A stretch of DNA of 64,000 nucleotides from Sialis fuliginosa (Eukaryota > Arthropoda > Insecta > Megaloptera > Sialidae). The notes beneath the pieces were generated by a model. It was given only the letters and a program-made list of their open reading frames with translations. It was not told the origin of the DNA and did not search any database. Position 1 is the stretch's first letter. The number at the start of each line of letters is the position of its first letter. The translations under genes were made by a program, and so were the position numbers. Location of the stretch: positions 12,968,701 to 13,032,700 of the forward strand of contig OY540816.1 of NCBI GenBank assembly GCA_961205875.1, in the 5' to 3' direction. Below are positions 1 to 64,000 of the stretch, one piece after another.

Positions 1-113
1 TTTTCAAAAAAAATTCAATAAATTCCCTGACTTTTCAGAATTTTAAAGAAATTCCCTGACTTTATCTGACCACTTTAGGCCTCCCTGACTTTCCATAAAG
101 TGGACACCCTGTA
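1..113. repeat. Transposon end fragment with TCCCTGACTTT repeats
   Basis: The motif TCCCTGACTTT occurs three times, at about 22, 53 and 81, and the block ends in a GTGGACACCCTGTA motif near 113. Such repeated motifs capped by a CAGGGTGTCCAC terminus are common at the ends of insect DNA elements. The element runs off the left edge of the window, so its type cannot be determined. Confidence 0.4.
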
Positions 114-116
114 ATA

Positions 117-1564
117 TTAATGTTATCGAGGCATTCGGTCGAAAATTTAACAATTCAATAGTAAAAACTATTTACAAAACCTTAAATTAAATTCATACTT
201 GCGGTATTATTATTGATCAGCAATTTCTTCAACAACAACTGAAGTTGGTTTATAGTTATAGGAGATCCAATGTAGTAGATACGCCATTTCAAGTAACTTG
301 AGCACGCAACACGACATAAATGAATTTGTTGGTGGTGCAAAAAGCATCCCCTACATTGAGGGGACGTTACTTTCTCTGTCTGAAGATGATTAGACATGAC
401 GTGTATAACTGATGCATTTCTAGCGTGCCTGTTTTGTGTGTGTGTGTGTGTGTGTTGTGTGTAATTGTCAGGTAATTGTTGTCACGTATATTTTCAAGCT
501 CTACGAATAAAAGTATTTTGAAAAGGAATAGAGCCACACGCAGAAACGAAACTATTCTTGGTCTCAAAATGAAATCGAAACCGAAACGGAATTGACTTAA
601 AATTTGACGAAATGAGATCGAATTGAATTGTAGTTGCATTGTCTCGCCGATAATATTGGTTTTGATAATAACACAGCCATGTAAAAAAATTTAAGGTATG
701 AGACCATGGTATTTTCATGTATTTTGAAACGCTGAATCCGAATTTGAGGTCAAAATAACACATTATCCGATTAATTTTATAAATAACCTTATATACTTTT
801 CGAGGTTTTTTTCAAAATTAATCGGACAGTCTCTTTTCATTTCGTGTGCAGGAAGAATTTATTTAAAAAAATATATATTTTTTACTTCAGACTACAAAAT
901 AAATATTTAATATTTCATTTTTTAAATCTAACATTCGTTAAGAAATTATTATATTTGCGGAAGTGATCTGCTGATGTACATAGATTTTAGTATTTTATGT
1001 GTTCCGTATATTCCAAGATAATAATATTTCATTAATATAATTATTTATGAAAATTTACATTTCTTTAACAACTACTGAGCCATTTGTTAAATAAACATAT
1101 TATATAATATACCTAACATAACAGAAATATGTATTTTAGGAAACCCACTTTTTGTCAAATATAAAATAACATTATTACAGAATTTATATATATATACAGA
1201 ATACAGTAATTATAACCTATTTACATATTCCATTAACACATTGTGTTTGTTAAGACGTTGATATTTCAATATGTTAATAATAATATGGGTATATACATAA
1301 AGAAATATAAAAATTCCATTACAAATAATAATATTATCAAATAAGTTGACATTTTCTATCAAAATGCATAAATTATCGTTATACATATTAGGTATTTCAT
1401 AAATTATACAGAGTTACATATAATATTTTATATACTATGTATATACTATAGTAAAGATTTTTCTTTATGCAAGTGTATATAAAATAAAACTGCGTATATG
1501 TATAATGTATTTATACGTAATATTATATAATATATTAATATTCTTTGTATTATTATTAATAAGT
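117..1564. other. AT-rich non-coding stretch with a (TG)n microsatellite
   Basis: No gene is recognised. A (TG)n microsatellite lies at about 434-462. From 535 to 640 there is a degenerate run related to CGAAACCGAAACGG. The remainder is very AT-rich, and its short open frames show no recognisable protein features. Confidence 0.5.
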
Positions 1565-1582
1565 TGATTTTTTTTATTTCAG

Positions 1583-1629
1583 GTAAGTTCCAATTTACGC
1601 TGAAATTGTTGCAGTTCAATATTCAATCC
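1583..1629 (+). other. Candidate recursive splice site with 47-nt cryptic exon
   Basis: A pyrimidine-rich tract, GATTTTTTTTATTTCAG, ends at 1582 and is followed directly by GTAAGT at 1583. This is a strong 3' splice site fused to a consensus 5' splice site. A second perfect GTAAGT begins at 1630 and would define a 47-nt cryptic exon. This joined acceptor-donor arrangement with a nearby downstream donor is the known layout of recursive splicing sites in very long insect and vertebrate introns. No host exon is visible in the window, so the function is inferred. It could also be a short alternative exon or chance. Confidence 0.5.
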
Positions 1630-1774
1630 GTAAGTTTATTAATAATAATTTTAAAATAAAACATATTCCAAGTATTTTGACATTAATAATAATTAAAATT
1701 ATGAATTACATACAGCAATATAATGAAATAATATCAATAATGAAAAATATCAAAATCTTCCTGTTGAAGGCTAA

Positions 1775-2090
1775 TGTCCGGTATTATAAAGGAGCTCGTA
1801 AAATTTCCTTGCTTGCAAGCACTCTCAAATGGGGTATTAATTCTGTACTAGTATCTATAAATAAACTATGGAATTTAGAGCAATGATACTTCAACTAATT
1901 GTAACACAAATGGCGACTTTGACCGTACAAAATAATTTTCATAATATCGCCACTGTTTTAATACCGTTGATGTTTACATATTGTCAAACATTTCATAAAA
2001 CTTAAAGAGAACTGTCAGATACGTTTGAAACCTCATTTGGAAGTATTTGAAAGCTAGTAAATTTTGCTAGCTCGTTTATAATACCGGACA
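1775..2090. mobile_element. MITE with TGTCCGG ends, TAA target duplication
   Basis: The termini TGTCCGGTATTATAAA at 1775 and TTTATAATACCGGACA ending at 2090 are inverted repeats. Sub-terminal arms also match (GGAGCTCGTAAAATTT against AAATTTTGCTAGCTCG). TAA lies immediately on both sides, a 3-bp duplication typical of PIF/Harbinger elements. It encodes no protein. A second, 3'-truncated copy begins at 32374 inside intron 3 of the first DUF1091 gene. Confidence 0.75.
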
Positions 2091-3183
2091 TAAGTAATGT
2101 TCTTCAAGTGCAATTTTAGAGCAAATGACAAGTGTACCAGTGGTCAAAATACATCCAGAGGATTTTGCCACGAATTTTGTACTTTTAGGTTTAATTATTC
2201 CTCTGTTCACGATTACCCCCATGTTAGTCAGGTAATCACAAACACATAGGGTTTTGTTTTTGTCTTTAATTTTAATTTTATTAAATTTGTAACTAATAGA
2301 TTATTTAATAATAATACACAATACATATCTTAGTTTCTTACTCAGGTTTTGATTTATTGATTTCTGCCTTGGGTGTTCGTAATGAATTAAATTTATCGTT
2401 CCTATTTAGTCGTCACTGGAGACTTATGTACGAGTAAATTAGAAATAAACATTTTCCTTTCTAAATTAATTACACACATATGTGTACCACATACACAAAT
2501 TCACGTATCGAAGTAAAAGCTTTCTGTATTCACAATAATTAGTTTTTAAATAAATTACCACAGGTATGAATATGAACTAGTATGTACCGCATGCACACTG
2601 CGGCGCCCTTCTCTTGTGCATTATTTATCTTGTCGGTTTTGTGGAATAAAGTTACTCTCATTCTCGCCGCGCCTCTGGGGTAGTCGATACTATCTTCAGG
2701 GCCGACTTTAGGCGCAAGTAAAACAATCGGGTGCTTAGAGTAGCATATTTCCATGGAGGATATATCGCTTATCCGAGAAACTTTAGTTTGTATAAATAAA
2801 GCCCAATGTAAAAATAATGTAACTGTAACACTCAATTACCATGGCATCGATATAAACAACACGTTTATATATTATGGTGTTATAATTATATCAAGATATT
2901 AAATACACTGTTAAAAAGGATTAGTTATAATAGGAAATAAATGTATTTAGTTGGTGCGGTTTCGAACAATTAACAAATTTAATAAATGTATTAAATGTAA
3001 AATCAATTAAATATTTGATAATGTGATATAGCTCCAACATGGGATTTATTTACAGTAACTAAATATCGTATTCGACATTAGAAACTATATATTATTGTTA
3101 ACTATAACCAAATCATGTTATATATAAATAATCTCTCAAATCTATCAAAAAAATAATAATATTTTACCAAAAATAACTTGAAA
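2091..3183. other. Non-coding stretch, no gene recognised
   Basis: The stretch is AT-rich apart from a slightly GC-richer patch at about 2580-2760. A 98-codon minus-strand open frame covers that patch, but it shows no recognisable domain, and I do not call it a gene. Confidence 0.4.
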
Positions 3184-3354
3184 ATCTAACTTTTCGGACT
3201 GTTGTCCACGTTTTCGTATTATTTTATTTCTTGACGTTTCGACTCTCATTTCGGAGTCTTCAGAAACACTTCTGAAGAAGACTCCGACATGAGAGTCGAA
3301 ACGTCAAGAAATATAATAAAACGACAACGTGGAGAACACCCCGAATAGTTAGAT
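3184..3354. mobile_element. Near-perfect hairpin element
   Basis: The left arm (ATCTAACTTTTCGG, then GACGTTTCGACTCTCAT and GGAGTCTTC) pairs with the right arm (GAAGACTCC, then ATGAGAGTCGAAACGTC and CCGAATAGTTAGAT). The whole 171-bp block folds on itself with a small centre near 3268. It is probably a small fold-back MITE. The phrase GACGTTTCGACTCTCAT is similar in style to the centre of the larger hairpin at 63429-63751. Confidence 0.65.
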
Positions 3355-5034
3355 TTAATATAGACAACGACCACGAAAGCCTACAGAATAAAAATAACAT
3401 CTTCGATCTATTAAGTTTGACACGTTACATATATAAAAGTATTTTTAACTTATATAATTAAATAAATATCGAACCTTTTTGAATAATTGTATGTCAGAAT
3501 GGCAATAAATCTAGAGCCAGTCCTGACTATTGGTCTCTCACCTACCTCCCTTGTGATTGATCCCTGCTTTTGTTACTCGTTCTCAAAGAATTCTCTGTTT
3601 TGAATTTTAACTTATCTATGTCAAAAGTCTCACGAAGTGATTCCGGTATTCGATAGTGAGAGGATTTTTCAAGATCATCGCGTTTTCTTACGTAATAGAT
3701 CGAAGAAATTGTTTTCTAGAGAATATGTTTTTCTTTCTTTGAATTGTATAGTATTCGATACAATTCATGGTTCACGGATTTTTATATAAAATATACGTAT
3801 GTAAGTATTATATATTTTTCTAATAATATAAAATATTATTTATATACTTATGTATAATATTATTATCATATATGTATTACTTGAAAATTGCATTTAATTA
3901 CTTATGTACATAAGTTTTCTGAGAACTCTTCGACTTATTGGTGATAGTTTTTATAATACTTCAACACATACTGCTAAAAAAATTTTCTTGTCAATATTTG
4001 TTCGTGAATTTATTCTCTAAAACTGGATTAGTTAGAAATCACTAATTTATAGTGAATATTCACTAACTTAAATAATTAAAAGTATACCACTACGAATTAG
4101 TGAATATTCACTACTTGAATTAGTTAACAATCACTTCTTAAGCTATGATAAAATCTAAGGTTTTTATTTTTGATGTCATTGTCGTAGGCTTATTTATGAA
4201 AGAATCAAAATTAATTAAAAGCGTTTATTGGAAACCCCAAAAATTATTTTTGGATAGATTTTTCAAGTTTTGTATAAATAAACTTACCTAATGTATTGTT
4301 AATAACTCACTTAAAGCAGTTGATTCGTATACATTGATAAATCGAAATAAAAATTGCTGTATTAGCGCCACTTTCGATTCGAAATCACTATTCCTTTAGT
4401 GAAATTTAAAATGACTAATTCAATCAGTGAAATAATTACTAATTCAGTTTAAGAGAGTAAGAAAAAAGTTAACTCTAACTGTAACACACAAATGCGACTT
4501 AGTATTGACTCACCTAAACAATTTAAGGCAGGTTCGTTGCTCTCTATTTCGGTACTCCCTAAGTGTTACATTCGAATGGCAACTTGTAATTTGTGACTCC
4601 GTTTTCTGCTGTGAAAAGATAGACCTCTTTACGACCCCCTGTGGAACTATGGTGGTGGTGGTTGAGGAGCATCCGCGAGGACCTCCAGTCGGGGGGTAGG
4701 AATCTGTCCCGCGTAGACTTCTTATCTAGGGCCGTATTAAGGACGTTATTCCTTATGTGAAAATAAAAAAGTATAATTATTATACCTACATACTTAATGT
4801 AAATTAGGATAGCAAGTTTTTAATGTATTTTTTTTTGGGCCTAATGTGATTTTTTTAGTTTTCTATCCCCTTAAAAATTTTATGAGGTCGCTCACGAATT
4901 TCAAAAATAGTGAAATTATTAAAAAAAATTATTTTTAAATTTTTAATTTAGTTTCCCACCATCTGATCTTTTTATAATTGGTTATAAAAAAATCCCTAAA
5001 ATTTCATAGCAAAATATTAATATTTAAAGGTCAC
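3355..5034. other. Non-coding stretch with two 16-bp palindromes
   Basis: There is no gene. Between 4030 and 4450 the words TCACTAATT, TTAGTGAA and related forms recur in both orientations. They include two perfect copies of the palindrome TAGTGAATATTCACTA at 4050-4065 and 4098-4113. A GC-richer patch at 4600-4730 carries a short (GGT)n run and a 64-codon open frame with no recognisable features. Confidence 0.4.
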
Positions 5035-5038
5035 TTAA

Positions 5039-5563
5039 CCCTTAACTGGTATCGTAAATTTTACGAACGTAATTGGTATCGTGGGGTATTTGCGGCCCCC
5101 ATAGAAGATTAGCTTTTTGCAAGCAATTTTTATAATGAGACTGGATAACACTTTATAAATGGTAAATAATACACTCATTTTATGTAATCAACTAGTTTTT
5201 ATTACCATTAATTAACTAAATTATCTTCTACGAGAAATCCCACTAAAGTTACATTTAAAAAAATATTTTTAGGTACCTACAAAAACTTAAAAAAATTAAC
5301 TTTAGAAAAATTTTTAATAAAAATATTTTTCCTTTATTATCTAATATGAACTAATTAAGCAAAAAAAAACGTGCTTATATGCCTCTAGCAATTAAAAAAA
5401 ATCAACTAATATTATGGGGATCAGCTGACCCTTAAAACGCACGTATCTCCGTCCCTGAAGGTGTTAAAACGCTGAACGTCCTGCACCCGCCGCGAGTCAC
5501 GACGTAATGAGATTACTTAATATGGCGGGTGCGCACGATGCATACATTTTAATGTTTTAAGGG
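5039..5563. mobile_element. piggyBac-like non-autonomous element with TTAA target duplication
   Basis: The block begins CCCTTAACTGG just after TTAA (5035-5038) and ends TTTTAAGGG just before TTAA (5564-5567). TTAA duplications with CCC/GGG ends are diagnostic of the piggyBac superfamily. It is 525 bp with no transposase frame. A GC-rich segment at 5440-5545 (CACCCGCCGCGAGTCACG, then GGCGGGTGCGC) lies inside the right end. Confidence 0.65.
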
Positions 5564-5567
5564 TTAA

Positions 5568-7257
5568 GAATTTAAAAAAATACATATATTAATGAATAAA
5601 AAAACTATAGAGTACTCATTTTATTTTCATAAATATTGTTATTTTTTATGTACTGTGTTTTTAAGAAAGCAAAAACTGTCCAGCCCTGTTTTTCCCTTTC
5701 CATTGTCCTTTCTATGTATAAATATAGTCTCCATGATGAGCTCCGAAACATTTTCTATGTAAATACCCATTTTAACTTAGTAAATTTGATTCTATATGAA
5801 TTTTAGACTCGGGTATTTTGACTTGATGAGAGTTTATTGTAATTGAAAATTGCACCAGCCCTTCTTATATACGATTCACGTTTTACGTTTATTGTATTTT
5901 GTCTCTCAGTAGATTCGTTTGTGTTTTATATTCATAATTACAGTCTCTTTGTTATTTATTAATAAATATGTATTCAATTAAAATTATGTACATTATTCAA
6001 ATTAAAAATTAAGTAAATAATTAATATTAATATTCTTTGTATTTAATGTTACTTTTCATTATCATAAGGTGATTAAATAGTTCTTTTATTTTGTGGAAAA
6101 ATCTTACTGTTTCAATAAAGCGATATTATCTCATCAAAATTAATATTAAAACTCTTTTGATGATAACATTTCCATTGAAGAACGATTAAGTTTTTTTGAA
6201 ACGAATTTATTGTTTGGAAATTCTAGCGTACTTTAAAGAACGAGCTAAAAATTGTCTCAAATAAGGCCCATACATATACAAGATTATCTTTTTATTAATA
6301 TAACATATTTAGAAAATAAACAAATTATTACATTTTTTAAACGTGAATTTAGTAGAATATGTAATTTTTAATATATTTATTTTGCACAGATACTGCATTT
6401 TGAAACAAAATTAACACTTAAAGTAGCTTAACTATGGAAGCATTACATTTTAACCCATAATTATTTATCAACGAAAAAGAGGCTGCAAAGATGCATCTGA
6501 TTCCACCTTTAGGTGAAAAATGAAACTTTGTGCAGATATTGCGTTTTGATACTAACCTCCTCATGTACGAACGGTTTTTCCTGTATAAACAACTCAAAAA
6601 TTGCTTTTGAGTTATAACGTTGTTGCAGCAAATGAGCAATATGTATAACCATTTATTTCAATATAAAACAAACAAGAGTTAATAGACTCATATCTTTCTA
6701 ACATTTTCCATAATCTTATGTAAATACATAAATGCTTACAATCGATAGAATTTTAATGCCTGGTATTGTTTTGTTAAGAATTTATTGATATGCTATTTGA
6801 TAATAACCAAATAACGTTTCGTTTTTTGATCACAATCTGGTTATAGTATTGCAAATTTAATTTATATTCCTGCGTGAAAAACGAAACGAACGATTTTTAT
6901 ATAGTTTATTTGTATAAATCACGAATCTTTGGGTTAGTAATTTGCATGTCAACTTTAATTGAATAGCTGTAATAATTTCTGAGTTAATGTAGATTATCAT
7001 TCAACTATAATAAATATTATATTTTATTATCAAATCAATTTTGTACAATACATAAATTTACCTTTGAATGAGTATGTGACAGATATCGTTTTTTTAACAA
7101 TTCATTTTATTTGTAGATGAATTTAATTCAACTGTAGATTCTTCAGCTAGAGTCATATTTAAATAACAGTATTTCGAATAATATAAGTAGCACAAGCTTA
7201 ATAGAATTATTTATTTATTCGGATAATATAACCGTCTTTCGAAAATCATTTTTAATG
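5568..7257. other. Non-coding AT-rich stretch with decayed repeat
   Basis: No gene is seen. A patch at about 6430-6640 contains GTTATAACGTTGTTGCAGC and neighbouring words resembling old retroelement sequence, but with no readable frame. The rest is featureless AT-rich sequence. Confidence 0.35.
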
Positions 7258-7830
7258 AAATGGATAAAAACATTTGCCAAGTAAATGCACAGTGCTTCCT
7301 CGTGCTAAATTCACCAAAGGTAATTAAGTATTCAACAGTTTTAAAAAAAAAACGATAAAGTGTTCAGATAAATTACCTGGCATTGGTTAACCATTTAATT
7401 TTTATACAATTTAACTAAAAAATATTAGTTCAAAATTTTTCTTAAGGCGATTTTTTAAAGTAAATTGAGATAAATCTTTGTAAGGGAATATTTTACAAGA
7501 AACGTTTGTAAACGTATATTATAGTAAATTGAATGCTCTACAAAAAAGATTCTATAAAATTTTCACGTAACATGTGTCGTTCTTGAGATATCTTGAAAAA
7601 TAAATATTTTGGGATGTCACACGATTTTGATGATTTTGAAATGGAACCGTCCTCAAGTCAGACCCAACCATCCAACCAAGTTTCATTAATATCGGTTCAG
7701 TGGTTCATGAGTAATGCGTATAACAAGGATTCAGGGAACATACACACACACAGACACGGAACGACAAACGTTTGTCTTGACCTGAAACGGAAAGATCAAT
7801 TTAAAATTTTTAAATCGAGCAACAATTTTT
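7258..7830 (+). repeat. Dispersed repeat, copy 1 (inverse copy at 58515-58890)
   Basis: From about 7262 the sequence contains TTTGCCAAGTAAATGCACAG, GTGCTTCCTCGTGC and GGTTAACCATTTAATTTTTA. All of these recur on the minus strand at 58888-58760, and the match continues, with gaps, to GATTCTATAAAATTTT and ACGTAACATG near 7570. After that, 7600-7770 holds wording typical of insect non-LTR 3' regions (ATATCGGTTCAGTGGTTCATG, then ACACACACACAGACACGG). The family is not identified and no protein frame is preserved. Confidence 0.5.
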
Positions 7831-8608
7831 TTGTCTCATTTTAAAACGATCAAAAGTTTCTCGTATCTTCGATATGGTGAGAAAGCAAAAATATATTAGA
7901 TATAACAATAAACATCAATAAATGGTGACATTAATTATTACAATACAATCAATCATGAAGCTATCCCATTACATCTAAAAACACACATCTTAAGAAATCG
8001 TTAAAGTACATTCATAAAATACCATTTCTCATCTTTCTACTTCCAGAGGGGGGAATGGCATTGGGTTAGCCGTTAGAAGATAACGCGAGGGACGATGCCA
8101 AAGCCCCCTCTCTTTCGTAGAGGAACGCGCTGCATCTCAGACCAGACATAATGATGCTCTGCAAATTGTGGCATGGCTGGAATATTTAATCATACCACAA
8201 ATCAATTGGCGCTGCAGCCAGCGGAGAGATGGCGCTGCGATAATCTATTAGAGCCCGTCTCATTATAATCTACTTCCACGGTTTTGTCTCTTCGTGAAAT
8301 TTGATAGACTCTCCTCTCTTTAGATGGATTTAACTGCTGTCGTCGAATTTACGGTTTTTTGCGTTGAAAATTGATTCCACATCATTTGTTTTACTTTTCG
8401 CGGAAGTATTTCATCCGGTTTGAGTTTACAATTAAAAATTTCATGATATTTATCAATGACGTATGAAAAATATTCAAATTTCATCGATTCAATTAATTAG
8501 TTTAATTAATTGATGTTTTCAAACAAAATTATGTTTTATTTATTTTGATTTGATAATAAATCGGATACTTTCAATTAGTATTAATCGGAAATGTTCACTA
8601 AAAACTAA
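7831..8608. other. Gene-free stretch with GC-richer island at 8040-8275
   Basis: The island contains two phased GGCGCTGC words (8208-8216 and 8230-8238) and is clearly less AT-rich than its flanks. No open frame or repeat was recognised in it. It could be a conserved regulatory segment, but that is only inferred from composition. Flanking sequence shows nothing. Confidence 0.3.
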
Positions 8609-8610
8609 TA

Positions 8611-11176
8611 AGGTACTGGCACCAGCTATGGCCGCTATAAAAGCAAGGTTTACTGTTTTTGTTATTACCGAGCTTCCTTTTTGTAATTCTCATGAACTCA
8701 TGTTACTAATAAAACAAGTAACTCTTTATTTAATCAATTATATTACCAAAGTCCGCAAATATACTTTTTTTAATTATTTTGTTTTTTGTTTTTTCTCCAG
8801 TAATGGATAAAATAAAACCAGTAATGAGCGATGAACACTTACTAATGATTACAAAATGATAAGTACTACGGAGTCATTCCATGTCAAATCAACACAGGGT
8901 ATAAACCTCACCATCTCAGATTTTCATGAAATTTGGCACAATTGTACTATTCACTTAGACTTGGAAAAATATCAAATTTTATTGAGATATTTCTACTGGG
9001 TTTGAAATTACAGCTATGTAAAGTTTTCAAAAATTGGTCAAAAAACCGTGGTGGAAAATTTTTGAAATGCTCTGGAAGCTGATCTAATTGACTTAGAGAA
9101 CTGGGCGGGGTGTCATTTTACAGCATATTTGACACCAATTACAATGATATAAAACACAATATGGGCTAAGAAAAAAAATGTTTTCAAAATCAAAGTCAAA
9201 ATTTTGATTTTTAATTTCACAACAAGTACGGTTTCAAAAAATTTCAAATTAATACCAAACATAGTCATTATAGATGTGAATCACCTGGCAAAATATAAAT
9301 GTGGGATGACAATGGGTTCTATGTTAAAATAATTTAAGACTGAAACTCGAATTTAAAAATCGCTCTGTATTTAAACTGTGAAAAAGTCAACAATGCTAAA
9401 ATGTATACTTGCATGAACATGAACACTAATATGAAGTAACAATACATTACTAAATTCAAAATGAGCTATTAATTGCTACAGAAGCATGGCCCTCGCATTA
9501 TCATGGGCCCTCCAACTGGAATTGTTACGAAAAAATTTTTTTACGGTTTCAAAACTTTTCAAATTAATATTAAGAATAGTCATTATAGTTGTGAATCACC
9601 TCGGAAAATATAAATGTGGGATGATAAAGGGTTCAATGTTAAAATAATTGAAGACTGAAGATCGAATTTAAAAATCACTGTGTATACAGGAAATATTTAT
9701 GCTATTAAAAAAATGTTAGGCCTAAATTTGTAAATTTTACACATGACATAGTAGCTAGTTCAATGTAATAAAAAGCTGTATTGTTATATTTTAAGTACCA
9801 GTAATCCAAGTTTCAAAATTCCAATTTGTTAATGTCAAACTATTCACGCATACAATGACATGTAAGCTGCATGTGGTAACCTTATTGGATCGACTTTAGT
9901 TTGAATTAAAAATAAATAAATAAAACTATTAGCTTTCATCATTTTTGAAGTAAGTAAGCTTGTTGCAAATAAATCAACAATACTACAAAAAATCTTCAGT
10001 TATAATTCAAAATATATACAAAAGTAAATCCTGTGACCCCGACTGGGAGAATTAATGTTTTTCTTGAAAATGAATTATGAATTTATTAATTAAAATTTTG
10101 AATTGAAAGGCCTAAAAAATAAACTTTGTTATTATTTATTTTTTCCTATTTAATGTCCTTAAAAAGGTCCTTCAAAGAAACCTGCATGGTCGAAAAAAAA
10201 TTTCTTAAGGGGCTCGCAACAATTCCAGTTGGGGAGCCCATGGTAATGCGAGGGCCATGCTTCTGTGGCAAGTAATAGCCCATTTTGAATTTAGTAATGT
10301 ATTGTTACTTCATATTAGTGTTCATGTTCATGCAAGTATACATTTTAGCATTGTTGAATTTTTCACAGTCTAAATACAGAGCGATTTTTAAATTCGAGCT
10401 TCAGTCTTAAATTATTTTAACATAGAACCCATTGTCATCCCACATTTATATTTTACCAGATGATTCACAACTATAATAACTATGTTTGGTATTAATTTGA
10501 AAATTTTTGAAACCGTACTTGTCGTGAAATTAAAAATCAAAATTTTGACTTTGATTTTGAAAACATTTTTTTTCTTAACCCATATTGTGTTTTATATCAT
10601 TGGAATCGGTGTCAAATATGCTGTAAAATGACACCCCGCCCAATTCTCTAAGTTAATTAGATCAGCTTCCAGAGCATTTCAAAAAATTTCCATCACGGTT
10701 TTTTGACTAATTTTTGACAACTTTACATAGCTGTAATTTCAAAACGAGTAGACATATCTCAATAAAATTTGATATTTTTCCAAGTCTTAATGAATAGTGC
10801 AATTGTGCCAAATTTCATGAAAATCTGAGATGGTGAGGTAAATTTTTCATTAAAATTGTGTTGATTTGACATGGAATGACTCTACGACAGAAAAGATATA
10901 AAATAAAGAATCGTCAAATTTGAAACCATGTAAAACTTTTTCTATGATAATATAATAATTAATAAATAAATTATACTAATAATTAGTTTAAATGTCCATC
11001 ATTTTTACACCTATTCCGATTTTCATCAAATCACGCTGTAAGATAGTTGAATGTATATAGATTAATATTCAAAACTGGTAGTAATCAAATATCAACAAAT
11101 ATTTTTAATTCAGTACATTTAATTAAAAAATAGCCCTTACTGGAGTCATATCCAAAACTGGATTTAGAGTACTTTG
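8611..11176 (+). mobile_element. TA-flanked AGGTACTGG MITE, copy A, split by a nested element
   Basis: The left part, 8611-8870, begins AGGTACTGGCACCAGCTATGGCC after a TA. The right part, 10883 to about 11176, ends with a decayed CCAAAACTGG terminus. Together they match the family that is complete at 30717-31230 and 54717-55196. Between them lies the fold-back element 8871-10882. The intact family is about 480-515 bp, has imperfect inverted ends, TA duplications as in Tc1/mariner-type MITEs, and no coding capacity. Confidence 0.8.
8871..10882. mobile_element. 2-kb fold-back element with long inverted arms, TACG target duplication
   Basis: The ends are GAGTCATTCCATGTCAAATC and its inverse complement GATTTGACATGGAATGACTC. 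The arms continue inward for about 650 bp (8871-9530 and 10205-10882), including ATTTTCATGAAATTTGGCAC near the outside and GGCCCTCGCATTA near the inside. TACG lies at 8867-8870 and again at 10883-10886, and the host MITE reads continuously if one TACG and the insert are removed. A block resembling the inner left arm repeats at about 9530-9680. No transposase frame is present. The superfamily is unknown; 4-bp duplications with very long inverted ends suggest a fold-back or Sola-like element. Confidence 0.85.
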
Positions 11177-12913
11177 CATTTATGGCACTATATAGATTAT
11201 TGTTGTTGAGGCCATTTCAATTCCCCAGTTAGCGAAACGATAGCTATCATAAAAAATATTCAAATGAGAACCGAATTAAAAAGCATTGAATTACATGTTT
11301 TAAACGCTTCAATGCAACTTTAACTTCTACACCGACCAGAAATGGTAATTTTAAAAAGTTTTTAATTACAATTGTATGTCATTTCATTAAATTCAAATTG
11401 GTTATATTCATTTTTCAATTTCATATATATTATTATTCTATACACTTTTCTTGCTTTATTGTGATTCGTTCAACTGTAGCTAATGGTGTTTTCAAGTAGT
11501 ATTTAATAATTACCCCGACTGGATTTATTGAAATGAATTATTTCATTAAATTACAACAATAAGTATAATGTGTGAAAAAAAGTAGGCAATATTAATTATC
11601 TTAATTAAATTTTAATAATTTTTACAACAATAAAATTATATGCCATATAAATAATACGACATTAGATTACTTACTTCTTTATAATTTGAACTATACAATT
11701 TCAATTGAAGATTTTGTTAAAAACACATTTCTAATAACCATTCGTTTTTAGTAAATTTTAAAACTTCAAAAATATTTTTTTAAATTCTATTTTATTTTCT
11801 TAATTGACCGATATATATTGGTTATATCTATCAAATTATAAATTGAAGAAGAAGAATAACTAGTTAATATAAAAAAATTAAATAGTACACGTCAATTAAT
11901 AAATACTAAAAAAATATTATATTATCTGAATACACATTTATAAAACTTATTAACAAATTTCCATTTTGGTCTCAGAGTACCAATTTGTATGCAAAATTTG
12001 CAAAGATTTACTTTCTCTTGGAGTGAAAAAAAAGTAATTAAAAAGATAAGATTATAAGCCACCTGAAGACGAATGGTTGATCTCGTTGCAAGAATCAGTA
12101 AAGGAACAGTGCGTAACTTGAATTTCTGATAAGGAAACTAGCGGAAAATATGAATGTTAAAAAGATACCATAAATTGTGTTCCGTTAACATTAAAACACT
12201 GTCTGGATAAAGAATGGCCATTGGCTGTAATATTTCTCCAGAAAATTGTTTTTTTTTTACTATTAATGAATTTTTATCTTGGAGAGCTAATTTTATTTTA
12301 ATATGATTATATTTTTTATTTATTAAAGAATCATTTATAACTTTGATATTTTTTATTATTTTTTTATTACTAAATAAATAAAGGACATTATTAAACATTA
12401 ACTAAAACCTGTATTACACTTGTAATTTTTTTCATCAATCTTTAAAAAAAAATTGCTTGGGGGCTTTGAAACCATTTTTCAATCTGTATATATGTATGTA
12501 TAGCAATTTTTGACTTTACTGGATCTGCCCAACTTTTTATTTTTATTTTAAATAGTTTTTCAATTGACCTTTATTTATCTTAATTAAGCTGCAGTATTAT
12601 TTGAAGTGTGAACAATTAACACAGAATCATCCATAATCTTGTATTGTAAAAAAAAGTTTTAAAATGTTCCTACTAGAAATTTACCAAAAATTATCAAAAA
12701 AATATAAAATATTTTCAACGGCAAATTGAACCTAAAATTGATAAGTGTAAATGCGATTTTTAACCGTTAATTTTAAGTAATTGAACAATATAAATGTTCA
12801 ATACAGGTTCGATGGTACTTTTGGTCCTAATATTTAGAAATTAAGCATTTGTACTTAAAAAATATCATTATGTTTTGATACAAATATTTCCATTTTTTTT
12901 CAACTTTAACTAT
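11177..12913. other. AT-rich gene-free stretch
   Basis: No gene, repeat copy or structured element was recognised. An 86-codon minus-strand frame at 12138-12398 is lysine- and asparagine-rich and looks like a chance frame in AT-rich DNA. Confidence 0.4.
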
Positions 12914-13200
12914 AAATTTTAAGTGTTTATATATTATGAATAATAACTCTAAACTTAATATCATAACACAATACAAAAATAGTAAAAAAAAATCATATGG
13001 GTATCAATACACCCACCAACAAAAAGACTAACGCAATGTTTACAATATATATTAACTAAAAAATTTAAGTGTTTATAATATTATGAATAATAACTAAACT
13101 TAATATCATAACACAATACAAAAATAGTCAAAAAATTCATATGGGTATCAATACACTCACCAACAAAAAGACCCTAACGTAATGTTTACAATATATTTAT
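12914..13200. repeat. Tandem duplication, two units of about 145 bp
   Basis: The first unit (about 12914-13056) and the second (about 13059-13200) share TTAAGTGTTTATA, TATTATGAATAATAACT, ACACAATACAAAAATAGT, CATATGGGTATCAATACAC and CACCAACAAAAAGAC, with a few substitutions and small indels. It is a recent, non-coding local duplication. Confidence 0.85.
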
Positions 13201-16200
13201 TATACATGACGTGCAAGACGGAGAGTTTTTGTCCATGGGGTTATCTCTGGCAGCCGCTACCTCTGAATGCACTATTTGCGTTTTAATAATCTCCTTGGCG
13301 CACGAGAACGTAAGACCCCGGCCTGCTCTTCTGACGATAAAGTAAGACGTGTATGAAAGCAGCGTCGGACAAATCCACCGAGACAAATCGTGTGCCGGTC
13401 ATAACTTAGTAGACAGCTACAGGGCTGGACTTTTGAATAACTTGTATACACCTAAAAAAATATTTTTATAAGTATTCATATATATTATACATGGCTACAA
13501 TTGCTGTATTTTTATAAATAATTCAATAAAAAATAAAATATGATATCTTTGTTATGAATTGTTTTAAACATTTTTTAAAGCTCATATGATATTCTTTTCA
13601 AAATTGTAAAAAAAAAACACTGCTTGTTGACATCATAAATCTTCTCACATTAACCATCCTTCTACGATAGTAAAATAGATAGCAATAGTGGTCATGACAA
13701 ACTAGACATCTTGTACATTATTTATTTTTAATATCATTCTTCACTGTTTGCTATTTAGTCTTGATTTGAATGAAGAAAGTAAATATAATTTACTTATCAG
13801 TGGTGAATCCTTTATTCTATTGAAATACAAATAAATTAAATTAAATAGGTACTTATATTACTGAAACTTAAACTGCTATAATTTTAACAAACTTAAACTA
13901 GCTATGATACATGGTACAAAAAATATTAAATGTAAATTTTTAATTTTAGGTAGATATATAAATTATAATCATTGTCTTGACGTAGGCCAATAAGAATGAT
14001 TCAAAAGAATTTGTAATTTTTATAATATGTAAGTAAATTCTAGTGTTTTTCACTAAAATTCAAGAGTTTTCAAACTAGATGATATACGGTCTTGATTTAT
14101 GTATTCCGCATTTTTTCATTCATAAACCTCATCAATAACATATTTCTTTAAAATCGGACTGAATATATTCACAGGTGTCCCTTATGTCAGGACCCATAAA
14201 GAAAAGTAATAGTCCAAAAACGTATTACATAATTTGTTCGAAGTGTCTGCCGTTGAACCTGCAATATAATTTTTTTTTAAATATAAATCCCTATAGTACC
14301 TGATTTACGAGACACCTATATTATAGGAAGTATATAGCGTATTTTATACGTGTAGTTCTGTGTAGTCCGACCCTGTGCACATCCACAATAACATACGCGG
14401 AATTTATATTTCTTTCGTAAACAAATGATCACATCTTTCATTCTGTTTTTATCACCATAGACACTCATGTAAATAATTAATAGCTTTTTTTATTGTTTTA
14501 TTGATACGATTCAACGTGTTTTCTATACTTTAATGTTCACATTTATCTAGTATTAAATTTATTGATGGAAATTGAATTATTTGAAAGTTATGATTTATTT
14601 TCATTTTTCAATTCATGTATCTATGCATTATTTACTTTTATAGTCAAGTAATATTTTAATTTATCAATAACTCCTAGTTTTCAAACACGTCAATAAAAGT
14701 ATTTTATTTATGGTCAATAAATACATTAATCAAATTTTATTGGATTTCATTCATTTAAATTCATGATCATTATGAATATGCTGACATTGTATGCTATATT
14801 TAAATATAATAAATCTGCAATATATAAAAAATGTAGATATTGAAATTGATATTTAATTTGATGGTTATTAATATGGAGACATCTTCAAAGTCTATAAAAT
14901 CTCTTTAAATATTTATCCTCGTCCTTTATACATAAATGTATGTACATATATGTATATCGTATAAGAATCAGAATCCAATAAGACAAATTCTTATTGAGCA
15001 TCTTTGATCTTAGATCATCTTTCATCTCGTGCACAGATTACGTGGAAATGCAAAGTCCGATACGCTTTGTAAAAATCCAATGAAACGTTCATATCCAATA
15101 TCCATCTAGAGGGAATAGCCGGAAGCAATTGGCTAGAAAATCCTGTCATTTTAAATTATTTTGGCAATCCTCGCATAAAACCATCGACAGTTTTATCATC
15201 TCATAATACTACTAAAGAATAAAATAAATTGAATTGACAATTTCGATAAAAGAAAAGTGAATCGAAAAGGCGGGGCGAACGCTTCTTTAAAAGAATATGC
15301 AAATTTCCTATTTTAAATCACAACAGTGTAGTATCGAGCTGACAATTCAGCTTCGAGCGTTCGCGATGTGGATTTAAAAATAGTGCTCTAAGCAGATATG
15401 GATTGGTGAAACAAAAATAAGCTCTCTTTGTTAAAGGAATGTAAATAGATTATAGACAGTTACTCGTTGCGAATAAAAATGCAGCCATATAAAATCATAT
15501 TGGTTCGACTACGGAATGGCGGTTCCGAACGACTGCTAATTCAATAGATGTTTTATTTTGCCTTATAGCGTTTAAACGTTCTGTTCATTATTTTTGCAAC
15601 TTCACAAAAGAGCTTCGATTTTAGTTTCTTTTTTTTTACATTTGATCAATTTGAAATTAGTTTTTAATGTACAAATGAATATGCATTCATATATATATAT
15701 AGTTTATGTTCTCATATTCTTTCATATAGATTTTAGTTCTTTTTTTGTGATATACGAATAGGTAAAACAATTATATATTTAACCATGTACTTCTGAAATA
15801 ATTGCAATATAATCTATATATTAATATGTGAACATCGAAAATTGTCGTTTTTTTTAGTATTATTATTTAATAATTATTATTTATTAAAAATTTATTATTA
15901 TAAAAGGAGGTAAATGAAACTTATATCATACGAAAGATACTATACTTACCATAGATGTGCACAAAAAATCATGTTTATATGTTGCCGTTAAGGCAAGTAA
16001 AATTAAGTTAACATACACACATGATTTTCCTCTCGCTATTTGTTTATTTCCCCTCATTATTCAACAGCATAGCAATACTCCTAGTGCCACCAAGCGACAA
16101 AAATAAATAGTTTTGGGTTTCTGTGAAACGTAGAGATTTTAATTCGCGTTCAATCCAGTGTTTTTATTTGGAAATTTTTGTGTAAAAGCAGGGTAGGTTA

Positions 16201-16834
16201 GGTTAAGTACTGTGCCATAGATGTGCACAAAAAAATCATCTGTGTTAAGGCAGGTAAAATATTGTTCGAATTGATCTTGATATCGATCTTGGCTTCTGGG
16301 TGTAAGCCGCGTCGGTTTGGTCGTGTTATCTTTTAAAATAAATAAATCCTGTTTGTTATTTTGCGGAAACAAAATAAACAATTTGTATGCAACAAGTATT
16401 TTGAAACATCGTTCACATCTCTCGCCCAGATCTGGCAATATTAAGATATGTAAAACTGTAATACTCATGTAGAAAAATACACGTATTGAATATTTAAGAA
16501 GTAAAAACGAAAGAAACAACTTGCTCGGAATAGAATATTTAACAGACAGTTTTCCTTGCATCACATTTGATTTACAACATACGTGTACAGTAAAAATACG
16601 ATATGAAGAACATTCATATACTTTATTCGATATTCATGCGGATGGTTAAATTGAATAAAAATAACCAACTTCGAGTTTTTCATTCAATCTCTTAATTTTA
16701 AAATAGATGTACGAAAATATAAATATGTTTTCATAATACCCGGAGCTTTTTTCTAAAAAAAAGATTTCGATACAATGTGCCAAAGTCGATATTAGCGCAA
16801 ATAACATATACAAAGTTTAAGAAATAAAATAATA
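13201..16834. other. Gene-free stretch with GC-richer islands
   Basis: Islands of higher GC lie at 13200-13400 and about 15000-15540. The second contains an octamer ATGCAAAT at 15297-15304 and the purine-rich GGCGGGGCGAACGC, which would suit regulatory DNA, but no conservation can be tested here. A direct repeat of CCATAGATGTGCACAAAAAA occurs at about 15949 and 16215. The 141-codon minus-strand frame at 16139-16564 contains one of these repeats and has no recognised domain, so it is not called. Confidence 0.35.
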
Positions 16835-17045
16835 TACCAGTTATGGCCGCAAGTGTAATTCTCATGTTACTAATAAAACAAGTAACTCTTTATTTAATTT
16901 ATTTAATTACTAAAGTCCGCAAGTATAGTTTGTTTTTTTAATTATAGTCTTTTATTTGTTTATGTTTTTTTTTTCCAGTAATGGATAAAGTAAACCCAGT
17001 AATGAGAACGCAGTGATGGACACTTGCTAATGATAAATACTATGA
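16835..17045 (+). mobile_element. AGGTACTGG MITE family, copy B, truncated
   Basis: Starting at ACCAGTTATGGCCGC, the sequence follows the left half of the family (ACAAGTAACTCTTTATTTAA, CCAGTAATGGATAAAGTAAA, GATGGACACTTGC). It lacks the outermost terminus, has an internal deletion just after the start, and lacks the right half. Confidence 0.8.
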
Positions 17046-17769
17046 ATTTTTACTTTAATAAAATAATTTCTTCATTATTACTATGAATTCTTATTATCAT
17101 CTAAAACAGTTTGAAAATCACTGTTTCAAAATTTTCATCATCATTTTCCGAAACAATTACAAAAGCTCCACTCAAAAATAATGTAAAATACAATACTGAT
17201 AAATATTTGAAACATTGATAATAAAAATAAGAAAAACAGAAATATAGTTAACTCACAATAAGGTCTAAAGATCATAGCAAGCTGTTGAAGTGTAAATTTC
17301 TGTACAAGATCAGCAACAGCATGATAACACAAAACACAACAGTAACTGAAGCATGTAAATACAAACAGATGGACAGAACATGACGTAACAGTGCACGTTT
17401 TACCCCCAAAAACAAGGTCCTGGTGCGTTGTTATACAACCGGGCAAACACAGCGCTCGGGCGTTTGTACCCTTATTTGATATGAAAGTAAAACCCCGTTT
17501 TTCAATTAGGCGCGCTTTTTGAAGCTAATGCCGGACGCGTGCAATCTAATTGTCTCTGTATCAACCCTCCCACTAGTCACCTGACAACTGATATTACAGA
17601 GTCACATTAAAACATTTTGTTAAATTCATAATGGATTTCGAATTTACAATAAATACCTATTGAGTGAAATGTTATCTTTTAAATTAACTTATTATGCTAT
17701 TATCAAATTAGCCATTATTTTCGTGTGCATAAGTATATTTTTTCCCTGTTTAAAATGTGTATGTATTAA
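17046..17769. other. Gene-free stretch
   Basis: A GC-richer patch lies at about 17390-17600. A 101-codon minus-strand frame at 17141-17446 has hydrophobic stretches but no recognisable domain or splice context, and I do not call it. Confidence 0.35.
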
Positions 17770-18349
17770 TAATAATAATATTTTATTGTTGTTTAGCCAT
17801 ACAAAGATGGTTACAATAATTCAAAAAGATAAATAAACAGTAAATGCAAAAAAATAATACAAAATTATAACAGAACCAAACAGTTACAGTTCATTGAGAA
17901 ATTCTTCAACTTCAAGTAATTTTTAAATTTTTTGATTGGTAGATTTTTTATACTTTCTGGAATTTTATTAAAAAATTTTATTCTTGTGTTGACCACAACC
18001 TTATTGATTGTTTCTAATTTCACTTGATTCACATTATAAAAAGTTTTGTTATGTGTATCGTATTTATGTTCTCTGATATTCTCCTCAAACAAATATTGAT
18101 GCTTCATAACAAATAATCCCGATTCGTAAATTAATAGGTCCGCCCATTTTAATTTAGCAAAAAGAGGTCGAAATGGTTCTCTACATTACACATAATACGT
18201 ATGCATCGTTTTTGTATTTTAAATAATTCTTTAATATTGCTAGCTGTTCCCCAAAACAATAATTCCTTATATAAATCTTTTTCGGAACGTTCCCTCACCC
18301 CTAATCTGTAATATATTTTGTTTAATATACCATACAAACTAGATTTTCT
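17770..18349 (-). pseudogene. Decayed non-LTR retrotransposon, reverse-transcriptase C-terminal end
   Basis: Read on the minus strand, 18340-18150 encodes YKELLFWGTASNIKELFKIQ and then QKRCIRIM, the typical post-RT 'YYG-x-LFWG ... LQKRxIRI' region of Jockey/CR1-type elements. After a one-base frameshift near 18165 the frame continues through RPLFAKLKWADLLIYESGLF, then YDTHNK and IKFFNKIPESIKNLPIKKFK, the usual C-terminal 'YNTR ... FNKLPxxIK' block, with a stop at 17865-17867. A 3' untranslated stretch follows to a (TAATAA)n-like tail near 17770. The 5' part, including the catalytic RT core, is missing (5' truncation is usual for these elements). Confidence 0.75.
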
Positions 18350-18429
18350 ATGCTAAATGCATTTTCAATATTAATTGTTGATTTAATTACACCAACATCA
18401 CAACTAACTTTAATTAGCTGTAAATTAAT

Positions 18430-18550
18430 TATCATCCGACTAATTTTGGAGTCTTAACATTTCGAACAGTAAAAATCTCGTCAAAATCGGTTAAGTTGTT
18501 TTCATATTAAGTCGGAAGAAATAAACAGACAGACACAATTTTTAAATACA
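18430..18550 (+). repeat. Non-LTR retroelement 3'-tail fragment
   Basis: Words such as AAAATCGGTTAAGTTGTTTT followed by AATAAACAGACAGACACAAT match the style of degenerate insect retroelement 3' regions ('...ATCGGTTnAGnnGTT...ACAnACAGACA'). No coding sequence remains and the family is not identified. Confidence 0.35.
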
Positions 18551-20127
18551 GATTTATAAATATTAATAACATTGACTACATCTGTCAATTTACTGAAACC
18601 GGTCATGAAATAGACTTTGTTTTAATTTGTGTCTTTTGAAGCCCCTAAGCCCGTCTGTGGACTCTAATCCAATACTGTATGACACCCACCACCTCTCATT
18701 TTCCCCCATTCCATCTGTAAACTGTCACCCTACACTCATCCCAATATCCCCCCCTTCCCTTTTTAAACACGGATATGTTCACGGATCGTACGCACGTGGT
18801 GTCTGATTAGACAGGATTGGATTAAAAAATATGAGCTCTGTCGGAGTTTGAGGTGCTGTGATTATTTGCCCATCATTTTCCGCTCGGTAGACTTCCTGTT
18901 TATCGTTTTAATGTATTTATTAGAAAAGTAGTTAATGAGATTTTTAATCAGGAAATTGTTTATGTGTTATACAGTGAAATGCAATAGTGGTCGTCCAGTT
19001 TTCATTCAAATTCACTAATCACAAACTTAGTATGCTCTTCCCATTTTATTATTATAATATTTAAATCATTTCTCCATGTACCAAAGACAGAAATTTTGAA
19101 ACTCATTTGCTAGATAAAGAAGTACTCTTCATTTATATTATTCATGTATATTTGAACGATTAAATTATAATGTAATCTATTAAAAATTGTATAAGTAAAT
19201 TTTGTGGCAGTGCGTCAAACATTTTTAGGGCGTATTCAAGAAGAAAAGTTTTACTCAAAAATCACAAGAATTGTTAATTATGTAAAAATATAAACATTTT
19301 GATGACCATGTTGGCTGGATGGTGAGTGTCCTTTATCGACAGCTCTTTTTGATGTTTTTGTGTTTATGATTTGTATTTATAAATAAATAATTATTAATAG
19401 ATGATGATGAAAATGCAATTCTTGTCGGTCGAATTGCTCCTTTTCCAGTGGTGGTTATTAATCTTCATTTAAAATTATTAATTAGTACAGATATATTTTG
19501 TCAATTATTATATACCTACGGTATTATATTAACCTAGATATTTATTGATAGTATACTTTCATACTTCGTTACATTTTATACTAGCATATTATTATGGCAG
19601 CACTTACTATAAAATAAACTAGTTTTTTACCCATAAATACAGTAAATGATCAAATATACCTTCTCATATATTGTATTGGTAATTCTAAATAAAACATAAA
19701 TATTTTCCATGCACACACCATTATTATTTGTTTGAATAAATTAAACAAACAAACTTATCACACACATATTGGGGGTTGGGAGTTTGAGGCAACTCGTTAG
19801 AGGACCTGTCACAGAGATATTGACGTGGCCGAACGTGTCACGCACTGCCCCAGAGAAACGCGATCCGATGATTTGTACGCGTATTACAGGCTCACATACA
19901 TTTACATACAGTGGTGGCATATAAAAGACAAAAAAGTAAAAATATATTCTAGTTTTTCGAATTACGTAACTTTACATTTATCTACAATTTTATCTAGTAC
20001 CATTCCCCGTAGTTGCGGCGCTTGTTTCGGAGTTGCGTCTCTTATCATTCATAAATGTATGAAAATATAAATTAATCTTATAAGTTTCATACAAATACTC
20101 AGCATAAAAAAATTATAATATATATGA
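18551..20127. other. Gene-free stretch with GC-richer islands
   Basis: Islands at about 18640-18900 (pyrimidine-rich, with CATTTTCCCCCATTCCATCT) and 19775-20050 have no recognised open frame or repeat. They are candidates for conserved non-coding DNA on composition alone. Confidence 0.3.
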
Positions 20128-20526
20128 AATATTTGTTGATATTTGATTACTACAATTTCTGAATTTTAATCTATATACATTTAGCTGTCTTACAGCGTGA
20201 TTTGATGACAGTCGGCCAATAGGTCTCAAAATGGTAGAAATTTAAACTAATTATTAGTATAATTTATTAATTAATTATTATATTATCATAGCAACTGTTT
20301 CAACTATGGCGATTCTTTCTTTTATATCGTAGTACTTATCATTTTGTTATCATTAGCAAGTGTCCATCACTATAACAAACTATATTTTCGGACTTTGGTA
20401 ATTAAATTGATTAAATAAAGAGTTACTTGTTTTATTAGTAACATGACTTCAAGAGAATTACAAAAAAAAGCCCGTCAATCATAAAAACAGTAAACCTTGC
20501 TTTTATAGCGGCCATAACTTCTACCT
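20128..20526 (-). mobile_element. AGGTACTGG MITE family, copy C, minus orientation
   Basis: The sequence runs from AATATTTGTTGATATTTGATT through GTCTTACAGCGTGATTTGATG and TAAAGAGTTACTTGTTTTAT to TATAGCGGCCATAACTTCTACCT, the inverse of the family's left end, followed by TA. The far terminus is missing and the segment around the second ATGG/CCAT block is deleted. Confidence 0.85.
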
Positions 20527-22007
20527 TATTAATTTACTGTTATCGTGTTTAGAATATAATTAAAATTATAATTATAATTTAATAAATAACTGCTTTAATC
20601 CGTTCAAATAAGATTATTGTTTGAAAACTAAATAATTATTCATTACAATTTTTGTACCTAATAAATTTTCAGATTTAAATAACAAAACAGCTACTTACAT
20701 GTTTTATCAACACATAAATCACAAATATAAACCCCATATTTCTTCTCTCTACTATACGCCACTGTACACACATATACATACACAAATGTACGCCTCTGAC
20801 ATCGTATTTATTTTGTGATTAATGTATACCGCTAATGTGTGTTTGTATTGCATATCAATTGCCCATTCGTGAAATCTCAACAAATATTGTACTCTGCATT
20901 GTGAGCAGGTGTTTAAAAATGAATTTCCAAATGTTGGATAATGGTAGGTGGTGCAATGTAGACTATGTAAATTATTATAATGATAGTTGCTATACGTTAA
21001 TAGTAATTTAATGTATTTATCTTCAAATGGTGGGAGTAATAATACAAAAAAATATTTTTTAACTGGGGTTTTAAAAAGGCTTTGTACGAAACGATACGAG
21101 TAAGTTTTGTCTCGTTTTGGATTTATATTTGATAGGCTCGTGTCTGAGACCGAAAATGGCCATTTCTTTTGAAAAAGTTCATTAATATTATACATTTAAA
21201 ACAGGGACTTGAACCGGAATTTATTTATGGTTCAGGTTCGGTTTGCGTTCAAGTATAAATTTTAGTTCGGGTTTGGGTTCAGCATGGTGCAAACTATTTG
21301 GTTTCAAAAACCGTTATTTTTTTCAGAGTTCAGGTTCAGGTTCGAGTTCAAATTTGTAACTGAAAGAAAATTTGAAAAAATAATTATTAATAAAAACATT
21401 TTCTGACGAAAAAAAACAATATTAATAGCCATTATAACATGGTTAGAAAAATGACAAAAAATAAAATTACATTTTAAAGATTGAAATCTACTTTTCAGAT
21501 TTTTTTGCAAATTGAAATGTAATTCAGTTATAGAATTAAAAAATAAAAAAAAATATATAAATTTTAGTAGTTTTTTAACTATGTTGTAAATTCACCTAGA
21601 TTCCTTAAAATACAATTTTCATTTTTCCGGGCTCTGGTATTCCCCGAGGCAGAAATACTTGACACTGTCAACTTCGTTGTTCATGCTACAATGATGCAAT
21701 GAGAGCTCTTTCCATTGTGTAATTCGACATTTCGACTACCATTTCATTGTTTTCTAAAAGTGATGCAGGTGTATATGTATAATATTATGTAACCAACTAT
21801 GTAACAATATTTCCAGAATTATTTTACTTAATTCACAATATTGTTGTTGTTATTTATAAACAATTTTGTCAACTTTTATGTCTAGTATTATAAAGAATTT
21901 GCTGTAAATATAAAACAAAGCAAACGCTATCTTTATGAGTATTAAATATACATAAATGACAGGTCACTTACAGCTGTAATCAATTATATGATATATATCA
22001 GGTCTTT
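20527..22007. other. Gene-free stretch with degenerate GGTTCG-type repeats
   Basis: From 21205 to 21355 there are repeated GGTTCAGGTTCGG-like words, a common degenerate hexamer-like repeat in insect genomes. The 147-codon minus-strand open frame at 20752-21195 has no recognised domain. A GC-richer patch lies at 21625-21720. Nothing else is recognised. Confidence 0.35.
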
Positions 22008-22135
22008 TCAAAATGAGATACGCGTACCCCTAGGGGTACGTCAGTTGGTCGTAGGGGGTTTGCGGTAAGATTTACGTTTTGACGGCTGGCTGACTAGCAA
22101 GTTCGCGCGACTTATCATCTTTTTTAGCTCTTTGA
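22008..22135. repeat. Possible hAT-element flank with palindromic GTACCCCTAGGGGTAC
   Basis: The motif GCGTACCCCTAGGGGTACG at 22022-22041 is a near-perfect palindrome of a kind found in the non-coding parts of ZBED5/SCAND3-like hAT elements. It lies directly upstream of the transposase relic on the same strand, so it is probably part of the same element. Confidence 0.35.
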
Positions 22136-22139
22136 CCAA

Positions 22140-22993
22140 CTGAAAAGGTATTTAATTCCGAAGACTGGATTCAAAACCCAAACGGAGAAAAATTTTAGGA
22201 AAAATAACAATTCCTAAATAAAAAGACTTGTATTGCAATACGGATGTAAATTTTTATTTAGGAATTATTATTTTTCCGAAAATTTGATTTCCATTTTTCT
22301 TTGTGCAATTATGGTCACAACCGAATAATGCTGGTTTGAGTTTCAAGCAATTGCATATTTTGACTATACTCATACTTGTACTTTTTACTATCTGCTATAT
22401 AGTAAAATGTATATACTACTGCATACGAATCGTTATTTTAGTTTATTGTGGGATAGGAAAAATTACTGAGCCTTCAAGTAATTAATAAAATTAGAAATGT
22501 ACTTTATAAAATTTTGAATTGTGAACATTCCTATTTTATAAAATTTACAATCCTTATTGCAATAATTTACAGACGAATTGTAATTTTTAATTAAATATTA
22601 TAATTTATATTTAGGAATTGTAATTTATCCTAAAATTCGAGTCCCATTTTTCTCCGTGAACAAGAATCATTGCTAGAGATGTTCGCAGATGAAACCCTGC
22701 AAGCTAATTTTACAAAGATGTCTTTAATTGATTTTTTTTGGGCAGCAAGACAACGAGAATATCTCGAACTCTCATGTAAAACGGCGAATTTCCTTTTACT
22801 CTTCGCGACAACATATTTATGTGTGATTGGGTTTTCACACCTGGTCATGATAAAAACAAAGTATAGAAATCGACTTGATGATGAATCAGAATTACGAATG
22901 AAACTGACCAAAATTATTCCCAAAATTGATATTTGCGTAATTAAAAACACATTTCTTTTTGTCTGCACTGTATTATTATTATTATTAAAATAG
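22140..22993 (+). pseudogene. hAT transposase relic (ZBED5/SCAND3/GTF2I-repeat-like), split by a hairpin insert
   Basis: A short frame at 22143-22186 reads EKVFNSEDWIQNPN, resembling the 'W-I/V-x-NPF' motif upstream of the hAT dimerisation region. It is interrupted by a non-coding AT-rich insert (about 22187-22651). From 22652 the frame resumes as LREQESLLEMFADETLQANF, then SLIDFFWAARQREYLELS, ANFLLLFATTYLCVIGFS and IKTKYRNRLDDESELRM. These are the well-known C-terminal hAT dimerisation motifs (FW, the TTYLCExGFS-like block and KxRNRL). The usual glutamate in YLCE is V here. The frame ends at 22991-22993. The catalytic N-terminal half is missing, so the copy is dead. Confidence 0.8.
22187..22655. 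mobile_element. Hairpin-rich insert within the hAT relic
   Basis: The insert is bounded by CGGAGAAAAATTTTAGGA on the left and TCCTAAAATTCGAG then ATTTTTCTCCG on the right, which are inverted repeats. Internally, 22187-22304 forms its own hairpin (AACAATTCCTAAATAAAAA against TTTTTATTTAGGAATTATT). A related word GGAGAAAAATTTT recurs at 23005-23017 just past the hAT frame. It is probably a non-autonomous element, but no clear target duplication was found. Confidence 0.45.
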
Positions 22994-23040
22994 GAAACTA
23001 ACTCTGGAGAAAAATTTTGTAATACCGAAAATTAGATTTT

Positions 23041-24150
23041 TTTTAATATCACTATGCACTTTCAAATATTAAAATTTTAAAAAACAACACAAGAAATATG
23101 CATCTAAAATATTAACAGTAGTATTGCATCTGACAATCTGAAAAATGCATTACAGTTATAAAAGAACAAAGTACAATTAAATTTCTCTTTCTTATTTTAA
23201 AGTGCAATTCTAACTCGTGAGAAATAATGTAATTTGCTTAAAGTTTTGAATAACAGTAATTTTAAAGTTTTTATTCGCAGTTCCAGTAAACCACTTACAC
23301 ATACCTGTGTTTCGGAGATCATTTTCATTTCATGTCTAGACTAGCAAAATTGGTCGCCTGGGGTGCTAGCAGTATTGTACAAGGACGGCTTGTCCAGAAA
23401 ATACACGTTACTTTTGAACACAATACAAAGATTGTTAGAAATCTAGTTTCTTCTTGTTAAATCAAAAATTGAATTTTCGAAAATGATACAGTTTTTAAAA
23501 GCAATTGAAATTCTATTGGAAATACAAAAACAATAATCATCAGCAAATTTTAACCATTTGTATTTTTTCTAGATAATCGGTGATTCAAAGTAGCATAACA
23601 AGTAGTAAATTATTATATTTTTTCAGGGCCGTATTTTAATTTTAGTGTTCAGTTCAAAAATAAAATTTATGAATAATTTCTTAACCATTTGATCTAAAAA
23701 ACTGACATTTGGAGTGGAGTAGCAAATGAAATCTATGACAATTCGAGAAGTTTAAGGCAGTATTACGGTGTAACAATTTAAATATTTCGATTTTTTTATA
23801 CATACATATTTTGAAAGTAAAATATATTGAGAGTATACTGTGAAAATTGTAGACCGAAATTCAAAGTATTTACGAAGTTATAGCGCATAGAAGAGAACGG
23901 GTCGTGTAAGTGTTACCTCTGCGAGGTTTGATTCGCACTATAGATAATTTTTTATTTAATTGATTCAGTAAAAAAAAAATTATTTTAACTTAAATGAAAT
24001 TTAATTTATCTATATATTTCTATTAACTTTATGTAATACGTATTTGTTAAAAGACATCGTTTGAAAAAATAGAACAAAACTACATCAGTTTTAGTTACTT
24101 GTTTTAATTCCGTCAAGCCACACAATAAAAAATAGTTAGACCCCGTAGAA
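23041..24150. other. AT-rich gene-free stretch
   Basis: No gene is recognised. A short GC-richer patch at 23885-23945 has a GGTTTGATTCG word resembling a Pol III B box but no partner A box or cloverleaf, so it is not called as a tRNA or SINE. Confidence 0.35.
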
Positions 24151-24155
24151 CCGTT

Positions 24156-24539
24156 ACACAAATAGAATGCAATTCTATCTAGAAGGCTTATTGTCTGAAC
24201 TCGGCCAGGTCACAGTAAATGGATACAGTTATACACACTTTATTTTCGGAAGAAGTTCTTGCACACAAAGAAATAACGTCTTCGAAGAATGTTGAGCAAC
24301 TAATACGGGTTGCCTGGTATCCTGGGGCTCGACAACCGCTCTAGCTCCAAGACAAATTTCCCTTGCGGCCTCAAGATATGCTCGCACCCGCCGAATGAGA
24401 ACAAAGAACCAACTGTGCGCTAAAACTTACACTAGACGAAGAGAACGGCCGAGTTGTGAAATTTGTGTTCGAGACTTGGTTAACGGTTTCAAGTTTTTTT
24501 TAATATTATATTGTCCTTCGGGAGCTATCTTGTGTCACA
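24156..24539 (-). mobile_element. Candidate solo LTR (384 bp)
   Basis: On the minus strand the block begins TGTGACACAAGATAGC and ends CTATTTGTGT. CCGTT lies directly on both outer sides (24151-24155 and 24540-24544), a 5-bp duplication. It is much more GC-rich than its surroundings and on the minus strand carries AATAAA in GAAAATAAAGTGTGTATAAC about 75 bp from its 3' end. This suits a single LTR left after recombination. Against it, the 3' end is not the usual CA, and no second LTR or internal region is present. Confidence 0.45.
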
Positions 24540-24544
24540 CCGTT

Positions 24545-24715
24545 ACGTAATGTTTATATATGACATGCCATATAAAACTCCTGCTGTTGTTTAAATTTGT
24601 CCCGGAAAGCGTTTACAACAGGGAAAACAATACTTGTCAACTTTGTACAACTTATTATTATAATTTTATAAAATATCGGATTATTTTTAATTTTATCAAA
24701 TTTATTAACTTTCAA
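24545..24715. other. Short AT-rich spacer
   Basis: Nothing is recognised here. The last eight bases, ACTTTCAA (24708-24715), are the left target duplication of the following element. Confidence 0.4.
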
Positions 24716-25143
24716 CGGCGTTTCTCAACTTTTTAGTATTTGTGACCCAATTTTCAATCACAATTCTCATCGCCCGCCCCCCCCCCCCCCCCCCCCAACC
24801 CTCATACAATTATTTTCAATGAAATCGTGCTGTAATTGTAATATAAGTTTATATTTAATTTAATTGTATTTTATTTCGAAAAATTTTGCTCTACAATTTA
24901 ATATTGATAAGTTAATTATTAAATACATTTTGCAGTACTGATACAATCCTATTCATAAGTGTATTATATTAGTGTAAATGTAAACGTGTATTTTATTTTT
25001 TATTATGTCAGAATGTATTTTATTGCTTTTTTTTCAGTAAAAAATAAATAATTTTTCTCATTTTTTCTTGATATGCTCGCGCCCCCAATTTAGTTTCATC
25101 AGCCTCCTCTAGGGGGGCGCGCCCCACAAGATGAGAATCGCTG
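24716..25143. mobile_element. hAT-type non-autonomous element, 428 bp, with poly-C tract
   Basis: The ends CGGCGTTTCTCA and TGAGAATCGCTG are imperfect inverted repeats. The flanks ACTTTCAA (24708-24715) and ACTTACAA (25144-25151) match at seven of eight positions, which is the 8-bp duplication typical of hAT. Inside are a run of about 20 C residues at 24777-24796 and the GC-rich GGGGGGCGCGCCCCAC near the right end. No transposase frame is present. Confidence 0.7.
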
Positions 25144-25151
25144 ACTTACAA

Positions 25152-26756
25152 TAAGAATAGCAAACTTTGCATATTTCTTCTTATACTTTAAGTGCCTTAA
25201 GAAACTGCAAACAAAAATAATTTACCTACTTTCACAAAAAAAATCTGAATTTTTCGTTGTTTCTTTTTTGATATACCATCCCCATGCATACTGGAACACC
25301 CCATATAAAAAATCCTACATATTATAATTTTTAATTTATACATATTAAAAATTACAAAAAATACTGTCGTATACTGTACTTATTGAAAAAAAAATTCCTT
25401 TGTATAAACTAACATATTTCGCATGTAATGTATGTATGTATATGTGTAAAGAAGGGTTAGACATGCACTCGACTAACGAAAGTCTATGTACTAGAAAACA
25501 GACAAAAAACATCGCGCTATGTAAAACAAGCCGGCTCATGAAGCCCTTCACGTGTGCACGCCGTACAAAAGTCTGTCTGCCACCCCCGCGGGCTTCGTTT
25601 TTGAATCTACGAGCACTATATACGTCGCCTGGAAAACAAATACATTTGTCGTCTTCTTTGTCTTGTTCCTCGCAAAATTTTTATTATTTGATTTGTAATT
25701 TCGTTATCCTTTATTGAAATTATTCAAAAACTTCTATCCACATGGAATAAAATTGATATTTGCCAGACGAAATTTTGGTGCGGTAGTGTAAATATCAATT
25801 TACCGATATCATTATAGTGGATTTTTATTTTTTTCGTTGATTCTCCTGAGCTCAGACAATTCAATTTCTCTAACGAAAATTTCATTATATTTTTTCGTGT
25901 ATCTAACTTTAATTTTTTCTATCTGAAAATGTTCACATAGAAAGAAATATTACACTATTCGATATGTACAATATGCATAAGATTAATCAAAATAAAGGAC
26001 CAGATGAATTATTTGCGTAAGGTCATATCAATAATTTCAAAATAATTTCAATAAAACTCCAGTGGAAAATTCTAAAGTTCACTATTTAGACAACATGTTA
26101 TTCGTAGCAATGATATCGTTAAACCTTTTTCTAAATGGCAATATTTGATATCACTAAAATAACTTTTTTTCTTTAAAATAACATAGTCATTTGTTTGAAA
26201 AAAATGAGTGAATAATTTAAAAACTACTAATAAAGACGTAGACACTATCCTTGGGTTGCAAAAACCATTATTACATCAATTCTAAAAAACAATCACGGTT
26301 ATGATGAAATTGAAATTGAATTGTTCATTTCCAAATTGAGATTGAGTTTAGAATTAACATTAATCATGATTTAAATCATCATGGTTAATTTTGCTTTATG
26401 CAACCCAAAGTATGTATATTAAAAAACTTAAGTTAAAAACAAACTTACAATGCAAGTAGAAAAAATTATAAGTGTTATAATTTTTATTTTATTTAATAAT
26501 TATATGAAAACAAATATCAATCTCATTTTTCCCATCCAACGTGTATGAGTATATACATATATATATGTACCTCTTCATCAGATATAGAGTTCGTTAAAGA
26601 TAAAATAGTAAAATTTTATATTATATACAGATAATAATAATTAACTTATAACAACGCAGTATCGTAGTCATGATTTAATTAAGATGATAATACTTACATG
26701 TATATATTTATAATTTTTCGCATAGCTTAAAATAGAAAAAAACTAAAGTTACAATG
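25152..26756. other. Gene-free stretch
   Basis: A GC-richer patch lies at 25500-25640 within a 105-codon plus-strand open frame (25400-25717) that has no recognisable domain. Otherwise the stretch is AT-rich and nothing is recognised. Confidence 0.35.
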
Positions 26757-26759
26757 TAA

Positions 26760-26959
26760 GACGGGTGTTACACTTTCAGTCTGGCATCAGTTCAGTCCAT
26801 GACTGATACACTGACGTCAAACTGGCCGTGTAATGCGTTGACTGACAGACTGATCGACTGAACTGATGGATTTTTAAATATTTTAATATTTTTCGTCTGT
26901 CTCGGTACGATGAAGGCCATGGACTGAACTGATGCCAGACTGAGCATGTAATACCCCTC
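26760..26959. mobile_element. PIF/Harbinger-type MITE, 200 bp, TAA target duplication
   Basis: The ends GACGGGTGTTAC and GTAATACCCCTC are inverted repeats with TAA on both outer sides (26757-26759, 26960-26962). Inside are the inverted words CTGGCATCAGTTCAGTCCATG and CATGGACTGAACTGATGCCAG. It has no coding capacity. Confidence 0.7.
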
Positions 26960-26962
26960 TAA

Positions 26963-27834
26963 GATCTTAAAAAAAAGTAAATAAAAGAAAAAATATATAT
27001 GAAAAATAAATTTAAAAATTTTACCCACAATTTCATTATATTTTTATACAAACACCGATGATTCATACTTCTCCCGTTAAATGTGTTACTACGATATTCT
27101 GAGAATGTTTTCCACAATACATTTGAACATTTTTCTAAACAACACGTTCACAATCTCATGACAACGTGATTCGGTATCACTAACAAATAAACGCAGTTCA
27201 ATGTATGTATTTAGGAAGAGGAAATGGAACTTACTCTACTATTAATTTAAACGTCCATAATATAATATTTTTGTTGAATATGTCTTTATATGTGAATATA
27301 GTATTATTATTCTTAGCTGTAAATTATTACATATGTATTTATAAACACACAATTACTTATATTATATTTAAATGTACCTATGAACTTTATATATTTATTC
27401 TTTTATAAAATTAAAATTATTCTATAGATATAATTACGCGTATTCTTTTTTAGTTTGATATTTTTTCTTTTGTTTTTCATACCAAAATCGTTTATATTTC
27501 TCTCGAACAATATATTTTGTTACAGTTACAATAGCAAAATGTTTAAATCCATTGGGTATTACAAAAAACTCAATGTTTTTCTTTTTGACTTTATATTTCG
27601 TTTTTTTCTAAAGTTAAGTGTTCTATTTCAATCATTATTTTAATTTTAAATCATGACTTTACATAACTAAAATATTTTTTTTAATATTTTACAACAAATG
27701 ACGGAAAAATTAAAGTTCCGTGACATTTACGTTATAATCTTTTTATTTTTATTTTGTAATGTATAATTTATAAAACTTTTTTTTGAAGTGCTAAAATATT
27801 TGGATTCATTTAGTATTTAGAATATACAGTCGAC
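26963..27834. other. Very AT-rich gene-free stretch
   Basis: Several short hydrophobic open frames occur (for example 27205-27408 and 27455-27643), but they are T-rich chance frames with no domain signal. Confidence 0.4.
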
Positions 27835-27836
27835 TC

Positions 27837-28152
27837 TCGATAATTTGAATCACTCAATAATTTAAAGTTTTTTTCTGGCCCCTTGAAAAACACTCGATAA
27901 ATTGAAGTTGTAGTAACGGCATCTTGCTTCCCAACTCTCTATAATTTGAAGTCTTTTGAATCACATAGTATATGTATTACTTTTTAAATAAAGACCATGT
28001 TGTATATATGTACGTACTTTTAATCAAATTCTTGTTTATTTGAATTTTTTCCTAACTTCCTCTTGGTTATTTGAACTCTTATAATTTTGACCTCTCGGTA
28101 ATTTGAACTTTTTCTCTAGTCCCTTGAGTTTCAAATTATCGAGTGTCGACTG
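27837..28152. mobile_element. pogo/Tigger-type MITE, TA target duplication
   Basis: The ends CAGTCGACTCTCGATAATTT and the inverse of CAGTCGACACTCGATAATTT are flanked by TA on each side (27835-27836, 28153-28154). This CAGTCGACTCTCG terminus with internal repeats of TCGATAATTTGAA is characteristic of pogo-like elements. The interior has no transposase. Confidence 0.75.
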
Positions 28153-28154
28153 TA

Positions 28155-29534
28155 TATTTATAAGTATATTAAAAGACACAGCTTCAACCAGGAAACTAAA
28201 TCTGTAGTTTATATATATACGTATACAGGAAAAGGGAAAAGCCAAAGAAAATTTCAATTCCTATAAATGAATAAATAAAAATAAAAACAAATAAAGAATT
28301 CTGTCGACGTTTTACTTTGTAAAGACATGCACAGACATTATTTGACGATACTACAGTTTTTTATTATCCCACACACAAGCTGAAAGTTTCTAGCTGAAGC
28401 AGAGATATGTAGCCGGGACTCTTCAAAAGGCTCTGTGTTTCTTGTTTCGCATCATTTACACCCTTTTATACAACTTTTCCCTCCACTTTCTCTGTATTAA
28501 TCCGACTTTTGCTTTCTTATGGCTACGGTGTGATACAGCGGGTAAAATAGCTACATTTAATTAGTTATTTAGAACTTGTTTACGGTCACATTAAACAAAA
28601 TGGTTCTTTTTTGTCTGAATAATAATTTTATGTGTATAAAAGTTCGTCGAGTTTCGTAAATTCATAACATTAGGATAGTTTGTAATATTTCATCACATGT
28701 TACAGTGGACAGTTGTGAGTAAAATGAATATTTTTATTTACCATACATTTAATATTCATTAAAACCTCGTACTAACGAGAAAAACGTACTAACGAAATAT
28801 TTTAACATGGAGTCTTACAGAAGAATGTCGGAACCTAAAAAAAAGAAAAACGTAATATGGCGAAAATCATACTATTTAACACAATAAACATAAATAATAA
28901 TAAAAAATAAAATTCATTTAACAAAAGAATTTACTAAATAATCTAGTAATAAATTATAAAATATATAATTAAGTAATGTTTCTAAAAAAAAAACAATCAT
29001 CTTAAATAGACCCCCAGAGTTTCAAAAGAGTTATATATAATATAATAATAATAAAATATATTTACCTATACATAATTCCGTGAATTAAATACGCATGTTA
29101 CGCAATGCGCTATATGTTATCATAGCCGTGCAGTGTGTGAGGTAATGGGAGGGGAAAACGTACGAAATAAAGTAAGACACTCACCCCCGTGTGGAGGATG
29201 TTGACTGTAATGAATTCCCCTCACGTTTGCGCGCCTGACTTCGTTCGCTCGAGACATGGCCTTTCTTATCAAACATACAGAACATCCGAAGAGTTTACAA
29301 ATGTAAAAGTTCAAAAATGTCTTTTACTAAGTTCTGGAAAAAAGAAAACATTAGAAGTGTTTGACCGATATTGTGTCGCTTGACCCTTCCTACTTTAAAA
29401 AGAGTTTCTTCTTGTAGATTCGATAACAAAGTATACGAGATAAAATATAGTTCCTATTCTTTGTCAAGAAATTGTTTTTATCTTCAATATTTTTACATTG
29501 GATGGATTATATTATTAAATATTAAAAACAATTA
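28155..29534. other. Gene-free stretch with GC-richer patch and possible pogo-like terminus
   Basis: AACCTCGTACTAACGAGAAA at 28762-28781 resembles another pogo/Tigger terminus, without a partner. A GC-richer patch at 29105-29290 gives short open frames on both strands, none recognised. Confidence 0.3.
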
Positions 29535-29593
29535 AGGTACTGGCACCAGTTATGGTCGCTATAAGAGCAAGGTTTACTGTTTTAGTTTTTTAC
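29535..29593 (+). mobile_element. AGGTACTGG MITE family, copy D, terminal fragment
   Basis: Only the left terminus is present, from AGGTACTGGCACCAGTTATGG to about GGTTTACTGTTTT. It is preceded by TA and then breaks off into unrelated AT-rich DNA. Confidence 0.75.
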
Positions 29594-29818
29594 CTATGCA
29601 AATACAAACTTACAAATTCGAATATTTGTTTAATGACGAATTGGTTTATAGTATCATCATTATAATTAAACCTAAGCTACCAAATATTTTTAATGTACAA
29701 GATCATTAGGATAATATTATTTTAAATTATAAATATTTAAAAACTACATATTACCAAATATTATCATTAGATCAAAAAGTACGATATAAATATATATACG
29801 TTAAATACAACTACATAT

Positions 29819-30372
29819 ACAGGCTGTTCGCCAGAACCGAGTGATCATTGCTAACTTTGTTATAATTGGAGCTAGAAGATAGGTTAAATGGGGAAAGTAT
29901 CAGTATTTTTTCCGGGATTAATAATGGCGGTCTCAAATAAACAATTGAATGTCGAATTTCAAAGAAAGGGTATTGGAATACCCTGTATATTATTATTGGA
30001 TTTTATAGCTAAGAATGTTCTCTTTGTTAAATTGTTATACATACATGGTGGTAGATTTGTTATAAAATAAGATATAACAAGTATTAAATTAATAGAAAAT
30101 ATCGAAAAATATATTAATTTTATATTTGTTATAACTTATTTTTTATCCATTTACCACCATGTATGTACACCAGTTTTATAAATAGAACATTTTCAGCTGT
30201 AATATACAGGTTATTCCATTTAAAAAACGTTATATTTCAATATTTCAATTATTCATTTGAGACCATCATTATTCATGCCGGAAAAATACTGATACTTTAC
30301 CCATTTAACCGATCTTCTAGCTCCAGTAATAACAAAGTTAGCAATGATCACTCGGTTTTGGCGAACAGCCTG
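29819..30372. mobile_element. Fold-back element, 554 bp, ACAGGCTGTTCGCC ends
   Basis: The left arm (ACAGGCTGTTCGCCAGAACC, then GAGTGATCATTGCTAACTTT) is the inverse complement of the right arm (AAAGTTAGCAATGATCACTC, then GGCGAACAGCCTGT). Pairing continues with gaps almost to the middle, where CATGGTGGTA at about 30043 pairs with TTACCACCATG at about 30152 around a palindromic centre. The terminal motif resembles that of the element at 43213-43816. No transposase is encoded. Confidence 0.8.
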
Positions 30373-30471
30373 TATATACATATATTACAAAATGATTAAA
30401 CTTATCAGTAATAAACATCTAGATCCGTTAGTAAACGCTGTGTGCATACAATAATGATTATCAACAAATTT

Positions 30472-30479
30472 TATAAATA
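30472..30479 (+). promoter_or_regulatory. Candidate TATA box of the first DUF1091-family gene
   Basis: TATAAATA lies 70 bp upstream of the start codon. A TCAATC initiator-like word at 30498 sits about 28 bp further on, which is the right spacing for a TATA-Inr core promoter. Position and spacing support it, but there is no transcript evidence. Confidence 0.4.
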
Positions 30480-30541
30480 TCTCAACATTTAAAATTTTCA
30501 ATCATACGAATTTTACCAAAGTTCAGAAGAAGGATTTAAAC

Positions 30542-33054
30542 ATGTCGGCATTTATTAAACGTATCTTCTTTCTCGTTTGCGTTCTATCGACAGTTTCAAT
30601 AATTCAAAGTGTATGTATAGATTATTTTATTTGCTTATATAAAATAAAATAAAAGAACTAAAGGGAACAAAAATGTCAAGATAAGTTAATAGGGTTAGTA
30701 CGAGTTTAAAATTATAAGGTACTGCACCAGTCTTGGATATGACCCAAGTAATGGCTATTTTTAATTAAATGTACTGAATTAGACATATTTGTTGATATTT
30801 GATTACTACCACTTATGAAAATTAATCTATATACATTTAACTGTCTTACAACGTGATTTGATGAAAATCGGTGGACATTTAAAGTAATTATCAGTATAAT
30901 TTAGCAACTGCTTTACATTATTTCAAATTTGGCGATTCTTTCTTTTATATCTTTTCTGTCATAGTACTTATCATTTTGTAATCATTAGCAAGTATCCATC
31001 ACTGCGTACTCATTACTGGTTTTACTTTATCCATTACTGGATAAAAAACATAAACAAAATAAATGTCTATAAATTAAAAAACAAACTATATTTACGGACT
31101 TTGGTAATTAAATTGATTAAATAAAGAGTTACTTGTTATTAGTAACATGAATCCGTGAGAATTACCAAAAAGAAGCCCGTCAATCACAGTAAAATTGCTC
31201 TTGTAACGGCCATAACTGGTGTCAGTACCTTATAACAATATTATTATGGTGAACTTCATCAATAATCTCTATCAATAAATCGTACACATGACAAAGATCG
31301 AGACGAGAAAAATATTTTTATTTCTAAAAAAATAAGTTTTCCATTAATTCTTACGTAATATACAAGTATACAAAAAAAAATTTAATATAATGAATTTTAT
31401 AATTTATTAATTTAAAAATTAACATCAAATAATAATAATTTACTAATTATTGATAACTCTTCGAATCTCAGTATCATAGTGAAACTTATAACTATTAAAT
31501 ATTGACATCGTTTTGTCTCGTCCGAATTTAAATCAATCTTCTCTCAGCGTGCAACCCAAATCAGTCAATAGAACAGAATCTAGAGTAAAATCAAAAGTAC
31601 ATTTTTTTAGTTCGTATAATTTAGTTCATTCTTATAATACTTTGAGACTTTATTTTATATTATATTTTTGATATTATGGGTCATGTTCTATTAATTGTAT
31701 TTATATAATATTTTAAATTGTGTTTGTAGGTGAATAAACGAATCGTTTTAGAGAAAAATGAGCCAATCATTTACAATCATAAAATGATTAATAATTTTAC
31801 ATCGAAGCTATCCAAATTTAACAGATCTACAATGACAATAACTGCTATACTTGATATGGCTGAGCCATTAGAAAACGGAAGGGTATTGTATTTAATTATC
31901 GTCATATTTAGTTTTAGCTTAAACCACGTCGAAAATGTAATTTATAACTGTTTGTTCGAAAATAATATAACTTGAAGATTATTTTAATTTGATATTATAT
32001 TTTAGGCAATGGCCCAATTTTACAGAATGTATAGTAATGCTTATAAACCAATAGCAATGCGACTAGATCTAACTCTTTGTCATACTGTAAAAAATGAAAA
32101 AATATTCGTACCACAATTTTTAAAGCATCTCAATGTGACGCAGATATGTCCATTACCTAAAGTAAGTTATTAAGTACGCTACAAACATCAGTTTTCTCCT
32201 ATTTCAATTAGGTACAGCAGACATTCCTTACTGTAAACCTGTTTAGGTTCGATATTTTCCATTCTGTAATAAAAAATTCCACTCAATAACAATATTGTAC
32301 AATTCACTTATAATTAATAGAATTCATTGGACCGATGTACCAAGGACATTTTACAATTTGCCATAAAAACTATTGTCCGGTATTATAAAGGAGCTCGCAA
32401 AATTTGCAAGCTTGCAAACACTTTCAAACGAGGTATCAAACTTATATGACAGTTCTCTTTGAATTTTTAACAAATAGTTTCATACGTAATAAGTTGATTT
32501 TTACCGTTTTTAGTCAAGATTAGTAAATAAATACACTTTAGTAAATATACTTTACATACATTACATACATTTGTTTTTACTTCTTATGCATGAAACTATC
32601 TGTCAAAAACTCTAATAGAACTGTCATATATGTTTGATACCCTATTTGAAAGTGCTTGCAAAGGGGTACGTGACAATAAAGCTCACAGTATGGAACGGAG
32701 AGGGTTAACAATATAGATCAATAAATTAACAGTATGGACATTTACAGTAATGGACGTCTACTGTAGTAAACGTATAGAAAAATAAATGAGAATATTAGAT
32801 TTCTTGTAAAAATGTTTCTCACAAGAGCTACCAACTATTTTCTTGAAAAATAATATGATTATCTGTTTATAGTATTTATACATCATTGTTTACAATTTCA
32901 GGGAGTAGTGATGTTGAAAGATTTCACGTTTAGTCCAGCTTTACTGTCACTATTTCCAGTGAAGACCAAATTTATGATAACAATTAATATAACTACTGCT
33001 GATAAGGTTCCTATTTTGTCAGATATGATGTACTATTATATAGATTATGCATAA
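30542..33054 (+). CDS. DUF1091-family (MD-2/ML-like) secreted protein, gene 1
   Basis: Four exons, 30542-30610, 31730-31882, 32006-32161 and 32902-33054, all joined in phase 0 by GT-AG introns, give 176 residues. Exon 1 is a hydrophobic signal peptide (MSAFIKRIFFLVCVLSTVSI). The mature part has FYRMYSNAYKPIAMRLDLTL then C99, and C122 in ICPLPKG, followed by an LKDF block. This matches the DUF1091 pattern 'Y-R/K-P ... L-x-D-x-C ... C-P ... G-x-x-x-L-x-D/N-F' known from large insect families of small secreted, lipid-binding-fold proteins (related CheB proteins act in chemosensation). Sequons NFT, NRS, NVT and NIT suggest glycosylation. An AATAAA lies at 33139. Intron 1 carries a complete MITE and intron 3 a partial one. 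The ligand and role are unknown. Family assignment is from recalled motifs. Confidence 0.85.
30717..31230 (-). mobile_element. AGGTACTGG MITE family, copy E, complete, in intron 1 of gene 1
   Basis: It begins AGGTACTGCACCAGTCTTGG and ends CCATAACTGGTGTCAGTACCT, with TA on both sides (30715-30716, 31231-31232). It lies in minus orientation wholly inside intron 1 of the first DUF1091 gene. At 514 bp it is a near-complete copy. Confidence 0.9.
32374..32665 (+). mobile_element. TGTCCGG MITE, second copy, truncated, in intron 3 of gene 1
   Basis: TGTCCGGTATTATAAAGGAG and the following sub-terminal region match 1775-1850. The right part (GAACTGTCATATATGTTTGA) matches 2008-2030, but the right terminus is lost near 32665. 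Comparison with 1775-2090 shows indels, so this is an older copy. Confidence 0.7.
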
Positions 33055-33499
33055 TATTAGTCAAATAAGGTAAAAACGTAAAAAAAATTATATTATAATA
33101 ATTTTATTTTGTAATTAATTTATTTAGAAAATGTATGAAATAAAATATCTTTAATACTTTGGAATTTGGGTAAATAAACAATAAATAAATTGCTGGTTTA
33201 ATTAAAATTCTATCAATACATTGCGAAACAACTATACTGCTTATATTATAAAATAATTTTTATTCATTCTGTATATTAATTGTAATGACTCAATTTTTAA
33301 AACCTAAACAATCCTTTGTTACTGATTACCAAACAAATTTCAAACTCTATTATTTATGAATAAAGGTACGTATAATATAAAGGAAGTAAAAATTCATTAG
33401 GTACATACATACATTAATTATTTTATTTAAAACGAATATTTTAACTTCAAACACAGTCATTCGATATTTACTGAACTTGAAGATACACATGCAGTTAAA
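33055..33499. other. Spacer between the two DUF1091 genes with polyA signal and promoter
   Basis: It contains AATAAA at 33139-33144, 85 bp past the stop of gene 1. Upstream of gene 2 there are TATTTAAA at 33424 and a TCATTC initiator-like word near 33458. These are plausible 3' end and core promoter elements, inferred by position only. Confidence 0.35.
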
Positions 33500-35415
33500 A
33501 TGTCTGCACTTGTAAAACAAGTTATAATATTTATTTATTGTATTTGTATGGTTTCAGTTATTCATAGCGTAAGTGTGATTTTAATATTACTATATATTAT
33601 ATAATTAAAAACAAACTTGTTTGTCTAAACGTCCACCATTTTGACACCTATTGGCCGATTATCATCAAATCAAGTTGTAAAACAGTTAAATGTATATAGA
33701 TTAATATTCAGAAATGGTAGTAATTAAATATCAACACATATTTCTAATGCAGTACATTTAATTAAAAATTTGCCATTACTGGGGTCCTTGCCAAGACTGG
33801 TGCCACTACCTTATTTTTATTTGTAAGATCAAGGAAAATTATCTCATGTATTCAAACAAAATTTAAACTAAGCACATTATATATTTTTTGCAATTAAAAA
33901 TTACTTACACTAATGTATTTGTAATGAATTATTTGTAATACCAGTAGCATGTAAATTTTTCTATTTTTCAGATTCGGAACCGTATAGTTTTAGAGAAAAA
34001 TGATGTAATAATACTTAACAATACAGTTGTCAACAATATGACAACAAAGTTAACGAAATATAACAGAACTACAATGGCACTTACAGTTGTGATCGATTTA
34101 GCAGAACCAATAGAGAATGGAAGGGTTGTTATAAATATTATACTAATAAAATAAGTACAAATATTTAAGAGTTAAAATATAAATGTATCAAACCTAATTT
34201 TGCAGTGTTGGTAAAAAATTTTTAGAACAAATATTTATTAAATTAATAATTTAGAGACGTTTCATACTCTTATGCTAAAAACGGATGTTGTATTTATTTA
34301 TTTATTTCTTGAAATATAAACATTTTAATATTTTAGATAATGGCACAGTTCTACAGAATGTACAGTAATGTTTATAAACCGGTTGCTATGAAACTAGATT
34401 TTTCATTTTGCCTAGATCAGAAAACTGATAAAGTATTTTTTCCACAATTCTTGTCGAAAATGAATCGTTCGTCTCTATGTCCATTTCCAAAAGTAAGTAT
34501 TTAGTATACATTTTTTTCCGATCAATCAATTGTAATGGTATGTTGAGCGCGTTGAGCAATATTCGGCTACTCAGTACCTTTCTCCGAACAGAACGAACAC
34601 ATTGAACATTTTTCAAAATTTGTCGGTAAATCGTATCTAATCAAGGAAATAATTTGCTCACTATTTTGTCGTGATATTTATTTATTTATAAATAGTAAAT
34701 TAAATTAATATCATTTGCAGGATTAATTGTTTAATTTTATTCAATGAATATGAGAAATGTTGCTAAACTTTCCTTGTTTTTTACTTTCTTATACTATTAT
34801 GTATATGAAATATACATATAAGTAGTATAAGTTATTATAATTGTTAAGCCGATTTTTTAGAAATTCGGATTTTGATGGAATTATACATTTTGACCATTCT
34901 TGAATCCGTTTTACTTTTTTTTTACTGTAAGCGTTGTAACTCAAATACGACAAATCGTATAAGGGTAAAATTTTATTAAAGATTAATTTTTTTCTGGGAA
35001 GAAAACCTCCTATTTTTAAAAATGAAGTTTCAACCGAATACGAATGTCGATTTTGGAATTTTTCTAATCCGGAGTTCGAAAAAAATCGGCTTCACTATAT
35101 TTACTTATACTATATCTATATTTCATATACATGGTATAAGAAAGTAAAAATGAAGTTCAGAGTTTACAATCGTGCTCACCACGAGCGCTCGCATCGACAT
35201 TATATTCTAACTACAACGCCTTGCACATAGCCTATACGATATAATATGTAACATTTCAGGGAATAACAACACTTCAAGATTTTACATTGAGTCCTATGCT
35301 TTTATCTTTCTTTCCACTGAAGTCTAAATTTCTGGCTGTTATTAATGTCACGACCGCAGATAGAACTCCTGTACTTTCAGATTATTTATATTATTATATA
35401 GATTATGCAAATTAA
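33500..35415 (+). CDS. DUF1091-family (MD-2/ML-like) secreted protein, gene 2
   Basis: Exons 33500-33568, 33972-34124, 34337-34492 and 35260-35415 give 177 residues with the same exon lengths in codons (23, 51, 52, 51) as gene 1. The signal peptide is MSALVKQVIIFIYCICMVSV. The core FYRMYSNVYKPVAMKLDFSF precedes C99, and C122 lies in LCPFPKG, before LQDFTLSPMLLSFFPLKSKF. The two conserved cysteines align with those of gene 1. In exon 2 roughly 29 of 51 residues are identical, so this is an old tandem duplicate under coding constraint. The exon-2 donor is GTTGTT, a weak match to consensus, but its frame and position agree with gene 1. Sequons NNT, NMT, NRT, NRS and NVT are present. AATAAA lies at 35482. 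Intron 1 carries a truncated MITE. Confidence 0.85.
33624..33811 (+). mobile_element. AGGTACTGG MITE family, copy F, right half, in intron 1 of gene 2
   Basis: The right half is present from ACGTCCACCATTTTGACACC to CCAAGACTGGTGCCACTACCT, followed by TA. It lies in the opposite orientation to the copy in intron 1 of gene 1, so the two insertions are independent and do not come from the gene duplication. Confidence 0.85.
34785..35145. mobile_element. Degenerate inverted-repeat element in intron 3 of gene 2
   Basis: TTTTTACTTTCTTATAC at 34779-34795 pairs with GTATAAGAAAGTAAAAA at 35133-35149, and neighbouring words (ATGTATATGAAATATA against TATATTTCATATACAT) also pair. The terminus TTTTTTACTTTCTTATAC recurs at 59491 without a partner. 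It is probably an old MITE. Confidence 0.5.
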
Positions 35416-36236
35416 AGCCGTTGCAAGCTTGCATTATTTTAATTGTTCGAGATACATACAATTAATCAATCAATAATTTTCAATAAAAATTATATTATTT
35501 AAAAGATATGTGTTATATTTTATAAAATATATTATATTCATTATAAGAAATATAAGTTGGTGTTTATAAGTTCAGATGTTATTTCATATTATAAATTTAT
35601 ATTAATATCAAAAATATCGTTTTGACTAGCATAAACTTGTAAAATCAATTCCAGGGACTCGCCCTTTTGTTTTCAGAAATTAGGTTTCTAAAACACCGTG
35701 AACATTTTAAATAAAATTATAATTTTAAAAAAATATTCCAATTATTACATAATTATATTAATCATATTTTATAATAAATCCAATCTATGATGCCATTAAA
35801 AATATATACTGCACTTAAAAAATAGTTTTTATGAACCTAAGATATGTTGTTAAATTAAAGGTCTGCTCAGTGTTAATATTTACTCTCAATTGATTACTGA
35901 AAAGGACGCCGCCACGTTGTACATGTATGGGTAAGGGAGGATGGGGATGAGATAGTATAGGTACGGGATGTAACAAGAATGGCCACATGACATCCGTTTC
36001 CGCATTATTACCGTGGAGAAGCTATGAGGCAGTTTGATGAAATGTGTAAGTTATATTATGTTGTACAACAAAGTAAATATTAAATGTGCGTGGCACGTAA
36101 AGTGCTTATAAACTTTACGTGCTACATATGTACATACATACATGCAGGGGTGGTCTAGTAACCAACAATAAAACCGATAGTAGGTTAATGATTTTTTAAT
36201 AAAATCAACTGATACGACCGATAATATTTATTAATC
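35416..36236. other. Gene 2 downstream region, gene-free
   Basis: It contains the AATAAA at 35482-35487 likely used by gene 2, a GC-richer patch near 35905-36010 and a small hairpin at 36091-36124 (TGGCACGTAAAGT against ACTTTACGTGCTA). Nothing else is recognised. Confidence 0.4.
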
Positions 36237-36239
36237 TAA

Positions 36240-36551
36240 TAGTATAGGAGCCAGCTACAAAATCGGTGTAGATTTAACCATAAAAAATCTGCCATTACGT
36301 TTTTATGTAAGTGTACGTCCAAATAAACATTTTGTATCAGGTCTCTGAAATTTTGGGGTCGAAATTTCGATGGGCCCCTGTAATTAAACCCTTAGGCAAA
36401 AATTTATGTCGTATATCCAAAACATCTTTAATTGTGGTCTACTTTAAGTAACGGTTGTTACGCGAGCTTTGTCTGAGTGAGTACTTCAAAGTAACCACAA
36501 CGACAGACGGTTGTTAAATCTACACCGATTATGGAGCTGGCTCCTATACTA
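36240..36551. mobile_element. PIF/Harbinger-type MITE, 312 bp, TAA target duplication
   Basis: The inverted ends TAGTATAGGAGCCAGCTAC and AGCTGGCTCCTATACTA continue inward as AATCGGTGTAGATTTAAC against GTTAAATCTACACCGATT. TAA flanks both sides (36237-36239, 36552-36554). There is no coding capacity. Confidence 0.8.
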
Positions 36552-36668
36552 TAATGATCAACATTATATACTATTTAGTTATATATTTTTTATATGTTTT
36601 TTTATGAGCAAGGGGTTATATAGTAACTATTTTATAATTATGAAAAAACTCCTCACAAATCAACCAAA

Positions 36669-36791
36669 TTCTTTCTACTATACTCTGTTTAATTTAAATT
36701 TGCAGTGGTTGCCGGAGTTTTTGACGGTACGAAGCGTGAATCGTACCGTCAAAAACCCCAGCAACCATATGAAACAGAGTATAGGAAAGAA
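36669..36791. repeat. Perfect-stem hairpin, about 123 bp
   Basis: The outer words TTCTTTCTACTATACTCTG and CAGAGTATAGGAAAGAA pair. The inner words GGTTGCCGG, GTTTTTGACGGTACGA and TCGTACCGTCAAAAAC, CCAGCAACC pair around an 8-nt loop near 36735. It may be a small fold-back MITE; a transcribed hairpin precursor is possible but unsupported. Confidence 0.65.
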
Positions 36792-38424
36792 GTATTTTTA
36801 GTGTGGTTAACTATTGTGCTCGACGGTAAAGATTTTAGCAATTTTATTATATAAAAATGTATCAGATTATTTAACATATCTGCACCGTGTAACGATATAA
36901 CTAGCCCAGAAAGAATTTTCCTTGATCCTGCCTGGTACATCCGCCCTATATATAGCAAACGCATGTACATGTGTTAGCCCCAACCGTCAAATATTTGTAT
37001 CGGGCCGCATTTCTCGTTTCTACTCCACGTTTAAACATTGATGTAGTGAAGGTTTTACGGCATATATGTATGTAAATATTTAAACATTTTTATAGAAAAT
37101 TCGTATGACAATTCTATTCTAAATATTAAAGTAAATATTAACTCTTTCTGACATTAAATATATATGTATTTAATGACGCTTAGAAATTTCTTTATTCCTT
37201 ATTATATTTCAAATATGTTTTTATGCAGTAATATCTATTAAAATTGACAAATCAATTGCGATTTATATAGTATCTGTTAGTAATTAATTAATATTACAAA
37301 TACTTACTTATAAAATTGAATTCTCTATAAATTACAACTATGCCAGTATATAATATGTACATATATTAAATATGTTTACATTTCATATTCAGAACTACGT
37401 ACAATAATTATTTCTTCATACATTTTTTCAAGAAAATAAGGTATTTTCCAGAAAACATATTTAATCTTCCTCGAAACTACTTGACCGGTTTTATTATTTA
37501 AAATCCATAACTATTGTAATTAAAAATAAAAAATAAAATTAATTTTTTCGTAACAGTTTATTTGGAAGCAAAAACTGGAAAATTGAAAGCAAATAAAACT
37601 ATAAAATTAAGTAAGGAAATTATAATTATTATTTCTGATTTGGATATTTATGAAAATACCAATGTCAAGTACATTTTTTTTTCAACATACTGACATATTG
37701 TTAAATAGACAAGTATATAATAATACTTCTACTATAAAAAAATGTATTTCTATTATCTATACGTACCTCTTTCAAGAAATAAAAAAAAATCTTGTTACAT
37801 GCTGTAGTTTTTGAAAGAAAAAATGAAAAAAGGTGAATTTTATTGACCCGAAGAAGCAGAATAATCCCTCAAACAACTTTAAACCTTCTTTGCGTGTTAT
37901 ATTACAACTGTAGAAACCTATAATAATCAAATGGGAAGCTTCAACTCTAGCGTATAATATATGAGCTCGAAAGCTTCGGAGAGTTGTTACACAGATGACA
38001 TAAATAATTTACCCTTACAGTATTAATTAACACACCTAACTAAGATGTTGAAACTTTGCAACAAAGAACTCGTGCCCAATATCCGGCTGAGTAAGTTTGC
38101 CAACACCTGCGGTACGTGTTCCGCAGTCGCCGCACTCTGATTGGACAGGTCAGATTCCCTCATTAGCGACCGCCGACGTTGTTAATGACCACCGTCTGAC
38201 CCCGTAGTATCCAGCTAATCACACGGTTTGTGTCCTGTTTAACCCATTCATGGGAAACACTGCTTTGCTCGAACCGGCTGTTTCTTTGGAATCAACGTTT
38301 GTTTGAATAAATAGGGTTGTGAGCAAAAGTATAATTAATTAAATTGTTTGGTTTGGTAACCTTTGATCTTTGCAGGTATTGAGCAACATTTACTACGATT
38401 ATATTTTTTTTATAACTGAAAATA
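36792..38424. other. Gene-free stretch with GC-richer island at 37940-38310
   Basis: The island is markedly GC-richer than its flanks. It contains a 32-codon plus-strand open frame starting at 38044 (MLKLCNKELVPN...) and the polypyrimidine-CAG then GTATTG junction at 38375. It is a possible exon or conserved element, but neither can be decided here. Other sequence is AT-rich with nothing recognised. Confidence 0.3.
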
Positions 38425-39240
38425 TTAATAATAATAATAAATATTTATTGTCCGTGAGCCTTATACAAGCTATGAACATAGTTAATAGATAAACATGAAC
38501 AATATTAAAGTAATAATAATAATAATAGTAATGACATTAATAATAATAATAAAAACAGAGATACAATAAAAAGTACTAAGATAAAAAAATACATACATAT
38601 ATAAGATATAAAGAAATCGTATGTTAAGACGAAAAACTCATCGAGTAGATTTCTTTCTTTAGGAGATATGTTTTAATGTATGTTACGTTTAAATTTAGTA
38701 TTGTTTGAAATTTCTTTTATTTCTTTTGGAAGCTTATTAAACAGTTTAGAACCTATGTAAAATGGTTCTTTTTCAAACATGGTCAGTTTATGCTGTTGAA
38801 GACAGAGGTCATTACTAGAGATTGGAAAAATAGTTTTTCAACTATCGCGTAAAAATTCATTTATTGTAATATTTATTACATATCTCCACCGTTTTCAGAA
38901 AACTGGTTTGATTGAACACAATTTGAAATCAACTATTTGCAACTACCTTTCCAACTATTTTGAAACTATTTGCGACACTTTTTACTGCTTCGTTTGCACT
39001 AATTATTATTAAATCGTAAAAAAAGCTATTTACCAACTATATAGTTTCCTAAAAAAAATTCAACTACCTAGTAACTATTTCATTGAAAATAACAACTATT
39101 TTTCCAATCTCTAGTCATTACCCTTACGAGTATTGTATTGATGATACGAGTTGTTATGTTTCAATGATTTAGAGTTTTCTTTGACACACATCATTGTCTC
39201 TAAAATGAAGTTATTGACATTGAATAGGTACGGTCGTTTT
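38425..39240 (-). pseudogene. Decayed non-LTR retrotransposon, RT C-terminal end, interrupted by a hAT MITE
   Basis: On the minus strand from about 39240 the frame reads KENSKSLKHNNSYHQYNTRK, then GNDLCLQQHKLTMFEKEPFY and IGSKLFNKLPKEIKEIS. This is the typical C-terminal 'YNTR ... HKLxxFEKxPxYxGxKLFNKLPKEIK' block of Jockey-like elements. The frame stops at about 38680. A 298-bp insertion (38816-39113) splits the GND codon region. The 3' end runs into (ATT)n at 38426-38440 and (AAT)n near 38513. Upstream RT sequence is missing through 5' truncation. Confidence 0.8.
38816..39113. mobile_element. hAT MITE inserted in RT relic, 8-bp target duplication GTCATTAC
   Basis: The ends TAGAGATTGGAAAAATAGTT and its near inverse AACTATTTTTCCAATCTCTA are flanked by GTCATTAC at 38808-38815 and 39114-39121. 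Removing the insert and one copy restores the RT reading frame, which proves the insertion. The interior repeats the word CAACTA many times and has no coding capacity. Confidence 0.9.
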
Positions 39241-39290
39241 TACAAGTCAATTATTATATAAATTTGATAACAAGACGCAAATAAAAAATA

Positions 39291-39662
39291 AGGTACTGGT
39301 ACCAGTTATGGCCGCTATAAGAGCAAGGTTTACTGTTTTTGTGATTGACGGGCTTCTTTTTTGTAATTCTCATGAACTCATATTACTAATAAAACAAGTA
39401 ACTCTTTATTTAATCAATTTAATTTCCAAAGTCCCCAAATATAGTTTGTTTTTTTAATTACAGCCTTTTATTTTGTTTATGTTTTTTCTCCAAATAAATA
39501 ATGTGACACTTGCTAATGATTACAAAATGATAAGTACTACGACACAAAAGATATAAAAAAAAGAATCGTCAAATTTGAAAATTTGAAACATGTAAAGCAG
39601 TTGCTAACATAATATAATAATTAATAAATAAATTATACTCATAATTAGTTTAAATGTCCACC
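39291..39662 (+). mobile_element. AGGTACTGG MITE family, copy G, right end missing
   Basis: It begins AGGTACTGGTACCAGTTATGG after TA and follows the family to TAGTTTAAATGTCCACCAT, then stops. The segment around the second ATGG block is partly deleted (CTCCAAATAAATAATGTGAC). Confidence 0.9.
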
Positions 39663-42602
39663 ATAATATATTATTATTATTATTATAATTTCTTATTGTT
39701 AGTAGAAAGTAGTAATAAAATTTTTAAATTCTGACAAAATCGTGAATTCTGGCCGGACCGAAATTCCGGTACACTCGTACTTATAAATATCACTTTTATT
39801 CTCACTAAACTATACAAAATGTAATATTCTTTCTAGGAATTGTCAATTAACCAAAATTAAATATTAATTTTCAGTCTGCAGACTTAGCTGTGAGATTTTC
39901 CATTTAACAATTTACCCAAATTGGAAACAATTAAGAGCTTTTAAAGTAAAAGCAATCGCAATATCTACGTCAAGTAAACAAAGCCCTTTCTGCACACCAC
40001 CAGGTTGCACTGTCGCGTACTAGATAATGGCACTATCTATACCGGCTGTGGTACATATCAGAGGCGGCACAGCAAAAAATATACTTATTAAATAGTTGGG
40101 AAAATATAAAATAATTATTATTACTAAAGAGCTTAAACCATATTATAATTAGCAGTATTGCCATTTTAACTTTGTATAAATATTTACTTATTTTTTAAGC
40201 CCCAATAAATAAATCATATCTTTTTTAAAACGTATATATATTTTTGCTTATACATAATATGTAATAAAATATAGCGAGTGGATAAAAAATTGTATCTCTT
40301 ACAATACAAAATATAGTACTCTGAAAGTATTAATCACCAACAAATGTAATCATAAAAATATTCGTTGTACAGATAGATTAGTTTTACATATTACAAGTAC
40401 ATGGGCTTCAGAAGTCGCTTACAAGAGATTCTAAAATATTATATCTTTTCCTATGGCGGAGCTTATATAGTTACATCATTTTAAATAAAAACACAAATAT
40501 ACATCCATTTCATTATTTAATTTTGTATCAAGTTTAACATATTTTAATACTAAAATTCGGAATATCAAATATTTATTGCCATAAAATTTACTCATACAAT
40601 TTTCAGTAGTTTACATAATAATTTAATCGCACAAATATATTTATATGAGTACCTACCATAAACGATGAGTACTTTTTATCTAGCAAATGAGTTTCAAAAT
40701 ATCTGTCTTTGTTTAGTACATTGAGAAATGATTTAAATATTATAATAATCAAATGGGAGGAGCATACTAAGTTTGTGATAAGCGAATTTGAATGAAAACT
40801 GGTCGACCACTTCTGCATGCGACTCTACATCGAAAATACTGATGTGTGAATAATTATGTAAATATTTCAATTTATAAATATGAATAAATAATCCAATATT
40901 TATAACCATATTATTGTTACCTATCTGATAAGGATAGTTATTCTAGTAACAATTAAAAACATTATTGTGTGTAAATAAAACTAACATATGTAAGTAATAC
41001 ACGAGAAGTTGTCATATAAAATTCCTGAGGGAAGATGTAAAATACGTTTTTTATTACATTCTATATGATAGGGCCTTTCTGTTGCATGTATATACAGTAT
41101 TTAATATTTCCTTTGCAACTGTTTCAAAACGATATACATAAATGCCTCATACCTAGCGATCAGTTTTTTTATAAAGCATATTACATTAATAACAGACGTA
41201 CCGTCACTGACAGTGAAACAATAATGATTCGCAACTAATGGCTTCCATTTTTACGACTCAATAGAGAAAAACCGACGTGTGGACATTGGTTTAATTGCGT
41301 CCACCGAACTTATTGAGATATAAATTTCTGTTTTATGTAATTCACAAACATATTGGAATCATTGTTTCTATTGCTGTAATTATGTTTTTATTATCTGTAA
41401 AAGTATATAGTGCGATTTTGTTAAACTAAACAATGTAGAAATGTTTTAATATACTTTATTACGGGAAAAATTGGTATATTGGAAAATATATCGGTATTTT
41501 AAGATATAATTTTTGATTGTCCATTTAATTTATGTTTTTTTTATTGTTACGCGAAAACCAGACATATTCATTTTGCTTATCCCCTCTGACTGGTACTTTT
41601 GTTTATTGATTAAACATTACAATGAGCTTTGAAAATTAAAATAAAATATAATGATTTATTGTTTGTCGGTTTGTTAATTATTTGTTTTGAAAATCAATAT
41701 CTCATTACATGTCTTTTATAAAATTTTTCTTTCGGTGCGTCTTGACTTAAGCATTTTACCACGAACGAGTCAAACGAGCCGAGCTCACCGAGCAATATTA
41801 ACTCAATAAACACTCTAAACAAAAGATAGTTGTGTCTCCATATTCGTTGTGCTGGTCATTTTTTTTAATTTATTATAATCCAAAATGAGAATGCTATCCC
41901 ATTTCATAACAAAAAAAAATTTAATTTAATATTAAGGACTTCATATTTTTTTTATTTTTTTTTATATATATTTCTTAGTTAAATTGGTAATGCATATTGC
42001 ATTTAGTGCAAACCGAACAATAATAAATAAATAAACATATGTAAACAATGAATATGCATATGTTTATTATTTGTATTATGAAAAATTACCAACCTTAGTA
42101 TTTTAATCTCATTACGTTGATGATATGGACTATAATATTGAATGCTACAAACACAGTCTTCGCCTGAACACGGCAAGTAAATTATTTTTTCATCAAATAC
42201 GATTGACCGACTAGCTTTTAAATATGTTTCGTTCTGTTCAAAGAAAGGACAGACTACTCGAATATTTCTCGACTCGTTCGGAGTCAAGACGCACCACTAT
42301 ACTTAATTGGCTATTCTAAATATATAATTATTGAAGCATATATACATATAATATCTACTTATACTCAAACATTAAAATTATGAAATATCTTTAAAAATGT
42401 CAACGAAATTAAATTTAAAAAATACATTCAACTAAAGCTGTCTTTGAGAGATACAAAAATATGCTTTGTTTCAATGTACCTAATATAAAAAAACACGTAT
42501 AACAACAACATTGTGAATCTCTGAATATAGGATTTTTGCAAACATTACGGCCCTGTAGGGGTTTCTGTTTTTTTATAGTTGAAAATAACAAATGAATTTA
42601 CA
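39663..42602. other. Gene-free stretch
   Basis: It has slightly GC-richer patches near 39985-40075 and 41190-41300. The 94-codon minus-strand frame at 42003-42287 has no recognised domain. A related pair of words, GGTGCGTCTTGACT at 41735 and AGTCAAGACGCACC at 42281, forms an inverted repeat about 560 bp apart, with CGAACGAGTCAAACGAG near the left copy. This is a possible element of about 41733-42295. Confidence 0.35.
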
Positions 42603-42605
42603 TAA

Positions 42606-42788
42606 AACAAACAATATCCACAGTTGCAGAACGCTGTACATGGTGCAGACATAAAGAGGAACTATTATCTGTATGCAAACGTGCAGTTTGAACAGAACCC
42701 GATGGACAAATACATCAGACTATTCCCGAGCTATGTTTTCCGATGTGACAGTATAACGTTATCCTACGGGAACATAGAGGTCACGTGA
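42606..42788 (+). other. Coding-like open frame (60 codons), possible exon
   Basis: The open frame contains RNYYLYANVQFEQNPMDKYI then RLFPSYVFRCDSITLSYGNI and ends at TGA 42786-42788. It sits in a GC-richer island. A possible acceptor (ATATCCACAG, ending 42622) lies inside it, but the polypyrimidine tract is poor. No family is recognised. It could be a terminal exon, a relic or chance. Confidence 0.2.
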
Positions 42789-43212
42789 CGTGTCCCATTC
42801 TGTTTTATTTTAGTGCGCATTCAGTTCTCTGTGTTCTTAAAGTCGTTGAATTTTATTTTCAATTTGTCGCACGAACTTATATTCCACTCACATTTTGTTC
42901 TTATGCAATCGTCTCTCATATATTTGTGACAAATAAAAATTGCATTTCTTGATTACATTTCACTGTAACTGTGCATGTTTTTAACTTGTTTCTTTTTATA
43001 ACTGTCGTCAGTTAATACAGATAATATGTACAAGCTCTGTGATATATATTTATTTACAATCTTCTTGGTAATTGAATTTTATAGCGAAAATATGGTTACA
43101 CTAGTATTCCATGTTCGTACTAATACAATAAATCAATATAATGCTGTTTCAATTTAAAATTCATAAATAAAAATATACGCTTACAATATCTAATATTCTG
43201 CTATAAATATAT
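42789..43212. other. Gene-free stretch
   Basis: A TCACGTGACGTG word (E-box-like) follows the preceding open frame at 42781-42792. Nothing else is recognised. Confidence 0.3.
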
Positions 43213-43816
43213 ACAGTCTGTTCCACAAGAAAGGAGGCGAGATTTTTACTTTCATGTTCCGAAGGAAATGGAAGTATTGTAATACCGTCGAAAAATCGTG
43301 TCCAAGATAATAACAGATTCTGATTGTACTAACTTCAAAACGTAAAGAAAAGATAATTTCCGCATGGCGGCTGTGCGTATGTCTGTGTGTCTGAATGTAG
43401 AATTTTCTTTCGTTCACGATAACTACTGTAAAAATACACCGATCTAAATTATTTTTGGGAAAATGTTTGTTTCAGTGAGTACTTCAGACTCCAGACCTAT
43501 TGATTTTGGTGCTAATCGGACTAGGGGTTTTGGAAATATTCGAAATTTTGTCATTTTTATCGTCTAAAAAATGAACGTTGCGAGTATTATCTCACTAATT
43601 TTGATAAGACTTGGTACATTTGTAGTTCAATTGAACCTAACTGAATTCAGATTGTCAAATTTGTTGTTCTACAAATGTGTATTTAATGTATTAAATGTGT
43701 ATATTAACCGATTGCGCCTTAGCATTTTGAATGTACTTCCACGCAAAAAAAGTTTGGCATAAATACCTTGAAAACTTTAGAAAAAATCTCGCTTCCTTTC
43801 TTGTGGAACAGGCTGT
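43213..43816. mobile_element. MITE, 604 bp, ACAGTCTGTTCCAC ends
   Basis: The ends ACAGTCTGTTCCACAAGAAA and TTTCTTGTGGAACAGGCTGT are inverted repeats. They continue as GGAGGCGAGATTTTT against AAAAATCTCGCTTCC and are flanked by AT-rich TATAT. The interior has short open frames on both strands but none recognisable. The outermost bases resemble the fold-back element at 29819-30372. Confidence 0.75.
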
Positions 43817-44419
43817 ATATAAACAAGAAATTGTATATCTGAAAGCTGTCTAAAAGAAACCTACTGCTCTTAAAAGACAAATTTATTATAAATATAAAAA
43901 TAAAAAAATATATGTACACCGTACATACAATTATAAGGTCAATAAAAGTTTGTAGTCGAGTGGATACACCTCCTGGTCCCTGCATTTTCCGAAAGCACCC
44001 TCGCAGGACGTCTTTGTTGTACCACCGGTGTCTTCTCCACCCCCGTTCAGTTCACATCCCCCGCAATCTGGTACGCGCACACACTCTCTGCGTGAGCAGG
44101 ATTCTAATGCAATTAAATAATTAAATAAACACGCCGAAAGTTTTGCCCTTGGTGAAATTTAAACTTTTCTCCAAAAGACACCTGCTGAGGGTTTAGATCA
44201 AAATTTATTGTATGTACTTTCTTTTCTTGTCTCCAAGATAAATATATCCTGCACAGTATAACGTTTTAGAGAATTAAGAACGACATTGATTTTACTTCGT
44301 ATTTATTTAATATTTCGTTTGCATTAATTATCGTGTGTATTATTTTTCTATTTATTTATTTAATTGAATAACACAAAATCACACAAAAAGACTTGTAGAT
44401 ACTCTTAAATTAAAACGAA
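43817..44419. other. Gene-free stretch with GC-richer island at 43955-44110
   Basis: The island is cytosine-rich (CACCTCCTGGTCCCTGC, CTTCTCCACCCCCGTTC) and embedded in very AT-rich DNA. It is spanned by a 70-codon plus-strand frame with no recognised features. It could be a regulatory element or exon. Confidence 0.25.
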
Positions 44420-44421
44420 TT

Positions 44422-44830
44422 AAGCTCCCAGAATGTTTTGCCATCGTAAAAAAAATCAATTTTGAGAGTCAATTTTTGTTGACCAAATCTAATGAATAAT
44501 TTTTACAAATCGATCTTTTCTTTCAATTAGTTTTTTTTGTATTGTTCTACGACCATATTCAACCAAGTTATGCAGAAAAGACTTTCAGCCTTTGAAATCT
44601 TAGATTTTTTATTTCATTCATACTTATAGGCGTTTAAAATTAAAAGTATGATTTTTGTTTTGATCGTTAATAACTCGAACAAAAATGGTCGTACAGCGAT
44701 AAAAAACTAATTGAAGAAAAACGTCTGATCTACAAAAGTTATTCATTAGATTTGATCAAAATAAATTTATCATCGCCCGCTAATGCTCTCAAAACTGATA
44801 TAAATTATTTTTTTTGACAATTGCAAAAAA
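44422..44830. mobile_element. Degenerate fold-back element with ACGACCAT arms
   Basis: AATCTAATGAATAA, CTTTCAATTAGTTTTTT and CTACGACCAT on the left (44488-44555) pair with ATGGTCGTAC, AAAAAACTAATTGAAG and TTATTCATTAGATT on the right (44685-44752). The outer flank pairs more loosely. The word ACGACCATTTTTG followed by TCGAGTTATT also occurs at 52887, so the arm belongs to a wider family. Confidence 0.6.
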
Positions 44831-45920
44831 AATGAGTCAAATTAGTTTTTCAACATCCAAAAATACATAATAAAAACATAATAATTAAGAGTAAAAGAGC
44901 TTTTTTCTGAGTCTATGTTTTTAATAGAGGTTCATTTTATATGTACCAACCTAAGAATATATTCCTACTTTGTGAGATATAATCCTCAAGTGATCAAGAA
45001 AGTATCAGACTTTTAATTACGATATGCAGATCTGAACAAAAAAAATTCAGAAGTCTTACTATCTCTGTATAGATATATTCTATAGAGAAAGAACTCAAAC
45101 TTATAGTGAGTCATTAATTTCAAATCAAGGGTTTAAATTTTAAGAGCTGTGTCTAACTAAAACTAAATTTCTTAAGAACTATTAGTGATTTTATTTTATG
45201 TCAGGGGCGAATCTTCTCCAGAAATAGCCGGGCATGAATTTTCAAATAGTTCATACTTTATTAGTTAAAATTCTTTTCACTTTTTGACTTTCATAGAAAT
45301 ATATACATTTTTGCGTATTTGTATATTTAGTTGTTTTAATGATTCATTGAAATTAATATTACAAAATGTTAATACTAAATATATTAATTATAAAATAATT
45401 GGTTGATATTTTATTTTTTTACAAATACTAAAAAATAGATATTTATAAATAAATGGAACTAAAATTTAACCATAATTTCTTGGTTACACATTCTTCCAAT
45501 ATATTCTTCAGAATGTGTCCATTGTAAACTTGAATATAGAAAAAAAATATTTGCACTAAATTAGTTTTATTATTGTATATAATTTAAAAATAATTGAAGT
45601 TGAAAAAGAGTTTTAAAAACGTTCTTCCGTCCCTGTGTTTCACAGTACAAAAAATTCTCCCGTGAATAATCTATAATGAGTTCAACTTAATTGAACTAAT
45701 TATAATAATTACGTTAAAAACTAATCAGAGACGAAGAAGCTACAGGTAATTATGATGGTCTTGTTATATTTTATTACGACGTATTCTCTAAAGGTCGTCT
45801 ACCACCTGAAAAGTCATTATAATTTCTACTCTGAACACATTTGCTATAAAATCTCGCGCCTTGTATTTTTTTAATTATGATTATTATTGATGTTAAGGGT
45901 ATTTATATAACTAATTTATT
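44831..45920. other. AT-rich gene-free stretch
   Basis: No gene or repeat is recognised. A pyrimidine-rich run begins at about 45917, leading into the splice-site-like junction at 45936/45937. Confidence 0.4.
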
Positions 45921-45936
45921 CTTTTTTTTCTTTCAG

Positions 45937-45978
45937 GTACGTTCAATCTCTTGTCTTGTTAATAAGTCAGCTCGATGG
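45937..45978 (+). other. Candidate recursive splice site with 42-nt in-frame cryptic exon
   Basis: CTTTTTTTTCTTTCAG ends at 45936 and is followed at once by GTACGT, an acceptor joined to a donor. A second donor-like GTAAGG starts at 45979. The 42-nt segment between is a multiple of three and open in frame 1 (VRSISCLVNKSARW), so it could be a micro-exon or a recursive-splicing exon. The polypyrimidine tract is among the best in the window. The layout equals that at 1583-1629, about 44.4 kb upstream on the same strand. Confidence 0.5.
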
Positions 45979-46301
45979 GTAAGGTGTAATTATAATATTT
46001 TAAGCAAATATCTAAATTTTATGATAATTTTGCATCGTTTCCGGTACTAATTAACACTTCTTTTAAATAATCTAATCAAGTTGTTATTCTTAAATAATTG
46101 CTACAGCAAGATGTGTTAATTTTGATTGTATCTTTATATTTTTCAATAGAACATTTTCGGCTTACAATCATTTGTAATTTTAACTAAAAAATACAACATC
46201 GAATTAAATTTTATGCAACGTATTCTGTATAATTTGGTCTAAATGAAATATAGTATGCTCAATTAAGAAATATGACATGTGCTTTAATAGTACGTTTATA
46301 C
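45979..46301. other. AT-rich gene-free spacer
   Basis: Nothing is recognised between the splice-like site and the next MITE copy. Confidence 0.4.
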
Positions 46302-46787
46302 ATCAGTCTTGGATATGATCCTAGTAATGGTTATTTTTTAATTAAATGTACTGAATTAGAAATATTTGTTGATATTTTATTACTACCCTTTCTGAATATT
46401 AATCTATATACATTTAACTGTCTTACAGCGTGATTTGATGATAATCGGCCAATAGGTGTCAAAATGGTGGACATTTAAAGCAATTATTAGTATAATTTAT
46501 TCATTTTAATATAACAACTGTTTACATTGTTTCAAATTTAACGATTCTTTCTTTTATATATTTTGTGTCGTAGTACTTATCATTAGCAATTGTCCATTAC
46601 TGATTTTACTTTATCCATTACTGGGGAAAAAACTTAAACATATAGTTAAAAAAAACTTTATTTACGAACGTTGGTAATTAATTAAATTGATGAAATAAAG
46701 AGTTACTTGTTTTATTAGTAACATAAGTTCATGAAAATTACAAAATAGAAGCCCGTCAATCACAAAAACAGTAAAATTTCCTTATCC
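46302..46787 (-). mobile_element. AGGTACTGG MITE family, copy H, minus orientation, both tips lost
   Basis: It runs from CATCAGTCTTGGATATGATC through GTCTTACAGCGTGATTTGATG and AATAGGTGTCAAAATGGTGG to GCCCGTCAATCACAAAAACAG. The terminal AGGT/ACCT bases are degraded on both sides. Confidence 0.85.
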
Positions 46788-47682
46788 TTTATTAGAACAT
46801 TTATACGTCGTTTTTCAAGTAGCACTGTACATTTGTATATTTAACAAATATTTTCAAAAATACATTTTGGTATTAATATTTTCATGGAGACAATCACGGA
46901 TAATTTTCTTTATCTAACACTGACATTTGCAACAATAAGGGCTAATACTGGCGCAGTGTGTTCTAATTACAAGTACCCTTTAGCAAAAGAAGCGTATCGC
47001 TAATTTAGGAAACCAGATGGCTGTTCCCTCCATAGAACGAGGCTTAGGAAAAGAGGTGATTGGAAGGCGCTATCTCACCAAAATCGGTTTCTGTTAAGAT
47101 GCTTCTATTACCGACTAAGCTTCCAATTCACATCCCAGCTTTATATCAGGATTAAATAGATATATGTAGTATAGTTTGTATATCACCTCTCTTTTCGGTT
47201 CACGCTCCCGACAGTTCTATTAATCCATTGAATGCTTGCAGAGGCGGGTTGTGACGGTTAAAATAACTAAAAGTAGTGTTATTTGGATCCCGAGTTACCA
47301 TATCATTCGATTGTAAAAGAGAAATTGTGCGAATATACAAAAAATATCGATACGAGCTTACAAAAAAATGAGCCTAATATTTTCCAGATTAAAAGAAAGA
47401 CTTGCGATAATGGGCTAAATGAGCCTCGATGAGCATTGTGGTAAATTTTTGGGTATCCCAATAAGCTCTATGAATAATGTATAGACCAAACCAAAAAAAG
47501 CGATTTTTAATTATTTTGTAATGGACTGCAAAATAAATAAATAAAATGTTGTTTATACATATAATATTAAAAATATTGAAAATATAGAAAAGTTAAGAAC
47601 TATTATTATACATAATAGTTTTGAATTAATTATTAATGCAGATTTCATTTTAAATACACAGTTCAAAAGATTCTACAAAATT
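46788..47682. other. Gene-free stretch with GC-richer island at 46930-47300
   Basis: The island is one of the longest less-AT-rich patches in the window and has no recognised frame or repeat. It may be a conserved non-coding element. Confidence 0.3.
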
Positions 47683-48210
47683 AGAGGCTGTCTATTAACA
47701 ACGTAGGCATGTCAGAGGAGGGGGGGGGGGTAGTACATAACGAGACAAAGTATCATAAGGGAGTGTCAGATAATATGTAACCCCGGGAAAATAATTTAAA
47801 GTGATCAAATCAGATTTTGATAGATTTGCATTTTGAGACAAAATCATATTTTTAAAATTGGTTTTTCATCTGTGGAAACCTGCCCGATCTACAAAGATCT
47901 CTGAAGATCGTTGGAGATCGTGATAGAAATCAGAGATCTTTGTAGATCCTCGTAGATCTTTGCAGGTTTCCACAGACCAAAAACCAGTGAAAAAATATGA
48001 TTTTGTCTCAAAATGCAGATCTATCATGATTTGGTCAATTTAAATCCAAATTTTTTTCTGGGGCGTTACATTTAAATTTCTCTATGTGCTTGCGTGATAT
48101 TATGACGTAATATTAGTAAGGGAAATTTGCAAGATTGTGACAAGGAGGGAGGATTGGATCCAAAATAACAAAAAAATAGCGTAACGTAGTTATGTTAACA
48201 GTCCGCCTCT
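47683..48210. mobile_element. Inverted-repeat element, 528 bp, with inner fold-back arms
   Basis: AGAGGCTGTCTATTAACA at the left end pairs loosely with TGTTAACAGTCCGCCTCT at the right end (both next to ACGTAG-like words). Within it, GAGACAAAATCATATTTT, GAAACCTGC and GATCTACAAAGATCTC at 47835-47905 pair with GAGATCTTTGTAGATC, GCAGGTTTC and AAAATATGATTTTGTCTC at 47930-48010. GTAACCCCGG at 47777 mirrors CTGGGGCGTTAC at 48058. A G-run sits at about 47719-47730. A related right end occurs at about 50490-50550. Confidence 0.6.
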
Positions 48211-50100
48211 GTACGAGGACATTCCTCACACAAATTATTGAAGCCATTTTTTCTGAATCAGCTACGTGTACAAGACTTTACATGTACAAGTGTACGTGTG
48301 TACTGTGTATGTTTTGTAGCTCGAATCAATTCCGTTTTGTTTTTTATTTATCTATGTTCGATATGTTACAGCATGTGGTTTTTTTTAATCTGTGATTTGT
48401 ATTAACTGGGTTGTTTTGTGCAATTTGTAAATAGGATTATCTTTATTTAGCTAGTTTATAGTCTAGTTTTTAAATGTTCTTCTCTGCATTTCGTATTTTA
48501 ATTGGATTTGAAAAAATGATATTTTTTATACATTAAATGTATAATGTATAATAAATTAATCATGAAAAAATCGAATAATAGATTTCAACGGAATTACACA
48601 TTTCGAAGGTTCCTGAATTACATATTTATGTACGTCTGTCGATCTTTAGACGCTTTATCAAAACAGAGAGACTTATACAAACGTGAAACATTAAACTTAA
48701 AGTTCATATAGGCAAAGATGATTTTTTTTAAATTATTTTTGAAACGGTGTGTTATAAAAAATTTAAAAAATATTGTTTGTTGTTTATTTTTTCAGACAAA
48801 AAATATTTTTTTTATAAAACCAAATGTTTATATTATTTTTGAAACGATTTGCAAAAGAAAAAAAATACCTAAAATTTACGTTCTTACCATTTTTTTAAAT
48901 TGTATTTTTTCGGTATAACTGACCGAATTATGTATTATTAACAGTAACACAGTACTTATTATATTTAATTTAGATATCTTATTAATATAATAATTCTTAT
49001 TTTAGTTTGAAAAATATCTATTAAAAAGCCTACGTAAAATATACACACCTACAGATTATGAACAATTTCACAGCAAATATTTTCAATTACATACAATAAT
49101 TGTGATCACACATCTTTGAATACTCAGTGGACTTTGGTTTTCACAACCCCGGAAATTATGTAGGGGAGCAGATGTGCGCAGTCTTGTAATGTGTTTGAAG
49201 CGAAGAAAATGTTCCATGTGAATAGAAACCCGGAAACTGTTCAACTTCCTTTGCATACAATGTTATTTTCCTAAAGTAATTTATAACTATTCAACACCGT
49301 ATGTGTAATAGAAAATATCTTATACACATACTTTTTATTCGACAATTTATTTAATAGTATCTAATAACAAAAGCATGGATGAAAATATTAAACTAAAAAG
49401 CATATGGATAATTGTTTTTTTTTTAAATTATACAGGTTGATTTACAACTAGTGTCAAAAAAAAATTTACAGTAGATCAAAGATGTTATTTTAAGCCAAAA
49501 ACTTCATATGATTATGTTCCCGGAAATTCTTCGTGAGAGAGCTACAGCCATCCAAAAAATTTTGCTCAGAATTAGTGTTTATTTAATATCTAGAGAACCC
49601 ATTATGGTACAGTAATGAAATTTGATAACCGGTTTATTATTAATAAGTGTTATCGATTTCCGGTATCAACTAGGGGTGTATGAGGACAGTGGGCCCGTCG
49701 ATTTTTATCAGGTATTTTTTTGTTCTTTATTTTTTTCCTGAATCTTCTAGAAGATTATTTGACTCAAAAATATTTTCTGTTCATTTGTCATAGGATAAAA
49801 TGTCATAAAATATTTATTATGACTGAATTCTTACATAAATAATATTGTTAATGAAGTTATACATATATTAAAATCTATTTAGCTTAAAATGTATGATACA
49901 ATTTCATTACAAATGGTAAATGTATATTTGTTAAATTGCAAGTACGTGTGGAAGTTTTCACCGCTCTACTGCTTTAAATTGGCTTGAAATATCGACGACC
50001 TTTATAAGTGGTAAATAAAACAAGGATTCCAGTTAAAGCGAGGTTTTACTGTTTAGTAAATAAATAAACATTTTTACCCTTTCAATCAGACGAAATTGTT
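48211..50100. other. AT-rich gene-free stretch
   Basis: It has weakly GC-richer patches at 49130-49250 and 49640-49720. Short T-rich open frames have no domain signal. Confidence 0.35.
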
Positions 50101-50116
50101 TTTGTTTGTAAATCAG

Positions 50117-50148
50117 GTACGTTTAAAAATAAAATTTCATTTATTCGA
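50117..50148 (+). other. Weaker candidate recursive splice site
   Basis: TTTTGTTTGTAAATCAG ends at 50116 and is followed by GTACGT. A GTATGT donor-like word begins at 50149, giving a possible 32-nt cryptic exon. The pyrimidine tract is interrupted by GTAAA, so this site is less convincing than those at 1583 and 45937. Confidence 0.25.
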
Positions 50149-50748
50149 GTATGTATTTACACACAACAATTCATTGTGTGTTGCCCTTTTCTTAAAATAA
50201 ATTTCTCTTTTAAACCGTATAATAATGTTTTCAATGTATTTTTGGTCCATTCTTTCTATTATAATTTAATTTTACTAACTTAAAACGATGTGTGTATTAT
50301 TTTTAAACTTGTTTAATATTACATAGTTTAAATCATTTTCTTACAATCTTCGATAGATAAAATAATCGTCACAAAGTTTGATAACAATAAGGAAAGGAGT
50401 CAGTTAATATGTGAGTCATATCTTTTCTTAAATCAAAAATAATAACTAAGAAATAAAAAAATTGTGAAAAGATGTGATATTGTGACGTAAGAAGATTTTA
50501 TCAAACAATAACAAAAATATCGTGACGTAGTTTATGAACAGCATCTTAGTAATTAATTAAATTAGTTAATGAGGAATATATCCATTAATATTATTTCACA
50601 TGCATATGTATATCAGTATATATATAGGTATTTATAAAGCAACCTTTTTTACGTTTCGATGCTATCATAAAGTAAATCCATTCCTTTAACATGACCACAT
50701 TGAAGAGCATTTAAATCTTGAAGCTTTTACCAAAAATATCCTAATTAG
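50149..50748. other. AT-rich gene-free stretch with MITE end fragment
   Basis: The sequence ATCGTGACGTAGTTTATGAACAGCATCTT at 50519-50547 resembles the right end of the element at 47683-48210. Nothing else is recognised. Confidence 0.35.
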
Positions 50749-50967
50749 AGTCAAATTAAATACAGAAATGCAAGTCTGAGAGCACAGACGGCAATTTTGA
50801 ATGACGCTCGTTGCAAAGAGCGACTAAGGAGGACTGGTATTACTTTTACTGGCGGTGCTCTTGACGTAAAGAAACCTCGACGACCACCTCCACGCCCCTT
50901 CCATCACGACCGCAAGCGACTTGAATGCAAGCAGCGATTCACAATGACACATTGCATCAGTCTCTAG
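50749..50967 (+). other. Coding-like open frame (72 codons) in a GC-rich island, possible exon
   Basis: The open frame runs SQIKYRNASLRAQTAILNDA, then RCKERLRRTGITFTGGALDV and KKPRRPPPRPFHHDRKRLEC, ending at TAG 50965-50967. The composition is basic and proline-rich, with synonymous use of G/C-ending codons unlike the AT-rich surroundings. TTAAATACAG ends at 50765 and could act as an acceptor, and GTAAAG at 50870 could act as a donor within the frame. No start codon context and no family are recognised. It might be an exon of the gene whose intron fills the window, or a decayed element. Confidence 0.3.
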
Positions 50968-52502
50968 CTAAAGATCATTTAACCTTATATACTGTATAAA
51001 ATAGTTTTCTAGATTTGTTCTGTATGTATACATTTTACTTATTTTATACTGCATGATTCTTTTCATTCATTATATTCATTTTTATTGATTTTCGGATACA
51101 TCTATTGGTAGAAATAAAATATAAATGGAACACTCAAATAAAGCATAAGTGATCATACATCTGCATAGACAGTTCTATATTATTTTTACAGGTAAAGTAA
51201 ATGTACTTATGTAGACAGGTTCAGTGTTTTGATATTGAAATAAAAATGATAGATGTAAACCTTTTTTTTATATCCATATACTTTCTCAACACACTGGTAT
51301 GTAGTAGATAGTTTACCAATTTAATCCATTTTTATGGATATATTTTAATAAAATATTAACTAGCAGGGTTTCTTTTGAATACATTAAAAAATAGCTGAAA
51401 AATATCAAAAAAAAAAAACATAGTGAATTTAAAGAGAAATGGGACATGACATACAATCGGAAACAAAAGTAGCTAAATTTTAAAATTCTCAAATATCTGC
51501 GCTGTAAAATTTGTAATAGAAGTTATAAATGACACAAATTATAGCTAGAGTCGTTTACTTACATTATTTGAAGCTAATTTATCCTGCCATATGACTATTT
51601 TGGTTAAATTTATAAAGATTTTAATATAATATGACGTATTTCTTGACACTGACTATAAGGTACTAAACTTCTGCAATTTTCTACAAGAAACAGACCTAAT
51701 TACAAAAAAAAAATCTTTCATAATTGACTTGCAAAAATATTCGCGAAGCGGTAAATTTTAAATTTTGTTGTATTATAATTAATTTCTCGAAAACGGTTTG
51801 GTAAATATTAATGATATTTTGCATAAAAATTCAACTAATCAAATGCTATACTCCAACAAAAAATTAGAAAATTGGGATCTTTTTATCAATATGTTTTACC
51901 TAAAAATGTCGAAAAATATCGATTTCCATAAGAAGACAGGTTAAATTGAAATCAATATATTTCTGTAAATGAATTTAATGTTTTGTTCGTTGCATTAGAA
52001 TGCTAATGAGAACATTCTCGCCAGTTTTCATGCATTTAGTAATATTTTGATAGTACTACCATTCCTCCTTAAAAAAAAAATTTTCTCTCACTTTTTTAGA
52101 GTACAGTGGGCTTTAATAAGTAATTAATTTTTTGAATAAAAATATTCGAATGTTAAGGTTAATGATAACACTTAATAATAATAAATGGATACCTACCTAA
52201 ATAAAGTATAATGTAATGTAGAGGGTTAAACGTAACAGAGCTTTACAAAGATATATTGTAGCAAAGACTCAAGCTAAAGCAAAGTCCATTTAAGTTCTTC
52301 TAAAGTTCATGTAATTGTTACACTGCGGATCGACGGAGTCGAGTTAAACGGTTATTGCATGTGCTTCTCTCGTTTGACATCACTTACCAACTTTATGATA
52401 GGTTTTTAATGATTCATGTATACGAGCATGGTAAAATGAAATCTTGGTCAATTTGGAGATCTAAAAGATTAGGATATATTTTGTCATATGTTACAATTAT
52501 CT
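50968..52502. other. AT-rich gene-free stretch
   Basis: A junction TATTATTTTTACAG followed by GTAAAG at 51191/51192 is another weak acceptor-donor fusion, without a good downstream donor. Nothing else is recognised. Confidence 0.35.
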
Positions 52503-53052
52503 CAATGGCGCCGGAACCAATTTTTTATGGGGGGGGAGTACGAACCTCAAAAATTAAACTGACCTTACTTTACTTGGCGTTCTTAAAATTTAAAGTTGAC
52601 TTCAATTTTCTTTTTTCTTGCTTAATATCGTATTATTTGTTAAAAAAAATTAAACAAAGATACTAACTTTTCTTTTTTTGTCTTTCTGACAAGATTCGTC
52701 GTTACATTTTATAATTTGTTTGTGAGCGTTAACATTAGTTTACAACAAATTAAAGAATTTTTAAGAGTATAAAAATTACACTTAACTCCGAAATTAAGGG
52801 ATCACAAAATGTTTTAAATATTTTTAGGTGTTTTTGAATGGTTGCATCTTCGCGAAAAATTTAATTTTTATTGTATCCTACTTTACGACCATTTTTGATC
52901 GAGTTATTTGTTGTTACTTTCTCATGGAGTTTAGTGTACAAAAACAGATTTTTATAATTGCACGTCGCTTCAAACCCACCCTAAAAAACAGGATCAAAAT
53001 TTGAGGGGGGGGAGTAGTCATTCACCCCTGCCCCCCGGCTCTGGCGCCACTG
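52503..53052. mobile_element. hAT-like non-autonomous element with CARTGGCGCC ends and G-runs
   Basis: The left end CAATGGCGCCGGAACC and the right end, read inverted, CAGTGGCGCCAGAGCCGGGG are inverted repeats, each followed inward by a G-run and AGTA. The flanks AATTATCT and CTCTATCT share five of eight bases, a weak 8-bp duplication. The interior contains TTACGACCATTTTTGATCG, shared with 44685. No transposase is present. Confidence 0.6.
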
Positions 53053-54433
53053 CTCTATCTCGTTCCTGACAGCTTATGTGAGACTCAGTTACCAAAACGC
53101 TTAAATACAATTTTATCGATATCCTAACATTGATGCAAGACTAATTGGTTATGAATTTTCTATATTTTTTTATACACATACATTTTTTTAAGACACACGT
53201 TATTTTTGACTACAAAACTCGAGTTAATCAATAAAAAAATACATGCATATAAAACGTCGAGTACAACAAAACATCTCAAGTGAAGTGTACGTATGCAATA
53301 TGGATACATACTATCTACTCTTCGTGTTAAAAGATCAGTGCTGTCAATGGGGTACATACATCATTACATACACATACACACACACACACTCTTAGCACGG
53401 GCACTACGGCCGATGTCAACCACCTTATATTACAACGTCTCCTTCTCACTACATCGTCTTTCCTCTTCCGGCGCTACTTCTAAAGCTTTAATTAATGCTA
53501 GCACATTACTTCAACAACCGAGGCAGACCGTCTGAGGGTCTGTGCAGTACCAAAAATTCTCAGTATGTATGTTTATAAACCTCTAGAGATTTCGTTCTTT
53601 TTTTGGCTCGTCTACGATTTTTATACTTGGTTGAGTTTTTCTAGATGACTGAGTTGAGAGAATCTATGCATGTCACGCTTTTAATTATAAATTCATAATG
53701 AAAAGTGGTTTGGCGTTCATAATAATGTCGATGTTATGGTTGATTAAAATTGTATTTTTTACTTTATACGTATAAACATCAGTGTACGGAAATTTCTTCC
53801 GCTGTAATGGGAATCGATTAACTCGTAAGAACGAAAAATGCATATCCTGCAATTTAAAGAATGCAAAATGCCAAGATTAAAAAAAATACGTTGTACCTAC
53901 AGACAGATTTGTATATTGCACTGCCAAACAAAATATTACGTTTTAATATTTTCCTTTGATATTTTTATCGCTGTTTATTTATTGTAATGCGCTGATTTCG
54001 AATATCACATTATGTAGGTATTAGTTTTTTGCCTAACAGCTTCAGTTTGTTTATTTAGTTTTAAGTTTTACGTGACTCAAAATTAGTTTTGCTAAAAAAT
54101 TTCAATATGGTTACGACACGGAGACATTGTTTAATCAATCCAGATAGTTTTTATTATATTTGTGGCGAATATATCATAGAAGAAATATTAAAAATCTACC
54201 TCGGACTTTTTCAAACACGCATATTTTAAGTACTTTGGAATAGAATTGTGCAATCAAGACAAGTACGTCAGTACATTTATTAAAATTTACATATATTCCA
54301 ACTATTTATATTAGCGATGCTGTATGGCTCCTCCAGGAGGAAGTATTATTTTACTTTATAAACAAAATTTTGTTTATTACTTACTGTGATTACATCTGGG
54401 AGAATATTCATATCTTATTTATAATGTAAATTA
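53053..54433. other. Gene-free stretch with GC-richer island at 53380-53545
   Basis: The island lies at the 3' part of an 80-codon plus-strand frame (53293-53535) ending SSSGATSKALINASTLLQQP, preceded by an (CA)n run. There is no recognised domain, so it is not called as a gene. The rest is AT-rich. Confidence 0.3.
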
Positions 54434-54470
54434 GAGATCTTTCATAGCATGTTATTCTATGAAAGATCTC
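54434..54470. repeat. Small perfect hairpin
   Basis: GAGATCTTTCATAG and CTATGAAAGATCTC form a perfect 14-bp stem with a 9-nt loop. It is too short for a typical microRNA precursor and its origin is unknown. Confidence 0.6.
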
Positions 54471-54716
54471 CTTAATATTTGTTCGAAAATTATATACTTG
54501 TTTATTATTTTCTTTTTTATATCTTATATATTTTAATAAGTCTGTTACATAAATCCATTAAAAGTTTATTATTTATTGAACACATCTCTTAAAGTTCATT
54601 TATTGTTAATTAATATTAAAAATAAGTCTTATAATTTTTTTTCTGGATAATGAATCCTCTTCCAGTTTAAAGTATAACTGATAGAATAAAACTAGCATTA
54701 TTTTCTTAATAAGATA

Positions 54717-55196
54717 AGGTACTGGTGCCAGTTATGGCCGCTATAAAAGCAAGGTTTACTGTTTTTGTGATTGACGGGCTTCTTTTTTGTAATTCTCCTG
54801 AACTCATGTTACTAATAAAACAAGTAACTCTTTATTTAATCAATTTAATTATCAAAGTCCGCAGATATAGTTTGTTTTTTAAATTATAGCCTTTTATTTT
54901 GTTTACGTTTTTTTCTCCAGTAATGGATAAAGTAAAACCAGTAATGAGCACGCATTTGGTTATGATTACGAAAGAAAGAATCGTCAAATTTGAAACAATG
55001 TAAAGCACTTGCTATGATAATTAGTTTAAATTTCCATCATTTTGACACCTATTGGCCGCATTGTCATCAAATCACGTTGTAAGACAGTTAAATGTATATA
55101 TGTAGATAAATATTCAGAAATGGTAGTAATTAAATATCAACAAATATTTATAATTCAGTACATTTAATTAAATATCCAAGACTGGTGCCAGTACCT
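54717..55196 (+). mobile_element. AGGTACTGG MITE family, copy I, complete
   Basis: It begins AGGTACTGGTGCCAGTTATGG and ends CCAAGACTGGTGCCAGTACCT, flanked by TA at 54715-54716 and 55197-55198. It is 480 bp. Terminal inverted repeats of about 15 bp (AGGTACTGGTGCCAGT against ACTGGTGCCAGTACCT) are nearly perfect. It is the best-preserved reference copy in the window. Confidence 0.92.
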
Positions 55197-55331
55197 TATA
55201 CCTAGGTACACTTATTAGATGCCAGGAAAAATTTCAGTGTTGGCCAGTGTTATTTATTGATTAAATTTTCATATTTGATATGTAAGTATTAGCAATCCGT
55301 ACATGTACTATAAAGCTTGATTATGATTAAA

Positions 55332-55448
55332 ATGAACTACGACAGAAAGAGTGCGCGGACCGTTGAGGTCGAGAGCGGGTCAACAGGCTCGCGCCAATCC
55401 CCAGACGAAATTCTCAAGAGCCTTTGTGTGATGCTGCTTCTCAAGTAA
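55332..55448 (+). other. Short coding-like frame in a GC-rich island
   Basis: ATG to TAA gives 38 residues (MNYDRKSARTVEVESGSTGS, then RQSPDEILKSLCVMLLLK). The composition is soluble and protein-like in a GC-rich island within AT-rich DNA. A 74-codon antisense frame (55337-55561) overlaps, so chance is likely in GC-rich sequence. There is no recognised family. Confidence 0.2.
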
Positions 55449-57689
55449 TGCGACACGGGACGCGGGTGGTTGTATAGAAACACGGAAACCGAAAACACAC
55501 GGTACCGGATATTTCTATACGCTCGTTTTTTATATTTCATGAACGCGATTGCGCGGTGCACTCAATTTAAATTAAAATATCAATCAACTTTTGTAAATGA
55601 AAGTAGGCTTTTATATTTTATGTTTTTGATAGTTAAAATAGTTCTCTCATTTATTATTCAAAATATTGTACTGATTCGTTTGTATTTTATGTTAATTAAA
55701 AACTAAAATTTGTTTATTCTAGAAATATTAAAAATAACAAAATGTACATACACATATACATTTGTTGGAATTATTTGAAATTTCAATACGTATATAACAA
55801 ATACATATATGGTTCCAGAGTTTACTGTGTCGCTAAACAGAGCATGTTTTACTATCAGCTACTACGGTCATTATTTAATATAAATACATTTTATTTATTA
55901 TCTAATATGAATACAATTTCTTATACACAAGAACCAATTTTTAACCGATTTCAAAAAAAGGAGGTGATTCTCAATTCGGTTATACATATTTTTAATGTAC
56001 ATATGTTCGAGCATAACTCCGACAAATATATGCACCGATTTGGATGATTTTTTGTTTGTTTGAAAGAGTACCCACCCAAAACGGAAAAATAAAAAACTTT
56101 TAATATAAAAAAAATTAATAAAATTGACTTAAAAAAAAATCCTAAAAACACTTAAATTATAATAATTAAAGATAGTTTATGAAGATCGGTGTTAAGCCAT
56201 TAAAAAACTGAGTTACCTGTCAAACGTTGTTTTCAAATTATTTAGAATTTTTGGATATTTGTTATTAAAAAAAAGTAAATATTATTGTTTATCACTGAAG
56301 CACAAATTATTACATATAATATTTCTTCATAAAAATTTTTATATGATGTCAGAAACCAATGCTTAAAGAAAATACATTTGTTGGTTACACATTTAAAAAA
56401 AACACTTATTTAAAACTATAATTTATAACAATAAAATAATAAAAATTTTGATTTAAAACTCAATACAGTATCAATATCAAATGAAAATATTTAAAAACAA
56501 CTTACAATAAATCAGCTTAACTAAAACAAAGAGTAAATACGGGAAATACCAAGAGTAAATATACATAGTTTGACAGCCATTTATAATGTCAAAGACGTCA
56601 AAGAATTCCTCAAGATGACGCAGTCTCCCCTCTCATGCCACTCCCCGCACAGAATTATGAGGCAACTTGGTCATTTACTAACCTTGTAATGAAGTTCAAA
56701 TTTTTATGTTAATCGCTATTCGAAATTCTCATATATGCTCTTATTTTTATTATTTGACATCTATATCGACTGGCTCTTCTCCTTTTCCGACAGCTCTTCG
56801 AGCACTTAAAATTATTTTTAGTTATAATTTTAAATTACCGAATACATACGTATACAAAGAGAAGGAAGTAGAAACTATTAAAATGAACTAACTTTATTAT
56901 TATTAATATGTCATTTGTGCAAATTAGTGAAGCGTAATATGTAATCGGAACAATATTACTCACGCTATTTTGTCGAGTTCACGGTTCGGTGCTACGGAGT
57001 TCGAACAAATTCAGCCGCAAGGCGTCTATTTCTGTTATTTTATTTTCCCAATCAAATTCACAAAAAAATAAACCGATTCACTAATTGATTTCCACACTAT
57101 AAATCCAGTGTATTTCAAGAAAAAAAATATTGAATTTATTTTGGATTCGTGTTTTCAATTGGTGTTTAGCTTTTTAATGAATATTTATGTTTGATGGATT
57201 TGATTGGAAAATAAACATCTATTTTAACGTATACGTTTAGTTTTTTTATTAAAGTATTATATGTATTAATATACCTACTCCATACGTTAACATACGTAAA
57301 AGACTTGCATAGGTATTATAAAATTATAATTTCGTTTTAGATTTTTATTAAAAATACTTTACTTTTAAATTTATAAAGGTACACATCCCTTTATCATTAC
57401 TATTGTTTTTTATTTCAACCACTATAGTTATTATTTATTCTGAAAATCAATATATTAGTTTTATAATATCAATTTTTTTGCTATTTGTCTACGATTTAAA
57501 TATAATAAATAGTGGTTTAGTAAAAGAAAACATAAAGTAAATAATTTTACTTTACTATGAATTTCAAAATCATAATTTTATAATAAAAATATTTTAAAAA
57601 GTTATTATTTTGCCTATTTCTGTATGTCCATCAGTATACAAACGCTGTAATTCAAAAACCAAGGTTAGTAAATACACAGGTTGTCTCAA
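55449..57689. other. Gene-free stretch with a degenerate repeat fragment
   Basis: At 55943-56085 the phrases ACCGATTTCAAAAAAAGGAG, GTGATTCTCAATTCGG and AGAGTACCCACCC resemble a widespread insect retroelement 3' segment. A GC-richer patch lies at 56590-56660. Nothing else is recognised. Confidence 0.35.
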
Positions 57690-57866
57690 TAGCTCTTGAC
57701 CAATCAGCTTGGGCACCCCAGATGACGTATTTTCCCCTTCTCGCGCCGAGTTACAAGATTACATTTGTTATGATTGGGCACATCATTCTCCCTCTCCACA
57801 TTTGGGCAACCCAGATAACGTATTTCCCTCCCTCGCGCCGAGCTACTGAGACTACCTTGTCTTTAC
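57690..57866. repeat. Two-unit tandem repeat with CGCGCCGAG
   Basis: The unit TTGGGCACCCCAGATGACGT, then TCTCGCGCCGAGTTAC (57709-57754) repeats as TTGGGCAACCCAGATAACGT, then CCTCGCGCCGAGCTAC (57801-57845), with a spacing of about 92 bp. It is GC-richer than its flanks and is probably part of a mobile element or a local duplication. Confidence 0.75.
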
Positions 57867-58514
57867 ATACCTTGTTCAAAAACAACAAAAATTAGAAAGT
57901 TGAAACTTTATATTTATAATCAATCTGAAAAAATTGAGAATCATAAACGGATGTTAAATTTTGCAAAAAAAATTATACCAGAGGCATATTATACCTAATT
58001 ATTTTAATAAAAATCTTTATTAAATATTACTTTCAAGGCACAACAAAAGAGAGTATCTACCCAGATTTTACTCACAAATACATAAGTACGTCCGTATTTA
58101 TATCCATTTATATTTAATTTAAATCAGTGCATGTCCATTAAATACCTTTTCATTGACAAACGTTAATTACAATAAAAACACAGATATAGGCCGCACGTGT
58201 CTTGGTAGTGTGATGGAACAACTAGAGGGGGGGGGAGCATGTGATATACTCTTGCGAGTGGAACCACTTCACAGATTGCGTGCACTATCCCCGGGGAGCA
58301 GCTCAGTCCGTTCTGCTTCCTCTATTGTTGAGATTTTGCGATTCTATATCGCAATGAGGACAACTGTTATGTGAAACTTAAATTGTATAGTTTTTTTTCC
58401 AGAAATAAATAGCCCTCCGTCGAGATGTAACGAGTTTAAATTGTTTATTATTTTTTTTGTGGTATTTTTATAAATTTGTTCTGTTTATCGATATATGATG
58501 TTTATATAAGTGAA
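57867..58514. other. Gene-free stretch with GC-richer patch at 58180-58350
   Basis: The patch has a G-run (58227-58236) and a 73-codon frame with no recognised domain. GTTTTTTTTCCAG at 58389-58401 is a good acceptor-like word, but no exon is recognised after it. Confidence 0.3.
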
Positions 58515-58890
58515 CTTTTTTACATGTTACGTAAAAATTTTATAGAATATTTTTTGTTGAGCATTAAATTTCCTATAATATATGGGTCTACAACGTTTGC
58601 TGTAAAATATTCCCTTACAAAGATTTATCTCAATTTATTTTTAAAATTCCTGTTTTGTTTTTCTGAATTGACTTGTCAAAAAATTAAAAATATACAAAAA
58701 AATAATCAGGTGTGTCTTGAGAAAAATTTCGAATGAACATTTTTTAGTAAAATTGTATAAAAATTAAATGGTTAACCAATTCCAGGCAATTTATCTCAAC
58801 ACTATCGGTTTTTATTTAAATTGTTCAATAATTAACTACCTTTGGTGATTAAGCACGAGGAAGCACTGTGCATTTACTTGGCAGATGTTG
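58515..58890 (-). repeat. Dispersed repeat, copy 2 (inverse of 7258-7590)
   Basis: Read on the minus strand, it contains CTGCCAAGTAAATGCACAG, GTGCTTCCTCGTGC, GGTTAACCATTTAATTTTTA and AATTGAGATAAATCTTTGTA, in the same order as at 7262-7490. It has an extra segment of about 50 bp (CAGAAAAACAAAACAGG) that copy 1 lacks. Confidence 0.7.
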
Positions 58891-59700
58891 TTTAATATAC
58901 GATATAATTATTCATTTATTCATCACTTATAAATAATAATTAAAGTATTTTTCATTGTCAGTATAATACTATTTGTATTCTATTTCAATAAGTATTATTC
59001 ATCAGTTAATTTTCAACTATATCATTCATCATTGTTTCTTAAATTAAATTTTATGAATCAACAACGTCAAACTTGCAAAACTTTCAAAAAACTTTGAATC
59101 ATAACTGACTGCAACAGCAGTTTCCACTAACGCAATAAAAAAGAACGTGTCTTCCATTTATTCAGTAGTATTCATTCAAATACCATCATTCTATCTTATT
59201 TAATTTAATTTTCTCATTTATAAATCCCGACATTAATCCGATAAACTATACTAATTGAATCTTTAATATTCTAATTGTATGTAAACAAACAAATCAATTT
59301 AAACAACCTCCTTTCACATCGAAAATCGCAAGTTCGTTTACGTTGTGTCATCTATTCGCTCTGCCAGGACCGCGTCAACCAAACACGAAGATGTAAATGA
59401 CACAAATGTCAATAAGCGTAATTGTTACTTTAATTACATTTCTTTGTCGTAATTTTTACGCAAATTATTAGAAAGTTATCATAATTATGTATTTTTTACT
59501 TTCTTATACTCATGTATGTATATAAAATATGCATATACTTTTTGCTACTTTTTTCATTCAAACTCGAATATAGCAACACCAAAAAATGCTAAAAAACGAT
59601 ATAATATACGTACAAACTTTTCTTCAGACATCAGTTTAAGGACACTGCTTATTACCACTTAATTATATGCATATCTATATTATTTATTATGTTTTAATCC
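58891..59700. other. AT-rich gene-free stretch
   Basis: TTTTTTACTTTCTTATAC at 59491-59508 matches the terminus of the element at 34785, here without a partner. Nothing else is recognised. Confidence 0.35.
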
Positions 59701-59701
59701 A

Positions 59702-59880
59702 ACTGTTTTTAGGGTTCCTTAGAAAACTAGGAGCCCTTAAAGTTTCGCTTTGTCCATCCGTCTATCTATCTATATAAATTTTATACTGATTAAGATGAAA
59801 TTTGGAATACGGACGAAGACTGATAACCCAAAAACAGAAATCAAATTTTTTTTGACCCCCTTCCTATAGACTAGAAAGTA
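59702..59880 (+). repeat. Fragment of a widespread insect repeat (GGGTTCC...GTCCATCCGTCT)
   Basis: AGGGTTCCTTAGAAAACTAG, then TTTCGCTTTGTCCATCCGTC and ATGAAATTTGGAATACGG, resemble the 5' part of a common degenerate repeat in many insects. No coding sequence is present and the superfamily is not assigned. Confidence 0.4.
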
Positions 59881-61067
59881 TATTAAAAAAATTTTTTTTT
59901 CACTTAATCCAGTAAGTGGGGTGTCTTTAGATAGGCAACAAAAAATGTTATATGACCTTTTGATTTTAACCCTTCAGTCACGATATATTTACATTCAAAG
60001 TCGTTATCAGAACGTCCCCACCTCTATTTTCTAAACTATCGATAAAAAAATCTAAAAAAATTACAGAATGTAGCTTTTAATTAATACTTGCAATGAAATT
60101 TATATCGAACACTGTAGCAAAAATAGTTCATAAAAAAATTTTAATTAACTCTTTTTTTACAAATCGTATTGACTACGCAATCCTATCATGTGCGTGCCCA
60201 ACACGCACTAGACTGTTTTATTATATTTTCAATCCTCCGTGAAAAAGGCAAATCTTCATATCATAAGTTATAATTTGAAATATCAATATGTCGTACACGG
60301 CCCTGTCCCAAACTATTTCACGGCATCTCAAGCATACAAAGCGTCTCCGTACATTCACAACATTTGAAAGATACCCGCCACTCCGCCCAGTCACCGCTAC
60401 CCCGCAGCGTCATTGCGAGCGTCTATGTTTACACACTACCTGTCGCACTCAGGTGAACAATTGCTAACTTCTCAAAAAGCGACAGAGACAGATACGTATG
60501 CAAATACTGCATCTACTTACTTTCTCTCTATCCGCTGACAGTCTTCGGTGGAAACTTCCACAATCAATCCTTTCAAATTGTTCAGCAGGAAAGGATTCTC
60601 GATATTACTCAATGTGGTGCTGTTGTTTGTTGTTGTTTTTTTTTGGTAACATTTGCATATATTTTATTTTCAGTTTCGTTATATTGAAAAAGCGAAGAAG
60701 CTCTTTTTTATTCATGGTAAATGTTTGTTTGCTCTTTGGCGTGTTTTGTTTTAGCAGACAAATAAAATCGATGATATATAAATATTCTTAAAATAAAACG
60801 TATTGATATAGTTCCAACGCAAATAAACAGTCAGTATAAATTACTATAAATATCAGCAGTAAAAAATATTTGTATATATACATTACATTGGGTTATGGGA
60901 CCTCTAACCAACAGTCTGTGGAGTCGAACCCTAAAAAAAAAAATGTATCCTACTAATCCCCAACTTCCAACTAAAACTGCATTGAAAAGTTTTATATTAA
61001 CTGATTGTGAGAGAACGTTACTAAATGTCTATAAAAGTGAGCCTTACTTAAGATGGTATTAGGATCG
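59881..61067. other. Gene-free stretch with GC-richer island at 60290-60620
   Basis: The island includes CGCCACTCCGCCCAGTCACC and an octamer ATGCAAAT at 60498-60505. On the minus strand an open frame crosses 60620-60520 (ending before an AAAGTAAGTAG donor-like word), but it lacks a pyrimidine-rich acceptor. It is a candidate regulatory element or exon. Confidence 0.3.
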
Positions 61068-61222
61068 ATCCAGACTATCGAACCGGTTTCGGTCTGGTCT
61101 GGCTGCAATCAAATATAAATAAACAATAAACATTAAAATTATTCACACTTTAGGTATCGCTCAGGTCTTGGTCCAATCACGCGAATATTTGACTGGACCG
61201 AGACCGGCTCGATAGTCTGGAT
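61068..61222. mobile_element. Small inverted-repeat MITE, 155 bp
   Basis: ATCCAGACTATCGAACCGGT followed by TTCGGTCTGGTC pairs with GGACCGAGACCGGCTCGATAGTCTGGAT in the inverse sense. ATTAG occurs on both sides (61057-61061 and 61222-61226), a possible duplication. There is no coding capacity. Confidence 0.65.
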
Positions 61223-63428
61223 ATTAGTTGAAACTGGATTTAAAAAAAAACTTATTTTGAGAATATATCAAGTATTTAAGTACATACATATTTATTATTT
61301 TCTCACCTATTTTTTACTTTTTTTATCCGTCTGACATATCGATTAAAAAAAGTTAAAAACCATGTGCGGTTAAATCGAAACGCAAATGTAATGCACTGCA
61401 TAAAAGTTTTAAAATAGGCATCATATCTTGGGGGTGAAGGGGGGATAAACCATATTTATTTATTTATAAAAATACTTTAGTCATTGTATTATAATAAATT
61501 ACACATATTTTTTATTTAATTTACATATTTTAATTTACATATTTTGGGGCTTAGAGTGTTAAAATTTACACCTATCGTTTTTATGATTAAAATAATACGT
61601 ATTGAAAATTAAAGCACGGGACCAAATGAAAGAACGCCCATCTTACACACTTGGTAAAACTAATACCTATAATGTATTAACATTATTTCCTGATTTAAAT
61701 TGAGAGTTACTTCCTGTAAACTTAAAACTTTAATTAGAAAATCATGAAAGCGTTACTGTCTTTATTCATCTATCTCGTCTATCCTCATCACACCACATCT
61801 TTGTATAACAAAAACATTGATTCTGCGGTATTATTTTTTGTTTACTAGTAGGTATTATTATTTATGTGAAAATTCCTAGTTCAACGAACCCGAATTTTTT
61901 TCTGAAAATAAAGTGTATGTTTTTGTCACGTTTTTTTCGAGCAGTGCTGATGATGCACTGACGCCATATTTGAACCCTCTTATTCCGGCATCAGTGACGG
62001 CTCGTCATTTGTAATTTTGACTAAAAATATTAATTCAATTCACATTTATTTCTTTATATCTTTCGTACGTTTATTTTAAAAAAATATCAATTATTTCGAC
62101 GTTCGTTTTGTTTTTGTAGAGCTAGTCGATGTGATATCTAAATGAAACTACAATTCTGAATGATGCAGACTAATGCAATAAATCTAAAGTATCTGTCTGC
62201 TTCTGATGGTCGCTCCTACATCTTTATATGCGATCAAATTGCAAGCCAGAGATAACATATTTACATATGTATGTATCACCTCATGTTTATGTGAATTTGT
62301 GCAGTGAAACGACAAAATAATATTCTTGTGTATTCATTTTTCTTTTTTAAATTGTTATATTTTTCTGGCATTGTTAGTTATTAATTATGTCAAAGATAAA
62401 CAATTATATTCCTCTTATGTTTGTAAATTGTTATTTCAAAGAAAATTTACACTTCGGGTTATTCAATGTACCTGAATTCTGGAAATACATTATTGAATTC
62501 AGAAAGATTATAGTCGATAAATTTTTTTCCAAGCAGAAAATAAAATTAGATTAATACAGATTATCGCTACTCTGTCAGTTGCTTTATAAAATAATGTAGC
62601 ATATTCATAAATAACAATATACGAACAACAAAATTAGTCAAAGGTGGTCACAAAAATATACAATAGTTCTGTTTTCAAACTATACCGAAACACTACGTTT
62701 ATTTTGGTCACAACATCCTTTGATGGTTTGCAGTTTGTTGATATATCGTTTAAAAGTTACAAACATGTGTTCATTTGTTCATGTTGACATTTGTTAAATT
62801 ATTGTTGCAGCGCGACTTACAATAAATTAGAACTCTTACAATTAGTAGAAAAAAAATAATACTTGATTGCACAAACGCTGATTAAGAAATTTAACGGAGG
62901 ATTAAGGGTAGTTATCTGTAAAATATAAAAATTGTCTGTTCCATAATACATCGCTAACGTAAAAAAATTAAATTAATTTAAATTAAATTAAATATATAGG
63001 TATATACATATATCTTACGAAACATGATAATGTGACGATGAAAGGGTTAACAAAATTTGGTGAAATATGTATTATATATTTGAATTACTATTGTATAATA
63101 CAATTAAATTTAGTATATAGAAAAAAAATCTTAAATAAATAATCTGGTGGGTGGAAGGTAGTGGTGAACAATTTCACTTTTTCGAATTTCGACTGTTGTC
63201 ATTCGAAAAAGTATAAAAAATAATGTAAATTTTGTACCTATTATAAATTTTTTTTAATAGAGTTATTTGAAATATACGATTATTTTGTACATTTTCAAAG
63301 AGGTATTTTACCCCATTAAACCGTTTTACCGCAGCTAATTTTTTTTCTTACTCCCCTTGACCTATATACAAAATTTGAACTCGATACAATTTTATCAGTT
63401 TCCCTTGTAAGCCATACTAAATAGTTTA
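61223..63428. other. AT-rich gene-free stretch
   Basis: No gene is recognised. TACTTTTTCGAATGACAAC on the minus strand (63195-63213) makes a short hairpin with the words at 63176-63190. Slightly GC-richer sequence occurs at 61930-62010. Confidence 0.35.
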
Positions 63429-63751
63429 TTTTGTTTTACTTCGAGGTTTTAGGTCAATAAAATCGTTATATGTGTTATAACATTATTTATTAATATAAAC
63501 GTTTCGTCATATTTCAGACTTCTTCAGTATATAATAAAAACAATCTACCTTTAGACAACAATAATACTTTTACATATTTTTATACAACAATAGGACTAAA
63601 AATATGTAAAAGTATTATTGTTGTCTAAAGGTAGATTGTTTTAATTATATACTGAAGAAGTCTGAAATATGACGAAACGTTTATATTAATAAATTATGTT
63701 ATATACACATATAACGATTTTATTGACCTAACACCTCGAAGCAAAACAAAA
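63429..63751. mobile_element. Long near-perfect hairpin element, 323 bp
   Basis: ATTTTGTTTTACTTCGAGG at the left pairs with CCTCGAAGCAAAACAAAAT at the right. The arms continue through GGTCAATAAAATCGTTATAT, AATATAAACGTTTCGTCATA and ACAACAATAATACTTTTACA, with their inverse complements on the right. Arms of about 145 bp meet at a short loop near 63585. The arms are so similar that the element is probably recent. No coding capacity. Confidence 0.85.
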
Positions 63752-64000
63752 TAAAATCAAAAATGGTCATTTTCTTAAATTCTAAATAGTTTATTAATAC
63801 GAGCAAACTTCAAAAATCCATTTTTAATGTAACAATTTCATTTTAACACAATTCGTGAATTGGTCCTTTTATGAACAACCAGGTGTATTAATTTCGTGAG
63901 CCGCCACTGGTATTTTCTACCCCCACGTTCGCCGCCACTCGTGATTGTAATTATGTATAACTATATGCACATACCTACACATTGTTTCCGGATGCAACAA
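63752..64000. other. Window end, nothing recognised
   Basis: AT-rich sequence with a short GC-richer patch at 63898-63945. No feature is supported. Confidence 0.4.

Follow-up and report, generated by a model that had tools for sequence, protein, structure and literature searches.

Recursive splicing has been best studied in flies and mammals. In Drosophila, the intronic ratchet points and cryptic RS-exons of kuz, Bx, and others resemble the locus described here (PMC8605326 and PMC6110457) in having a pyrimidine-rich acceptor fused to a donor within very long introns, in often occurring several to an intron, and in carrying a second donor about 50 nt downstream. A high-confidence recursive site is given for 63% of fly introns longer than 40 kb (PMC6110457), and fly RS-exons are described as mostly out of frame (PMC8605326). 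In the latter paper, the weakened ratchet donors of Bx mutant flies all scored below the RS-exon donor, with complete inclusion of the exon. With respect to other insects, PMC2773006 gives the density of sense-strand fused sites in introns longer than 50 kb as 0.484 versus 0.122 per 100 kb in bee, and 0.807 versus 0.101 per 100 kb in beetle. Among the papers listed for recursive splicing with Apis mellifera, bumblebee, and insects, none was a study of recursive splicing in bees.

Here, the window—that is, the whole 64-kb stretch of Sialis DNA that was analyzed (C8:12968701-13032700)—holds a fused site at position 45937 (C8:13014637 on the + strand), which, judging from the sequence, is probably a ratchet point inside a + strand intron of great length, for which a SASH1-like gene is the likeliest host. 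Positions without a C8 prefix in Table 1 are those of the window.

Anatomy of the Fused Site

An acceptor, a GTACGT fused to it, and a GTAAGG 42 nt further on had been noticed in a sequence-only reading of the window, and all three proved exact to the base (Table 1). Acceptor and donor motifs are fused at AG/GT, as in a recursive site, and the second donor, expected approximately 50 nt downstream in a Drosophila-type RS-exon, was found at 42 nt. The second A of CTAAT, a word resembling the branch-point consensus, lies 23 nt before the first base past the 45936 acceptor. Frames 0 and 1 of the 42-nt segment are open, and frame 2 contains TAA.

Table 1. Positions of the splice-like features and of the nearest recognised coding exon.
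Feature	Position	Strand	Remarks
CTAAT, branch-point-like word	45911..45915	+	candidate; position typical
Pyrimidine tract and acceptor TCTTTTTTTTCTTTCAG	45920..45936	+	acceptor score rank 1 of 2563 AG on +
Acceptor CTTTTTTTTCTTTCAG	45921-45936	+	AG at 45935-45936
Ratchet donor GTACGT, fused to the acceptor	45937..45942	+	rank 3 of 3285 GT, preceding CAG counted
Candidate 42-nt RS-exon	45937..45978	+	VRSISCLVNKSARW in phase 0
RS-exon donor GTAAGG, preceded by TGG	45979..45984	+	rank 17 of 3285 GT
Ratchet-like site ..TTTTTTTTATTTCAG/GTAAGT, GT at 1583	1567..1588	+	second-best fused site on +
Candidate 47-nt RS-exon of 1583	1583..1629	+	phase-0 stop; length not a multiple of three
Donor GTAAGT, preceded by TCC	1630..1635	+	47 nt past 1583; 9-mer score weak, 5.2
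Ladder GTs (fused motif)	C8: 12690874, 12809454, 12863165, 12900346, 12930741, 12970283 (=1583), 13014637 (=45937)	+	
Coding exon, 228 nt	C8:13055580-13055807	+	nearest recognised; only frame 0 open

Under the splice-site matrix, which is approximate and not derived from the Sialis genome, the 45936 acceptor outscored all other AG dinucleotides on both strands. Scored only over the six intronic positions, GTACGT is a moderate donor, with 90 other + strand positions scoring at least as high. The fused AG/GT score at 45937 (26.6) was the highest on either strand of the window, the runners-up on the + strand reaching 23.1 (at 1583) and then 19.2, and the – strand maximum being 18.8. In Markov simulations modelled on the window's own statistics (400 sequences per order), sites scoring like 45937 were expected 0.005, 0.0075, and 0.0025 times per 64-kb strand at orders 1, 3, and 5, respectively, and none of the few that arose had a donor scoring at least 9 at 20–100 nt downstream. 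The 1583 site, at which the matrix ranks the acceptor 30th of 2563 and the donor first of 3285 on the + strand, is by itself weaker evidence, because 0.06–0.09 sites of its grade are expected per strand in the same simulation.

Motif Population and Downstream Donors Across the Genome

The 392-Mb genome (20 contigs) was searched with a strict motif of 12 pyrimidines, N, CAG, and GTANGT, with the reversed pattern as a control; these counts are lower bounds for repeats, and simple repeats are skipped. The motif matched 48 times (16 forward and 32 reverse) versus once for the reversed control. Altering one donor base to GTTNGT behind the same acceptor left 5 matches (12 for its own reversed control), and thus it is the donor in its fused position that accounts for the excess. 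Among the 48 donors were 28 GTAAGT, 10 GTATGT, 9 GTACGT, and 1 GTAGGT. All 10 pairs of neighbors no more than 300 kb apart lay on the same strand, three of them belonging to the 45937 locus, as against 1.7 expected and a maximum of 8 in 5000 random draws; the random placement disregards contig ends, and with two thirds of the sites on one strand about 56% of pairs would be expected to agree.

Some motif sites are not independent. The ratchet-like sites L036 (C4:26737432) and L037 (C4:27786488), about 1 Mb apart, have 198 nt around the motif in common at 84%, and may be duplicated ratchet points; another site, L033, lies partly within a dispersed repeat. When the pattern was relaxed, the genome yielded 56 matches, 8 of which (on C1, C4, C6, C9, and C12) are copies of the string TTTTCCTCTGCAGGTAAGT, which looks like a repeat carrying a fused splice motif, so that some of the looser matches are not ratchet points.

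Donors are enriched just downstream of such sites. At 34 sites, donor-like hexamers numbered 13 at +25 to +49 versus approximately 1.4 expected, the background elsewhere averaging 2.7 per 50 nt with a largest 50-nt bin of 7; a hexamer donor was present in +25 to +74 at 16 of the 34 sites and absent at 18. Nine-base donors scoring at least 8.5 occurred in +20 to +130 at 10 of 32 sites versus 0–2 in 12 other bins and none antisense, the contrast weakening at a laxer cut of 7 (12 sites, with one other bin at 9). Similarly, 10 of 34 sites showed U1 pairing of –7 or better within +25 to +95, versus 0–3 in seven shifted windows.

The frame of these segments does not carry the same weight. A candidate downstream donor was present at 32 of 37 sites, and its spacing was a multiple of three at 9 of the 32, approximately as expected by chance. 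Chance alone would make a length such as 42 divisible by three in one case out of three, so that the fit carries little weight, and frame preservation was accordingly rejected as evidence; the importance that the sequence-only reading had attached to it did not hold up, given this proportion and the generally out-of-frame fly RS-exons of PMC8605326. Its wider proposal—a recursive-type site whose 42 nt could be skipped, used as a micro-exon, or used in recursive splicing—fits the same-strand sites, the motif population, and the donor enrichment.

A Same-Strand Ladder and Its Candidate Host Gene

The link already drawn between 45937 and the same-strand site at 1583 agrees with the evidence, further same-strand sites being present around the window. 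Seven fused sites, picked by hand, form a ladder on the + strand of C8 with steps of 118.6, 53.7, 37.2, 30.4, 39.5, and 44.4 kb, followed by 40.9 kb to the coding exon. The site at 45937 is the ladder point nearest that exon, and the other six have strong ratchet donors. Within the 264 kb scored, a fused score of at least 22 was reached at 6 + strand sites and at no – strand site (maximum 21.2). Two + strand sites of at least 22 were excluded from the ladder, namely 13124301, within the span of a – strand usp gene, and 12943290, with a GTGTGC donor. The stretch C8:12691000-12868700 was read only around two pattern matches. The – strand carries, between two ladder sites, a pair of ORFs of p25-alpha (TPPP) type, L010:5337-5768 (C8:12954037) and L011:899-1240 (C8:12959599), which are apparently nested in the presumed giant intron.

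An in-frame TGA precedes the coding exon at C8:13055580-13055807 by 9 to 7 bases, and the exon lacks an in-frame ATG; it therefore requires an exon upstream of it that ends in phase 0. Downstream on the same strand, ORFs match the SAM domains of SASH1 and SASH3 and the SH3 domain of SASH1, the SH3 and SAM combination of a SASH-type host, and this SASH1-like gene would include the window. An upstream exon was not found in the 264 kb searched with the human SASH1 start as a guide, two weak matches (phase-0 donors behind a W-containing peptide) not being accepted; the phase, the gene, and the exon context of the ratchet donor are therefore assumed. Between 45937 and 13055580 lie further exon-like pairs, 13029108-13029152 and 13054590-13054731 among them, which could change the phase if they are real.

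No coding exon of a known family was accepted within the window, where two Pfam hits (0.006–0.007) were at chance level among 117 of the 851 ORFs of at least 33 aa, and no RNA families or tRNAs were found in its 64 kb. The flanks, scanned through the 101 most G+C-rich and two other ORFs among 983 of at least 40 aa in 13 pieces, gave only the two p25-alpha ORFs and weak single hits to Cor1 (0.0062) and IRK_N (0.0096). A – strand usp/RXR gene with zf-C4 and ligand domains (L021:242-736 and 2065-2595) adjoins the SASH1-like gene at its 3′ end. The ligand domain of this usp/RXR gene matches RXR-like USPs such as 2nxx at 273.5 bits, versus 157 for 1hg4 and 150 for 1r1k, which are fly and moth proteins, so that its source is probably neither a fly nor a moth.

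Proposed Donor Competition and the Possible Fates of the 42-nt Segment

In the steps proposed, the spliceosome would define the RS-exon, 42 nt in length, by its acceptor and its donor at 45979. Joining of an upstream exon to 45937 would then rebuild a donor, composed of the exon end and GTACGT. If the rebuilt donor were used, the 42 nt would leave with the next piece of intron—that is, the exon would be skipped—and if the 45979 donor were used, 14 codons would be included. We infer splicing at the sites, a single intron reaching across all of them, its assignment to the SASH1-like gene, and competition between the two donors.

With a CAG exon end assumed, U1 pairing at 45937 was –9.7 kcal/mol for the RS-exon donor versus –7.4 kcal/mol for the ratchet donor. 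A nine-base matrix reverses this order (11.9 for the ratchet donor after CAG versus 9.7 for the RS-exon donor), and because of this disagreement the predicted donor strength depends on the measure, as well as on the assumed exon end. The stronger ratchet donor of a cryptic, always skipped RS-exon was accordingly not seen by U1 pairing, and was seen by the matrix. At 7 of 37 sites the RS-exon donor equalled or exceeded the ratchet donor in U1 pairing, 45937 being the only one of the seven ladder sites among them. RS-exon donors at or below –8 kcal/mol accompany 7 of 14 GTAYGT sites versus 4 of 23 other sites, a small-sample difference.

Inclusion of the 42-nt exon in some mRNAs is plausible, because the ratchet donor is predicted to lose to the exon's own donor and because it is open in the expected phase; a length of 3n and an open phase 0 would in themselves only make inclusion in mature mRNA possible. 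With either fate allowed, 45937 is probably a ratchet point, as far as its sequence can tell. Should it be one, we lean slightly toward the exon being mostly skipped, and regard as nearly as probable its inclusion in a substantial fraction of the mRNAs of some tissue. A more specific proposal can be offered tentatively, as possible but doubtful: 45937 may be an expressed RS-exon of the SASH1-like giant intron, in which a weak ratchet donor permits a regulated 14-codon insertion, with the other six sites serving as silent stepping stones, and non-fly insects may in general have two classes of ratchet point, silent with GTAAGT and switchable with GTAYGT.

Alternative Explanations

The 42 nt could instead be an ordinary coding micro-exon, cassette or constitutive, which starts with GTACGT by coincidence and involves no recursive step. 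Among the 41 exon-like pairs on the + strand of the 264 kb (acceptor above 8, donor above 7, and at least one open frame), the 42-nt segment has the top score, 24.3 versus 19.5 for the recognised coding exon 13055580-13055807, and its open phase 0, its length of 3n, and an own donor predicted to be stronger than GTACGT are also as this explanation would have them. It is nonetheless unlikely, since the same acceptor is followed by GTACGT or GTATGT 19 times versus 5 times for GTTCGT or GTTTGT—a rough subtraction puts about three quarters of them in excess of ordinary exon starts—and since 45937 belongs to a same-strand series of ratchet-like sites. A string arisen by chance in non-coding DNA, with no role in splicing, is less probable still: pyrimidine tracts are common in sequence this AT-rich (28% G+C), and sites of the 1583 grade would turn up at the modest frequency given above, but those of the 45937 grade are expected only 0.0025–0.0075 times per strand, and neither the genome contrasts of 48 to 1 and 48 to 5 nor the strand clustering would follow from chance.

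Origin from a piece of transposable element bearing splice signals draws on the dispersed repeats that are common in the window, one of them starting at about 46286, and on the repeat overlapping motif site L033. Against this, a 28-base stretch around the 45937 junction has a single match genome-wide when up to 3 mismatches are tolerated, and the matches of 45800-46290 elsewhere in the window amount to two 23-nt pieces, one of which is the 1583 motif. With the junction single-copy and matches in the window nearly absent, a repeat origin was rejected as extremely improbable. The repeat family itself (46286-46783) begins approximately 300 nt past the RS-exon donor, and has copies at about 8.6, 20.1–20.5, 30.7–31.2, 39.3, and 54.7 kb in both orientations. 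Elsewhere in the window are a 626-nt inverted repeat (8905-9530 and 10214-10839; 95% complementary, with 683 nt between the arms), possibly a mobile element, and a hairpin at 63476-63703 with 107-nt arms, 98% complementary, and a 14-nt loop.

Comparison with Known Recursive Splicing Systems

We read the site at 45937 as, most likely, a ratchet point that has its own RS-exon, and possibly an expressed mini-exon. Enrichment of such motifs has already been reported for bee and beetle (PMC2773006). That report resembles the present analysis in finding, computationally, an excess of fused sites in large introns, and differs, in its section on these introns, in being a motif count without downstream donors or single sites. 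If real, the locus would extend the fly-type arrangement of a fused site and a short RS-exon to a further lineage of insects, in which the steps are much longer. Its two donors being so unusually evenly matched, it would then also put the donor-competition rule to the test in nature. The strength of those donors also sets it apart: at fly intronic ratchet points the stronger donor is generally that of the ratchet point, whereas here the prediction favors the donor of the RS-exon. The ladder steps of 30–119 kb likewise differ from the typical fly segments of 9–15 kb (PMC6110457). The 51-nt exons m1 and m2 of Drosophila Ubx (PMC8605326) are similar in being short and frame-preserving, with a donor at the start and a very long intron around them; they belong to another gene and measure 51 nt rather than 42 nt, and inclusion of the 42-nt exon is only predicted.
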